Below are positions 1-64,000 of a stretch of DNA of 64,000 bases, one piece after another (the first letter of the stretch is position 1; every line of letters begins with the position of its first letter). A program made the position numbers and the translations under genes. Below the pieces are notes generated by a model, which ran no database searches, was not told where the DNA came from, and worked only from the letters and a program-made list of their open reading frames with translations. Source of the DNA: Bactericera cockerelli (lineage: Eukaryota; Arthropoda; Insecta; Hemiptera; Triozidae); assembly GCA_024516035.1 (NCBI GenBank), contig CM044959.1:18682525-18746524 (forward strand), given 5' to 3'.

Positions 1-927
1 GCAACAAGGTTCAGCCATACCTGAGACCGGAGCCACATCCACTACAAGCTTCTTCCTGCTTTTGTCTTCGTCCTAGATTGAAACCTCTTGTAACGGATCC
101 GAGTCCTGAATAATATCCTTCTGGATTTCTGCATACAATTAATGTATCTTGTTGATGGATTTATCCTTAGCAATGTGTACCAGTGTACCTACATACACAA
201 GAGTAATAAGCAGGCAGGTAGGTATAGATACATAATATATTATGTACAATGTACATTCATAATTGTTTTTCATCGCAAATAGAGATGTCTATAAAGTCTA
301 CAATCAACGCATCTGTAGGTATAGACCTACACACCAGTATGAGAATACTTCTTTAAATGATCAAGTGATTGCATATAAGGTATACATATACATATACATA
401 TGTTACGAAACTAGGGGATGACAGTGATGACACAGCGTTGCTTGATGGTAGAAAGATGGTCTAAATAATGAAAAGCATGGTATTAATTCAGCATGACTCT
501 TGAAATCAGTACTTGTTGAGGCAAAGTTTTCGAACCAGGGACCCACAATAATAATGTGCATGAAAGACGATAAGCTCATCAAATGGACAGCCTTGCCGTG
601 CTTTTTTATTATTGGCTGGACAATTTTTTCACTATGTATTGGAATGGAGAAATTTCAAAAATATATTATTAGGTACTTTCGATAGCATATACAATATACA
701 TACAAAATTTCATCAACATCGGGTGTACCGTTCACGAGATATAAGCGTTTAAGTACAAAGTTAGTGGTCAGGCGGTCATGGTTTCTTTCACCCAGAACCA
801 CTAGAGCGAAATTGATGAATTTAAAATGGGACCATTTACAGAACTTCTCCTATACCTATGGGTACAAAATTTCATCGAAATCCGTGGTTTCCGAGATTTG
901 CGCGTTACAAGGACTATTTTTTAAGGA
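1..927. other. Intergenic, no gene seen
   Basis: AT-rich DNA without a credible coding frame. Two loosely similar segments near 697-745 and 860-905 both contain AAAATTTCATC followed by a purine-rich stretch and a GAGATNT word, which suggests old copies of one dispersed repeat. No function can be assigned. Confidence 0.6.
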
Positions 928-966
928 CTTGTCAAGTGGTTAACGCGCTAGTCTGGGAATCCAGAA
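928..966 (+). repeat. SINE1 head fragment
   Basis: A short piece matching the tRNA-like head of the SINE1 family found at 7945, 14728, 46576 and elsewhere (GTCAAGTGGTTAACGCGCTA, then GTCTGGGAATCCAG). The body and tail are absent, so this is a broken copy. Confidence 0.6.
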
Positions 967-1014
967 ATTTGAAAGAAAAAATATTTTTCCGTTTCGAATA
1001 TTAGATTTCTAATT

Positions 1015-1060
1015 AGATTCTTCCGATTTCTAATATTTATTAGAAATTTCTCGGAAGTAA
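1015..1060. repeat. Palindromic CTTCCGATTTCTAAT repeat, copy 1
   Basis: An imperfect hairpin made of TTCCGATTTCTAATA and its inverse (TAGAAATTTCTCGGAAG). Related copies lie near 16530-16575, 48573-48612 and 50650-50695. The repeated inverted layout suggests a short hairpin MITE or a conserved structured end of a larger repeat. Confidence 0.55.
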
Positions 1061-1246
1061 AAACTGTATAAGGAGAGAAACAATTTTATTTTTATTTATT
1101 TAACAAACAAAATGAACTGCCAGCCTTTAACTGGTTGCTTAATACACAGCATACTCATCAAATGATCTCGTCTTCATTTTTTCATTGATGTTTACTTATT
1201 CTCGATTTGTAAATATATGTACATGTATATGTTTTTTTTTTTTTTT

Positions 1247-1884
1247 TTATCCATATATGTGGTGTTGTAGGATTCGGATTGAATTTTTAATGATGTTTTC
1301 GCTTATTTCTTTTAATTGCTTTTTTTGTAAGTTAAAATGTTCAAATAAGTCGATGACAGTGCTTCCAATCGCTCCTCTCGAACCGAACCACAAACCTATG
1401 ACTTCATATACTCGGGATGGAAACTTTTCACTATATTTCTCTTCTAGGAACGGAATGCATGCCTCGTATATGTCTTTTTTTTCTCTGTCTATTTTAACGC
1501 TCTGTTCTTTATCATTTGATTCAAATCTAACTGTGGGGTCCAGGATATATGCATTTTTACTGTTTTTTGGAAATGCTACAATATCGCAGAAGCGCCTGGA
1601 ACCTTGTGAGTCGACACAGGAGACTTCTTCAAAACACTCGACTTTCTTTTCTTTCAACAGCTCTATCAGTTTTCTCTTGACAACGTGATGACGAGAAGTT
1701 ACCATTTGTTCATTGTACAGACATGCACCCAGTACATGTGGTAGTGTTTCCTTCTCTCTGTTGCATCTGCGACAGAGGTTGGATGCATTGCCCGTATTTT
1801 GAACTCCCGTATTAGAATAAATTCTTGAAAATCAAGACCAATATAAAATAATTTGTTATTAATTGGCGGACAAAATTTATACAA
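1247..1884 (-). pseudogene. C-terminal relic of a non-LTR retrotransposon with R2-type endonuclease
   Basis: The minus strand encodes the end of an R2-like reverse transcriptase polyprotein. One frame starts at 1884 with a segment resembling the linker after the reverse transcriptase (IREFKIRAMHPT). A frameshift between about 1830 and 1775 leads into a zinc knuckle (CRRC, then HVLGAC, then RHH). After that come a restriction-like nuclease segment (CDIVAF, AYILDPTVRFE, a later lysine) and the C-terminal region (IGLWFGSRGAIG). The last 152 residues are one open frame, 1247-1705. Spacing CxxC-x8-H-x4-C and the D...D/E...K pattern are typical of R2-type elements; clade assignment is from family knowledge. 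The reverse transcriptase itself is missing, so the copy is 5'-truncated. It begins within about 10 bp of the 3' end of tRNA-Glu, in the same orientation. Confidence 0.8.
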
Positions 1885-1888
1885 AAAC

Positions 1889-1960
1889 TTCCCATGCCGG
1901 GAATTGAACCCGGGCCTCCCGGGTGAGAGCCGGGTATCCTAGCCACTAGACAACATGGGA
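1889..1960 (-). tRNA. tRNA-Glu (CTC)
   Basis: A complete cloverleaf of 72 nt can be drawn on the minus strand. The acceptor is TCCCATG paired with CATGGGA, discriminator A. The D arm is GTCTAGTGGCTAGGAT. The anticodon stem CCCGG/CCGGG carries loop CTCTCAC, so the anticodon is CTC. The T arm is CCGGG-TTCAATT-CCCGG and contains a standard B box. It reads glutamate codon GAG. The gene is followed by GTTTTTG, a Pol III terminator. All stems pair fully, so it is probably functional. A retrotransposon relic starts directly behind it. Confidence 0.93.
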
Positions 1961-2100
1961 TTGTGTTATGGAAGAGAGAAACTTGTTCGTTATCAAGGTA
2001 AGGCAAGCTCAAGTCGGCAGTGGTGAGTGGTTCGAGAATCGAGAGAATTGAAATGGCCGCGTCGAGATGCGTCTGCCAAGTCCCTGTTCACGTTATATGT

Positions 2101-2346
2101 ACAACTAGCCGTTTGCCCGTGCTTTGCATCGGGACTAAATTTCAAATTTACTAAGGCATGGCCGTACTGCTGGACAGCAATGCCTTTTTGAACTTTTTAT
2201 AATTTTTCTGGACAAAGCGATAATGGTTTTGGGGGGGGTCAATTCTGAGACATTTTTCGCTATCTCTTACCGTTTTGGCTAAACAACTCCGGACAAACAA
2301 ACAAACAAACATAGGTAGTCCTTTTTTCTGTTTTATATATAGAGAT
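2101..2346 (+). repeat. Dispersed 3'-tail repeat of arthropod LINE type
   Basis: The segment begins CTAGCCGTTTGCCCGTGCTT and ends in (ACAAACA)n followed by TTTTATATATAGAGAT. This arrangement is familiar to me from 3' ends of RTE-like LINEs and dependent SINEs in insects. Only one copy is present here, so the identification rests on recall and not on comparison within the window. Confidence 0.45.
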
Positions 2347-3499
2347 ATGTACATGAGCGGACATGGCAGGCCATCACAGGCCCATTTCGACCCGTCTATA
2401 AATTAGCATTGGTTTTGATATCTGATTCTAATGTTACTATGTACTTTGTACTTACTATAAAATGATCTTAAAAACGGAAACCTTCCGTGAAACCATGTAT
2501 AGTTTTTCTCAAACGAATTTCCTTGGAAACAAGAGATAATTATCCGGATGAACATGAAACATCATTGACAAATCATCCGTAAGAACATTAGACCGGACAT
2601 GGGAAGCTAGGAAAGATTTGCGGGGTTATACGGGAAGATCAGATCAATTCCAATGTATTGTAAATTTAAAACCCACATGCAAACGATCTACAAATCGGAT
2701 TAAGACCATCGGTAGATCACATACAGAACAGACCTAACCAAGGTATTAGCGCCACCAAATGATCCCATTTTCTGCAATGCATCAGCTTCTTCGGAAACAA
2801 ATGTTACACATTTCCTTGAGAACCTATCAGAGAGATGAATCAACCAACTTTTTGAGTCTTTTGAGAGTACGATGAATGATAGAAAGGACATTATTTGATT
2901 TAATCTTTCAAAGATTAGCAAGAATGACGAGAATCATTGAGATCTTAAATCTAAGAGCGGTACATGAAACCGGAATTATTTTGAGTGGTAAGTTAAATCC
3001 ATTGAAATGGAACGCAGAGACGTTTGTGACCTTTACAATGAGTTGCGGCTTTCTGAAAGCGTCTTCTACAGCAAGGGGCTGAAAGATATCACGAATGTAA
3101 AAAGAAAGGGAGACAATACAATAAAATTGACAATTGAACGAAAATGTCAATTTCAATTGAAATTGTACCGCCACTAATCTTGTTGCAACTACCTAATCTA
3201 TTTCAATAACCCTTATCCCTAACCTCAATACAATGTCTAATGCTTCCTCTTCAAGTGACACAAGAAGTTAGACAACATACCTAGGCTACACATTTTTCTA
3301 GGAAGGGGACTAACGACAGTTGCAATCACAGCAGCTAAAGCTTAACTGGTAGTTTCATAAAAGTTCCAAAACACTTCAAATAAAACTAACTTGTTGGGAC
3401 TTCAAAGTCCTGACAGGACCCAAAATGATTCTCCTGAGCCTAAAAGAGCCGTAAAAATTTCCCTAGAGATCATTAATTCCGGCATTTTTGATTTTTTCT
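2347..3499. other. Intergenic, no gene seen
   Basis: Short frames in this stretch have no recognisable domain and AT-biased content. An AT-rich noncoding region is the simplest reading. No tandem repeat or SINE head was recognised. Confidence 0.5.
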
Positions 3500-3831
3500 T
3501 CTAGTGTCTATTCGTTACGAATGTTGGCTATCATTCTGGTAATGTTTATATTTACCGTTATATAAACACTGTAGTTTCTGGGAGGCGTTCTCCCGGAAGC
3601 GTCCGTTTCGCTTGATTTTGTTTGTCGCTGCTTGAAATAGTTAGTTTACGGAGTTGTTGTTCCAAACCAGGCTCTCAAGTTCTTCAGCCATGATATACGT
3701 GGTCTTCCGACGCTCCTCGTTCCCTGGACTTTTCCTTGTAGGACACATTTTATCAGCTTGTATTTTTTGCTTCCGGCATTAGGCTTTAATAATAACCTGA
3801 ATTTCTGGTAGGACATGGCGAAATCGATCAT
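3500..3831 (-). pseudogene. LINE reverse transcriptase C-terminal relic
   Basis: The minus-strand frame 3831-3646 carries the signature seen at the end of many animal endonuclease/reverse transcriptase proteins: a GK-x-x-GTRSVGRPR stretch then SWLKNLRAW. The expected downstream words follow in other frames (LFQAATNKIK near 3630, then RMIANIRNE and a stop near 3525), separated by about 60 bp of extra GC-richer sequence that interrupts the usual spacing. The rest of the polyprotein is absent. It is a 5'-truncated, frameshifted fragment of a non-LTR element; the clade is not determined. Confidence 0.65.
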
Positions 3832-5245
3832 CGTTCATCGTCCAGATTCAAATCTCTCATATTGTTATATTGTTAGCGAAGACAAGGAAAATGTCCTCTC
3901 CTACTAATTCATCTAATGATAATGAACTAACCCTGGTATTAGATTATTCAAAGAATTACACACGTTTTTTGGGGATTAGTAAATCAGAATGTCTCTAAAC
4001 TAGACATGTAACAAACAGCCACGGATGAATTAGAAGGGGGAAGGACGGGTTAGTTACCTTCCACTCTAGACTATGTTTATCAGCAGTAGATCCTGCAGTC
4101 TTATAGATTATATCACTGGTCCCTTTATCACTAATCCCATCATAAGTCGTGGCTAGCATTTAACAATAGAAAGGAAGAACACATTGTTGTCTCATACTCG
4201 TACATACTATACTATAGTGCATACAATACATATCAACAAGAGCTCTGATCAGATCTTTCTGCACATTCTCCAGATGCTTATCTGTGCGAGCACATTGCAA
4301 TTGCAATTTTATTGTTATTTAATTATTTTACAATTAAACTCAAGTTGAGAATGGATTTTTCTCTTGAAAATTCCACAATAGAATGCGGTGAGCTATTTGT
4401 AGGATCCCATGTTTAACGAGTTTTTGTTGGGTAAACCTCGCCCCTCGTTTGTAAGAGTGCGTTCTCTTTCGATCAAGAGGTTTTTTACTATCTTCTAGAA
4501 GTTCTAATACGCGAGATACATGAATATGTACCTATGCTTGATGGAGAGAGACTTAGGGCGAAATTAATAGACAAATTCTATATCACAAGTCATTGCTAAG
4601 CGTCGGTTTTCCCTATCTTACACAGTACGCAATCCGTGACTTAGCGGCACAGAGGTATTGAAAAATGTCTATTAATGCCACCCTTAGTATAAAACATGAC
4701 AAGTTTTTAAACAAGGTAGTTAATTTTCACCCTCTTGTAATATGTACAATTGTACATAAGTACAATTTTTTTAGATTTAAACAAAGTATTTGAAACAATT
4801 TTCAATCAACCCTAATATGAAATCCTTCACTTTCAAAGTTCAAGTAGAAAGTTGACTGATTACTCAACACGCTTTCCCCGGACTTTGTCATCCTCCAAGC
4901 TTGCAACCAGACGTCATCCACGCAGTCCCAAGGAATGACAGACTGACGTGACTGCCTTGTGGGACCCGAGCCGGAGCGAGTTGACACTAATGTGTTGTAA
5001 TGAGACCAGCCAAGCGTGCTGGTGAGGGCTTAACCAGGGATCAATGAGGAGTCTTCAGCTATAGGGCGGCGGCTCTTGAGATTTAATTATAGAACATTTT
5101 TTGGTCTGCAAGTTTAGTTTAAAACTGCAAGTCTATCCTTACAGAAGTATTCCTTAGGGGGCTTAGGGAGAGAGCCACAATTAAAAAAAAAAAAAACTAA
5201 AATAAATATACATTACTACATTATTATTATAAATGTCTCGCTGGA
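3832..5245. other. Intergenic with one GC-richer island
   Basis: No coding frame is credible. Most of the stretch is AT-rich, but 4850-5080 is clearly GC-richer, with words such as GACGTCATCC, GACCCGAGCCGG and AAGCGTGCTGG. It holds no SINE head or tandem repeat, so it may be a single-copy regulatory sequence or an old repeat. Poly(A) lies at 5183-5197. Confidence 0.4.
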
Positions 5246-5385
5246 ACCGACTTCAGTAGCTTGATCGATAAGGCGGTGGACTTGTAATCGGGAGAACGGT
5301 GGTTCAAGTCCCGGTTTCATCAGCGTAAGTTCAGTAAAGCGAGTTCCAGTTTGAGTAGTTGTTGCACGAAAGTGATTATACAGAT
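5246..5385 (+). repeat. SINE2 copy (tRNA-like head)
   Basis: The head reads GACTTCAGTAGCTTGATCGA, then GGACTTGTAA (a tRNA-like anticodon loop) and GGTTCAAGTCCCGG, a B box. The body contains AGTAAAGCGAG and GTTTGAGTAGTTGT. The same order occurs at 13347, 28397, 32800, 38885 and 49158. A Pol III-transcribed SINE is the best explanation. Confidence 0.8.
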
Positions 5386-5435
5386 GATTATTTATACTCG
5401 TCTCGCTGGGGAACTTTAAACGGATAAGTTAACAG

Positions 5436-5552
5436 AGTAGGCGTTATAGGTAGGGCATCCGCAGCCGTTAAAATCCTAAAATCACTAAAATGTAGAATAA
5501 GAACAAGTGCCAACAGTTGACCCATGCCAACCCCAAGTAGGTTTGCAGGGGA
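5436..5552 (+). repeat. SINE4 3'-tail fragment
   Basis: GGCGTTATAGGTAGGGCATC and a later GACCCATGCCAACCCCAAGT resemble the 3' part of the SINE4 copies at 23739-24092 and 29768-30125. The head is missing. MITE A begins a few bases later. Confidence 0.55.
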
Positions 5553-5555
5553 AAT

Positions 5556-5914
5556 AATAATACAGTTTTCTCCCCGAAGGGACCCGAAAACTGATATTTT
5601 GGGTCAAGCAAAGCTCGACCCACCTTGAGAAGTACCCCCCCTTCCCCTACCGTTTCGGACTTAATTTTCCTCGTACGTCATCATTATAGAGCCATTTTAC
5701 CTTGTGAGAACCTCCAAATTCGAACTTCCCATGGGAACCTTTTGAAATTTTCCATGATAAGACAGGTAGTTCGGGTTAGGTTAGGCCCGAGCTGGGGGTC
5801 CTTGCTTCAGTGAATTAAAATGCGGAGCTGGCAAGCATTTAAGTGGGTGGGTCGAGCTTTGCTTGACCCAAAATATCAGTTTTCGGGTCCCTTCGGGGAG
5901 AAAACTGTATTATT
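5556..5914. mobile_element. MITE A with ~69-bp terminal inverted repeats
   Basis: The first 69 bp, starting AATAATACAGTTTTCTCCCC, are repeated inverted at 5846-5914 with near identity. The interior, about 5627-5820, matches in inverted orientation the right subterminal part of the larger element B (about 11040-11228). It has no coding capacity. The inner half of the TIR (GGGTCAAGCAAAGCTCGACC) resembles the TIR of element B, so A looks like a short relative of that family. Confidence 0.8.
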
Positions 5915-6689
5915 TTAGGTCAGAGCTGCAGCTCGACCCACCTTGAGATGTGTTTGTTATCTGCCAGCTCGTGGCCGGGAATATACTGTGATATAGTCGG
6001 AAGAGATTTTTTTTTTTTTTTTAATCAGGTTCCAGAACACAACGGAAAATAAAACAGACAAGTTGCAGAGGTATTGGTGCAAAACAGAGGCTATAGAAAA
6101 TATTGTAAATTTCATTTACGAGAGTAAAATGAATATTTAGCATTATTAAGAATAACATTCTATAGCAAGAGGGTACAAATTACAAGTAGGAATGTATGTA
6201 CCGTGGGATAGGAGACCAGACCAATAATATCAAATGTATACATAGTTACATGAACTTGCACAATATTTGATGCACATGGAAGATAATGAACAACATTATT
6301 GACATTGCTCACAAGGAACAAGAAGTTACCCACCGCCTGTATAAATTACAGGGTAGGATTAAAGCTTAGAGGAAGTCCTCAGTCCCCAGAGGAGTCTTTT
6401 GAAACTCGATTTTGCGACAGTAATGCCTCATAAAAGTTGATGTGGGTCGCCAATTTGCCCAAGGGGGATATTTGTCCTTGACAAGTCAAAGTTGACAGAA
6501 GAACGTAGGCTCCCAGAGGAAGCAATGATTCCTGCCTCCTTCAGAGCTGTCGTGCTCCGATTGGCAATCACTGCTTTAGAAGCTGCCTAGACTTTGACCC
6601 TTGAAGATATGGGCAGGTCTGGAATATCCAGTGAACTGCATCTTTGATTTTTTTTTTTTTTTTTCATATCTAAAAGGTTATAAACCCAC

Positions 6690-7795
6690 GAACGAAGGGG
6701 GGACAAGTGTCCTCGTAGTGCGGCTTCTCTGAGGTCGTGGGCGAGGATGAGAAGAAGAAGAGTGTGATTTCACAGCTTCAAGTAAGGCCTTGGGCTCAAA
6801 CAATTAGTCTTCCGAAGGAGGAATATCCTTCAGAATCCGACGCGGGACCTAAATCGCTGGTACAAACAGGCTTCTCCGACTGGCAATCGTTTGGGATCTC
6901 TTTCCGCTAACGTACTGAAGAAGACCCTCGGAAGCAGAATCTTCCGAGGGCAGTTCTTTTATCAGGTCGTTCTTTGACGACCTCATAGAAGGATGTACAG
7001 CAACGATCTTGTTCGTGACGTCTGCCAGTGCAGGGCGTTGGAGAATTAGGCAGTGGGATAATATCCCAAAAGCTCCGTTCATATTAGCTAGGAGATCCGC
7101 TCATGCACATGGCTGGGCCTTCAGTTCCGAATTCGGCTGCAGACAAGCAAAGATACCATGTATCTAATGCTGTTCCAACTTGTAGAATTAAGATTCTGAT
7201 ATTTGCGGCCATTTATTTCGGCTTCAGGAGATGGAAGAGGAACATCCGGCTCACGTTCTTTTACGCAGGGGGTAACATCGAACGGAAGGTCTGGAGTCGC
7301 TATAACTTCCTCGTGCTCGCCCTGCAGGGAAGGGGCTTCGGGACGAGAATAGTCACCCTCAGAATCCTAGGCTTCCGAAGGGTCAGACGCCGACAACTCA
7401 TCGTTCTGGACGATCAGTTGAACATGAGTCGGCTGGAGCCTGGTGAAGAGAAAATTCATGGCTTGGAAGTCCTTTTGTACTTGGAAGCGTTTGTCAAGAG
7501 TTTTTTGTGTCCCAGAATCTTCCGGAGACTTTGTTGACAGGGACGATTATCTGGAGACTGGTATGGAAATATTTCCAACCAGGATTCTGTCCGCTGCTTC
7601 ACGAGAAATGAGCTCCGATTTTAGAGGAGCTACAGCATGAGCCATGATATCGTATGACTGCGATGATCCACGGATCTGCTTTTCCATATCCCTATAGTGG
7701 TATTCCTTCAAGACTGACGCACTTGGATCAAAAGCCCGAGCTATATCTAGCGTGGGGAGGGCGAATCGAAGCTTGTTAAGGACTGTTGCATCCAC
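6690..7795 (-). pseudogene. Decayed ORF inside element B, family unassigned
   Basis: Minus-strand reading gives protein-like segments in shifting frames: 7795-7547 (82 codons with IARAFDPSASVLKEYHYRD), 7540-7150 (acidic, proline-rich, VPLPSPEAEINGRKYQNLN), and 7082-6849 (LPSEDSASEGLLQYVSGKR). A basic tail with SHPRPRPQRSRTTRT follows near 6730. Several stops and shifts break it. The order (helical block, acidic linker, basic C-terminus) recalls Gag/ORF1-like proteins of retroelements, but I could not identify a family. It may be a passenger or an earlier insertion. Plus-strand frames here are shadows. Confidence 0.4.
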
Positions 7796-7944
7796 TTCAA
7801 AGCCTTGGTCGATCGAGTTGATCAGCGTCTAATCTCACCAGCCATCAGCTAGAAACTTTTTTTTTTTTTTTACACATCCTTCCGTCGAGACAGGACGTCA
7901 TTGTCAGATGGCAGGTCACAGAGAGCTCCCAAAGACTATCGAGC

Positions 7945-8153
7945 ATTGGTAGTCAAGTGGATAACGCGCTAGTCTGGTAATCCAGGTGGCGTATGGATCC
8001 GTTGGTTCGAATCCCGCCCAGTGCATGAATTTTTTCCTCATTAATTTGAGTTTGTGACCACATAATGATAAGACTCCGAGGGTTAGGTGGTAGAAAATGC
8101 TTTGAGCATTAACCTCGCCTGGTGGATAACTTCCACTTAAGAGAATTATTATA
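7945..8153 (+). repeat. SINE1 copy
   Basis: The head is tRNA-like: GGTAGTCAAGTGGATAACGC, GTCTGGTAATCCAG and a B box GGTTCGAATCCC. The body reads TTAATTTGAGTTTGTGACCA, then TAGAAAATGCTTTGAGCATT and AACCTCGCCTGGTGG, and it ends in an ATTATTA tail. The loop CTGGTAA would put GGT (Thr) at the anticodon position. It is inserted inside element B. Confidence 0.85.
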
Positions 8154-8239
8154 AAGATGTTGCCGTAGACATCTGACAAGAATACTAGGCAAACAGTGAG
8201 TATTGGCTGTATTTTGACTCTTGAACGGCTTAAATTATT

Positions 8240-8950
8240 GAGCAACGATGCAATATCCGAAGCAAGGCTCGACCAGAAAGGAGAAGGGGATCAGGGAGAC
8301 GCGCCCAAGCGAAAGGCAGACGAAGAACCACTTCACGGCTCTAATCCTGAGCAACGGCTCGACTGGTTCCAAAGATATAGGTACCAGGAGACAGCCGAGG
8401 GGTCTAGAGAGACACACCTAAGCCAAGGAGGGAAAGAGTCCAGCCCACAGATCAAATATTTTAGCAACGGCTCAAGTGATACCAGGGGTCTAACCACCAA
8501 GAGACGGGTAAGGGGTCTCAGGAGACGCACCCAAACCAAGTAAGGACCGAGTCCAGACCAGGGTTCAAAATTTTGAGCAACGGCTCGACTGTTACTAATG
8601 GCCTAGGCACCAGGAGACAGGCAAGGGTTCTGAGAGACGCACCCGCCAAGAGGGAGGACAAAGTCAACTCCATGGCTCAAATCTTGAGCAATGGCTCGAC
8701 TGGTGCCAAAAGCATAGGTACCAGGAGACAGGCCGAGGGTCTGAGAGACGCACCCGCCAAGAGGGAGGACAAGGTCAACTCCATGGCTCAAATCTTGAGC
8801 AATAGCTCGACTGGTACCAAAAGCATAGGTACCAGGAGACAGGCCGGGGGTCTGGGGAGACGTACCCGCCAAAGAGGGAGGACAAAGTCGACTCCCCGGC
8901 TCAAAATCTTGAGTAACGGCTCGACTTGTACCGAGGCACAAGGAACTCAA
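8240..8950. repeat. Minisatellite, ~111-114 bp units
   Basis: The word GCAACGGCTCGACTGGT or a close variant recurs at 8351, 8464, 8577, 8688, 8799 and 8913, so the unit is 111-114 bp and about six copies are present. Each unit also has GGTACCAGGAGACAGG and a GAGACGCACCC word. The frames crossing it are translations of the repeat and not genes. It lies inside element B. Confidence 0.9.
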
Positions 8951-9176
8951 AACTCATGAGCCCAAAATGAAAAATTAGGAAAAGAACTTACCCTAAATTC
9001 TGTAGCGCTGGAATATAACACACGGCGCGAAGACAGACTGGAACTTATCAAAATGTCACTTGGAAATATATGGACACGGCTCGGAAACGGGCCGTGAATG
9101 GATTAACTTTCACCATATAAAGACAAAATAGATTGCACAATAAATTGTTGTTACTAGGTCAAAGATGAAAAGAGAT

Positions 9177-10893
9177 CAATCGCATGCGAAAGCCACACAG
9201 AGACCGCAAGAAAAAAGTTCAAAGGCCCGTCAGGCACAATGAATTAAACTGAGCTGCTTACCGGTCAACTGCACAATGCAGAAGATGGAGACTCTCCCCG
9301 GTGAAGCATTTAGGCAATCGCATGCGAAAGCCACTCAGAGACCACAAGAAAGTTCAAAGGCCCGTCAGGCGCAATGAATTAAACTGAGCTGCTCACCGGT
9401 CAACTGCACAAAGCAGAAGATGGAGACTCTCCCCGGTAAAGCATTTAGGCAATCGCATGCGAAGGCCACTCAGAGACCACAAGAAAGTTCAAAGGCCCGT
9501 CAGGCGCAATGAATTAAACTGAGCTGCTCACCGGTCAACTGCACAAAGCAGAAGATGGAGACTCTCCCCGGTGAAGCATTTAGGCAATCGCATGCGAAAG
9601 CCACTCAGAGACCACAAGAAAGTTCAAAGGCCCGTCAGGCGCAATGAATTAAACTGAGCTGCCCACCGGTCAACTGCACAATGCAGAAGATGGAGATTCT
9701 CCCCGGTAAAGCATTTAGGCAATCGCATGCGAAAGCCACTCAGAGACCACAAGAAAGTTCAAAGGCCCGTCAGGCGCAATGAATTAAACTGAGCTGCTCA
9801 CCGGTCAACTGCACAAAGCAGAAGATGGAGACTCTCCCCGGTAAAGCATTTAGGCAATCGCATGCGAAAGCCACTCAGAGACCACAAGAAAGTTCAAAGG
9901 CCCGTCAGGCGCAATGAATTAAACTGAGCTGCTCACCGGTCAACTGCACAAAGCAGAAGATGGAGACTCTCCCCGGTGAAGCATTTAGGCAATCGCATGC
10001 GAAAGCCACTCAGAGACCACAAGAAAGTTCAAAGGCCCGTCAGGCGCAATGAATTAAACTGAGCTGCCCACCGGTCAACTGCACAAGGCAGAAGATGGAG
10101 ACTCTCCCCGGTGAAGCATTTAGGCAGTCGCATGCGAAAGCCACTCAGAGGCCGTAAGAGAAAGTTCAAAGGCCCGTCAGGCGCAATGAATCAAACTGAG
10201 CTGCCCACCGGTCAACTGCACAAGGCAGAAGATGGAGACTCTCCCCGGTGAAGCATTTAGGCAGTCGCATGCGAAAGCCACTCAGAGGCCGTAAGAGAAA
10301 GTTCAAAGGCCCGTCAGGCGCAATGAATCAAACTGAGCTGCCCACCGGTCAACTGCACAAGGCAGAAGATGGAGACTCTCCCCGGTGAAGCATTTAGGCA
10401 ATCGCATGCGAAAGCCACTCAGAGGCCGTGAGAGAAAGTTCAAAGGCCCGTCAGGCGCAATGAATTAAACTGAGCTGCCCACCGGTCAACTGCACAAGGC
10501 AGAAGATGGAGACTCTCCCCGGTGAAGCATTTAGGCAATCGCATGCGAAAGCCACTCAGAGGCCGTGAGAGAAAGTTCAAAGGCCCGTCAGGCGCAATGA
10601 ATTAAACTGAGCTGCCCACCGGTCAACTGCACAAGGCAGAAGATGGAGACTCTCCCCGGTGAAGCATTTAGGCAATCGCATGCGAAAGCCACTCAGAGGC
10701 CGTAAGAGTAAGTTCAAAGGCCCGTCAGGCGCAATTAATTAAACTGAGCTGCCCACCGGTCAACTGCACAAGGCAGAAGATGGAGACTCTCCCCGGTGAA
10801 GCATTTAGGCAATCGCATGCGAAAGCCACTCAGAGGCCGTAAGAGTAAGTTCAAAGGCCCGTCAGGCGCAATGAATTAAAAAGAGCTGCTTAA
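9177..10893. repeat. Satellite-like array, 13 units of 135-138 bp
   Basis: The word CGCATGCGAAAGCC recurs at 9181, 9319, 9454, 9589, 9724, 9859, 9994, 10129, 10266, 10403, 10540, 10677 and 10814. Spacing is 138 bp once, then 135 bp seven times, then 137 bp five times. The length step coincides with a change from ACCACAAGAAAG to GGCCGTAAGAGAAAG inside the unit. Units are nearly identical, so the array was homogenised recently. No coding content. Confidence 0.95.
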
Positions 10894-11270
10894 TGAAAAG
10901 AGAGAACTTACCTTTAAAGATTGACGACGTGCGGCAAATAGAAAAAATAATTTGAAAAATAATTGAAAATTTTGCCCGATACCAAAAGCTAGAGCACTTT
11001 TAAAAGTATCGAGGTCCGAACGGTACGAGAGTTGAGAATACACTGAAGCAAGGACCCCCAGCTCGGGCCTAACCTAACCCGAACTACCTGTCTTATCATG
11101 GAAAATTTCAAAAGGTTCCCATGGGAAGTTCGAATTTGGAGGTTCTCACAAGGTAAAATGGCTCTATAATGATGACGTACGAGGAAAATTAAGTCCGAAA
11201 CGGTAGGGGAAGGGGGGGTACTTCTCAAGGTGGGTCGAGCTGCAGCTCTGACCTAAAATACCTAATTTTG

Positions 11271-11505
11271 GCAGCGTCGATGGCGTGTTGCATGCACCGG
11301 TTCTTGTAGGATCACCGAAGTTAAGCAAAGTCAAGCGAGGTGAAGATTACGTAATGCTGGTATTCCGGCCCAACCTAAGCTGCTGGGCGAGTTTAATGTG
11401 GGTGGCGAGCAGGTTTGTGTGTTTCCTGCGAATGGAGGGTAAAACCCCCGTTCTATATGACAAAGCAGGACGTGAAACAGGACGTTAAATCCTACTAAAA
11501 CTAAC
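11271..11505 (+). repeat. 5S rRNA-derived SINE, copy 1
   Basis: The 5' part resembles 5S rRNA (CAGCGTCGATGGCGTGTTGC, CCGGTTCTTGTAGGATCACC, GAAGTTAAGCAAAGTC). It then passes into the domain shared with SINE4 (GGGTGGCGAGCAGGTTTGTG, GAATGGAGGGTAAAACCCCC) and ends with GACGTTAAAT. It is bordered by the exact 16-bp direct repeat AAAATACCTAATTTTG at 11255-11270 and 11506-11521, proof of insertion by target-primed reverse transcription. Confidence 0.92.
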
Positions 11506-11521
11506 AAAATACCTAATTTTG

Positions 11522-12380
11522 AACGTCAAGGATGAGGGTTTTATTTCCTCAAGGAGGAGTACTTATTTCTGAAAGCATTTTTTCCAAGATTGGTGAACTT
11601 TCATGTTTTATTGCATTGATCATGTTCCATCAATCTCCTATGTGACTTCACAGAAGCTTGAATAAAAAAAAAAAAAAAAAAAAAAACGATAAGCGATTAA
11701 ACCCAGTTAAAAAAAGAGAGAAAAAAAAGATACTCTTGAACTTTCGCACGAGCCGTCCCCAACACCTGAATTCTTCTTTCCACCTTGTATACAGAAAGAA
11801 ATACTCATGTCAGTGACAAATTTTCTTCCGCTATTTTGATTTCAAACCTTGCCGGGGTCTGTGTTCCCAGCATATCTCTTTCTCATCTCAAGTGGTCCTT
11901 GTCATCTTGGACCTAATCCTCTTATCTCGAGACCAAGCGGCCACTAATCTGATTCTGTAGAACATTGATAAGATTGATCAAACGAAGAGATAGTGTTGTG
12001 ATAGCTTACAATTGAATACTACGTTCAGACAACTAATATATGATAGAACATTTAGAAAGGTTTGAAGTGTGTTTAATTTGAAAAAAAAGAGTAATAAGTT
12101 ACACATATTTTGAATTTAACAGTCTTTAACCACGAGCTAGATTCATTTGCTTCTTTCTTTTCAAATTCCAAATATTATGTACATTTATGTACTTTTTACT
12201 TGTTCGAATCCGATGCATAAAAATTAGAATTTGCGCTTTCAATAAATCTTTCGAGGCCAAAGGTACTTCACATTAATTTTGATGTAAGTCTTTTTTATGA
12301 AAAAGACTCGGCTTTGAAATACTATTCTCCTGCTCCTGCTAATACCGCTTGAATTCAGATATGACATCTAGAAATGTAAA
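11522..12380. other. Intergenic, no gene seen
   Basis: AT-rich DNA with a long A run at 11665-11686. No coding frame or recognised repeat apart from that run. Confidence 0.5.
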
Positions 12381-12700
12381 TCATGAACACCCTATAGCTC
12401 AGGATAGTCTCTGGTATGAATCATGAACACCCTGTACCTCAGGATAGTCTTCGGTATGAATCATGAACACCCTGTACCTCAGGATAGTCTTCGGTATGAA
12501 TCATGAACACCCCGTAGCTCAGGATAGTCTCAGGTATGAATCATGAGCACCCTGTAGCTCAGGATAGTCTCTGGTATGAATCATGAACACCCTGTAGCTC
12601 AGGATAGTCTCCGGTATGAATCATGAACACCCTGTAGCTCAGGATAGTCTCTGGTATGAATCATGAGCACCCTGTAGCTCAGGATAGTCTTCGGTATGAA
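12381..12700. repeat. Minisatellite, eight 40-bp units
   Basis: Eight units start every 40 bp from 12381 with TCATGAACACCCTGTAGCTC or a one- to two-base variant, followed by AGGATAGTCTCTGGTATGAA. The array ends abruptly at TCGTGACAGTCAGG. Confidence 0.95.
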
Positions 12701-13346
12701 TCGTGACAGTCAGGACACTGTCCAGGCAGCCTGGTGATGATATATTCTCATTCAAATGATATAAACGCTACAACATTTCATTCAAACACGTCAATAAATC
12801 TTCAATATACCCAAAGCCAATACCAGTCCGTGTTGTCATGTTGCTATGGATACCCGGGATCAATGCTCATTATAGCCAGCGAGGAGAGTTCCTGCAGATC
12901 TTATCGCGCCAGGATATTGTTAGAAGTTCTGGCCGGTAAAGTTCTGGCCGTTCTCTTCACCAGACAGGGGACATGATGTTGTCCACCAAACACTGCAAGG
13001 ATAAGTTACATAGAGCACTATATCCTTATCTTACATAGAACGTACGAGAAGAGCTCACTTGATCCAAGCGGAGTGCACCTTGACAATGTAGACTCATTAT
13101 TTCGTACGATTCTTTTGAATCTTAAGTGAAAAAAAATCGTTCTAGGAATATTTATGGCGAGTTAAAACTAAAGTTAGAAAACAGAGAGGATTCCTACGCG
13201 ATCACGATCAAAGAAGAGCAACATTTCGGTCAATGACAGACTTATAAGTCGAATTGTTATGGTTCAGCCTCATTTACTTCCCTAATTGGACCAAGGACAC
13301 TCATAGGCAGTTTTTGACTCTATTATGTTAAGAAGATTACGTAATG
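12701..13346. other. Intergenic, no gene seen
   Basis: No domain or repeat was recognised. The 80-codon open frame at 12734-12976 has no family signature and is treated as chance. Confidence 0.45.
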
Positions 13347-13472
13347 AAAGTTATCATATTTGTGTTGATCACAATTGTGATAGGATCACAATTTTGCTTA
13401 ACTTGGGACTTGATCTGGCAACTTCCGATTACAAGTCCGCCGCCTTATCCATGAAGCTACTGAGGTCGGTAA
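13347..13472 (-). repeat. SINE2 copy
   Basis: The minus strand carries ACCTCAGTAGCTTCATGGAT, GGACTTGTAATCGG and the start of the body, then GATCACAATTGTGATCAACA and ATATGATAACTTT. The middle is partly rearranged relative to the other copies. Confidence 0.7.
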
Positions 13473-13570
13473 GATTAGGTAAAGATCTTCCATGACAGAA
13501 GTGTGCAAGATTAAGAATTTGGAATTTTAAATTTGATTGGACCACTTTTCATTAAAAAGGCTAAATTGTC

Positions 13571-13782
13571 TGTCCCGGTAGCTTATTGGTAAAAGCGTTA
13601 CTATGTGAATCCAGAGATTCCAGAGGTCGCGGGTTCGAAACCCAACCGGGACAAGACAAGTTATCCTCCCGCATTTGGGATTTTACCACATAATAATACG
13701 TCTTGGGCTTACTGCTGGAATAATGGGACTTAATAGTCCTAATGGGGCAGTATAAATAAGGCGATATTACTATTATTATTAA
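13571..13782 (+). repeat. SINE3 copy
   Basis: The tRNA-like head starts TGTCCCGGTAGCTTATTGGT and ends CGGGTTCGAAACCCAACCGG then GACA, so an 8-bp acceptor-like stem TGTCCCGG/CCGGGACA is still visible. The body contains ATCCTCCCGCATTTGGGATT, GGCTTACTGCTGGAATAATG and GGGGCAGTATAAATAAGGC, with an ATT tail. Other copies are at 44522, 48724, 49675 and 62727. Confidence 0.85.
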
Positions 13783-14727
13783 TATGGATTTACCTTCAAA
13801 ATTTAGCATTGAAAGCATTTCGACATGTTAATTGATATAGGAAACTGAATTGTCTGTGTTTCTTCAGTGTGGTTTAATTCGATTTTTTTTAATTCGATCT
13901 TCGAAGAATCAAGTAAGTTGCTTCTTTGACACATTGTTGTGAACTAGCGTCAAGTGGTCAAGTGAATTTATTGAGGATCAATTCTTTTCTGGCGAGACTT
14001 CTGTGCAAAATCAAAGTACCTTTCACTGTATTTCAACATTTCACAGAGTTTTTATAGATAGAAAAGCATAAAAAGAAAGCAACACACAATTACAAGGAGA
14101 CCATTGGAAACAACCGTTCACACTTGTCCAACACGATTTGCCCATGTACAACTCTCTGCATGAAAACATATGTAAAATCTATTGCAGGCAACATTAGGTA
14201 TGTATATTCTATGGTACAAAACATGTACACAACACTCACTGTACAAAATTACACTTGTGCTGAACAAATGTACATAATAATATACATATTTTAAGATATA
14301 AAATGCACATGTACATATAAAGGTAACTAAAAAAAAAATAGATTAGTCAAATATGTATAATACAATGTACAATTGTACATACATGGGTACTTATATACTA
14401 GACGTACTCACGAATAAGAGCTATGCAAAGAATTGCCATTAGAATTGTCATGGAAACAGAACGCTTTACATTTTGTGTCATATATTGCCAACAGGACACG
14501 CCCCCTTTCCTTTTCAATTAGTGAAATCAAATACATATATTGATACTGGTTTTTGGCAAGAGAGCAAAAACATATACCTACGAGTGCATATAAACAAAAA
14601 GTCAGTTCCATTTAAATGATACTGTGGAGTTGCTAGCTTGGAATTTGGAATGCTCGCAAGAAATTTGGTGGCGTAACAGTCTCCGACTATCTGAGTTCTT
14701 TCCTCGGTACATTATGATCAATGGTAG
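13783..14727. other. Intergenic, no gene seen
   Basis: AT-rich with many TGTACA-type words around 14140-14390. No credible coding frame. Confidence 0.5.
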
Positions 14728-14950
14728 TGCACCGGTAGTCAAGTGGTTAAAGCGCCAGTCTGGTAATCCAGGTAGTGTAGGGATCCGTTGGTTCGAATCC
14801 CACCCAGTGCATGAATTTTTCCTCATTAATTTGAGTTTGTGACCACATATTATAATAAAACTCTGAGAGTTAGGTGGTAGAAAATGCTTTGAGCATTAAC
14901 CTCGCCTGGTGGCTACCTTCCACTAAAGAGTGTTATTATTATCATTATTA
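14728..14950 (+). repeat. SINE1 copy with nearly full head
   Basis: It starts TGCACCGGTAGTCAAGTGGT and the head closes with CCCAGTGCA, so the tRNA acceptor stem is still visible. Body and ATT tail match the copy at 7945. Confidence 0.85.
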
Positions 14951-15703
14951 TGTGATTTGAGATGGCATGAATCTGTTTTAAAAATGTCTTGCAATGGCAG
15001 TAATTATTAATTTGGAGCCGGTTACTATTGGTAGTATTGGTGCACAGGGGACAGAGCGCGAGCCTTGTAATACTGCTAATTGATCCATGCATGGTGCATG
15101 CGGAGCTTCTATTGACGTGGAGCAAGCTTAATCATGCCACTTCCCAATTTATACCGCACTCCTATCGTCGACATTTCAAAAATTCTGTCTTTCAGGCAAC
15201 CGATGATGTTTCAAAATCAAGAAAATCTAAATCTCAGTAGCCACGTTCTTTGAAATCCTCTTGAAAATGAACAAGATATAGCACGGAGTGCACCGTGCCC
15301 ATAGAACACAGCTTGCAGATCTGCAGTGAGCTATACCTTGTAGTGCGCTGCTATAATGGAGGGAACTGCATTGATAACAGGCTACTGATAAGCGACCAAA
15401 TGGACATCAGCAATATTATCTGTTCCATTGTTTTGCAAAATGAAATGTTAGATATTTCGCGAACCAAGGTAAGAATTTTTGCAGATCCGATCTCTCGCTG
15501 TTCGACCCAGCTATTGTTGGTGTCTCTATTATGTGCATCTTCATTCCCGTGGGAGCTGATTGGACAACAGAAAGAAGCGGAGAGGGAGCGACGCTGGGAT
15601 ATCCACTAAAAAAAAAAAAAAATACAAACTCAACATTTAATAGTCCCTAGCAAAATTTAATTTCACAAAAAAAGGATTTTGTATGGTAATTATTGTCATT
15701 ATC
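14951..15703. other. Intergenic, no gene seen
   Basis: Frames at 15028-15240 and 15295-15609 have no recognisable domain and no splice-linked partner. Poly(A) lies at 15608-15621. Confidence 0.4.
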
Positions 15704-15716
15704 AAGGAGGATATCT

Positions 15717-15979
15717 AGCCAGCGTCGATGGCATGTTGAATACACCGGTTCCCTTCAGAACACAGAAGTTAAGCGACATCCAGCGAGGTTAAGACTTGGA
15801 TGGGTGACCATTCAAATTCTAATTCTCGTGACGCTGGCTTTTCCCGGCCCCACTCAGGCTGGGTGAGGTCAATGTGAGTAGCAGGTTTGTGAGTTTCCTG
15901 CGAATGGAGGGTAAAACCCCCGTCGTGATATGACCATGGCAGTTGAAAGCGACGTTAAACCTCACTTTAAAAAAAAAAA
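15717..15979 (+). repeat. 5S rRNA-derived SINE, copy 2, with poly(A) tail
   Basis: The head keeps strong 5S rRNA features: GCCAGCGTCGATGGC at the start, AAGTTAAGCG (A box), and ACTTGGATGGGTGACC (C box), closing with GACGCTGGC, which pairs with the start. Next come the shared SINE4 domain (CAGGCTGGGTGAGGTCAATG, GAATGGAGGGTAAAACCCCC) and an A tail. The 13-bp direct repeat AAGGAGGATATCT at 15704-15716 and 15980-15992 is its target duplication. This is the better preserved of the two copies. Confidence 0.95.
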
Positions 15980-15992
15980 AAGGAGGATATCT

Positions 15993-17834
15993 CTATCGTG
16001 TAAAATTGGCAGCTCTCCGAAAAGAGCCCTTTAGCGCTCCTGAATATATTTCTTGGTTCTACCAAAAAGGCTGTCAAGTTAATCAATTATCAGAGAAAAA
16101 TCCAACACTTCGGCCGAGGTGTGAAGAACGCCTATACAAAGAAAGAGACAGCCCGGCAGAGTGTAAGGCAACGGAAAACATAGTTCCCATGCATTTCATG
16201 TACATTTTACATGATTTTCAGAAAGTGCATTTTTTATTGCAGAAATGAGCTCTACGGCGAAAAAGGAATTTTTAATTTCGAAAGCCATGAAATTTAAGTT
16301 AGGACGTCCATGCTTGCCATTGAATTCCAAAGCCACAAATGAAAGTTTTCGACGGTGTGATGGCAACTGGTTGAACTTGAGAGAATATACCTTCTTTCGG
16401 CCTAATTAAAAGTTCGTTTTGTAACGCTAATAAAACCAAAGGCTGTGGAGGTGAGGTCAGACGCGAAGAATATTAAACCAAGCAAGATTCCGATTATTCA
16501 ATTTCAATTTTCAAGGACCATAAAAAGCCCTTTTACTTCCGAGAAATTTCTAATATTGGAAATCGGAAGTATTTTGTTCGTTTTTGTAAAAAAAAAAAAA
16601 AAAAAAATATTTTCTTGCTCCGATTTTTTATGAAGATTTGCTGGAGAAAATGTGGTTACTGAACGGGTTACCGGTATTGAAATCGGACCCGGGGTATCTG
16701 ATGGCAAACGTAAATATTAAAGTACTCGCAAGTACAAGTAGGTACCAAACATGTACATTACATAGAGGTACAATGGTGTATATAACTAAAAAGTTGAAAA
16801 ACACCACTTTAATATAATAGAATATAGACATAGAGGTATCTATGTACGAGTATATTGGTACTAAAAAAAATTGACCGCAACACAGCTAAGACATGGTCTA
16901 TTGACTATTGTGTTAGGTGGTTAGGTGTTAAGTTAAAAGGATACGAAACGGATGAGTCAACTGTTGACTTGAAATATTATTACATACTACTAAAGTGATA
17001 CACTATTATCTATATTTTTCGGATAAATGTCGGAAGCAAAATTTAGAATTCGATAAAATCTTTTTAATTTCTAACCAATAAAAAGTTCTAACAGCATGTC
17101 AAATAATACATCGTTGTTTAGGATTAGGATTAGGACTGGTAAAAAAAAGATAAGCGAAAATATAAAAAGACTTAATTATGATAAAAAAAAATCAGTCTGT
17201 AGTAGGATAAAACATTGATCAGCAACGTGATTGCTCCCAAGCCTATGCTTGTCCCATGTAAGTACTTTTATGTATACGTCGTAATTATGATATGAACCAC
17301 CTAATGATTAATAATTTTCTTCAAATTCTCATTTCTTGGGAAAATTTCTGAATTAAGTCGTACCTACATGAAAAATATTTTTCCCTACCAAGAAAAAAGC
17401 AAAATGAATTTCAACGGATACCATGCATCTACTTTTAAAATTAATTAAGAAATTAGAATATTCATTAGGTATTTTCCATAAATAGATTTTGCTAATTTTC
17501 TGAAGTTATTAGCGGACAGAACATTAATTGTTTCAAACAGGAAAATCATATCTCACTTGATGACCATAACTTCCATTTTTGTAATACTTTTCTGTACCGA
17601 GGAGTAATACTTGCTGCTTAACAATGCAAGACTTTGCCAACTCACTAGAAGTAGTAAAATAAATCTGACGTGCACAAGATTAATAATAATAATAATAATA
17701 ATAATAATTAAAAATATTTAATCAACATTTTTGCAGAAAATTAAAAACAACCACATCAAATTTAATCAACAAAGGTATTTCAAATCAACATCCATAAAAC
17801 TACACCATTATGGAATTTGAAAAGTGCAATTACT
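15993..17834. other. Intergenic; one hairpin repeat and simple repeats
   Basis: AT-rich, no gene seen. It contains copy 2 of the CTTCCGATTTCTAAT hairpin repeat (about 16530-16575), an A run at 16589-16607 and an (AAT)n run at 17683-17709. Confidence 0.5.
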
Positions 17835-18046
17835 TATAATAACACTTTTTAGTGGAAGGTAACCACCAAGCGAGGTTAATGGGTAAAGCATTTTCTACCA
17901 ATAACTTTAGAGTCTTATTATAATGTGGTCAACAAACTCAATTAAATAAGGACAAATTCATGCACTAGATGGGATTCGAACTAACGGATCCCTACGCTAT
18001 ACCTGGATTACCAGACTAGTGCGTTAACCACTTGACTACCTTGTTT
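17835..18046 (-). repeat. SINE1 copy
   Basis: The minus strand shows GGTAGTCAAGTGGTTAACGC, CTAGTCTGGTAATCCAGG, GTTCGAATCCCATC, and the body through AACCTCGCTTGGTGGTTACC. Confidence 0.85.
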
Positions 18047-21000
18047 GCAATAGTGCAGGAAATTTATACGTGAACGATCAGCATCTTTTCCGTTACTGGT
18101 GTTTTTGCAGAACTTTCTAGATTTACAGGTTGACCACCACAACTGCTTCTATCACCACCACCGTGCCTGGGCCCGTGACTGTTGTGGTCTAGTCTATGGT
18201 GGGACTGTGGACACTCTCATTGTTCATAACAATTTGCAGGAAGACAAATTGCACTTCATAAATCACAAACCGACACAAGGTCGCATAGAGATATCAGTGT
18301 AGAACACAATTCGGTACGTAGTAGAGACAACATATTTATTCAAAGTTTCAAACAGCACAAACGCCTACGGCCAAGTGTCCGCTCAACACCATGGGAATAT
18401 TATCGGAGACAATATCTGCTCAATGCATTACATATTACACTTCCTCCAAAGTGCAACTTTGATGGACATGATACTATATTGACGTAAAAGGAGTGAACAT
18501 TAAATTGATTTTTCACACTTTGAACTGAAATGAGTGATTTCAAATGGGACAGAGTTTCCCACTATATATTTTTTCTGCCAAGTAAAAAATTCCGACAAAA
18601 ATACGTATAAAAGAACCAGGAACAATGCAGTACGTCTGGCAATTTCCTGTGTCAGAGAAATATTTCGCGCTGTTTTTAACCCTCAGATAAACATGACGGA
18701 AAGTAAAGCATTCAACTTTATGCATAATTCTAGCTGAAAAGCTTAGCCCAAAAGACTTCAGTGAAATCAGGCAACAACTGAAACTAAAATAATGGTTAGC
18801 TCTTTTTAATTTTTTATCCAACTTCTTACAAAAAGCTTCAGGTTGTTTGAGTCTGCCAGCACTGATTTTATCAGAAGCCGAAGACATATTTTACAAAATA
18901 TGCACTATGTACATGTACAATGTAACATACAAACAATAATTACTGTATACTATGAACTGTTACTAATAGAAAACAGTAGAACGAGTGATCTGGTATTTCT
19001 GGTTGTAAGAGTGTGCAAATTTTATGCACGCTAGAAGTTCATCAGGATGTAAGCTTCACAATCGCGGGGTTCCGGAAACATCAACAACAAGCGAATAATA
19101 GAGAGAAACATACTGAATTAAAGTGGCAACTTGGAGGATAGGAGAGGTAATAGCGCATAGCTCCATCAGAAATAAATTTGAATATTGGGTACTCTAACAG
19201 AAGACATTATTATGTGCCTAATATAGTACTACATATACCACAACATAGTTGCTATGTTTATAACCTCAGGTTCTTCATTTAATCTGACGGTTGAGAGAGG
19301 ACAGGAAGCCTCGTTACATCAACAGTAACTTCTGCATGTGAGATTCAGTCTCTGTCTTGTGATGAAACAATATGTGTCTCCTTGTGCATATTATGCGGGC
19401 CATAACTGCGCATTGAAATCCTTATTTCAAGGTATTGGTATAAAATGGGAGAACTCTAAAAAGATGCATACGACACAAGGTAGAAAAGAAATAGTAATAG
19501 AAATGGTAGGTAAAACCAAGAAACTCTTTAAAACATGAACAGTAATGAAAACATGAACAAAATGATAATGTGCTTCTAAAAACCCATCACATAAATCTCC
19601 AAGACACTGAGCACAAACCAAACGAAGAAGCAAAGAAAAGCAGTCCCGACAACTGAACGAGAAGTAAGATATGATAGAGGTGATGGTTTAATAACCACAC
19701 AAGAGTGAATAATGCAAATGCAATAACTGATACCTCTATTCATTAATTAATTAAAAATGCAGCAACTGATAAAGACGGAGCACCTGTGACGTATGAACAA
19801 CTACAAGCTATAAATAATGCAACAAATTTAATGGAATAATCATTCGAATTAACAAAGCTTGCATTGGTGAGTCTGGGTGGTATTGGTATGGCAGTGGTAC
19901 CTAGTACTGAGTCTGTCATGGTGGTTATCTGGTGGTACTAAGTTTGTCATGCTGGTACTCTGGTGGTACTTTGTCTGTCGAGGTATTGCTTGGATCTATC
20001 ATAGTGTTGGGTGTAGGTATAATTCGTGAAGTTTTACGTCGTCTGGGTGCTTGAGATGTTGTAAGTATAATTCGTTATGTTATAAGTCGTCTCGGTTAAA
20101 ACAGCCACCGAAAAAGTTTGGAGTTATCATCTAATCTTGTGCTTTTGATCTATTTATGTGTGACAAAACTTAACGTTTCTTGACATTGGTAGACTTCATT
20201 GAACTGCTAAAGAAGGGGCTTTACAGTTTAAACTGACTTGGACCATCCAGTCAAAGAGAGCTTGTCTGATGTTAACCCATCAAGATCTAATCCACTTCAC
20301 GAGAAACGCAAATAAATTAAAACCAGGCGTTATGAATACTTCATTGCAAATTGCATGCAAAAATTGAATTTTTATTCAAACAGGGTGTCTCAGGAGCAGG
20401 AACTACAGAAAGATGTTGAAAATCCTACAAAAAAATTCTTTACCTTTTTCATAACAATCCCAAGCACATTGCAGCTAACAGCGCCAGCGTGCAAATGAGT
20501 ACCAAATTCTGTAAGGGAGAATCCTTATAAAATTTGGAGTAATTGCGGTAAATATTGACAGTTCTGCTACATGCGACACTACTGATCACTACTGACACTA
20601 TATTAGATTATAATAACAAAATAAAGAATATAAGAATAAGAATAAACGTGCAGAAGAGAAAATTCCTTGCCTATTATTAGTTGTAGTTGTAATATACAAG
20701 TATTCCCACTACGATGAAGAAATTTGAGCATTCCCTGCAAATACATATGAATATTTTTATGTTCCAGCTACACTTATGCGTTTTCCAAACACACAGTAAA
20801 CACAGCATGCTTGGTGGAAACAGCAAATTGCCATACAATCGTTTTCCTGATCCTACGCATCGGGATTACACATGTATACAAGTGATAATTAAAATGCAAT
20901 TTTATACATGCTAATAACATACGAACATGCATATGACATATGCACTTTTTATATATTAATTTCAAAAAATGAGGTCTTGATTAGGTACTTACATACTGAA

Positions 21001-23738
21001 ATGTTGAAATGGCGGAGTGGTTTGACGGACGGGCGAATCCGACATTTGATTGATGGGTGTTGGGAAATTACACCGGACCAACACACAAAGGTACGCCACA
21101 TGGAACAAAGAATAAATAAAGAACAATGAGAAAAACATGAACTAGGTGAGCTTCATGTTGGCAGAACTTTAATTTACATGATAGGTATCATAATTTAATC
21201 GTGTTATGCTAATGTTAATTTTCTTTTACCGAAGGATGTGACAGACTTTGCCATGTGATCGTAATATCTGTTAATTTATGTTTTATACTCACTTCCGTGG
21301 TACCTGTACTAAATTTCGCATTTGCCCTTAGGATAATGCCAAAATTGAATTTTTTTTTGCATAGGCTATAAAAAAATACATGTATAGATTCTGAAAGCCA
21401 GCACGAGCAGTATTTAAAGACTATTGATGCATTTCTGATCACCTACTGTTGAGGCTGTTGGCTGTATAAGTTCAATATACCGAAAAAATTCTACAACCAT
21501 GATTTACATTTCATTCTATGTATTTGAAATAAAACTACAGTATTACTTTTCTATACCAAAAGCTAGCAGTTCCCGGTTTAAACATGGCTATGTGTTAGCT
21601 TATTCTGGATTGCTGGTTTGTAATTTCTATTTGGGAATGGAATGACAATTGAAACGGACGTTAAAAAATATATACCTATCTACCATTACAGTGTATTTCT
21701 AAATCATTTCTTCTTCTTCTCTTTCTGAATGATAAAACTGACGGACAATCAAGATTTTGGGTATAATATTTGTGCACAAGTCAGTTAAATTGTACAAATA
21801 GAAAAGTAAGTCTGTCGTCCGATATAAGTTGTGTTGTATGTTGTATAGACCATTTCGTCAGCTGTATACATTCATAAATATAGAAAATGCAAATACATAT
21901 ACTATTAATTATAGCAGTATTACCTATCCGAGCAATTCACACAGTCAGAGTCCAAGTATACAACCAATGTACAGGGAGTTAAAAAATACTTCCAGCAAAG
22001 GTCTAAAATAACAGCGATAAGTTGCGGTTTCAATCCCGGTCCACAAATATCGTATGTTTCTCGTTTGTTATTAAAAAGTTCTATACGTGATGAGCAGGTC
22101 AAAACCTTTATAAAGAACAACTTTCAGGGCTAATGGTGGATATGCTTAACTTTTTGTTATAATATAAATCATGTTTTCCCAAGGACTTCAGATTCAAAGT
22201 TAGGCATGACCCCATAAACGAATGGACTTCTGAGAAAGCCAAAGATAGGAAAAAATGGCAACACATTGTATGGGCAGCCAACGACTCACCGGGCTGTAGA
22301 TCATTGTTAATAATTTGTATCTTTTTTTAGCCTACTTAAAAGTACAGAGCAGGTAATCTTATCACATCAACTTTCACGATACCCACTATAAGAGCACTGA
22401 GAGTCGAAGACTAAGGCCTGGGACATATTCAATAAACTCGGTCCAGGCACCGCGTGATTTACAACCGACACGACCGTACCTTAACATGCGCCCAAGCCAT
22501 AGGGGGGGCTCCTCGAGTAATATGCACCCCGCTAAACATATCGCGCTTGTCAGGATGGCGAAATATGCGCGTCCAAATCTTGTTGCGCATTCTAGATGGG
22601 ACCGGAGCGACCGTTTGTAATTAATATTGATTTATACGGATTGGAAATCAGTAAAGCGTACATTGACGACATAACTACACATTGATTTTTTTTGATTTAT
22701 TAAATGTGGCAGGATTCTCAATTTATGAGCTTTTCCATCCAACCACAAAATTCGTGTAGTCTTATTCTAAAGGTTTTAAGAATTTGACTACACAGGATTT
22801 AAACATTTCTAACGTTTGTGCATTTCTTGCCTCCATCGGTATTGTATTCTACAACCGGACTGCTATATGATGTGGAAAAAGTCAACTCAGGGACGCTATA
22901 GAAACCGCGATTTGGTCGCTAGTAGCGACTCACTACACATGGCGGTGTGGACGGACCCTAAGGGTGGCTTAAAATACTATCAGAGTATCAAGGATATAAA
23001 TGAGATAATTTTGCGACTTAGTTGTCTTATACATACATATGTAGGTCATAGTGATCTTTGGAACCCGCAATAAGTGAGTTACTGTGCGGTAATAGTTTGT
23101 TATTGAAAATTCTAAGTTTTGGTTCACCACTTTTTCGCAGTTTTATTAAAATTGCATAATAGTACTTATACTTTGTGTGTCACTGTCAAATCATAAAAAA
23201 TCCGATCGCTTCTAAAGCAATAAGAAAACATCCCATCAATATTAGCCCTAAATACATGTCAAGCTTGCTTTCCTCCATATTTAACTAGACGGTTAAAAAA
23301 ACAAGAAAAATGGACAGTATGTATGTACGTGCGAGTGCATATTTGAATTTTAACGGCCACTGTCTAGTAGAGTGCCCAGGGCAGAAATGTGCCGCTTCTT
23401 GTAAAATTGACGGGTGAGATGAGGGCTATTAAAATAATATATCCTCTACTTTTTTATTACTCTTTATTTTGGGTTTTTTTTTATATAAAAAAAACACACC
23501 ACTTAGGTTCTCGCACCTTGTTAAGAAGTTAGGGACAGGAGGACAGGTGGTTTATTTTTTATTTAACATCTAGGAATTATGGTAATAAAGACAGGTGTCC
23601 AGTACTTTCAGATCAGATCAATCAAACTAAGGAACTCACTACTAATACTACTGCTATATTACGGTGACTACTATTAACTACCCGTCTATGTACATATCTA
23701 TCTATGTACATTGTAAATATACTATTGCGAGTCTTCTT
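18047..23738. other. Long intergenic stretch, no gene seen
   Basis: No frame longer than about 115 codons is present and none shows a domain. Noted parts are: a run of degenerate GGTGGTACT and GTCTGTCATG words at 19870-19980; a SINE tail fragment at about 21635-21672 (ACAATTGAAACGGACGTTAA) like the end of the 5S-derived SINEs; and a GC-richer island at 22390-22640 with CCGCGTGATTT, CATATCGCGCTTG and AAATATGCGCGTCC. Confidence 0.45.
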
Positions 23739-24092
23739 CTTCTTCTTTTACTCTGTCTTATCCCGCTCAAGCAGGGTCGACGTTGTTCAACCTCATGGTT
23801 GAGGTTGATTGGTTTTGGCACATTTTTTACGGCTGGATGCCCTTCCTAACGCCAACGATTCTATTTGATTTAACGTCCTGGATTAGGACGGGGGTTTTAC
23901 CCTCCATTCGCTGGGAATCGTACCAGCTACCCACATTGACCTCACCCAGCCTGGGTAGGGCCGGAAATGACAGCCTCACGTGTTTGGATGGAACAGAATT
24001 TTCTTCGAAAAGTCTGCACCAGCCGGGAGTTGAACTCGGGAACTCTGGACCACGGGCAGTAGTCACAACCATTACGCCACGGAGGCTGCAAA
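23739..24092 (-). repeat. SINE4, long copy
   Basis: On the minus strand a tRNA-like head (GCCTCCGTGGCGTAATGGTT, then CCGAGTTCAACTCCCGG) leads into the domain shared with the 5S-derived SINEs (CAGGCTGGGTGAGGTCAATG, GAATGGAGGGTAAAACCCCC). A separate 3' part follows (GCGTTAGGAAGGGCATCCAG, CAACCTCAACCATGAGGTTG), and it ends in a GAA-rich tail. Length is about 350 bp. Confidence 0.88.
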
Positions 24093-24395
24093 ATATACTA
24101 TTGCGAGTATATGTGCATATTGATATGTCCATCTCTCTGGAGGCTAAGAAACGGTTTGAACATGGTAAAAGTGGTGTAATGTATAAATGCTCTATGCCCA
24201 AACTCTTCACCTGAGAGACGCTAAAGAAACTAGCAAATAACGAAACCAAATAATCAAAATTGTGTTTGAAAATCAGTCGTTTACATAAATATTATAATTA
24301 TTGACATATTGTTTAAGATCAATAAAATATATGAACCAAAATAGTCGGTGGGTATATAGTTTTTCTGAAAGACTAAGTAAGTAAGTATAATTCTT

Positions 24396-24571
24396 CAACT
24401 GGTAGTCAAGTGGTTAACGCGCTAGTTTTGGTCATCCAGGTATCTGTTGGTTCGAAGCCCACCCGGTGCATGAGTTTCTGACCACATAAAAATAAGACTC
24501 TGAGGGTTAGGTGGTATAGGTAGAAAATGCTTTGAGCACTAGCCTCTAAAGAGTATTATTATTATTATTAT
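24396..24571 (+). repeat. SINE1 copy with internal deletions
   Basis: The head GGTAGTCAAGTGGTTAACGC and the body words GACCACATA, TGAGGGTTAGGTGGTA and GAAAATGCTTTGAGCA are present. Parts between them are missing. The tail is (ATT)n. Confidence 0.8.
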
Positions 24572-25404
24572 ATCTCAATGTGTGAAATGTCTGAAAATCC
24601 AAAGCAATATTTTTATTTCAAGAAAAAAAAAAAAAAATGTAAAAAACTGGGTAGGTCAAATTTTTGACGAGAACAATACTTTCCTTATTGATGAGGAAAG
24701 TAATAAAACGGTATTCAGGAATATCCTATGAATTCACATTTTTTATTATTTTTTAAAGATGAGTGTTTCACAGCCGCGTACGCCGTTTCAATTTCGTAGC
24801 CATGAAACAGGAGCTATTGTAGACGTTTGTGGTCTGTGGTGTAGCCTGCCCATCACGTAGAATGCCTTCTCTCTGATGGGCGAGAAGTGACACAATACTT
24901 CCCAATAAACCAAAAAAATACTTCCCAATTAGTTTAAATTCTAAAATCACCGCTTCTCAACACAACTCATAGGTACAACACTACAACAACATCTTATCAC
25001 CCAACCTGCCATACTAATTGACCCAACACCTCAAGTCATACAATCCCATCACACTGCTAGGCCATTCATCAGGAAGCCAAGTGTTAATCCATTATGAATG
25101 GCCCAGTCCGGAATAGTACGATGTGCCCTGTAATTTGGCCGGACATAGCGCCGTGATAAAAACAGTGTTTGGAGTATGACTATCAAAGTAACTACCGAAT
25201 ACCTGACTACCGTATACTTCATATAATGGACAGCTTCACGTCGAATGGGCATTATCATTATGGTACGTATAACATTTACAGGACTTAGTAATTTGTTACT
25301 CTTTAAAAGTACACAAAGTAATTTGAAGTACAATACATATAGGTATCTGAGTCACATTGACTGATACAATATCAAAGAAAATAATCCAAGAAAACTGAAA
25401 GTTA
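24572..25404. other. Intergenic, no gene seen
   Basis: AT-rich. The 94-codon minus frame at 25049-25333 has no family signature. Confidence 0.45.
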
Positions 25405-25563
25405 TAGGGCTGAATTATGATACAGGATTAGATTTACTGTTAGTGGACACTATCAGCTGACTACAGTGCACTATGATTGGTTGAAATTACCACTAGAGGG
25501 TGTGTTAAGGGATAGTGTCCACTTCGATTAAATTTAATCCTGATGTTTCATAATTTGGACCTT
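25405..25563. mobile_element. MITE-like inverted-repeat element
   Basis: The left end (AGGGCTGAATTATGATACAG) and the right end (inverse of AGGTCCAAATTATGAAACAT) are imperfect inverted repeats. They continue into GGATTARATTTA and, further in, GTGGACACTATC. A related partial copy lies at 44716-44836, and fragments of the end occur near 31735-31775 and 57071. No coding content. Confidence 0.6.
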
Positions 25564-26554
25564 AGGAACCTATCTTCCAAAGCAAAGAAGCTGAAATGAG
25601 CAGTACAATACAGCTCGTATGGCTGTTGGCGTAATGTGACTTTCTGATGTCTTGATAAATCACCACTATACTATGGCTGGAGAAAGATGGACCAATTGGA
25701 CCAAGCAAGATTCTCACGGAATGGACTCTCAACTACACAAAGATCAACTGCCTTGATCTGCAAGGGAAATCTCTGAATGAGAAAATGTTAACGAGGGGGA
25801 TTATCATTAATCATCAAGTGAGTAAAATTCAAATTGAGAGAGGACCAAAAATTGAGGTTCACCAAACAGGCGATGTTCTCCAGAGCTGTGCTAGTCAACT
25901 TCAGAGGTGATTCTCAGTTGTTTACACTAAGTTTGGCGTACTAACCATTCGAGATGGTGCATTTGGTTCGACGAGGTCCAGACATTCCAGAGACGGTCTA
26001 CAGAGCTATGTCAGGTATTCAGAGCTGATGTCCTCATCAGAGAAACAAATAATAATAATAATAATAATAAGTTGGTTTATTTTCATTCTACATTTTTTTA
26101 TTACAATCCCCTTGAAGTACAATATCTTTTGTACTTTTAGGGGGTGGATCATTTATCTTCTTAGATTATATTTTTCTTAATCTTGTATTTGTATGAATAT
26201 TATGTCTCCTTTTCACTTTTTATTCAATTTTCTTTCATTTATTATTTTCTTCTTATTTTTATTTTATATATCATTGTTTGATGATAGATAATATTTCTGT
26301 ATATCTTTTTTCATTTTATTTCTACTAAAGATATTTCTTAAGTTTATTGGTAGTTCATTAATCATTTTTGGTATTTGGTATTTTAATGTTGTTTCTCCAA
26401 ATCAACTACATACATATAGCATAAATTAGTTTTTTGATCAATTTTTTTTAAACCAAAATTAAAGCACAGAACCTTTACTACCAATATCAAATCTTCAAAA
26501 ATTTAAAATACATTACACCGTGGGGACAGGGGAAGATCATATTGAAAAAAATTA
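25564..26554. other. Intergenic with ATA microsatellite
   Basis: No gene seen. (AAT)n lies at 26048-26069, followed by about 350 bp that is strongly T-rich on the plus strand. Confidence 0.5.
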
Positions 26555-26627
26555 CGACCTTGCCAGGATTCGAACCTGGAATCTTCTGATCCGTAGTCAG
26601 ACGCGTTATCCGTTGCGCCACAAGGCC
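26555..26627 (-). tRNA. tRNA-Arg (ACG)
   Basis: A 73-nt cloverleaf on the minus strand. The acceptor is GGCCTTG with CAAGGTC (one G-U pair), discriminator G. The D arm contains GCGCAACGGATAACGCG. The anticodon stem TCTGA/TCAGA has loop CTACGGA, so the anticodon is ACG and reads CGU/CGC after A-to-I editing. The T arm CCAGG-TTCGAAT-CCTGG holds a perfect B box. The transcript would end at a run of seven T within 10 nt. It looks intact and functional. Confidence 0.96.
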
Positions 26628-27409
26628 GGTGAGAGGAAACGCCCGAGAACTCTTCATATAAAACAGAGACATGCGAGAGTTGAGACGCGAGAATAGACGT
26701 GGCACACCCCTCCTCTCTGACCGGGTAGCGACCTTGAGCGTATACGAGAGGTATGACTCATTCATTGATGGGAAATGATATGCGAGGTTTTTTTACGATG
26801 AAAATTTTCTTGTTAATTTGTTTCAGGTTTTCACATTACCTACATTATTTTTCATAAAAAAAGAAAATTATTTAATGTAGGTATAACTATTAATATTATA
26901 GCTTCAATTTTGAATTTTCCATTTTCCCTAATGTGGGAGTATCCGCAATTATTCGGTATCGGTACTAAGAACCGACAATAATTTCAAGACAAAAAAAAAA
27001 TAGACATGGCCACTGCTTTTGCCTGTAGTTTTGGGGTTCACGGCTAGGCAAGCATCTTGTATAGTTCCTTGTATAGTTTTTTACTTCCCTTTTTGGTAAC
27101 TATACCGACCTACGCCTACATTAAAAGAGGTGTGATCACTTTTACAATCGATATTTAGGTATCGTTGAGTAACGATTCACTATAAACCGTATGATGTGAT
27201 GCGTACAAACCGTAAGCCTTTATCTTTTAATATTTATTTATTTCGCAAACACAGCCTTTTTATACTCGTATCATCATCATCATAGGGTGGCGTCATCGTG
27301 AACGATGAACGTGAATTTTTTTTTTTATATCACATCATAAAATTTATGCTTTGTCTTGTCTGAAGTAGAATTTCAGGTAAGTTTAGCATACTGGCATACA
27401 TGAAGAACA
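26628..27409. other. Intergenic, no gene seen
   Basis: AT-rich, no recognised coding or repeat content apart from a short ATC run at 27269-27280. Confidence 0.5.
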
Positions 27410-27650
27410 AAACACGGGTTGGTTTATAGGTTTCAAGTCAAGGTCCAAGGGTACCCTTAGCCTCAGTCTCAAGTAAATGAGGTCTTCTCTCTAGAGTCTA
27501 GAGTACACCATTACACCATGGTTAATGAAAAAAACACGGTTTTTTTTGTAGGTTTCAAGTCAAGGTCCAAGGGTACCCTTAGCATCACTCTCAAGTGAAT
27601 GAAGTCCTCTCTCTAGGGAGCACCATGGTCAATGATACGACTATATGTAT
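27410..27650. repeat. Tandem duplication, ~122-bp unit
   Basis: GGTTTCAAGTCAAGGTCCAA starts at 27429 and again at 27551. Both are followed by GGGTACCCTTAGC, TCTCAAGT and TCTCTCTAG, with small indels and substitutions between copies. Confidence 0.88.
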
Positions 27651-27909
27651 AATGATACGTCAATGATACGACTATAGTGCATGGTGCTTATTCTTACGTA
27701 TAATTGTACATTATATACATCCATTCTGGCACAGGGGTTATCACTGCAAGCTATCTGGTACAAAGAAGTAGAGGAATAAGTTGGGACCCAAAAGTTCTGA
27801 TTAAATCGCACGACTCTTACCATAGGGAACCTCTCTACTGGAGCGGCGGTGCCTAAAATGGTTTGAAAAAGGACAATCGACTAGTCACCTCTTTTATATC
27901 AGCGAGAGA

Positions 27910-28127
27910 TTTTTGAAAGCATGGCTATTATTAGTCCCATTTAAGAACATAAAAAGGGGGTGCGATTAAAATTTGCACACCTCTACTGGGTCCCGGTCTC
28001 ATGGAGAGAAGAGAAGGTTTTTCGAAAGCATGGCCATTATTAGTCCCATTTAAGAACATAAAAAGGGGGTGCGATTAAAATTTGCACACCTCTGCTGGGT
28101 CCCAGGTCTCATGGAGAGAAGAGAAGG
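27910..28127. repeat. Tandem duplication, 109-bp unit
   Basis: Two neighbouring copies begin TTTT(C)GAAAGCATGGC and run through CCATTTAAGAACATAAAAAG, GGGGTGCGATTAAAATTTGC and CATGGAGAGAAGAGAAGG. They differ at only a few positions, so the duplication is recent. Confidence 0.92.
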
Positions 28128-28334
28128 GGCAGTGCATGCTTGTTGAATTGTTATCATTTATATTTGTGCTCTTAGTTTTCGTGAATTACGAGGTCTCTCC
28201 GGTCGGGTTGCTCTCAGTGACCTATCCCGCGGAGGAGAACATTTATTACGAGATGTCATACCATGTGAACCAATTTGGTTCAGTGCAGGCGCTGGCGCTA
28301 TAGGAAGGGGGTCGGAAAACTTTTAAGAAGGGAT

Positions 28335-28510
28335 ATCCCGGTTTCAGCGTCGATTTAGTAAAGCCAGTTTGAGTAGTAACTTTCTTTTTTCTTGTCATCC
28401 GACCTCAGTGGCTCAATCTCCACCGATAAGACGGCGAACCCGAGTTCAGCAAAGATTTAGTAAATCGAGTTTGAGTAAATGTGTGATGTCTCATTGTGAA
28501 TAACTCAAAT
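28335..28510 (+). repeat. SINE2 fragment plus SINE2 copy
   Basis: 28335-28380 holds a 3' head/body piece (CCCGGTTTCAGCGTCGATTT, AGTAAAGCCAGTTTGAGTAG). From 28397 a second copy starts ACCTCAGTGGCTCAATCTCC, with a shortened head (CCCGAGTTCAGC) and the body AGTAAATCGAGTTTGAGTAA. Confidence 0.72.
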
Positions 28511-28968
28511 ATGATCATTATATTCAGTGGTCTGGTATTCAGCTCAAGGATTCATTTAGAGGACTATAAACAGGGACTAAAGAGCGGCTAAAGACTCGAA
28601 TTAATGAATGACGCTAAATACTATTATTTATTACTGTTATTATAATAATGCTATTACCTTGGTAATAGCCAAAAACAAAACAGAAATCAGATATGTAATA
28701 TAGTAACGGTTGTACCCGAGATACGGCCCAAAGCATCGCCGTATATTTATTTTCCCTATTAAAATGTATCTACACAATGAGGCATTGCCGCACATTGTTG
28801 GGCCTGAATTTGGCGCCACCCGTGTCAACCGCAGCAGCGTTCTCGTAAATGTGGGCCAGAAAAGGTTATAGATACATAATAGCTGAAGGACCATAAATGA
28901 TTGGCAGGATATCCATATTCTGGCCACACATATGTCCAAGTATTATTATTTAACACTATATTAGATTG

Positions 28969-28999
<31 letters not shown>

Positions 29000-29767
29000 T
29001 ACATAAACATACTCGTATGTCCTAACTAAAGGGGGAGTTATTGCCTATGGCAATCTCTTCCACCCAACCCTTATGTCTACATGGCTGGGAAATTATAAGA
29101 GGAGGATGTCGGAGAAAATGGTGGAGTTAGGTGCAATGTAAGACATCCACCCCAAAATTTATTCCAAAAAGAATAACTTGAGGAAAAACCCACAAGAACT
29201 TTGAGTATCAAAATCCCCCACTGATTCTTATCTCCGAGCAGATAATAAATCACGTGGTATCACTGCATCACAAGGTATGCACGCTACCGTACAAGATACA
29301 AATGATCATTTGATATGCTCTCGTCTCGTGATAGCAGCGAGATATTTGGTTGATGCCTGCTGTGGGTGCCGGGGTCAGGTTAGGTTTGGTTACACTAATG
29401 TGGTAAGCTCCTTAATTGTAGCAGTAAGCGCTGGTTGCTACCAACTTTACGTTTTCTCACAACACCGAGGGTACTATGGAACCTTTAGACGAGGTTCATT
29501 TTTATTGCATTTTTATTCAACAGCATGACCATTTGGTAAATAAATAATGAAGGTCAGCAATTTATTAAACCAATGCTTATTACTTATTACACAAAAAGCT
29601 CAGGGGATGAAGATACTCTATCAAACTCATTCACACGAAAAAAAAAAAAACAATAAAGAGATTCTTGGGAAAGAATAAGAAAGAAGAAAGAGATGAGAAA
29701 TTGTGAGAAGACAACAGAGACATGCAAAAGAAAAATAATCTATAGAACAAACAGATGAGGAAAGGCC
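28511..29767. other. Intergenic with repeat fragments
   Basis: No gene seen. 29030-29085 (GGGGGAGTTATTGCCTATGG, CAATCTCTTCCACCCAACCC) is an inverted match to 30590-30645, so it is a dispersed repeat. A-rich runs lie at 28969-28996. Confidence 0.45.
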
Positions 29768-30125
29768 AGGCCTGGTAACGATAGAGACTACTGCCGTAGT
29801 CCAGAGATCCCGAGTTCGATTTCCGGTTGGAGCAGCCTTTTCACATATTAAATTCTGGTCCTTCCAAACACGTGAGGCTGGCTGGCATTTCCGACCATTC
29901 TTAGGCTGGGTGAGGTTAGTGTGGGTAACTAGTATGATCCCAGCTAATGGAGGGTAAAACTCCCGTCCTATTCAGGGTGTTTATTTAAATAGAATCGTTG
30001 GTGTTAGGAAGTGTGTATATCCAGCCCTAAAAATGTGCCACAACTAATCAATCTCAACCATGAGGTTGAACAATGCTGACCCCAAGTATAGGTTTGGGTA
30101 AAAGCAAAGTGAAAGAAGAAGAAAA
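29768..30125 (+). repeat. SINE4, long copy
   Basis: The partial head (CCCGAGTTCGATTTCCGG) is followed by the shared domain (TAGGCTGGGTGAGGTTAGTG, GCTAATGGAGGGTAAAACTC), the specific 3' part (CAATCTCAACCATGAGGTTG) and a GAAGAAGAA tail. Layout matches the copy at 23739-24092. Confidence 0.88.
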
Positions 30126-30186
30126 TGAGGAGGAATAGATAACAAAGAGACAAGACTTTTAGGACAAGAAAATCAGTTTTATTATT

Positions 30187-30226
30187 GAGACAAAATGTTG
30201 CGAAACATTTCGCAACATTTTGTCTC
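30187..30226. repeat. Perfect 19-bp-arm hairpin
   Basis: GAGACAAAATGTTGCGAAA is followed after two bases by its exact reverse complement. Related words (AAATGTTGCAAAGTGTTGCG at 30241, AAAATGTTGCGCTTAG at 30558) lie nearby, so this may be the core of a small hairpin repeat. Confidence 0.9.
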
Positions 30227-30305
30227 AAAATTTGAATAAGAAATGTTGCAAAGTGTTGCGAAGCAATGTTTTAGTAATTGGGATTCGCTCTCTTTATTAT
30301 TTATT

Positions 30306-30497
30306 ATAGACTCGTTGGAGTTTCACAAGTCTGCCCACATTAACCTCACCCAGCCTGGGTAGGGCTCGAAATACCAGCCTCAGGTGTTCGGAGGGGACAT
30401 AATTTACTGTTCAAAAAGTCTGCCCTAACCGGAAATCGGATTGTGTGTCTCTGGAGTACGGACAGTAGTGATAACCGTTACGCCACGGAGGCTGGAA
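30306..30497 (-). repeat. SINE4 copy, 3'-truncated
   Basis: The minus strand begins CCAGCCTCCGTGGCGTAACG and runs through the shared domain (CCCAGGCTGGGTGAGGTTAA). The acceptor-like pairing CCAGCC/GGCTGG is visible in the family. The specific 3' part is missing. Confidence 0.82.
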
Positions 30498-30586
30498 TTT
30501 GCCCTCTTTAGATTTCATAGGAAGAGAGGAGCATGATTAGCATGAAACGTGGCCAAACAAAATGTTGCGCTTAGTTTGAAACCGAA

Positions 30587-30773
30587 TAAGGGTTGGGTGG
30601 AAGAGATTGCCACAGGCAATAACCCCGCCCTATAGGTAGGACATTAACTTCATTATCTTTTTTTCTTGTATATTTGCTTAATATTTTTGTTTTTCTTTAT
30701 ATTTTATTGTCTTCTACTGTATATATTTTTTGTTCTAATATAGGTAACTAATAAAGCTTAAAAAAAAAAAAAT
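30587..30773 (+). repeat. Retroposed 3' end with poly(A)
   Basis: The stretch ends with AATAAAGCTT followed by 13 A, the form of a polyadenylated retrotransposed end. Its start (GGGTTGGGTGGAAGAGATTG) also occurs inverted near 29040-29085. The parent element is not identified. Confidence 0.5.
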
Positions 30774-30837
30774 GAAGAAAGAGAGCTGGAGAAGAGAGAC
30801 CAAAAGAAGAAGTATCTATACTTATAATAATACATAA

Positions 30838-30867
30838 ATAGAGAGAGAGAGAGAGAGAGAGAGAGAT
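30838..30867. repeat. (GA)n microsatellite
   Basis: About 13 GA dinucleotides in a row. Confidence 0.95.
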
Positions 30868-31250
30868 CCCTATCTGTGCTCCCACCGGTGTGACAAGCAT
30901 CTGACCGTGTGTAAGCCTGGGCACGCTGTCGCCCATAAACTACCAGAGAGGGGTCCCTGCTAGGGCGACCCCCCCGGGCGATCTTTATGATCCGACTCAT
31001 AACCATGTGAGTATTTATGTCCCCTGAGACCTGCCCGGGACACGAGAGCCGTGTCAGACCCTACTACAGGTCCAAGTCCATTCATACAAGCTTTTATAGG
31101 ACTCATTCATACAAGCTTTTATAGGACTCATTCATAATGCTTAAATGATGAGATTTGTGAATCATTCAGGCATTATGAATGTCAGTCAGGCATTCAGTCC
31201 CTAAAAGTACAACAGTACTTACAGGGATTTTCATCACTAAAAGAGACGCT
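30868..31250. other. GC-richer island with exact 25-bp tandem duplication
   Basis: Noncoding, unlike the AT-rich surroundings: GGGCGACCCCCCCGGGCGAT, CTGCCCGGGACACGAGAG. Two exact 25-bp units starting TTCATACAAGCTTTTATAGG occupy 31081-31130. Further ATTCAT and CAGGCATT words repeat to 31200. It could be a conserved regulatory element; there is no proof. Confidence 0.4.
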
Positions 31251-32799
31251 TCAAGAAATGTAGAAATAAATCTTATAATAATAATAATAATGTTTGTTGT
31301 TCAAATTTTAATTATTGTTGCCGGCGCAACCCATTAAATGGCCGATTTTTTTTTAAATTATACAAAAAAAAACAATACAGTAGACCACTTATTTCTAATA
31401 TGAAGTACCATTAAAAGATTGAAAGAAAATGCAGCATTCATAGATAGTCAAGTGAGGACTAGAATTTATTATTTCATGTTCGAGTGAAAAGCTTACTTTT
31501 CTACACACCTTTGCTGACTTCGCTCAATGCAGACTTTTGAAGTGTGAATTTTAGTTTGGCAATCAGTTTAGTATTTCTCATCTACAAAAGACCGACGCGA
31601 CGTACCTAACAAGCGCAGCCGGTGGGAAAATGTTCTGGGGGTGCTTCCATTGCACATAAAGCGGACTAAAATGGTTAGAAGTTAGACTTAGCTTATGATG
31701 TATTGTTTAAAATATCATAACAGTGCCAAATTAGATTATATCTAACTCTGTTTTATAATTCGACCCTTAAAGATAATCAACGTCCAGGGAGGTTAGAACT
31801 TGTTGCTTGGTGGTCACTCAAACTGTCCATGCCGTTATTCCCAGCTCAAACCATTCAACCCGATGTGGCGAGTGCTTTCGACTTTTCACAAAATGGAGGG
31901 TTTAACTGTTCAAGAGACAATATTGCGACTGATTCATAGCACCTAACAGAGATAATATCTTCAATATGTTCAGTCAACTTCAGTCCATCAAAATAAATGG
32001 GGTATTCGGTACACCAGATCATGCAGTCGTCTTCACAGGGAATCCTTAGCTCATCACCCGCTTCATAAATCTGAGGCTGCAGTAGGTTCACATACTCTGC
32101 TGAAATTTATGGATAAGGATGATGATGGTTTTAGATGATGTTGCTGGTTGCTGTTGATAATATTAATACTTTAATGATCATATATTATAAGTATCTGTTA
32201 ATGTTGTGGTTGCGTTGTTTGTTGTGGTTATGGTAATGGTTTTGTTTATATACCTTATGGTAGTGCTGATGTGAATATAATGTTGTGATTTCTGGTTCTG
32301 CATACGTTTGGTTATTTGCTACATCTGCTAGCACAAGTATGAAAATATCACCATGTTCCTGACGCAGGGTAGTCAAAAGGCCATAAACCAAACGGCACCA
32401 CATTCTGGTGAGCTTTCAGAGTGCAGCTTTATGGCGCACATGAAATATATTTATGTGATGTACACAGTCACTCCATGCTCCCGAGTCAATTTATAGATCT
32501 TTTGAATGCTTTTGATCTCTTTGATGAGTGGGTTTCTTTTGTGGTTATAGTGTTTCCCTTGATGTTTCACGTGTATATATAGGTTCGATTCGATTTTACC
32601 GCGACCTATTCAAATTTGATGTATGAGCATGATATTATATCAAATTCAAAATCATTGCAGGCGCTGCCGGTGTGAAAATGTTTTGGGGGTGCTGCGTCAT
32701 AAACTCGACTAAAATGGAATTTAGAGAGTCACTCTTTCAGTATCTGAAGAGTTTGTTTACCATGCCAATCATAATAAAAAATATGCATTACTTATTCTA
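31251..32799. other. Intergenic, no gene seen
   Basis: No coding frame with a domain. (AAT)n at 31276-31290. The 78-codon minus frame at 31855-32091 is not recognised. 32110-32320 is rich in GATG/GTTG words and looks like decayed simple repeat. Confidence 0.45.
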
Positions 32800-32947
32800 G
32801 AAATGTTATGATAATTGTGTTAATCACTTTCGTGATATCACAACTACTCAAACTCGCTTTAATAAATCTACGCTGAAACCGGGACTTGAACCACCGACCT
32901 CCAGGTTACAAGTCCGCTGCCTTATCGATCAAGCTACTAAGGTCGGT
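32800..32947 (-). repeat. SINE2 copy
   Basis: Minus strand: ACCTTAGTAGCTTGATCGAT, GGACTTGTAACCTGGAGGTC, GGTTCAAGTCCCGGTTTCAG, then GTTTGAGTAGTTGTGATATC. One of the best preserved copies. Confidence 0.88.
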
Positions 32948-33424
32948 TTATTCTAGAAATGTGTTATAATTTTCATTGTGTACGAGCTAGGAATTGAGTA
33001 AAATCCTGTCTTTCTTTTTCGTCTGGGGGTGCTGCAGTTCCGCAGCTCCTTTACCGGCCGCGCCTGGATATACATATATTTTGATATACATATTGACATA
33101 CGGTAAAACTATGACAGTGAAAGGTGAAGTATTTTGCATATTCTAGGTATTAGACTAACAACCGTGTCCCGAGAAGTAGGTACTCCATAATGACAATTTT
33201 TTGACATAAATAATTTTCGTATGTATTTTCGTTGGCGAAGTTGATATATGTATTATCTGAAGAAAAATAAATGTACACGGTGAAAAACCAACTGCGAAAT
33301 TTAACATAGTATTGTGATTAATTAAACATACGGGGGACCCTTACAAAGTTAGCATACGCGATATTTTCGACTTTAGCATAAAGTGGTTAGCATAATTTAT
33401 GCTAACGAAATTTGTCAAAAGTCG

Positions 33425-33446
33425 TGACGTCATAGTTGTGACGTCA
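33425..33446. promoter_or_regulatory. Two TGACGTCA octamers in the left arm
   Basis: TGACGTCA occurs at 33425-33432 and 33439-33446; a third copy lies in the right arm at 43738-43745. The octamer is the known CREB/ATF site. Placement in both arms suggests a host or transposase binding site. Function is inferred only. Confidence 0.5.
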
Positions 33447-33658
33447 TTACTTTTATGCCAACGGATGTATAAAGTTATGCTATTGTTCAATTCAATTCAA
33501 TTCATTAATAGCATAATAACATGTTTAACTTGCATAGTCTATGCTCTGAATTTCATTTGTTTAACATAACATTATACGTATCTTAGCATAAAGTAATTCG
33601 CCTATCATAAAGATTATGCATACTTGCTGTGTCATTTTCATACCAGTATACGAAGTAA

Positions 33659-34030
33659 GCATAGTGTTATGCTAACTGTTATGCGAAGTAGGCATACTGT
33701 TAAAAACCGCATGCTAACGTTGGCATAGTGTTATGCTAACTGTTATGCGAAGTAGGCATACTGTTAAAAACCGCATGCTAACGTTGGCATAGTGTTATGC
33801 TAACTGTTATGCGAAGTAGGCATACTGTTAAAAACCGCATGCTAACGTTGGCATAGTGTTATGCTAACTGTTATGCGAAGTAGGCATACTGTTAAAAACC
33901 GCATGCTAACGTTGGCATAGTGTTATGCTAACTGTTATGCGAAGTAGGCATACTGTTAAAAACCGCATGCTAACGTTGGCATAGTGTTATGCTAACTATT
34001 ATACAAAGTAGGCATAACAATATACGAACG
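33659..34030. repeat. Left subterminal array, 64-bp units
   Basis: Units start at 33659, 33723, 33787, 33851, 33915 and 33979 with GCATAGTGTTATGCTAACTG and include GCGAAGTAGGCATACTG and CCGCATGCTAACGTTG. The middle units are essentially identical; the sixth is partial and diverged. Repeated short words in inverted pairs (GCATA/TATGC) are what is expected of transposase binding arrays in CACTA elements. Confidence 0.93.
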
Positions 34031-34133
34031 TTGGTATGGTCACTATGCGACCCTTGGCATAGTGACTATGCTAACGTTGGCATAGTCACTATGCCAACGT
34101 TCGCATATTCAATATGCGAACGTTCTCATAGCA
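34031..34133. repeat. Short inverted GCATAGT/ACTATGC pairs
   Basis: Alternating words such as TTGGCATAGTGACTATGC, GGCATAGTCACTATGCC and GCATATTCAATATGCGAACG form several small palindromes between the 64-bp array and the long palindrome. They look like additional protein-binding sites of the transposon end. Confidence 0.75.
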
Positions 34134-34198
34134 GTATGCAAAAGTATGCATACAGCTATACGTATGATACGTATAGCTGTATGCATACTTTTGCATAC
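34134..34198. repeat. Perfect palindrome, 31-bp arms, 3-bp centre
   Basis: The left arm (34134-34164) begins GTATGCAAAAGTATGCATAC and is matched without mismatch by its reverse complement at 34168-34198 around TGA. It lies at the inner border of the left subterminal region. It could extrude as a cruciform or bind protein dimers. Confidence 0.95.
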
Positions 34199-34417
34199 AG
34201 CTATACATATACCTATGTATTTGAATGTACAGAAATTTGCAGGATAGCCTCCGACTAAGTGCATAAATATTTTGCACTCGGACGGAAGTCATCTACATGC
34301 ATATTCCTAGTCATACAAAGTCATAGGATATATGTATTGCCCTATGTGTGGAAAATGAAGAAGAATTCAATTATTCAAGTAAATATAATGTACAACACAT
34401 TACACTCTTTATTTACA

Positions 34418-34515
34418 GAAATTACACATCAACAATTTTTAAGTTTACAGAAATTACACATTAACAATTTTTAAATTTACAGAAATTACACATCAACAAC
34501 TTTTTATTTGCAGAT
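34418..34515. repeat. Three ~36-bp tandem units downstream of the transposase
   Basis: TTTACAGAAATTACACATCA or a near copy recurs three times, separated by ACAATTTTTAA. Part of it (about 34437-34460) is repeated in inverted orientation at 41023-41047 in the opposite arm. Confidence 0.8.
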
Positions 34516-34628
34516 ATTACACTATATATACAGTTAAGAAAAAATACAACTTATATGTTACATTATCGGGGAGCGGTAAAATGGGGTAATAGAAACAGTC
34601 AGGTGTCTTTCAGGTATATTAGTATACC

Positions 34629-34634
34629 TTTATT
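34629..34634 (-). terminator. Candidate polyadenylation signal of the transposase gene
   Basis: AATAAA on the minus strand about 90 bp after the stop codon. Further AATAAA-like words at about 34500 and 34405 could serve instead. Confidence 0.45.
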
Positions 34635-34725
34635 ACGTATACTCTGTACAGATGAACCTGTATAGCTCTTAGATCACCAGACAGTTAACAGTTATATCAT
34701 TTATAAAGTTTACAGTTATGCCTAC

Positions 34726-37155
34726 CTATTCTATGTTGCATCTTAAAGTAACATAAAAAGTGAAGTTGGGTTGAATGGAAAGCGTATGTGGAATGGGAGA
34801 AAATAGGTTTTCCAGAGACAAGTACTCTTTCTCTTCGGTCTGTTGTACTACTTTGTATGCTTGAAAGTGGTCAATAAAGTATTGACATTGTAATTTAGAA
34901 CAAATGAAAAAAACTTGTCCGTTACAAACAAAAATGTCTTCTACTTGAACAAAAATTGGAAGCATAGTGTCCATACAAAGATCTTTCATTAGAATGCTAG
35001 ATTTTTCTATTTTACAATTTTTCGTTTCCAACCATGTAATGGAAACGAACAAATCTGGGGAACTAACATTGAATTTGGATTTCAAAAACTCTGAATGCTC
35101 TGTGGAAATGCTCGATTTCCTACCAAAAACTATCCCCTCTACCTTTGAAGTTGATGATAAGTAATGATGTAATGTCAATTGGTTTCGCGTTGCAACTGTT
35201 TTGCAAATGTTAACTCTAGTACAAGCCGCACGAGCAGCTATTTTTGATACTCTATGCTTAGCTTCAAATCTCATGGTGGACAAAGAAACTAATGGACCAA
35301 ATTTGAGAAACATATCTGGATAATGTAGAAGGAAATGAAACTTAGGCTTCAGGTTCTCTTTTACAACATCACTAAAAGTCCACAAAAATAGTTCAATTAA
35401 ATGTCTAAGAGGAGCTATTTCATCCTTTGAAAAGGAACGTACCATTAATTTATCTAATAGTTTCCTCAACAAGACATAAAGGTCCCAGACCCTGTCGTCT
35501 TCAGGAACGTAATACCCAATAATAAGACCAAAATATTTGACAAAAACCATCATTTCAGATCCTGAGCATTTCAGTTTGATTGTGGCAGATCCATCATCAA
35601 ATAAAATATTTGAAGGTTTATTTCGGCTATCCGGACCGAAATCGAAGAAAAAAATTTTTCTTTGTAAGAGTTCAATAGTCACAAATTTTTTTTCTTTAAT
35701 TACATAATTTACAACGTAAGATAAGACATAACGACAACAACCTTCTAAATAATCATGAAGAATATCAACAGCAACATTGTCAAAGAGAGAAAACCCATCT
35801 AACTCTAACCAAACACACTTTTCTTTTATTCCTGTTTTTGAAGGATCGTTTACTTCCAGATCTCTGTTATAAGATTCCATGTCTCGCAATAGAGTAGTAT
35901 CTAAAGTATGCATGGTTGCAAGTGCACTCTTGTCAACAGAACAAATTCTACAACAATAATTACCTATGAAACTCTCAACGAAACCCAAAATACCGTTTAA
36001 GCCCAAATTATCACCAGTGATACTAACGACATGGAATTTTACAGTGCCCTGGAAGTATCTATTGTGAACAGATATACCGTTACTACTTAGAAAATTTAGT
36101 TTCTGGATAATCGGGCTAAAAATAGCCTTGTTCCCAAAGGTACGTCTATCAGACGCATGGAACATCGACAACATAATAATGTTGTTCAACTGAGAAAACC
36201 AATATGGTGGGAGAAATGGAAGAGACAAATAAACCCCACCCAGTTTTTGAATTCCTGCATGGCTACCTAAGGGATTATTTACTTCGAAATCATCAAAGTA
36301 TAAAATTAGTGGGAGATGCATTTCATTTTCTGATTGAACAAAATTTCTTCTTTGCCAAGCATTTCCTTGAACAATGTTACTCATTAATTCAGATGAATTG
36401 TTAACCATTCTGAAATAGTCAGAAATGCCCTTGAAAATGTGATCAAGGGATAAAATTTTTCCCAAAACCAACTCAACTGGTATCAACTGAAGAGTACAAG
36501 GAGAATGAGACAAACCTCTTCTAACCATATCTAAACGAGACCCTATTGTAATTTCAACGGGTAAAATTAACGTTCCCAAAATCTGGAAATTCAGAATTCT
36601 TTTATGGTCTGAATTCAGATCAGACATTTCGTTTTCAGATGCTACGAACAAGTCTCTTAAATACAAGTGATAATAACTCTTAGGGAACCCTGATTTATCT
36701 ATCAAATCAATAACCCTGGTTAAATGATTATTATAGGATGTCAAAAATTCTTCAATGTTAATTACAGAATTTTGAATGGTACTTCTTGGAATGCCTGGAT
36801 TTGCATATAGAGAAGTGACTAACTTTCGCAAAGAATCTTTCACCGAGCTTGCTGTGTTCGCTATTTCACGAGACACATCAATTTCCATGGAAATAGTACT
36901 AGCAAGTGGATTATCATCTCGTATGAAAGAATCATTAAGCTCAGATGGTTCACAATCATGATGTAATGTTTTCAAATGCTTGCGTAGTGCATGCAAATTT
37001 GAATAATGTCGACGACAAGAAGGCGCTCCACATGTGAATCGGGAGGAATTACCATTTCTAGCACGTACAGGACATGAGTCCTTAATGTGCTTACAATATG
37101 AAAAAATAGTTTGGAACAATTTTTGACAGTCCTCGCAAGTGAACATAGTAAACAA
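34726..37155 (-). CDS. CMC (CACTA/EnSpm-like) transposase, 809 aa, intact
   Basis: A single open frame. Residues 7-28 (C7, C10, H23, C28) and 42-65 (C42, C47, H60, H65) form a zinc-finger pair, likely for DNA binding. The catalytic core has FDDFEVNNPLGS at 287-298 (D288/D289), GDNLGLNGILGF at 381-392 (D382), DILHDYLEG at 464-472 and RFEAKHR at 629-635 (E631, candidate third acidic residue). KPKFHFLLHYP lies at 603-613. This order is that of a widespread animal protein family related to plant Tnp2, usually labelled uncharacterized. It is expected to cut and join the element's CAC ends in the nucleus. It lies 323 bp behind the SAM-domain gene on the same strand, as TnpD and TnpA share one unit in plant En/Spm. 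No stop or shift interrupts it, so it may be active. Which acidic residues are catalytic is inferred. Confidence 0.9.
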   Translation of the reverse strand: MFTMFTCEDCQKLFQTIFSYCKHIKDSCPVRARNGNSSRFTCGAPSCRRHYSNLHALRKHLKTLHHDCEPSELNDSFIRDDNPLASTISMEIDVSREIANTASSVKDSLRKLVTSLYANPGIPRSTIQNSVINIEEFLTSYNNHLTRVIDLIDKSGFPKSYYHLYLRDLFVASENEMSDLNSDHKRILNFQILGTLILPVEITIGSRLDMVRRGLSHSPCTLQLIPVELVLGKILSLDHIFKGISDYFRMVNNSSELMSNIVQGNAWQRRNFVQSENEMHLPLILYFDDFEVNNPLGSHAGIQKLGGVYLSLPFLPPYWFSQLNNIIMLSMFHASDRRTFGNKAIFSPIIQKLNFLSSNGISVHNRYFQGTVKFHVVSITGDNLGLNGILGFVESFIGNYCCRICSVDKSALATMHTLDTTLLRDMESYNRDLEVNDPSKTGIKEKCVWLELDGFSLFDNVAVDILHDYLEGCCRYVLSYVVNYVIKEKKFVTIELLQRKIFFFDFGPDSRNKPSNILFDDGSATIKLKCSGSEMMVFVKYFGLIIGYYVPEDDRVWDLYVLLRKLLDKLMVRSFSKDEIAPLRHLIELFLWTFSDVVKENLKPKFHFLLHYPDMFLKFGPLVSLSTMRFEAKHRVSKIAARAACTRVNICKTVATRNQLTLHHYLSSTSKVEGIVFGRKSSISTEHSEFLKSKFNVSSPDLFVSITWLETKNCKIEKSSILMKDLCMDTMLPIFVQVEDIFVCNGQVFFICSKLQCQYFIDHFQAYKVVQQTEEKEYLSLENLFSPIPHTLSIQPNFTFYVTLRCNIE

Positions 37156-37478
37156 TTATAGTAAGCAAATTGAAATAGATTAAAACAACAAAAATACGAT
37201 AAAGGAGCTCAAAATTTGTACCTACAAGTAAACTAAACTAAAACAAATATATTAAAAAAATTTCTGTGTAGGGGGCTGACACATGTAGGGGAAGGTGGGG
37301 CAAAATGGAAAAGACAAAAAGAAAATGTTTTCAAATATTGGAGGAAGAGAGCAGAAAATAGAGCAAGTTTAACAGCTCAAAAAGAGGATTGTAAAACCGA
37401 GACTTTGATGGTCTGAAATTTAATTAAACTTAACCTCCTTTAGTCCCCACATTCCCCTACTTTGAGCAGACAAATTAC

Positions 37479-38294
37479 CTACCTATATGCCCTGGCTGCT
37501 CTATTTGCTTTAGGCATCAATGCAAGGTCAGCTAAAAGTTTAGTAGTCGGTGCATGAATCTTATCATACTTGGTGGATATTTCGTAGAAACCTAGCTGCA
37601 GTGTAAGCCACAGATGTTGACTCTCTTCTGGGTAATTACAATGCGTTACAAAGAAAATCTTGAAACAAAGATCTACAGCTGCTACAATTGAATTTTGAGG
37701 TTGTAGAATGTCATCTACAACACAATAAACATTGGTTGGATTTTTAAAATCACCTACATACATGACATAGGGTAAAGTGGGTCTGTACATTTTAGTCAAT
37801 TTTTCAATCCGACTCACCCTGCAGGTTTCTATGTTAGAAGGACTGGACACATGCATTATGAATCCCTCGCAAACTTCAGACCTTGATGGTTTCCAAGAGT
37901 AACTCTTCACCTTTTTTGTGGCAGGAACTGATGTGAGGTAGGGCAGCAATAGCAGGCACTGCGCAGTCCGAACGTCCATGTTAGCGTTGGGTGACAACTC
38001 TTCTAGGAAACTGACGAGATCACTGGATACAAGATCTTTCCGAGAGGCCCTCTCTTTCACGGCTTTTGCTAGGGTGATGATCTTCTCCCTGTGATGGAGA
38101 AGGCCTTCAATCAAGCACGTTGTTCTTCCAGGATGCATTATGTCAAAGTCCATGTTTATCTAGAACAAAGAAGAACACACGAGATAAATAATCAACTATC
38201 ATTGATAGTCAAGAGAAAGAAAAAGAGATAAAGAATGAGAAAAGAAAGTGAGATCGAAATAAATAAAAAATGAATAGAAAAATAAAAATAAACG

Positions 38295-38341
<47 letters not shown>

Positions 38342-40717
38342 GAGAGGGATAGAGAGAGAGAGATAGAGAGAGAGAGAAATAGAATTGAAAGTAAAATAAA
38401 GTGAGAAAAATAGTACTATCCCACATAACAAGAAAATCACCGATTTTCTTAGTGTGGGTTGTTTAGGGCATGTTACTCGTATGTCAGTAAATAATAATTA
38501 TCTATTCAGTATTCAAGTTAATATTAAGGACTTATTGTAAAAATGTAATTTCATATAATATCAAAAATCAAAAAAGAAATAACTTACCAACACAGGTCCT
38601 CTTTCAGGATCCCGCAGAATACGATATGTGTTGAAGTACTGGATGATTGATTGAAATTTCTCATTGCCCGCCTGCAAACATTGGAGTCTGTCCCTTGATG
38701 TCTCCTCCCAACGGAGTTTGATAGTCTCGAAGGAATCACTTGGAGTAGCAGTCTCTAACCATTGCAGATAGTTTTGAACTACGGTGTTTTCTGAAAACAA
38801 AACAACACATGTTATTAAAAAAGTCACGTAGCCCCACATCTGAGATATAAAATTATTTTTTTATAATTTTTTTTTAGTTATTTGTACTAATCACTATTTT
38901 GATCACAACTACCCAAACTCGCTTTACCAAATATATGCTTAACCTGGTACTCGAACCTCCGACCTCCAGGTTACGAGTCCGTCGCCTTATTGATCAGGCT
39001 ACTGAGGTCTGTTATAAGTTATCTAATTGTAGTTTAAGTATATACATACCTACGGTAATGAATGTGTCTGTTGCAATGCTTTTGTTCAACTCCGAGTCCT
39101 CCTGCTCTTGGTTTTCACGGTTCTGACTTGGCCTTCGCTTCTTGAACTCGATGACACCTTCCTTCTTTCCTTTATTTCTGAGATTTCGCCAGATTTCATA
39201 CAGCAAGCCGGACGTGGAGCTCCGGTAAGGCTTATCTTTCTTTGAAGAAAATGCTTCAGGTAGATCATTGTCGCTGTCATTGGAACGGTACAATTTGAAC
39301 CAGATGGTGGAGGTTTCTCGTTCAAAAGGAAACTGTTCTATGATTAGGTCCCGTATTCTCATGAAGTCGATTGTTGAAAGTGTCCGCTGGGGGCAGTGTG
39401 AAAATATGTACTTCATGATTGCTTGAGCAACAGCCTGCCGATCTAATGACATGAAGGAAGTCATGTTGAGGTATGATTGCTTCTGCGAATTTGATACTCT
39501 TGAGAGCGCTCTATGAATCAGTGGTTTGTCAAGTGCCACAAAGATATTAGAGGTGTCGGGCATATTGCTTCCTGTAGTTACATTGCTTGGTGTTCCTTCA
39601 GGTGTCAAGGCTGGCGTGAGTCCAGGTGTCAAGACTGGCGTGAGTCCGGACTCTGGTGTCACAACTGGTGTGGTGTGCCCACCCACCGGTGTTGATGTCC
39701 AAGACCCCGAAGAACTCCATTGTGAAGAGTCATAATGAGACGATGAAGCAGTTCTCCATGCATCTAATATGACACTACTTGAAGAATGGCCAACGTTGTC
39801 TAGAGTTGTGTACGATCCTCCGTCTTGCAGAGATTGGCCATGTGGGAACTGATGTGATGTGCTTGGTTGAAATTGAATCATCGAGGTGTCTTCTTGTAAG
39901 AATTGGCTTTGTTGTTCACACTGTTTAATCCATTCGTCCCGTTTTTTGCGTAGAATGATGATGTGAGCAACACAGTCAATGAGCAGTTTCATCTCCGCCG
40001 GCTCCATGTCCCTCAGAATGTCCGTGGTGATTGGGTTATCTGAAACAGACATGAGTACCAATATATACTAGTGGATCAAACTGATCAGGTATTCAGGTTA
40101 GGCATTAAATTTGGCATTAAAAAATGCCCAATATGGGCTTTCAAATTTGGTAGGGGGCCCAAATTTTTCAAAATGAAATAGCCCTTAATACCAGACAAAA
40201 CATAATATCAAAATTTTATTTTTAAGGAATAAAAACTATACAGCAAAATTCCTTCGGCACGTTCAAAAACTATAGCGAAGGTAATTATTTGAAAAACAGC
40301 ATTTAATATTTCTCACCTGATTTCATATATTATATTTTGTTTTAAACAAATTAGATAACAGAGAAAAACGTGTTTTGGCAATGAAAACTGACTATCGAAA
40401 ATTTTGGTCGATTCCATTATTTTCCTTTCTTAAAGGACAAAGAAATTAAAGAGGTAACACTGGAGTCAGATTTAAATGAGAATTTTCCGAGGAAAGAATT
40501 GAAATAACTAAAAGGAAAGACTTTGAATAACAGTAAATTGGATATTACGAACAACCGTCGAACACTTGTACTGTCCAACAATGTAAATTTCGATTCGAAC
40601 CGTCGGAAATTTCAATTTTGTGTTAAAGGAAATAAAGGAAAACTTACTTGCAAATGTTTCCACGTACTGCTGTAGTCCCCAGGCAGTTAGAAGGTCTGAT
40701 ACTGATACACTGTCCAT
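37479..40717 (-). CDS. SAM-domain protein, SAMD3-like, four exons, 647 aa
   Basis: Exons on the minus strand: 40717-40648, 40039-39050, 38790-38588 and 38159-37479. Every intron begins GT (GTAAGT, GTATGT, GTAAGT) and ends AG, and the joins keep one frame to the stop. Exons 1-2 form a SAM domain (LLTAWGLQQYVETF, then ITTDILRDMEPAEMKLLID). Next comes a low-complexity Ser/Thr/Pro linker with TPVLTPGLTPALTPEGTP. The rest matches my memory of the SAMD3-like family: FNTYRILRDPERGPVL, INMDFDIMHPGR, LPYVMYVGDF and VAAVDLCFKIFFV. SAM domains mediate self-association; a role as a transposase partner or array-binding factor is inferred from position. Intron 2 holds a SINE2 and intron 3 a GA repeat. A donor-like AGGTAGGT overlaps the stop codon, so another C-terminus is possible. 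Position inside the element argues for a transposon gene and not a trapped host gene. Confidence 0.85.
38297..38382. repeat. (GA)n microsatellite in intron 3 of the SAM gene
   Basis: About 40 GA units with a few GATA interruptions, on the plus strand; it reads CT-rich in the transcript. The CT-rich frames here are not genes. Confidence 0.95.
38885..39013 (-). repeat. SINE2 copy in intron 2 of the SAM gene
   Basis: Minus strand: ACCTCAGTAGCCTGATCAAT, CGGACTCGTAACCTGGAGGT and GGTTCGAGTACCAGG, then the body GTTTGGGTAGTTGTGATC. It lies 37 bp downstream of the exon 2 donor, in the same orientation as the gene, and does not disturb splice sites. It must have entered after the transposon arose. Confidence 0.85.
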
Positions 40718-40841
40718 GATGAGTCTTCAAGAATAACCAACTCACACAAGCACTCGACAACAACTAATGAGGAAGAACCAAGGAGCACTTGACTTGATAG
40801 CAACTAATGAAGTAATGAGACATTGCACCCAGGTTAAGGTG

Positions 40842-40849
40842 CTTATATA
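40842..40849 (-). promoter_or_regulatory. Candidate TATA box of the SAM gene
   Basis: TATATAAG on the minus strand, about 125 bp upstream of the start codon. A start site near 40815 would give a 5' leader of roughly 100 nt containing two similar segments with CAACTAATGA and GCACTTGAC/GCACTCGAC words (minus-strand complements). Confidence 0.6.
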
Positions 40850-41219
40850 GGACCTTTGAACATCAAAGGTTGAATCCTCTTCGAGGGTACACTCCACTAA
40901 GAAGATTTAGATTACATAATAGGTACAAATTTTGAGCTGAACTAAATATTTTAAGTAACTAAGATACTATGTGAACAATAAGAAACTGGGTACATTTTTT
41001 TAGAATAGGTAGGTAAAATTTAAATTAATGTGTAATTTCTGTAAACTTAAGCAAGATTTTAATTTTATCATTAAGCTATTTCATTTTAGACTTTTTAGCA
41101 GACAATTCCTCTCCTTCGCCTGACGTCTCCTAAAATTTCGATCACTGACATTACGAACGTACTTAATACAACCTTGCCTTGTCACACTTAAAAAGAAATG
41201 ATCGAACCGAACACAACTA

Positions 41220-41507
41220 TCTTTATTGGAAACATAAAACCTTAGCATGAAATCATACAAACCGCCCTATTTCTATGCTAAAAATTATGCAGACTTTACA
41301 TAAGTCTATACGAAGAATGTCAATCATGTTAAATTAGCATGAATCTATAGCTCTTATTTTTATGTTTGTATAGTTTTATACGAACAGCCCTCATTGGCAT
41401 GAAATGCATGCGTAAAGTAGCATACAATTACTTTATATGCGAAACACGTATGGTTTATGCTAATAGTTTAGCATAGCAGTTATGCTAAGACTGTGAGGTA
41501 TACGAAT
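41220..41507. repeat. Right arm with dispersed TATGCT/AGCATA words
   Basis: Noncoding, with many ATGCTAA, GCATGAA and TATACGAA words spaced by 15-40 bp, the same vocabulary as the left arm. Probable subterminal binding region upstream of the SAM gene promoter. Confidence 0.6.
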
Positions 41508-42040
41508 TTGGCTTGAAGTTATGTCTTCAATTTTCCTGTATGTATAACTCTATGCAAACATTTTGCGTTGACATAAAAAGCATGCAGAATTAAGTATAAA
41601 GTGCCTTTTTGTACGAAAAATGCATGGTTCATGCCACCAAGTTTATGTTAAGCATGAGCCATGTACCAATTTGGCTTGAAGTTATGTCTTCAAATTTCCT
41701 GTATGTATAACTTTATGCAAACATTTTGCGTTGACATAAAAAGTATGCGGAAATAGGTGTAAAGTGCCTTTTTGTACGAAAAATGCATGGTTTATGTGAC
41801 CGAGATTATGTTAAGCACGAGCGGTGTACCAATTTGGCTTGAAGTTATGTCTTCAAATTTCCTGTATGTATAACTTTATGCAAACATTTTGCGTTGACAT
41901 AAAAAGTATGCGGAAATAAGTATAAAGTGCCTTTTTGTACGAAAAATGCATGGTTCATGCGACCGAGATTATGTTAAGCACGAGCGGTGTACCAATTTGG
42001 CTTGAAGTTATGTCTTCAAATATTTCATTTGTATAACTTT
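41508..42040. repeat. Right subterminal array, 163-bp units
   Basis: TTGGCTTGAAGTTATGTCTT starts at 41508, 41671, 41834 and 41997, giving three full 163-bp units and a partial one. Each has ATGCAAACATTTTGCGTTGA, CATAAAAAGTATGCGGAAAT and GTGCCTTTTTGTACGAAAAA. The unit differs in length and sequence from the 64-bp unit of the left arm. Confidence 0.93.
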
Positions 42041-42076
42041 ATGTGTGTGCATCGATACTGTTATGTTCAGGATCGT

Positions 42077-42077
<1 letters not shown>

Positions 42078-42112
<35 letters not shown>

Positions 42113-42342
42113 CCACATACACACACACATTACACACACACAGTACACACACACAGTACACACACATACATACACACACGCAGTACACACAAACACACAC
42201 ACACACATACATACACACATACACATACATACACACACACACACAGTACACACACACATACATACACACACACACAGTACACACACACACAGTACACACA
42301 AACACACACACACATACATACACAGACACACACACAGTACAA
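42078..42342. repeat. (CA)n microsatellite with GTACAC and CATACA interruptions
   Basis: About 265 bp of ACAC with regularly placed CAGTACAC and CATACATA. Frames across it (His/Thr or Cys/Val rich) are translations of the repeat. Confidence 0.97.
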
Positions 42343-42734
42343 ATGAAAAATATTTGGACAAAAAAGTGGTTTTTTGTGAAATTGGTATGAAAAGTTAAAA
42401 GTTTAACAATTGTCTTTAGTAATTCAGGTAATTTTTATAACATTTTACTCTCGAACATTTTGCTCTCAGATCATTCATTTTTGCTGCAGAACTCCCGTAA
42501 GTTGAGTTGATCATTTTTCCCCAATTCAGGTGGCCACTAATAATTTGTAGGTATATAGGTGCTCATATAGGTGCTCACTACAGCATTGTAGGATTTTTTC
42601 CAGTAAATCCAAATCTAATTATATAATCCATCTTTTCTGTAATTGCTGAGGACAAGTCGCTATGGACAATACCTCCATATATAGATTGTCGTTACGAGGC
42701 TGAATGGGTCCCGAAAACATCCAAACCCATGTTG

Positions 42735-42815
42735 ACAAATTATTGTCTCCGCCGGGATTCGAGCCCGGGTCTAACGAGTGCAAAGACTACTGAGCCATGT
42801 GCTGTGGGAGCTGGT
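42735..42815 (-). repeat. SINE6 tRNA-like head, copy 1
   Basis: Minus strand: CCAGCTCCCACAGCACATGG, then GACCCGGGCTCGAATCCCGG, a tRNA-like A/B box layout. A second, internally deleted copy is at 43510-43575. Confidence 0.6.
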
Positions 42816-43509
42816 CCCGTCGTATATTAACATCAGGTATATGAATTGTACACACAATACTTTATACTCCACATAGGTGTTTCGAAGTTCAGTTCAAATG
42901 TTCCAAATGTCATTAAAAAAGGTTCTTTCACTCGTATACCTGCGATCCATGCAAAAACAGAGGATGACCTCTCTCCATTAGTGACCCAATTGATATACGT
43001 CGCCGGCTGGTCAATATGAGTGGTGTGGTTATACATAACATAATATAGGTATATATGCTTTAAATTTCCGAAAGCCTCATCACCGTTAAATATACCTTTA
43101 ACCTTTGCCTCTAAAATCCTTCCATTGTGTATTATTACCTAATATTAATAGATTTCAGAGTCCATTTCTCGAGTCTAGCCCATAGCACTATTTCATTTAT
43201 TTATATAAGCTACGCAACGCTCAGGTAGGTATAACAGGTAGGTTTAAAGGTATATTAATGTGTTTCCCACGGAATCTGTTTGAGTAATTACAACACAAAA
43301 GCTAAGAATAATATAGGTATTAGATAATATTCCCGGGAATTACGTTTAAGGATTATTTAACATGGGCGAAACACATTTGAAAATATTATCAAGGTTTCTA
43401 TATGATTAATTTTTTGTAAAGGTATATCACATTATAATATAATACGTATTGTAGTATCCCCAGCTAAATGTAGAACCCTCGTCAGTAACTTAAACAGTAA
43501 CCAAACCAT

Positions 43510-43575
43510 CACGGTTGCAAATTATTGCCCCCGTCAGGGTTCGAACCCGGGTACTCATTCATGCGGGAGCTGGAC
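43510..43575 (-). repeat. SINE6 fragment, copy 2
   Basis: Minus strand CCAGCTCCCGCATGAATGAG, then ACCCGGGTTCGAACCCTGAC. The middle of the tRNA-like head is deleted. Confidence 0.55.
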
Positions 43576-43962
43576 TAGTTTAGCATATAATTCATGCTAA
43601 AGTATTTATGCTACCCTAAGAAAACAGTTATTTTATGTTAAGATTTTGTTAGCATGAAATTATACGAACTTCACTATACATGTTCCGCATAAAAAGCTTC
43701 TCTTAGCATACATGTGGCACTGTTAGCATACATGAGATGACGTCATTAAAACCTGTTGTATAAAATTAAGCTAATTTTAGCATAAAAAACTTTTATGCTA
43801 AAGCCATTTTTATACGAACGGCTCTTTTTGTGTAAATTATGCTAAAATTATGTATAAACGCGAAAAAATTGATTTTTTTTTTGCATAAAATATGCTAAAT
43901 TACTATAGTTTTTATGCGAATGGTTTTTATACAAACTTTTTAAAAAATCCTTTTCCAGCGTG
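43576..43962. repeat. Right terminal region of the CMC transposon
   Basis: Dense AGCATA/TATGCTAA words (for example ATTCATGCTAAAGTATTTAT and TTTAGCATAAAAAAC), a TGACGTCA at 43738-43745, and the end TTTTCCAGCGTG followed by TA. It mirrors the composition of 33276-33660. Confidence 0.7.
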
Positions 43963-44227
43963 TAGTCATATTCATAACTTTATTAAATTAGGCCTGCCAA
44001 AAATATCTAAAGCAAGGTAATCCAGTCAAATTTTTGGTACCACAGAAGTCATTTTAAATTAAATTACACTGATTTTTAAAAAATAATTCCTATTTTTTAT
44101 CGTTTCCTCCCTCTCTTGAGGATAGCAAAGACGGGATTGACTCTCTAATGTTATACCTTAAGAGATCTCATTTATTTAGAAAGATCTAAACTTGGAAACG
44201 ATGCGAATGACCTGTTAAAGCACTATC

Positions 44228-44230
<3 letters not shown>

Positions 44231-44275
<45 letters not shown>

Positions 44276-44279
44276 CACA
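44231..44279. repeat. (A)n(CA)n simple repeat
   Basis: About 31 A followed by nine CA units. It may be the expanded tail of a retroelement in plus orientation. Confidence 0.95.
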
Positions 44280-44521
44280 GTATAAGGTATTATAAAATAC
44301 ATAGAAGGATTAATGAATTATTTCATAATATAGATACTTACGCCCTTTTGTTGTAGAAACGGTTCCCAACACAAGTCACCAAACAGAATCATGAAACAGA
44401 AGACAATGTGAAAACTAATTAGAATTGCGAATTAAGAGAACTAGAGAAGAACTCGGTTTTGTTTAAATATGGAGGAAAACGACTTGAGGGATCTCCTAGG
44501 GTCCAATTATGATTATAATAA

Positions 44522-44710
44522 TATTGCCTTATTTATACTGCCCCATTAATCCTATTAAAGTCCCATTATTCCAGCAGTAAGCCATATTATTATGTGGTAA
44601 GAATCCCAAATGGGAGGATAACTTGTCATGTCTCGGCTGGGTTTCGAACCCACGACCTCTGGAATCTCTGGATTCACAGAGTGCCGCCTTTACCACTGAG
44701 CTACCAGGAA
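44522..44710 (-). repeat. SINE3 copy, nearly complete
   Basis: Minus strand: CCTGGTAGCTCAGTGGTAAA, GTGGGTTCGAAACCCAGCCG, ATCCTCCCATTTGGGATTCT and GGGGCAGTATAAATAAGGCA. The A and B boxes are intact. Confidence 0.88.
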
Positions 44711-44715
44711 TTATA

Positions 44716-44836
44716 GTAAATGATAATACAGACTGTCCCTCATGTTGCGATATAGTGCGCTGTGATTGGTTGAAACTCCCGACTTGAGGGAGGGTCGGGT
44801 TCATCTTAAATTTAATCCTGTTTTATAATTTGGCCC
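44716..44836. mobile_element. Partial MITE related to 25405-25563
   Basis: Shares GTGCGCTGTGATTGGTTGAA and the end TTAAATTTAATCCTGTTTTA then TAATTTGGCCC with the element at 25405. The opposite end is shortened next to the SINE3. Confidence 0.55.
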
Positions 44837-45821
44837 ATAGACCTTACATTTTTCCACAAGAAAAAAAGAATTAAAAGCTTTGGTAGCGGAAGTGATCAAG
44901 GTGCTAGACTTGTGGTAGAAACAAAATAATGCGTGGATAAATTATTGGTATAGTTTATTTAAATGTAAATAAAACAATAATTAAATTAGACATCGTAGAC
45001 TTCTACAAACTCAGCTGAGGGTGGATTCCTGTTGATACCTAAAATGCTTTATGTATCAACATTGTTTAGTGGTTATATAAATTCTCTCACTAAAGTGACT
45101 AGAGGACTCAATCACTAATAAAAAAGGGATCGACGATTAGTGTAATAAATTACCTGTTCAAACTCAGCATCTCAAAGGCATCTATAAATTCAATCAATCT
45201 CAACTGTAGGACAGAAACACCAGTGCATAAAAGATACTTGTATGGTATATGTAATTGTATATACGCCACACATAAATATATCTATGTCCCCCAGAACTTT
45301 AACTCATCCACGGGCTTGTACAAGCTCTTGTATAGGTGTGACGAATAACTTACTATAGCACTGGAATTTACCTTTACCATAGCACATTAAATTAAATTTT
45401 ATTATTATAATTTAACTTAATATAAGCATAGCATATACCAAGTCCTAAAAAGAGATATAGCATACCCTAGTCCTGAAAAATACACGTATACATTACACTG
45501 AAATTTATATATCAAAGTCTAGAGAAGACGCTGAAGGAATTTTATTATAATTCGAGATGCGAGAGATAAGACAGATCGGTAATAACCAGAAGCTAACCGA
45601 AACATTTCAGAACTAATCGTCAGTTGCTTATCGGCCGCAGCATCGGGTACAAGTATTGCCCCGGAGTGGTCTACTGGTATCTGACCCGGCCCAGCCTGGC
45701 TTGTCCGTCATGGTGCTTCAGAAAACTCAGCCGGAGGTACAGTTGATGCCTCTCATTTAATGGCTTGTAGTATGACTAGCTCTATCACGACACTCTGTCG
45801 CCGCAAAGGATTTTCCCGTCG
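44837..45821. other. Intergenic, no gene seen
   Basis: AT-rich to about 45600, then moderately GC-richer. No domain in any frame. Confidence 0.45.
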
Positions 45822-45992
45822 TGGGGAAAATGGGTATAGCGGGGAAAATGGGTAAAGCGGGGAAAATGGGTAACGTGGAGAAAATGGGCATAGCGGGGGA
45901 AATGGATAATGCGGAGAAAATGTGTATAGCGGGGAAAAATGGGTAACGTGCGGAAAATGGGTATAACGGGGGAAAATGGGCAACGTGGAGAT
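45822..45992. repeat. Minisatellite, ~18-bp units
   Basis: About nine units of GGGGAAAATGGGTATAGC with variants (TAACGT, CATAGC, TAAAGC). The Pro/Phe-rich minus frames over it are translations of the repeat. Confidence 0.93.
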
Positions 45993-46575
45993 ATGTACTC
46001 TTTAGATTTTAGAAAAATCCTGCACATCTAGACACCTAGAGAAACCTCAGGGGAAAAATTCCAGCATCCTGAGTATTGACTCTTGTCAGAAGTTCATTGT
46101 GGAGATCTGCAGCGGTAAGTGGGTGAGTTCAAGTGAATATTAACCTTTTTTTTTACTTTAATGTCAGGCTTCTCAAATTGCTTGAGCTCTTCCACCAAAC
46201 CATTTAACTAAAGTGAGTGGAGTACAATATTGATGGGACCAAATCATGTGAGGTGCTAGGCTGGGGACAGGATTCAATCTCAGCCGACCAACATGCAACA
46301 TCTAATTCTGAATATTTAAAGCAGACGATAGAGTGGAATGTTGTATCAGAAACGTGCTAATATATGTATTAATGAAACTTCTATTTAGGCAGTTTAAATA
46401 ATTCCTTCTTTCTTTTATATTAATCTGATTTGGTAATATTATAATTATACTATAGTGGGTACAGTTCCAAGCATCTTTTCTTCATATCTTTATTCATTTT
46501 TAGAGCTTATTCAAAGCTTTTGGCCGGTCATTTTTATTTTAGTCACAGAATTATTATTTCATTCATATCAATTAA
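45993..46575. other. Intergenic, no gene seen
   Basis: AT-rich, no recognised element. Confidence 0.45.
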
Positions 46576-46757
46576 TGCACTGTTAGTCAAGAGGTTAACG
46601 CGCTAGTCTGGTAATCCAGATAGCGTAGGGATCCGTTTGTTCGAAGCCCACCCAGTGCATGAATTTTTCTTCATTAATTTGAGTTTGTGGCCTCAAAATG
46701 ATTTGAGCATTAACCTCGCCTGGTGGTTACCTTCCACTAAATAGTGTTATTATTATA
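46576..46757 (+). repeat. SINE1 copy, interrupted at its tail by a MITE
   Basis: The head starts TGCACTGTTAGTCAAGAGGT and closes CCCAGTGCA, a perfect 7-bp acceptor-like stem. The body lacks part of the middle. The ATTATT tail ends exactly where the MITE at 46758 begins. Confidence 0.87.
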
Positions 46758-47140
46758 ATTGAATGGGTGAGTAGAAGAACCAGGAATGTCAAAAATCGAC
46801 TTTTCAGGAAAGCAGAAATAAGATTTGTCTTATTTTTGCTTTCCTGATGCTAATGAGTATAATAAAATTAAATTTTACATTCCTTGTTATTCGACAAGAT
46901 TCTCACAACTAGGTACTAATACCGCTAGCAAAAGTGGTCAGTGATTTTGTTACATTCCTTGATTTAAATCAGATTTTTTTTCCGCTTCCCCCACTTTAAA
47001 ATCGAAAAAAATTATACTTTTAAGGGGTATTTCTCCTTCGTATTCACAGAGATGATAGAAAAGAGTGCATTCTTTCTTATTCTACGAAGAAAAAAAAATA
47101 GATTTTTGACATTCCTGGTTCTTCTACTCACCCATTCAAT
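46758..47140. mobile_element. MITE, 383 bp, perfect 40-bp TIRs, TA target
   Basis: 46758-46797 begins ATTGAATGGGTGAGTAGAAG and is repeated exactly inverted at 47101-47140. TA flanks both ends. The interior has a second strong hairpin at about 46802-46848 (TCAGGAAAGCAGAAATAAG and its inverse). No coding content; the short frames inside are spurious. It inserted into the tail of a SINE1. Confidence 0.93.
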
Positions 47141-48572
47141 TAATGTCTGTTTGATTTCGACACTTTTGGGTTCTTTTCGAATGAAATCCTTCAAGACTAT
47201 TAAGCGAACTACAAAGTTAAACATTTTGTGTATCGTATTGCCAAGTTATTACCGCGATTACAGGGCATGCAGCCTAATTACCCCGCTAACATTATGTACT
47301 CACAAGATGCACTATAGTATGGTAATTACACAGAAGAAATCTGTAGCACTCATCCTTATTATGTAAAAAACACAGTAGAATATAATATATACTTATTTAG
47401 TGAGTACATAGATACATACATAACAATCATCTTGGCTTATCTAAGATCCCTATCTTTATCTCTTAATTGATCGTCTAGTTAGAAAAAATAAAAAATAGAT
47501 CTTATATCTTCTGCTTTGAAGAGAGTAATAATCTAATATAAATAATTTATTCATGGCAAGAGAGGTGCATAGAAGTGCATTTCTCCACAAACATTTTTCC
47601 TCGCTTTATATTAACAATATTATATTCTGTTTTATATTAAACAGTTGTTTCTTCAGAGTTCAGACCAAACTTAAAAGGACATAACTCAGTTAGTAAAGAA
47701 AATACTATATATGTTTCATTAATCGAAAAATATTAAATTTCATGAAAAATGAATGGCTAGAGAAAGCTGGATTTGCCAAACCAAAAGAGAGACTATCATA
47801 CGTCATATAATATATAGGACATTAAAAGTACATAGTTGAAGAAATAAAATACAGATGCATGAGCATGGTATTTTTTTCAAAGAAAATAAATTGAAATCCT
47901 ACAAAAAATAAAGGTACCTTGTTAACTTGGTTTAAATACAAGAAATTTAAATATTCTTTTTGTGTTTCATCATAATGTATAACAAATTTCATACCAATTC
48001 AATGATAAGAAATTCCTCATTAGGATTAAACTGAATAAGAATTTAATAAGGAAATTTCAAACGTTTATACAATCTATCATGTAACAAACTAAGCTATAGC
48101 TGATTATAACTAAACTTTAATTTTTACACTGTAAAGCTTTCATAGCTATAAATGGTTAATATGCTATGCATCCAACTTAATAACGACACAAAGATTTGCA
48201 CATACATATTTTGCTTTTTCACAAGTGCTTTCACTGAGCACAACTTATGTGAATAAAAATAGATACCTATTTAGCAAAAACAATCAGTTTGAATGCAGGC
48301 ATAAAGTAATTAATTTACATTAGGTGTTTTTTTAAACTTGTTTCATTTTACAGAGAAAATGAGCACTAAACTTCAAAATGGGAAGAATACATGGTATAAT
48401 CTCTCTCCTTTCTTTCTTTTTGTAATCTTAATCTTTTAATGTATTGACCAGGTTAATCGAATTGATGAGAGTAGTGTTGAGAAATAGATTAACAACATTA
48501 TTATGTTTCACAGAAGATAAAACATCCATTTACTTTTCAGCGCTATAATATGATGATAAAAAAAAAAAAAAA
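47141..48572. other. Intergenic, no gene seen
   Basis: AT-rich, no domain, no tandem repeat recognised. Confidence 0.5.
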
Positions 48573-48612
48573 TACTTCCGATTTCTAGTATTAGAAATTT
48601 ATCGGAAGTAGA
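48573..48612. repeat. Palindromic CTTCCGATTTCTAAT repeat, copy 3
   Basis: TACTTCCGATTTCTAGTATT followed by AGAAATTTATCGGAAGTA forms a long near-perfect hairpin, the cleanest of the four copies. Confidence 0.75.
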
Positions 48613-48723
48613 ATTGCAAAAGTTTACTGCTGTTTTTAACTTTTGGTGTGATGATCCTAATATAGCACCAACACCAATTGATGTAATAAAGTAAACCAGA
48701 GGGACAGTTTTATGTAATAATAA

Positions 48724-48836
48724 TTATAATATCGCCTTGTTTATACTGCCCGATTAGGACTTTTAAGTCCCATTATGCCAGCAGTAAGCCCAAGACGTAT
48801 TATTATGTGGTAAAAATCCCAAATGGGAGGATAATA
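48724..48836 (-). repeat. SINE3 3' part
   Basis: Minus strand: TTATCCTCCCATTTGGGATT, GGCTTACTGCTGGCATAATG, CAGTATAAACAAGGCGATAT. The tRNA-like head is missing. Confidence 0.8.
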
Positions 48837-49157
48837 ATCAGTTCAAATATTCAGATGATGAAAAAAGTAAACTAGAAACTCACCATGAAAGGATGCTGGA
48901 AATATTCAGGGGCAGCACATGAAACAAAAGAATCAGAAGACGAAAAATTAATATATTATTTTTTAACATCTATGTATACTATTTTAAAGCATCTATTTTA
49001 ACAAAAGTATGTATAGAACTATACATACTCAAATAATCAATTTAAAATGGCATCATCAGTAACTTACGAAACTGTTAAAAAAAAATGAAAATTAGAGGTA
49101 AAATTTAATAAAAAGTGTACAAACAATTATATTTTAAAGTTAGTAATAGTTAAAAGT

Positions 49158-49303
49158 TAGTTATCATATTTGTGTTAATCTCTATCGCGATATCACAACT
49201 ACTCAAACTCGCTTTACTAAATCTACGCTGAAGCCAGGACTTGAACCACCGACCTCTAGGTTACAAGTACGCCGCCTTATCGATCAAGCTACTGAGGTCG
49301 GTA
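49158..49303 (-). repeat. SINE2 copy
   Basis: Minus strand: ACCTCAGTAGCTTGATCGAT, GTACTTGTAACCTAGAGGTC, GGTTCAAGTCCTGGCTTCAG, GTTTGAGTAGTTGTGATATC. Well preserved. Confidence 0.88.
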
Positions 49304-49674
49304 ATAATTAAAAGTTCTTCTCTAGATGTGTACATGAATTTTCTATAGATAGCTGTATATTTGTATAACTAACTTGTTATTAAGATGAAGCAAGATGTTA
49401 TATTCTTATTAAACGCAAGCCATAAAAAAATTTAAAAAAAAGAGAGAAAAGAAAATGAGAAAATTTTCATTCGAGAATATTATTATTGTTTTGCATTTTC
49501 TTCGGTGGAGTTTATTTTATTTCATTTTGGCTGAAGTTGGAGTACATATAATTAAAAAGTTGGATAAATAATTGGGAGAAGGGGGGTTTATGGTTTAGGT
49601 GGAGGCAAGTACACAAAGTTAGCAGATACAGGGTGATATTGAAAACGCCTGTACATAAGGGAACACGTTATTCC

Positions 49675-49945
49675 ATAAATGAGTCCCATTATTCCAGCAG
49701 TATCTATCCCATTATTCGCAAGACCTATTTTTCTATGGTCGGAAACCAAATGGGAGGATATCTTGTCATGTCCCGGCTGCGGGTTTGAAACCGCGACCTC
49801 TGGATTACCAGACAGACGAGACTCTTTAACTGCTGAACGTTTCTGATATTTTTGAATATGTTACCACATAATAATAAGAGAGGTTTAGTGGTAGAAAATC
49901 CTTACTAACCTCGCCAGGTGGTTCAATATGTTCCACTAATTCAAC
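49675..49945. repeat. SINE3 fragment (-) followed by SINE1 3' fragment (+)
   Basis: 49675-49800 reads on the minus strand CCAGAGGTCGCGGTTTCAAA, GCCGGGACATGACAAGATAT and CCTCCCATTTGG. 49848-49945 carries SINE1 body words on the plus strand (ACCACATAATAATAAGAG, GGTAGAAAATCC, AACCTCGCCAGGTGG). Both are incomplete. Confidence 0.65.
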
Positions 49946-50935
49946 AATTAAAGTAATTTTCCAGAGCTCATTTTGAAAGAGACACACAGTATGCCAAATT
50001 TCTCTGCAAGCAATGAACTAATGAAGAAACAAACGAAAATACAAATTTTGAGTACAAGAACTAAATATAATACAAAAAACAAAAACATACATACAAATTA
50101 CAATATTACATACATGAATAAAACTGACTTTTCCCCTTTTAACTATATAACTGTGTTTTTATTTTAAATTTAGAATTTGTAAATATTTTAGGTAGGTAGA
50201 TTTCGAGGAATAAAGAAAGCTCCGTTTTTTTTTATCATCTCCCTAATTTTCTGTTCTTCTCTCGAATTATCTCCCTCCCAGCTCCTCTAATGAAGGAAAA
50301 ATACACTCCATTCCTGTGGAGTCAAACAGAGCATTATTAAAAAGCATGTTCACGGTGTGCACAAAAGAAGAGAACACGAGGATTGGAAAGCACTGACAGC
50401 CATTGTTGATGATGTAATGCGCTCTCTCGTGTTCTTGTTGATAATAATACATTTTGCCAACTGTTTACCTACCAAAAGTTTTAACCTGTGAGAGTCAATG
50501 GAAATTGGAATTGAGATTTACTTTACTTTCATCATCAAAATTAAAATGTTATGTATCTGTATTGACACTAATAGTACTTTTCAGGCAAAGAAAAAAAAGG
50601 GAAAAAATGAAATCGGAGCAAAAAAATATTATTATTTTTACAAAAAGAAATACAATACTTCCGATTTCTAATAATAAAAAATCATCGAAAGTAATAAGAG
50701 CCTGATACTACCAAAATAGCAAAGGTGATCTCGTTTTTAGGCAGAATTGCAATAATGGTCCTTTTTAAAGCAGAAGAATTATAAAATTAAGTTTACTTTC
50801 TTCCATTTTACTTCATGAAGAAATATTTACAATTTACATATTAAAAAAATAAATCTGTTTCTTTGTCTTATTTTATTCACATTTTTAGTGTTTGGCGCAG
50901 AATTATAGGACTTTTCCATATCTTTAATATCCCAA
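49946..50935. other. Intergenic with palindromic repeat copy 4
   Basis: No gene seen. 50650-50695 has ATACTTCCGATTTCTAATAA and a diverged inverse, copy 4 of the hairpin repeat. The surrounding 100 bp also matches inverted 16530-16640 (GCTCCGATTT and GTTTTTGTAAA words). Confidence 0.5.
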
Positions 50936-51017
50936 TATCTGGGTTCGATACTCAGCGGAGATCGAACCGTGCGTGTTATGCCTAGTGCGCTAACTCACTC
51001 GACCACGGTGACTAGGT
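50936..51017 (-). repeat. SINE5 tRNA-like head, copy 1
   Basis: Minus strand: TAGTCACCGTGGTCGAGTGA, GTTAGCGCACTAGGCATAAC and a decayed B box. The same head occurs on the plus strand at 51423. Confidence 0.6.
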
Positions 51018-51194
51018 AAAACTCAAGTTCGGATGCAATCGTCAAGTATTATAGTTTTGAAAAGATCATTGTAATTACTTTGACATTTTCATGTCTTTGC
51101 TCTGGCACATAACCAAAATTATTGACGAAATTATGTAACGATATTATGTAACGAAATATCGAATTGTAAAGGGAGAGAAGTCTTCTAATTCGGA

Positions 51195-51239
51195 TATCGA
51201 TATTATGGTTTCGATATTATCGATATACCAATATCGATA
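51195..51239. promoter_or_regulatory. Three TATCGATA octamers
   Basis: Exact TATCGATA at 51195-51202, 51218-51225 and 51232-51239, with further TCGATATT words between and after. In Drosophila this octamer is the DREF/BEAF site, found at promoters and insulators. Whether it works here is unknown; a decayed simple repeat is the alternative. Confidence 0.5.
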
Positions 51240-51422
51240 TTCGTTTCGATATTGCACCTAAGAGAAGAGGGAAAGTGTGTGTCATGCGCACAATACGAAA
51301 TTTGGTCAGTGGGTTGGACCTTGAATAGTAAAGATGAAAATGTCGAAATGGTTGCAGACTCGTATGCAAGCGTTTTTTTTAAACAAAAATTTAGATCGCT
51401 TTCAACTGCAGGGTCATATCAA

Positions 51423-51505
51423 TAGTCACCGTGGCAGAGTGGTTAGCGCGCTAGGCATATGTACCCATGGTGACCTGGGTTCGATTCCCAGCGGCAGGAA
51501 TTTTT
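51423..51505 (+). repeat. SINE5 tRNA-like head, copy 2
   Basis: ATAGTCACCGTGGCAGAGTG, GTTAGCGCGCTAGGCATATG and a perfect B box GGTTCGATTCCC. The acceptor ends do not pair (GTCACCG with CGGCAGG), so it is not counted as a tRNA gene. Confidence 0.65.
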
Positions 51506-51633
51506 ATAGCACTGCTTACCAAAATTACTTCAAGTGTTGTCCATTTTTTATAAAAATTTTCACATGAACAAACAGGTAACCTCAGTTTCGTATGGAAAAA
51601 GATTTGAAAGTTCGAACTTTCACACAGGAGAGA

Positions 51634-51747
51634 GCGGTGGTGAGGGAAGGGAAGGAGGAGTGGTGAGGAGGAGGGGCAGGTGGAAGGTGGAGGTAGGAGG
51701 GAGGAGGCGAGAGGGGGGGGAGGAGTGAGGATAGGGGGAGGAGGAAG
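51634..51747 (+). repeat. G-rich polypurine tract
   Basis: About 110 bp of almost pure purine with many GGAGG, GGTGG and GGGGGGGG runs. It is a candidate for G-quadruplex or triplex structure. The Pro/Ser-rich minus frame is a translation of it. Confidence 0.85.
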
Positions 51748-54716
51748 ACTTCTAATTAGCAAAACAAGTCGGAAGCACTATATCCTATTGCTCTCATAAC
51801 AAGGAGGAACTCCAGGAAAGCGCGTACATATACAATACATATACCCCGGGGGCCCATATTAAGTACCTCTACCTGTATCACCACCGTAATCTAACCCATG
51901 TTGAGAAAGCTACATAATGAGCTCTCTCCCTTGAAAAGAAAGCTAAGAACTATAGCTTTTCTTACGCACAAAAACACATTTTTGGGGTACTAAATACAGC
52001 TCTTTTTGTCTAAACAAGGAAAGTACTAGTGCATTATTAATGGACATAATAATTAGATGATTAAGTTGGTTTATGGATGGTTCAAATTATAATAGACCTT
52101 AGTACAGTGCAACAAGGTGAGATTGAAGCTTGAACTTTGCTTCAAAGTCAAATACATGTGCGATTTATTAGTTGAACGTGAGATAAAGGGATTCCCTTGT
52201 AGAGGTTCTATGAGCACCGTTTTTATTCATGAAGGATTTTTATTTTTGCGTATGCCAAAAAGAACAGGATTTTAACCCACAACAAATATCGTGAATAGAA
52301 TGGCCGGGCGTTAACGATTAGCAGCCGAAAAAGTTCAATAAACTAAGGAAACCTCTTCTGTTTTCAATTTCAAGACAGGTCCTACTGGATTTGCTAGTCT
52401 TAAATCATCCTCTCCATTACGAAAATCTGCGCGGCGAACAAAAGCCTTCTGGCGCCCACAGACTCTTCCTAAAAAGCGATAAATCAACTAAATGAGAGTC
52501 AGAATCGTCTAATGGACCACCAAAGGTAGACTTCACAGGCGCTTCAAATTAGCAAATAATCTAAAACCAAACACAGATCGAAAATAATATCATTGTAACC
52601 AATTATCATACTAACAGCATCAGTATTAGCATCACAACACATCATCAATAGTCCAATCAACAGTATCATAATTATTAATTTCCATTTAGAAATAACAAGA
52701 CTGAACAATAACAAGAAAGAGCAATATGGTTAGTATAAAACTCAAATGTAAGAAAGACATAGAGAAAAACCAAGAGGAGAGAGAGAGAGGAGAAATAAAA
52801 TAAACAAAATCCAACATGAAAAATTATTGACAAATAACAATTTGCGAATCTATTTAACGTCGCTTGATTAATTTATTAAATACAAAAAGAACACTTTATT
52901 GGAGGAGTATGGAGACGGGGAATAAAAAGCAAAAACATTATTTCGCGACTCATTAAAACTATGAGGAACGAATTTGAAAAGTGCTAAGACTTGCGGCTCA
53001 TTTGAATAAAATAAATATATTTGAGTGTTTTTTATCGTCCTCTCATTATTGTAGAAAATAAAGAGAGAAAAATATTAGTTCTTCCAACCCTTGATGAAAA
53101 TAAAACAACTGTATACTGTACATAACATATTCATCACGTAAATGCAATAGTATATAATAAAAAAAAAAAATACATTTAATAATCAAAATTTTAAATAAAT
53201 TTCAATGTTACTTTTAGAGTACCAACAACACTCCCTGATTTTACGTGGCCACTGAATCTACGTATTTTCCAAGTACATTAATTTATTCAGTGTGCGAATG
53301 ACGTTACTTTATACTAGGGTTAGGAAAAATACATAAAGGCCATGCCTCGGGTTTATAATGGGTTAGGGAAACACATACAAGAAGAGTATAGGTTACAAGA
53401 AGAACAGTATCAGTTATACCTGACATTTTCGTTGGTTATGGATATCTTGGAGTGCGTACTTTGAATTATATATTAAATATTCTTTAAAATATAGTTAAGA
53501 ATGAAGAATTTATTATTAGACTTTTCCAAAGAGTTTGACTAAAAATATATGTACCTATTCAGCAGAAAACAATTCTATGCCTCAGGCTACCTCAATCTAC
53601 TTATATCAACAACTCTTGGTTTTAAGCGATCAAATTTATAGGTACTATATTTTAACAAAAAAGTGATTTTGAAACCCTAACCGTTGTCGCAGTTCGATAT
53701 CCGGAGAAGGTTTGATTTCAGAAATTTAACTCAAAGCTATACTGACCTTAGGGATCCTGTGTATATTATACAAAACCACTTTATAACGAAAAGTCATTGA
53801 AATCGAACCATGTCTATTATCACCATTCGACTATATTTTTTTATACTGGTCTTATTAATCACATGAGCAAATTTGTAGTATATCATTGTAAATAAAATTT
53901 TACATATTTTCTCTCTTCTGTTTCTATTACTATAACAAGTATATCATCGAATACTTCAAATTAATCACAGAATAATAATAAATTTTTTAATATTCTTCTA
54001 CACATATTTTAATTCAGATACGTTTTATATTACAAGATCACTGCTGAAATACTCAGCTGACCTGAACAAACCTATCAATATTTCACCATTAGAAAATAAT
54101 AACCTCTCTATAAATTCGTCAAAGATTTTTATTCACACGATAGAATTTTATCTATATTTACAATCCTTAATACTGATTGAGTCAAGTAACAAGATTTCTT
54201 TTCAAGACTTACACAAAAAACCTGCCTACTATGATACTAACAATTTCAGACCAGAAGGAGGACAGAATAATGATCATCTATCCAAAACAATGTACTTTGT
54301 AAACAACTCGACGATCACAAGGAACCACTTTTACGACTGTAAACAACAGCTAGGTGCACAAACTTCAAAAAAGAGTGAACAAGATAAAGAAATCCCACCA
54401 ATTTGTCTTTGACCAACTTAACTATCAAGCAATCGGGAACCACCTTTTCACAAGAAATCAATCGTGACGAAAAAAAACAGTGACAAGAAAAGAGCCAAAT
54501 TTGCCTTTAACCAGCTAAACTAATAAAACAACCAAGAAGTGCCACTAAAAACCTCAAAAAAAACAACAAAAAAAAGAAAAAAAACGAACATATGCTTTAA
54601 CAAATAACTAAAGAAACAAAGAGTGATAAAAAGCATAAAAGGTCCCAACCACCAATTTGCTTTACCAATAGACAAGAACAACCAATGGTGCCTATAAATT
54701 AAAATAAGAAGGATGA
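51748..54716. other. Long AT-rich intergenic stretch, no gene seen
   Basis: No open frame of note on either strand, no SINE head recognised, many A runs. This is the emptiest part of the window. Confidence 0.55.
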
Positions 54717-55012
54717 TCTAGCCACCGTGGCTATTGGTTACGACGTACACTTGCCAGCTCTGTCCAGACGTGCAACCGGAGTTCTGAACCTGGTACTGGC
54801 GGGGTGTGCGAGGAACCGGACGAAAATCTGTCCAGGCTGCCAGAACACGAGTGCGCTACGGCAACCTGACCAGGCGGAGGTCTAGAGAGGGACTGGACGA
54901 TTCACCAGCGATGCAGGGTCAAGGCAGAAGATACCAGCAGCCATGACCGGCAAACTCGTGCCGGCCTCATAGAGAGGCGATGGACGTGAGGCTGCACGGT
55001 CTTAATGTCATA
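54717..55012 (+). repeat. GC-rich block with tRNA-like start, candidate SINE
   Basis: It begins CTAGCCACCGTGGCTATTGG, resembling the SINE5 head, and stays GC-rich for almost 300 bp (AGGAACCGGACGAAAATCTG, GACCAGGCGGAGGTCTAGAG) before abruptly returning to AT-rich DNA. No second copy of the body is present in the window. Confidence 0.45.
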
Positions 55013-55235
55013 TATGAGTGTTTCATAAAACAACTGCAAACAGTAAAAATAATAATGTAAAAAATTTAAACTCCACATTCGATCTTACCCTTGTTTTGCT
55101 ATGGTTTTACTGCAAATTTAAAATATTTATACATCCTTGTAAACAATAATCTCATAGGTCCTTTACTTCTAATTAAATCAAGACAATACATGAGATACTG
55201 TTGTAAAACAACTAGAAGAGAATCATTATTGTATG

Positions 55236-55626
55236 AAAACACACACATATCCAAATCAGATAGGTGTTTTTGATGAAACACATTACTGAGAAACACACAA
55301 ATCTCCCAATCAGATAGGTATTTTTGATGAAACACATAACTGTGAAAAACACACATGCGTGTATGAAAACACACATATTTCCCAATCAGATAGGTGTTTT
55401 TCATGAAACACATTACTGAGAAACACACATATTTCCCAATCAGATAGGTGTTTTTGATGAAACACATTACTGAGAAAAACACATGCATGTATGAAAACAC
55501 ACATATTTCCCAATCAGATAGGTGTTTTTAATGAAACACATTACTGAGAAAATCATATGCGCGTATGAAAACACACATATTTCCCAATCAGATAGGTTTT
55601 TTTTATGAAACACATTACTGAGAAAA
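55236..55626. repeat. Tandem array of AATCAGATAGGTGTTTTTGA units
   Basis: CCCAATCAGATAGGTGTTTT, then ATGAAACACATTACTGAGAA and CACACATATTT, recur seven times. Spacing alternates between about 58 bp and about 78 bp depending on an extra TGCGTGTATGAAAACACAC segment. Frames across it (HLSDWEI repeats) are translations of the array. Confidence 0.92.
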
Positions 55627-55775
55627 TCACATTATTTGAATTACCGCTAGCGCCTTCATAATTAATCGTGATTATATCTTACTTGCTAGTTACTTTTCTA
55701 ACTTTGTCTAACTCATCTTCGTTATCTCTTTAAAGTTTTGATGTCTTCTCTCGCCTTCCATTAAATTCAAGATAA

Positions 55776-55826
55776 TGTGTTTTCTCAGTCATGAATGTCA
55801 TCGAAAACACCCATCTGATTGGGAAA
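55776..55826. repeat. Inverted single unit of the preceding array
   Basis: TTTTCTCAGTCATGAATGTC and ACACCCATCTGATTGGGAAA are the reverse complement of one array unit with about four changes. It lies 150 bp beyond the array. Confidence 0.82.
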
Positions 55827-56599
55827 AAAACACCAAATACCTATTTTCTTTTATGTGTTTTCATACAGTAATTTCTTTTAAGTGTTTTAATACCAATTCT
55901 CTAGTTGCAATAATGTTTGCTATGATAGGTGGCGTCTTCATGAATGATAGTAGCCATAGCCACAAGCAATCATGATATCTCTGAGAGTTTCCAACACTCA
56001 TCTTTATCATACAAGGAAAGGTCCCCAGAACAGGACCATGTAAATTATGTGCAATATTCTGAAATAAAACCCCGCTATGAGTGTACGAGAATGGTTACAT
56101 TTAAAAAAAAATGTGAGTATTTCAATTGACGGTGCCTTTGTAGGTTCCAGCACATTCATAAAATAATACCTGTGTATACGATAGGTACTTGGTTTATATT
56201 GAACAACCATTCTACTCGTAAGAGCAACAAGAGACCGGTAAATTCCAACAATTAATGTCATATTTATCAATATGCTAAATGTACCTTTGTAGATACTAGG
56301 TAATCGTATGGTGTCAACAGTACCCTTGTAACTCTTTGAAATGTAAATTAATAATGTTGTTGCCATAAAAATGTATTATTAATCGTGTACGGAACAGTAT
56401 ATAAGCTCCGTGTCATGGAAAATTTACAACTCAAACACACATGCCGCCTCCTACGCAGGGCAATTAATTAGCCCAGAAAAAAAAATCCAATGAAAATATT
56501 ATGATATGTTCTGGGCGACATTAGTGAAGAATAAATCAATAAATAATTTACCAAGAAATAAGCAAAGAAATAAATATAAACTAGCGCCAAGAGATCATA
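55827..56599. other. Intergenic, no gene seen
   Basis: AT-rich. The 119-codon minus frame at 56007-56366 has no recognised domain. Confidence 0.45.
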
Positions 56600-56920
56600 T
56601 TTCAAGTTATTAGCCTCATCTGCTCGTTTGGAGAATCAGGGGTTCACCAAAATCTGACTCGATTCTCTGACTCTTTTTCGAGAAAAAAATTGGCCGTGCC
56701 CCAAGTGCGATTAATTTATCCTTTCCACCCTTCTCCCTGCGCCCGCGGTGATATGTTTCATTCCGTGTGCCCCCGGGACTCGGGTAATTAAATACGTCAT
56801 TAACGATAAGATATAATGGGCCGCGCTGTTCATACATCATTAGGAACTGTCGGCCGGGACAGCTATTACCGCGGCTGTTGTGCTCTTGTTTTTACACACC
56901 CTAGATTTTCTTTTTCTCTC
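56600..56920. other. GC-richer single-copy island
   Basis: Unlike its AT-rich flanks this stretch has CCCTGCGCCCGCGGTGATAT, CCCCCGGGACTCGGGTAATT, GGGCCGCGCTGTTCATACAT and CTGTCGGCCGGGACAGCTAT. GTAATTAA and CATTAACGATAAGATA are possible homeodomain and GATA sites. No SINE or tandem features. It is a candidate conserved noncoding element; sequence alone cannot prove it. Confidence 0.4.
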
Positions 56921-57409
56921 TGTCATCCAAGATTATTTTTTGGCACCACTTATTGGTATTTTGTTTGCAAGCGAGATTGAAGCATAAGAGGCTGTAATGT
57001 TAGTTGCTCAAATTAGCTGTTGATATATATAATGGGACTATGTACCTTTCCTTCTAATATGACTGACCAAGGGCTGAATTATATATAAAAAAAGGATCAT
57101 CATAAAGATGAGCTAAGCTCTACCTCTTTAGGGACAGTCTGGTTTATCTTATATGGACGAAGTGAGACATTGTCTAACCCACCAGGTTGGGTAATAATTT
57201 TAGTTAGACCATAGGTCAGTTTATAGGACTACATGTTTTAAGGAATATTAAGATCTATGCTAAATATGGTGAGTAATTTGCGCTTTACATCAATTTCTGT
57301 GTGAAATATCATGAATGTATATGTATTATGTTTACTGAGCTTTAAAAAGATTGAAGAACCTTTATTATTTAAGGAATTCTGATAATACCTATTTCGAAAT
57401 TTTCATTGA
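56921..57409. other. Intergenic, no gene seen
   Basis: AT-rich. A short match to the MITE end (GGGCTGAATTATA) lies at 57072-57084. Confidence 0.45.
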
Positions 57410-58957
57410 ATTCAAAGAAATGTCTCTCATGTTGATGAAGAATTTTATTTTCTACCTGCCTCACAGGATACCCTGTACAATATCATTTCTTCTCTAACTA
57501 AAAAAAAGGGTAGGGACAAATACGGGTTAAATTTGGATTTAATCTCAAACATTCAAGATATAATTATAACTGCACTTATGAAATTAATCAACTTGTGTCT
57601 CGCTGAGGGTACATTCCCTGATTGTCTTAAAATCGGTCTCATTCATCCGATTTATAAAAGAGGTGATATAAATGACCCCTCAAATTATAGGCCTATTTCT
57701 ATCCTACCAGTCATCAGCAAAATATTTGAAAAATTTCTGTCCGACCAAATTTGTTCTTACTTTAACTATTTTAAACTCTTCTCTCCTAATCAGTTTGGTT
57801 TCAGAAAATCTCTTTCAACAACTGATGCCATTGACTTTTTTAATAAATTTATATCGCAAACATACGATGAAAAGTTATATTTACATGCAACCCTATGTGA
57901 TCTTTCACGTGCTTTTGAATGTTTAAACCATTCGATCTTATTAGAAAAGCTCAAGCATTATAAATTTAATAATCTCAGTATTAATCTAATGGCATCTTAT
58001 TTGGAGAGAAGGTGTCAACAAGTACAGTTAGGGAACACTGTCTCAAACATAAAAATAGTATCCACGGGCGTGCCGACCGGTTCCATCTTGGGGCCCCTCC
58101 TCTTCTTGTTGTACATCAATGATCTTCCTGTTAACCTGCCCCAGTCGGCTAATGAAATGATTTTTGCTGATGACTCCACCCTTTTCGTACAAAGTACAAA
58201 TGAGAACTCATTACTGGCCAAAAGTAGGGAAACTCTACAGCGGGCACAGGACTGGTTTAATAGTAATAGGTTGCATTTAAATCGCACAAAGACACAGGAA
58301 ATTGTTTTTAGTTTACGTCGAATAAACTTCCCTTTAAACCCTCCTAATGTAAAACTTTTAGGATTTTTTATTGATCCCCAGCTAAAGTGGCATGCCCACA
58401 TTGATCATGTCGCGGGCAAGTTAAATAGTCGATTGTTTTTACTTCACCAATTAAAAAATCAAGTTTCTCCCACTGTATTGAAAAATGCATATTATGGTTT
58501 ATTTCATTCCTTACTATCATATGGATTGCTTCTCTGGGGCCATACCACTTACAGCCAAAAATTATTCATTCTACAGAAAAAAGCAATCCGTATTCTGGGT
58601 AGACTGCCATATAATGAACATGCCAAACCAAGAATGGAAATTTTAACACTCCCATGCATGTTCATTATTCAGTGTCTAACCCATTTAAAGAAGCATAGGG
58701 ACCAATATACTTCATTTGAAAATGTCCACTCTCATAATACGAGGCATAGAAATAACTTAGTCATTAATAATCATCGTGTTAATGCAGCTCGAAATGGTCC
58801 CAATTATCATGCTATTATATTGTTCAACAAATTGCCCCCACATATCAGGGACTTGCCACCAAAGTTATTTAAAACATGTATCACTAATTTTCTTAAAAAG
58901 CAGGCTTTTTATTCCTTAGAAGAATTTTTGAGTTGCAGCTTGAGTGATATGGTCTAA
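57410..58957 (+). CDS. Non-LTR retrotransposon reverse transcriptase, 5'-truncated, otherwise open
   Basis: The frame is open from 57410; no start codon is credible because the element is cut here, and the first leucine-type start is at 57533. Counting from 57533, RT motifs are: NYRPISILPVISKIFEK at 51-67, CDLSRAFECLNH at 122-133 (catalytic D123), GVPTGSILGPLLFLLYIND at 179-197, and FADD at 211-214 (D213, D214). A thumb follows with LLGFFIDPQLKW, then the C-terminal part with HSHNTRHRNN and ILFNKLPPHIRDLP. This layout is known from arthropod and other invertebrate jockey/CR1-type LINEs. The endonuclease domain is missing. Two positions differ from the usual consensus: E for D in AFE-C, and T for Q in PTGS. 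It makes cDNA from its own RNA when complete; this copy cannot move alone. Confidence 0.9.
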   Translation: MQRNVSHVDEEFYFLPASQDTLYNIISSLTKKKGRDKYGLNLDLISNIQDIIITALMKLINLCLAEGTFPDCLKIGLIHPIYKRGDINDPSNYRPISILPVISKIFEKFLSDQICSYFNYFKLFSPNQFGFRKSLSTTDAIDFFNKFISQTYDEKLYLHATLCDLSRAFECLNHSILLEKLKHYKFNNLSINLMASYLERRCQQVQLGNTVSNIKIVSTGVPTGSILGPLLFLLYINDLPVNLPQSANEMIFADDSTLFVQSTNENSLLAKSRETLQRAQDWFNSNRLHLNRTKTQEIVFSLRRINFPLNPPNVKLLGFFIDPQLKWHAHIDHVAGKLNSRLFLLHQLKNQVSPTVLKNAYYGLFHSLLSYGLLLWGHTTYSQKLFILQKKAIRILGRLPYNEHAKPRMEILTLPCMFIIQCLTHLKKHRDQYTSFENVHSHNTRHRNNLVINNHRVNAARNGPNYHAIILFNKLPPHIRDLPPKLFKTCITNFLKKQAFYSLEEFLSCSLSDMV

Positions 58958-59106
58958 CTCACAATTTACTTAGTTTGTTACTTCTTAAATTCTATTATGT
59001 CTTCTTTTTCTTCCTCTACCCCATTTCTGTATCTGTATTTGACTTGTGTAAACAAATTTGTAAATTTGATGTACATCAATAAATAAATCTTATCTTATCT
59101 TATCTT
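58958..59106 (+). repeat. LINE 3' UTR with (TCTTA)n tail
   Basis: After the stop codon the stretch runs to GTACATCAATAAATAAATCT and ends TTATCTTATCTTATCTTA. A short-repeat tail instead of poly(A) is known for several jockey/CR1-group LINEs and marks the 3' end of this insertion. Confidence 0.85.
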
Positions 59107-60689
59107 AAAAAAAAACAAAATAATATACGAATAGATAAAATCCAAAGATACACTTTCAAAAAGATTTCATTGTATTACATCATTCATATATGTATTTAAA
59201 TTAACAAAGTAATACTCGAGAAAGTAGAGCTGCAATAATGTAGAAATATCTATTTGTAAGTTGTCAAGTGCTCAAACATAACTGAAATGGCCTTACGATA
59301 AGCATGGACGTCGTAAAAATAGTGGACGAAGCCAAGCAAGCACATGATATTCATGTAAGGTAATCTAAAACATAGGTAACAACAGCACACTTAACACTTA
59401 CAACACCGTCATATCATAATAGCCTACTTGTCATATGTATCTTAACAGCATGTTTTACGATACAAAAAATCAACACAAGAAGGACTGAGCAGAAGAAGAA
59501 GAAGAAACATACGCCAACTAAATAAACGAACAACCATTTTAAATAGAAACTGGAATACATGCGAGATAAAACCACATCAAATACAGAATTAAACATTATT
59601 GGTGATAAAACAAATCAAGAAGATTACTTTAATTTAAATATTTATTAATGAAATAAAAATAAACAACAAGTATTTTATTAAAAGACAATGAAATTAGAAA
59701 GATAAGGAGAGATAGACGAGAGGACAGAGTTACAACCGCGCTAAACATTACAGAACATGTAAATGCACTTAGACAGAACAAACTCGGCGCGGTGATATTC
59801 CAACAGATCGTTACAATATTTATCATCATACCAGGTCTCGCCGAAGCAATGGACCAGATGATACACAAGAAGTGGACATTAGCTCTGGGCGTAACATTAA
59901 AGATACTATGATGTTCATCAGATGGAAATAAGAATCTATGTTTTTCACAAAGCGGAACAAAAGTCTCGGCGGTGGGTCGAAACATATCTCAAAATTTAAC
60001 TCTAGATAATTTAGGAAATTCGTCAAATAATTTAAAAATACATGTTCACATTTGTTTTATTACAATTAGTAAAAAAATATTGGATACAGCAAGTGACAGA
60101 TTAGAAACCAATCTATTAATCACAAAACTGAAAGAGCTCCCAAAAGAATGTCAGACACATAACTTGTGCTTCATACTCCTGCATCAAACACAAATGGTAT
60201 AAATCTACAAATACTAGATTATCTTAAAACTTCAAAAGTATAGGTTCCCATTGAAGTTTTTTTTTTCTTTTAGGCGCTATTTTAGTTAAAATTTGTAATT
60301 GTTTAGCTTTCCATTAATCGGCACAAAATGTTCATTCAACTGGATTGCTTGAATATTCCACAAGTAGAAATTCCATGAGCACTAAGACAGTGAAGAAGAA
60401 ACCCTGATGTTTGTTCCAAGTCTATCACTGGATCCTGTACAGACTGATCTATCGAGTGTCATTAATCCAATAGAGTTGGATCATTGCCACGTTTGTATCA
60501 CTGAATAAATTTCGTTTTCAATTTTGAGACTTTAAAGATGTTCTGCTTTTTTTGCTGGGTCGTAGATTTTTTTTTTCTGCAGACGGTTTTTTTCTCTCGA
60601 CTGGAAAACATTTTCTGGTATCAGTTGGTGTGCGCCGATTTTCTGTTCTCTGTTCTACAAGCAGGACATGAGCACTATAAATAATACCA
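59107..60689. other. Intergenic, no gene seen
   Basis: Frames at 59629-59985 and 59972-60202 have no domain. AT-rich throughout. Confidence 0.45.
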
Positions 60690-61080
60690 GGACATGGCCA
60701 CTCAGGAGACAGGTCTCAGGACCAAGGACCGTCCCCAGGGAACGACAACTGAGGGGACATAAATCTGCTATCCGAGTTCATTCATAAATTGTATCCTTCT
60801 AATGAGGAGATTATTCGGGCGAGAGAGATGTTTTCCCTGACGTCTTGTAGAGTACCCTGCAGGGGTTGCCCGGGCATGGTCCAGTATTGATCGCTAATGT
60901 ATTCTCTCCTGCTTGGATTGGATCACATTAATTGTTGAATTTGGACTGGGGCGTCATTTATTTTATGTGTTGCAGCCTTAATGTGACTGCAAGTTGTTTC
61001 AGCGCCATGGCATGCGCTATTGAAAAAGGAATCGTAAATAAAGCTATTCTCATGATAACATACTTTAAGTTGTTGAAGAT
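60690..61080. other. GC-richer single-copy island
   Basis: Noncoding sequence that stands out from its flanks: AGGACCAAGGACCGTCCCCA, GAGATTATTCGGGCGAGAGA, CTGCAGGGGTTGCCCGGGCA, GCGCCATGGCATGCGC. It includes GGTCTCAGGACC-type dyads and TAATG/TTAATTG words. A candidate cis-regulatory or conserved noncoding element. Confidence 0.4.
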
Positions 61081-62726
61081 GGAAGATATTCCCCAAATAT
61101 TTCACATCTGATTTTCTTAAACTTGACTCAAAAAGTTGACTCCATATAGGAAATTCTCAATATAGGAAATAGGTAAACCACAATATAAAAAGAGGAAACA
61201 CACGAGTTATAACTCAAAGATGGTGTTAAAATCATTAAATGCACACATTTCTAAAGCGCCTAACGCTGGAGCAGTATAAAACAGCCCAAGTGAAATTCTA
61301 AAGTACTCTAGGATCAAAACTGTCCTGCAAAAAATTTCAGATTCAGGGAGATTATGAATCTGTCTCAGGCTGTACATAAATACTAAATATCATATAGTAC
61401 TCACTACTCAGTTAAGGTCTAAGACTCTCATTATCCTAGAAGTCTTAAATAGAGAAACACCCATAACAACATAATCGACCTAGTGGCCTTCAATAGATTC
61501 ATCTCGAATCCCGGACACCTATAATCAGCCCAGTCCATACGAACACCTATAACGCCTCAGCTCTCGTTATCACTGGCAAACCATCGGAAGCCCCACTGCT
61601 ATCACAGCAGCATCAGGCATTCCACCCACTTTGCCAGAAGCGTCAAAATTCTAAAGTACCGTGACGATATATTAGGAGTTTTAATAATATTTTAATTTTA
61701 TTAATATTAATATCCAAGTATATTGCACAGAAGATATCTATATTTATGAATGTTTTAGTATAGATCTTTTTGAGAAAAAAAAACTTGAAATCATTAAATA
61801 TTACCAGCAAGCGTCCATCAGAAGATATTGTGCTTGAATATTATAAATTCTCTTATCTTGACTCCTTTTTTTTATAGAGATACACACAAATTTATACATT
61901 TTTTTATTCAGCCAAGAATATAATATTCATTGCTTCTGGTAATAAAGTTTTGTGTAAAAATTCTAATAATGCTGCTGCTAACTTTTTATTCTTCGACAAA
62001 GTCTTCACACTGCTTTCTCTTTACATCATTTTAAGCTCAAATGTACAAACTTTGAACAAGTACATATACTACTCATGGGAAAGTAATTGCACATACTTCA
62101 TGCATTCGATTAGAACTTATATTTTACAGATCATCACAAGGCTATTTTAGGTACTAGTATGGTTCCAAATATTTTCAAAAACATAGGTATTCCAAATTAT
62201 GTACATAATTCATAGTTTACAATTTAATATAGAGTTTTTTTTAATTTCTAGTAGAATAAAAATCTCAATTTATACGTACTTTTTGACATATTTTGAATAG
62301 TTCTATTACTTTTTTAGTTCTCTAAGATCTAGGAGTTACATATTTAGTTAACATCTTTTATATTGGATTGGGTGTCTAGATGAACTATATTGAATATCTT
62401 GAAGTTAAACAACAATAATACAGTAGGTATTGCAATATAATCGATAATCTCTACCGTCTGCACTGATGCAACCAGCCATCAGGTTATCTTTTGTTGTACT
62501 TTGTCCCAAATACACAAACATATGAAACATTGTGATGCCCAGGCGTCTGATGTCATCAAGCAACACAACAGCAATCGACATCAGTGAAAAGCACATTCAA
62601 AACTCTTTTGTCCGTTGTAAAGGTTGTTATTTGAATAGATATATTGGTACGTAAATTAAAAATAATAATAATAATATATGACCATTAAATTAACTGCCGT
62701 ATTGGAGACTAATAAAGTCTTTTCAT
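61081..62726. other. Intergenic, no gene seen
   Basis: AT-rich, no domain in any frame, (AAT)n at 62663-62675. Confidence 0.5.
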
Positions 62727-62890
62727 TATTCCTAGCAGTATGACCCACGAAGACATTATAATATTATGTGGAATTAAACAAATCGCCCGAATTGTGGAGG
62801 ATAATTGTATGTCCGGCTGGGTTTGAACCCACGACCTTGGCATCTCTGGATTGCAGAGGATTCGGGCCTTAGCACTGACTATTCCTGGCA
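62727..62890 (-). repeat. SINE3 copy, diverged
   Basis: Minus strand: AGGAATAGTCAGTGCTAAGG, GTCGTGGGTTCAAACCCAGC, then ACAATTATCCTCCACAATTC and TTCCACATAATATTATAATG. More mutated than the copies at 13571 and 44522. Confidence 0.78.
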
Positions 62891-62959
62891 TAATATCAAA
62901 GGGATTTGAAAATAGAGATGACCAATATTCCTAAAACAATTCGCATCAAAGCTCATCAT

Positions 62960-63318
62960 GTTGGCATGAGAAACAGCTGAAGTACAATGTGCTTCATATT
63001 ATCAGAAGGATACCGGGGTAAGACTTGGCACTTTTCCATCTTGCAAAGGATTCATCGGATCATGTCTGCATATGTATAGAAGATTCATTGGAACTTAATT
63101 TTTGCAAACAAAATCGGATGACGGTTGGCAATTGTAGAAACGAAAAAAAATCATGTTCAGTAATTAAATTTGATGTAACAAAACGTAAGACGGCCAAAGT
63201 CTCAAGTGGAACGCTGACTTGGCCACATCATGTCTTGGCATATGATCAGAAGATTCGGGGATGAGAGACTTGGCCACATCATGTCCTGGCATATGATCAG
63301 AAGGATTCGGGATGAGAG
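62960..63318. repeat. Degenerate ~51-bp repeats
   Basis: Two close copies of ACTTGGCCACATCATGTCYT, GGCATATGATCAGAAG and ATTCGGG(G)ATGAGAG lie at 63217-63318. Diverged relatives are visible at about 62998-63036 (ATCAGAAGGATACCGGGGTA) and 63055-63092 (GATCATGTCTGCATATGTAT). Confidence 0.8.
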
Positions 63319-64000
63319 GAGTACCGAAGCTGAAGAATTTCAATTTCACAACCATATTTTTAAAGTTTACCAAGTAAAAAAAAATCTTAATGTACATTAT
63401 ATGATTTATGAAATTGATACGTCATAAAGAAACTAATGTTTTCTTGTGTTTGCAACAATAACTATGCTTTCTACACAGTTAGGACTTGGGTGTCAATGTG
63501 GGTTCAACATATTCAATTTCTAAAGAGAAATAATTTACTGCGCTTAATGAGATATTTAACATAACATCATTCAATTATTATCATCATTTTCTTCAAAACT
63601 ATTTCAATTTAGAACATGGTATATTAGACAACATCCAAGATAATGATTATGATCAATGGCATCATTACTGACCTTAGACAATGTCTTCAATAGATAGAGG
63701 TCAGACCTCATGTTGATGGACACATAGTCGTAGTTCCGACCACTGTTAACAAAACAATCCCCAGCATAAATCATTTTCCATGTTCTCTCCCCTCTGTACT
63801 CTGTTACCGTAAAAGAAACCAGTGTTTTAATTGCTAGAAACACAGACTATATGTGTTCAAGGCTTGTAGAACGTCGCTGGTACAACGTTCAGCCTACATT
63901 GCAAAACATGCTAGTAGAACATTAAACGAAACATGGTCGAGACAAGCAGGGAGGGGGGCTAGAGGCGTCTTAAGCCGACTATGGAGCGCAAGATTTGCCC
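63319..64000. other. Intergenic to window end, no gene seen
   Basis: AT-rich; the 79-codon minus frame at 63604-63843 is unrecognised. The last 60 bp are GC-richer and could begin another element beyond the window. Confidence 0.45.

Follow-up and report, generated by a model that had tools for sequence, protein, structure and literature searches.

Analysis of the window (the whole 64-kb stretch of DNA examined) revealed an element of 10,687 bp (33276..43962) which, judging from its sequence and from predicted protein structures, looks like a two-gene cut-and-paste transposon of the CMC type (EnSpm/TRC-like), inserted at TA in an insect-type genome. It carries a transposase gene and a gene encoding a SAM-domain protein, and we give somewhat better than even odds (about 0.55) to the latter being an architectural helper, i.e. 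the counterpart of plant TnpA. The features of the element are listed in Table 1.

Table 1. Features of the element and its borders (window coordinates).
Feature	Position	Strand
TA outside left end (presumed target-site duplication)	33274..33275	.
Left terminus, CACGGTGAAAAACC	33276..33289	+
Left subterminal array, 33 TATRCNAA sites in both orientations	33276..34219	.
Three repeats spaced 32 bp	34411..34509	+
Transposase, 806 aa, single open frame	34726..37146	-
BAH-like fold (predicted), transposase residues 672-799	34750..35133	-
RAG1/Transib-like core, transposase residues 97-671	35134..36858	-
C2H2-type zinc fingers, transposase residues 4-58	36973..37137	-
SAM gene exon 4, including stop	37479..38159	-
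SAM gene exon 3	38588..38790	-
112-nt repeat in SAM gene intron 2, 84% to 32837-32948 outside the element	38902..39013	.
SAM gene exon 2 (remaining SAM domain, spacer, basic middle domain)	39050..40039	-
SAM gene exon 1 (start of SAM domain)	40648..40717	-
TATA-like TATATAAG, ~125 bp upstream of SAM ATG	40842..40849	-
Inner repeat, single inverted copy upstream of SAM gene	41025..41050	-
Right inner subterminal array, 13 TATRCNAA sites	41230..42050	.
Array-motif-free block: CA microsatellite and pair of 35-nt repeats (42736, 43518)	42051..43560	.
Right outer subterminal array, 12 TATRCNAA sites	43561..43962	.
Right terminus, CACGCTGGAAAAGG, read inward	43949..43962	-
TA outside right end	43963..43964	.

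Ends and subterminal arrays

Scanning of the left (32900-33419) and right (43850-44299) flanks for CAC ends revealed exactly one CAC/CAC pair, at 33276 and 43962, with TA on both outer sides. The termini agree at 10 of 14 positions; their terminal letters are CACGG and CACGC, respectively, and beyond the TA the third flanking base differs. The terminal pattern has exact matches only at the two ends from which it was itself derived, and a looser search (up to 2 mismatches) yielded 19 matches against 19 expected. The left end (CACGGTG-AAAAACC) resembles the heptamer and nonamer of the V(D)J signal, a likeness that was given no weight as evidence. Regarding classification, the CAC..GTG ends and the TA, presumed from this one copy to be a duplication, agree with the CA..TG ends and 2-5-bp target-site duplication of CMC elements, a range given for the wider CMCT group (PMC12730594). 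The ends lack the CACTA terminus and the 3-bp duplication that mark CACTA/EnSpm elements; of the marks of TRC elements, the 2-bp direct repeat is present, but the ends start with CAC and not with CCC.

The motif TATRCNAA was detected 84 times in the window against 29 expected (none of 100 shuffles gave as high a count), and 58 of these sites are placed in the two-sided arrays; elsewhere in the element, none is found in 42051-43560. A 64-bp unit is repeated within the left array (33595-34080), and the right inner array contains 163-bp tandem copies (41480 to 42043). Further inward, a 26-bp inverted repeat (34439-34464 with 41025-41050) is 100% complementary. Its 21-bp core was matched 4 times in the window against 0 expected, and every one of these sites falls within the element. 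The arrays and the inner inverted repeat tie the two sides of the element together.

The motif-free block between the two right arrays is probably a later insertion, and its 35-nt repeats, like the 112-nt repeat in intron 2 of the SAM gene, look tRNA-derived. Such a block suggests that later insertions did happen, and the SAM gene and the transposase might likewise originate from different insertions, as two nested or abutting elements or their remnants. We regard this as highly improbable, as both genes lie together between the arms of the 26-bp inverted repeat and just 2 array motifs are present in the 34220-41229 region; nesting of two elements was considered and disfavoured on the first of these grounds.

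The original prediction placed both genes between subterminal arrays and CAC ends with TA outside. The single CAC/CAC pair and the two-sided arrays bear this out, and the two genes are located inside both the CAC ends and the inner inverted repeat. Its description of the element as apparently intact holds for the two reading frames, but not for the right array, which is split by the motif-free block.

The transposase

The transposase frame, initially described as 809 uninterrupted codons, is indeed unbroken, although this length is counted from a TTG (37155-34726, minus strand); the first ATG (37146), with an in-frame stop just upstream, gives 806. Its proposed assignment to the CMC type is strengthened by the predicted RAG1/Transib-like structure and by the residues D285, D379, C399-x2-C402, H604-x3-H608 and E628, which are invariant (33 of 33). 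In this layout, the second D and the E of the DDE triad are separated by C(2)C and H(3-4)H, which is given as a mark of CMC elements and also of Transib (PMC12730594).

In the structural model (pLDDT 86), D285 belongs to a strand and E628 to a helix. Foldseek analysis identified RAG1 as the best match, followed by Transib (9-15% identity in the rows), whereas both were absent from the best 60 of 119 solved structures in a sequence-profile search; the relation to RAG1 and Transib is therefore structural. The Pfam family Transposase_21 (cut-off 28.6 bits) was matched below its cut-off by the window transposase (E 0.075, 12.7 bits) and by the relative P0129 (E 1.3e-5, 24.9 bits). The tail of the modelled protein resembles the BAH chromatin-reader fold. 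A further Pfam match, to Pertussis_S2S3 (residues 26-66; 19.6 bits, cut-off 27), covers part of the zinc-finger region and was regarded as a chance hit.

The SAM-domain gene and its product

As predicted, a four-exon SAM-domain gene lies ahead of the transposase on the same (minus) strand. All its splice junctions are GT-AG, the spliced product has 647 aa with the SAM domain at its N-terminal start, and the SAM stop is separated from the transposase ATG by 332 bp. Pfam SAM_1 matched residues 5-49 with E 7e-4 and 20.3 bits, just below the curated value of 23; the match reached 45.7 bits in the relative P0121, and no SAM_1 was detected at E 0.1 in 3 of 10 relatives scanned. Foldseek analysis of the SAM protein model yielded no match at E 0.001, and the rows with a probability near 1 were SAM domains; the middle and C-terminal domains were thus assigned to no fold, which does not in itself speak for their novelty. 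The top fold matches of the SAM domain were Eph-receptor SAMs, not filament formers, and the matches also included Scm/Sfmbt, PHC3 and L3MBTL3, which are of the Polycomb type.

Recurrence of the gene pair in other insects

With the spliced SAM protein of the window as the query, no relative was found at E 0.001 (7678 candidates, none scored). Relatives (n=14) were retrieved only with P0110 as the query, and the window protein is therefore divergent. Eight of the 14, including proteins of aphids, a butterfly and a beetle, are fused with this transposase in the gene model, with the SAM part first in every case. The recurrence of adjacent SAM and transposase genes, which had been suggested as a check, was thus observed in gene models of three insect orders (Hemiptera, Lepidoptera and Coleoptera); the joined models are annotation products, so this adjacency is read from predicted genes. 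The transposases of the joined models lie on both sides of the 126-tip tree. Divergence of the SAM and transposase parts is correlated, which could stem from host phylogeny alone. Since the pair recurs and is spread across the transposase tree, the pairing looks, on sequence comparison, old rather than local. No SAM part was present in the same protein in 117 of 120 listed transposase relatives, a figure that is uninformative about neighbouring genes.

The remaining 6 of the 14 relatives have no transposase part in the gene model, and two models include other domains (reverse transcriptase in P0126, DUF4806 in P0130), as might be expected if the SAM gene belonged to a multicopy family merely adjoining the transposase, or were a captured passenger with no role in transposition. 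This explanation seems clearly unlikely to us in view of the gene order, which is the same in all 8 joined models, the three orders among them included, the co-divergence of the two parts and their spread over the transposase tree, as well as the placement of both window genes inside a single pair of ends and a single inner inverted repeat.

Scans of viral contigs with the query proteins A1, A2 and P0039, and of genome contigs with A1, revealed no relative. Among the papers listed by literature searches (Repbase and most subscription journals excluded), none describes a SAM-domain transposon partner in its title or the start of its abstract, and the term 'sterile alpha motif' does not occur in the 20 listed of 378 papers that matched most of the SAM and transposon terms.

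Possible role of the SAM-domain protein

If the SAM protein is an architectural helper, binding of the TATRCNAA arrays would fall to its basic middle domain (or to the fingers of the transposase), and the SAM domain would link bound copies across both arrays, bringing the ends together. Once the ends are paired, the transposase would cut at the CAC termini, with its BAH-like tail tethering the complex to a chromatin mark. We infer this binding or polymerisation on the arrays. A single promoter ahead of the SAM gene might serve both proteins through alternative splicing or readthrough; alternatively, there may be two promoters.

Several observations speak against the helper role: the SAM domain of the window protein is under the Pfam cut-off and its best folds are those of Eph receptors, the zinc fingers of the transposase could bind the arrays unaided, the termini are only partly alike and start with CAC, not with the CCC of TRC, the right array is interrupted, and the analysis covered one genomic copy of the element. 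A somewhat improbable alternative is that the SAM protein is encoded by the element but regulatory, repressing or activating the element promoter or countering host silencing, with the transposase alone binding the ends by its fingers and cutting. The presence of C2H2 fingers in the transposase and the fold matches to Scm/Sfmbt, PHC3 and L3MBTL3 are consistent with such a role, as is the control of the Spm promoter by plant TnpA, mentioned in PMC1636069; the large two-sided arrays, on the other hand, would better suit a multivalent binder.

Extended to insect CMC elements in general, the helper role leads to a more tentative and rather doubtful proposal: that they form a conserved two-protein machine, composed of a RAG1-like transposase that reads chromatin through a BAH domain and an array-polymerising, end-pairing SAM protein, which would be an independently evolved analogue of plant TnpA and, as regards the division of labour, of RAG1 with RAG2. 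The 2006 description of animal CACTA relatives assumed a TnpA-like helper (PMC1636069). A recurring SAM-domain partner would be a concrete and conserved insect candidate for such a helper, making end pairing of large elements testable. The combination of a RAG1-like core and a tail that may read chromatin is also relevant to the way in which targeting modules are gained by RAG-type enzymes. Insect annotations would be affected as well, since some proteins that have no known function and are labelled 'SAM domain-containing' or 'C2H2-type' would be products of transposon genes.

Comparison with known systems

The element shares with plant En/Spm (CACTA; TnpD and TnpA) the presence of two element-encoded proteins, the CAC ends and a weak match to Transposase_21 (below cut-off in both the window protein and P0129). 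Repetitive subterminal arrays are also typical of En/Spm. In contrast, its partner is a SAM-domain protein, set apart from TnpA by description, and its ends are bordered by TA, whereas the duplication of CACTA elements is given as 3 bp (PMC4158355). The animal TRC elements (SmTRC1 and kin), described as CACTA relatives with 2-bp direct repeats at the ends and a relation to Transposase_21 (PMC1636069), are similar in the 2-bp repeat and, with a match below cut-off here, in the relation to Transposase_21. They differ in having TIRs that start with CCC in place of CAC, a start reported from three species only (PMC1636069). The partner proteins of SmTRC1, PrA and PrB, are reported to lack recognisable relatives among the other elements of animals or fungi (PMC1636069), unlike the SAM partner, which recurs in several insects; here too the proteins are set apart by descriptions.

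The transposase core links the element with RAG1/Transib/ProtoRAG through its structural match and the same DDE, C(2)C and H(3-4)H layout, although identity is low (9-15% in the Foldseek rows) and the partner is a SAM protein, not RAG2-like. A further likeness would be a second, chromatin-linked module, which in the RAG system is the PHD of RAG2. The RAG/Transib duplication is 5 bp as opposed to 2 bp. A 2-bp TA duplication is found in Mirage elements. PIF/Harbinger elements, which differ in the class of both transposase and partner, offer another two-gene likeness, with a transposase accompanied by a separate gene for a DNA-binding, Myb-like partner.

Structure of the candidate element

The original prediction placed two genes of a CMC-type transposon between subterminal arrays and CAC ends with TA outside, and this arrangement was borne out: the scanned flanks contain only one CAC/CAC pair, its termini match at 10 of 14 bases and are both bordered by an outer TA, and TATRCNAA arrays are present on both sides. 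The motif was picked by eye from these same arrays and its excess across the window (84 sites versus 29 expected) is therefore descriptive; the informative comparison is that of the arrays with the genes. No TATRCNAA site was found in 42051–43560. Independently of the arrays, a perfect 26-bp inverted repeat, with one copy on each side of the gene pair, ties both genes to one unit. Within the window, the 21-bp core of this repeat occurs without mismatch at four places (on the left three times and, in the opposite orientation, on the right once), where none was expected (100 shuffles).

The left terminus, CACGGTG-AAAAACC, looks similar to the signal heptamer of V(D)J recombination (CACAGTG) and part of its nonamer; this likeness is probably due to chance, though the core of the enzyme is RAG1-like.

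Coordinates of features in the window
Feature	Position	Details
Element, CAC to CAC	33276–43962	
Left end	33276–33289	
Left TATRCNAA array	33276–34219	33 sites; region shuffles: mean 1.2, largest 7
Right inner TATRCNAA array	41230–42050	13 sites; region shuffles: mean 0.85, largest 5
Right outer TATRCNAA array	43561–43962	12 sites; region shuffles: mean 0.44, largest 3
26-bp inverted repeat	34439–34464, 41025–41050	
Transposase	ATG 37146, stop 34726	minus strand
SAM gene	40717 to 37479	minus strand, four exons
112-nt repeat, 84% identical	32837–32948, 38902–39013	outside element and in SAM intron 2; looks tRNA-derived
Reverse transcriptase ORF	57533–58957	RVT_1, E 1.2e-29; probably a non-LTR element
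5S rRNA match	15718–15839	
Good tRNA matches (two)	1889–1960, 26555–26627	
Weaker tRNA matches (three)	7943, 13572, 14729	may be SINE heads

The predicted order of the genes was also retained. The transposase is an open frame on the same strand as the four-exon SAM gene and 332 bp downstream of it, but comprises 806 codons from its ATG, not 809. All three SAM introns are of the GT-AG type, splicing leaves an open frame of 647 aa, and the gene model is supported by sequence alignment of its product with P0069 (residues 6–541) and P0110 (residues 262–620), two joined models, i.e. predicted proteins holding both a SAM part and a transposase. A TATA-like box 125 bp upstream of the SAM ATG would fit transcription of both genes as one unit, the arrangement of Spm.

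Recurrence of the gene pair

The window appears to be animal DNA. Among the best 120 of 518 transposase relatives, the closest is P0001 (67% identical), the named ones all come from insects (psyllids, aphids, beetles, moths, a fly and a damselfly), and the first named is from the psyllid Cyamophila willieti (42% identical). These 120, together with 11 new proteins from the 12 matches to a P0110 query, formed a set of 131, in which 14 matched the window SAM protein or its relative P0121 at E 0.001. In eight of the 14 a transposase is present as well, and all eight have it after the SAM part; the seed was itself a joined protein and the length limits favour long models, so this proportion is not a frequency. 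The joined models are P0069 (Brenthis ino), P0110 (Aphis craccivora), the near-identical P0124 and P0125 (Semiaphis heraclei), P0127 (Acyrthosiphon pisum), P0129 (Macrosiphum euphorbiae), P0131 (Phaedon cochleariae) and P0066. The orders looked up were Lepidoptera, Coleoptera and Hemiptera; the other three named species are aphids. The joined models are taken as predicted genes in which annotation merged adjacent frames, and therefore show adjacency and order, not real fusion. Adjacent SAM and transposase genes recur in gene models of other insects.

In P0066, a fragment that shares 98.6% identity with P0126 is joined to a transposase that shares 91.6% with P0043; P0126 and P0043 each lie on a 2,776,424-base contig, presumably the same one. 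P0126 (M. euphorbiae) has a reverse transcriptase inside its SAM gene model, and in P0130 (Abscondita terminalis) the middle domain of the SAM partner is joined to a DUF4806 protein. Matches to Pfam DUF4769 were obtained for P0122 (E 4.6e-6, residues 12–235) and, below the cut-off, P0129 (7.8e-4, residues 88–150); judging by these matches, this family may include members of the SAM partner family.

Age of the association

The window and seven of the joined models were used to compare the identity matrix of the SAM part with that of the transposase part; P0066, with a SAM piece of 70 aa, was excluded. The two matrices were correlated (r 0.93, 27 of 28 pairs, one lacking overlap; Mantel p 0.0006), also without P0125 (r 0.88, p 0.003); host phylogeny could be an alternative source of this correlation. 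In a FastTree phylogeny of 126 transposases (125 proteins, partial sequences included, plus the window; six SAM-only proteins excluded), SAM-linked transposases occurred on both sides of the assumed midpoint root (4 of 86 and 5 of 40 tips). With this rooting, the association would therefore either go back to the ancestor of this part of the transposase family or have several origins.

Comparison with known elements

The SAM fold belongs to a class that often forms chains. The SAM protein might bind the arrays via its basic middle domain, SAM–SAM contacts would couple the two arrays, and the transposase would then cut at the CAC ends.

As a kind, CMC elements that carry a helper protein are already known. 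The literature searched (SAM plus transposon terms) yielded no SAM-protein partner of such transposons, and this partner is likely new in print; Repbase reports, a possible place for one, were outside the scope of the search. The interest lies mostly in the recurring SAM partner and the possible BAH tail (a predicted C-terminal fold) of the transposase.

PMC1636069 describes animal CACTA relatives with 2-bp repeats and reports that, for one of them, SmTRC1, the partner proteins lack relatives in other elements; PMC4298943 likewise mentions TRC elements with 2-bp duplications. Transposition of plant Spm, as described in PMC1636069, requires TnpA and TnpD, the former being stabilised on DNA by the latter. 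The anatomy of the present element follows this TnpA/TnpD logic and builds it from other components, namely long arrays on both sides, a nuclease resembling RAG1 and a SAM-fold protein.
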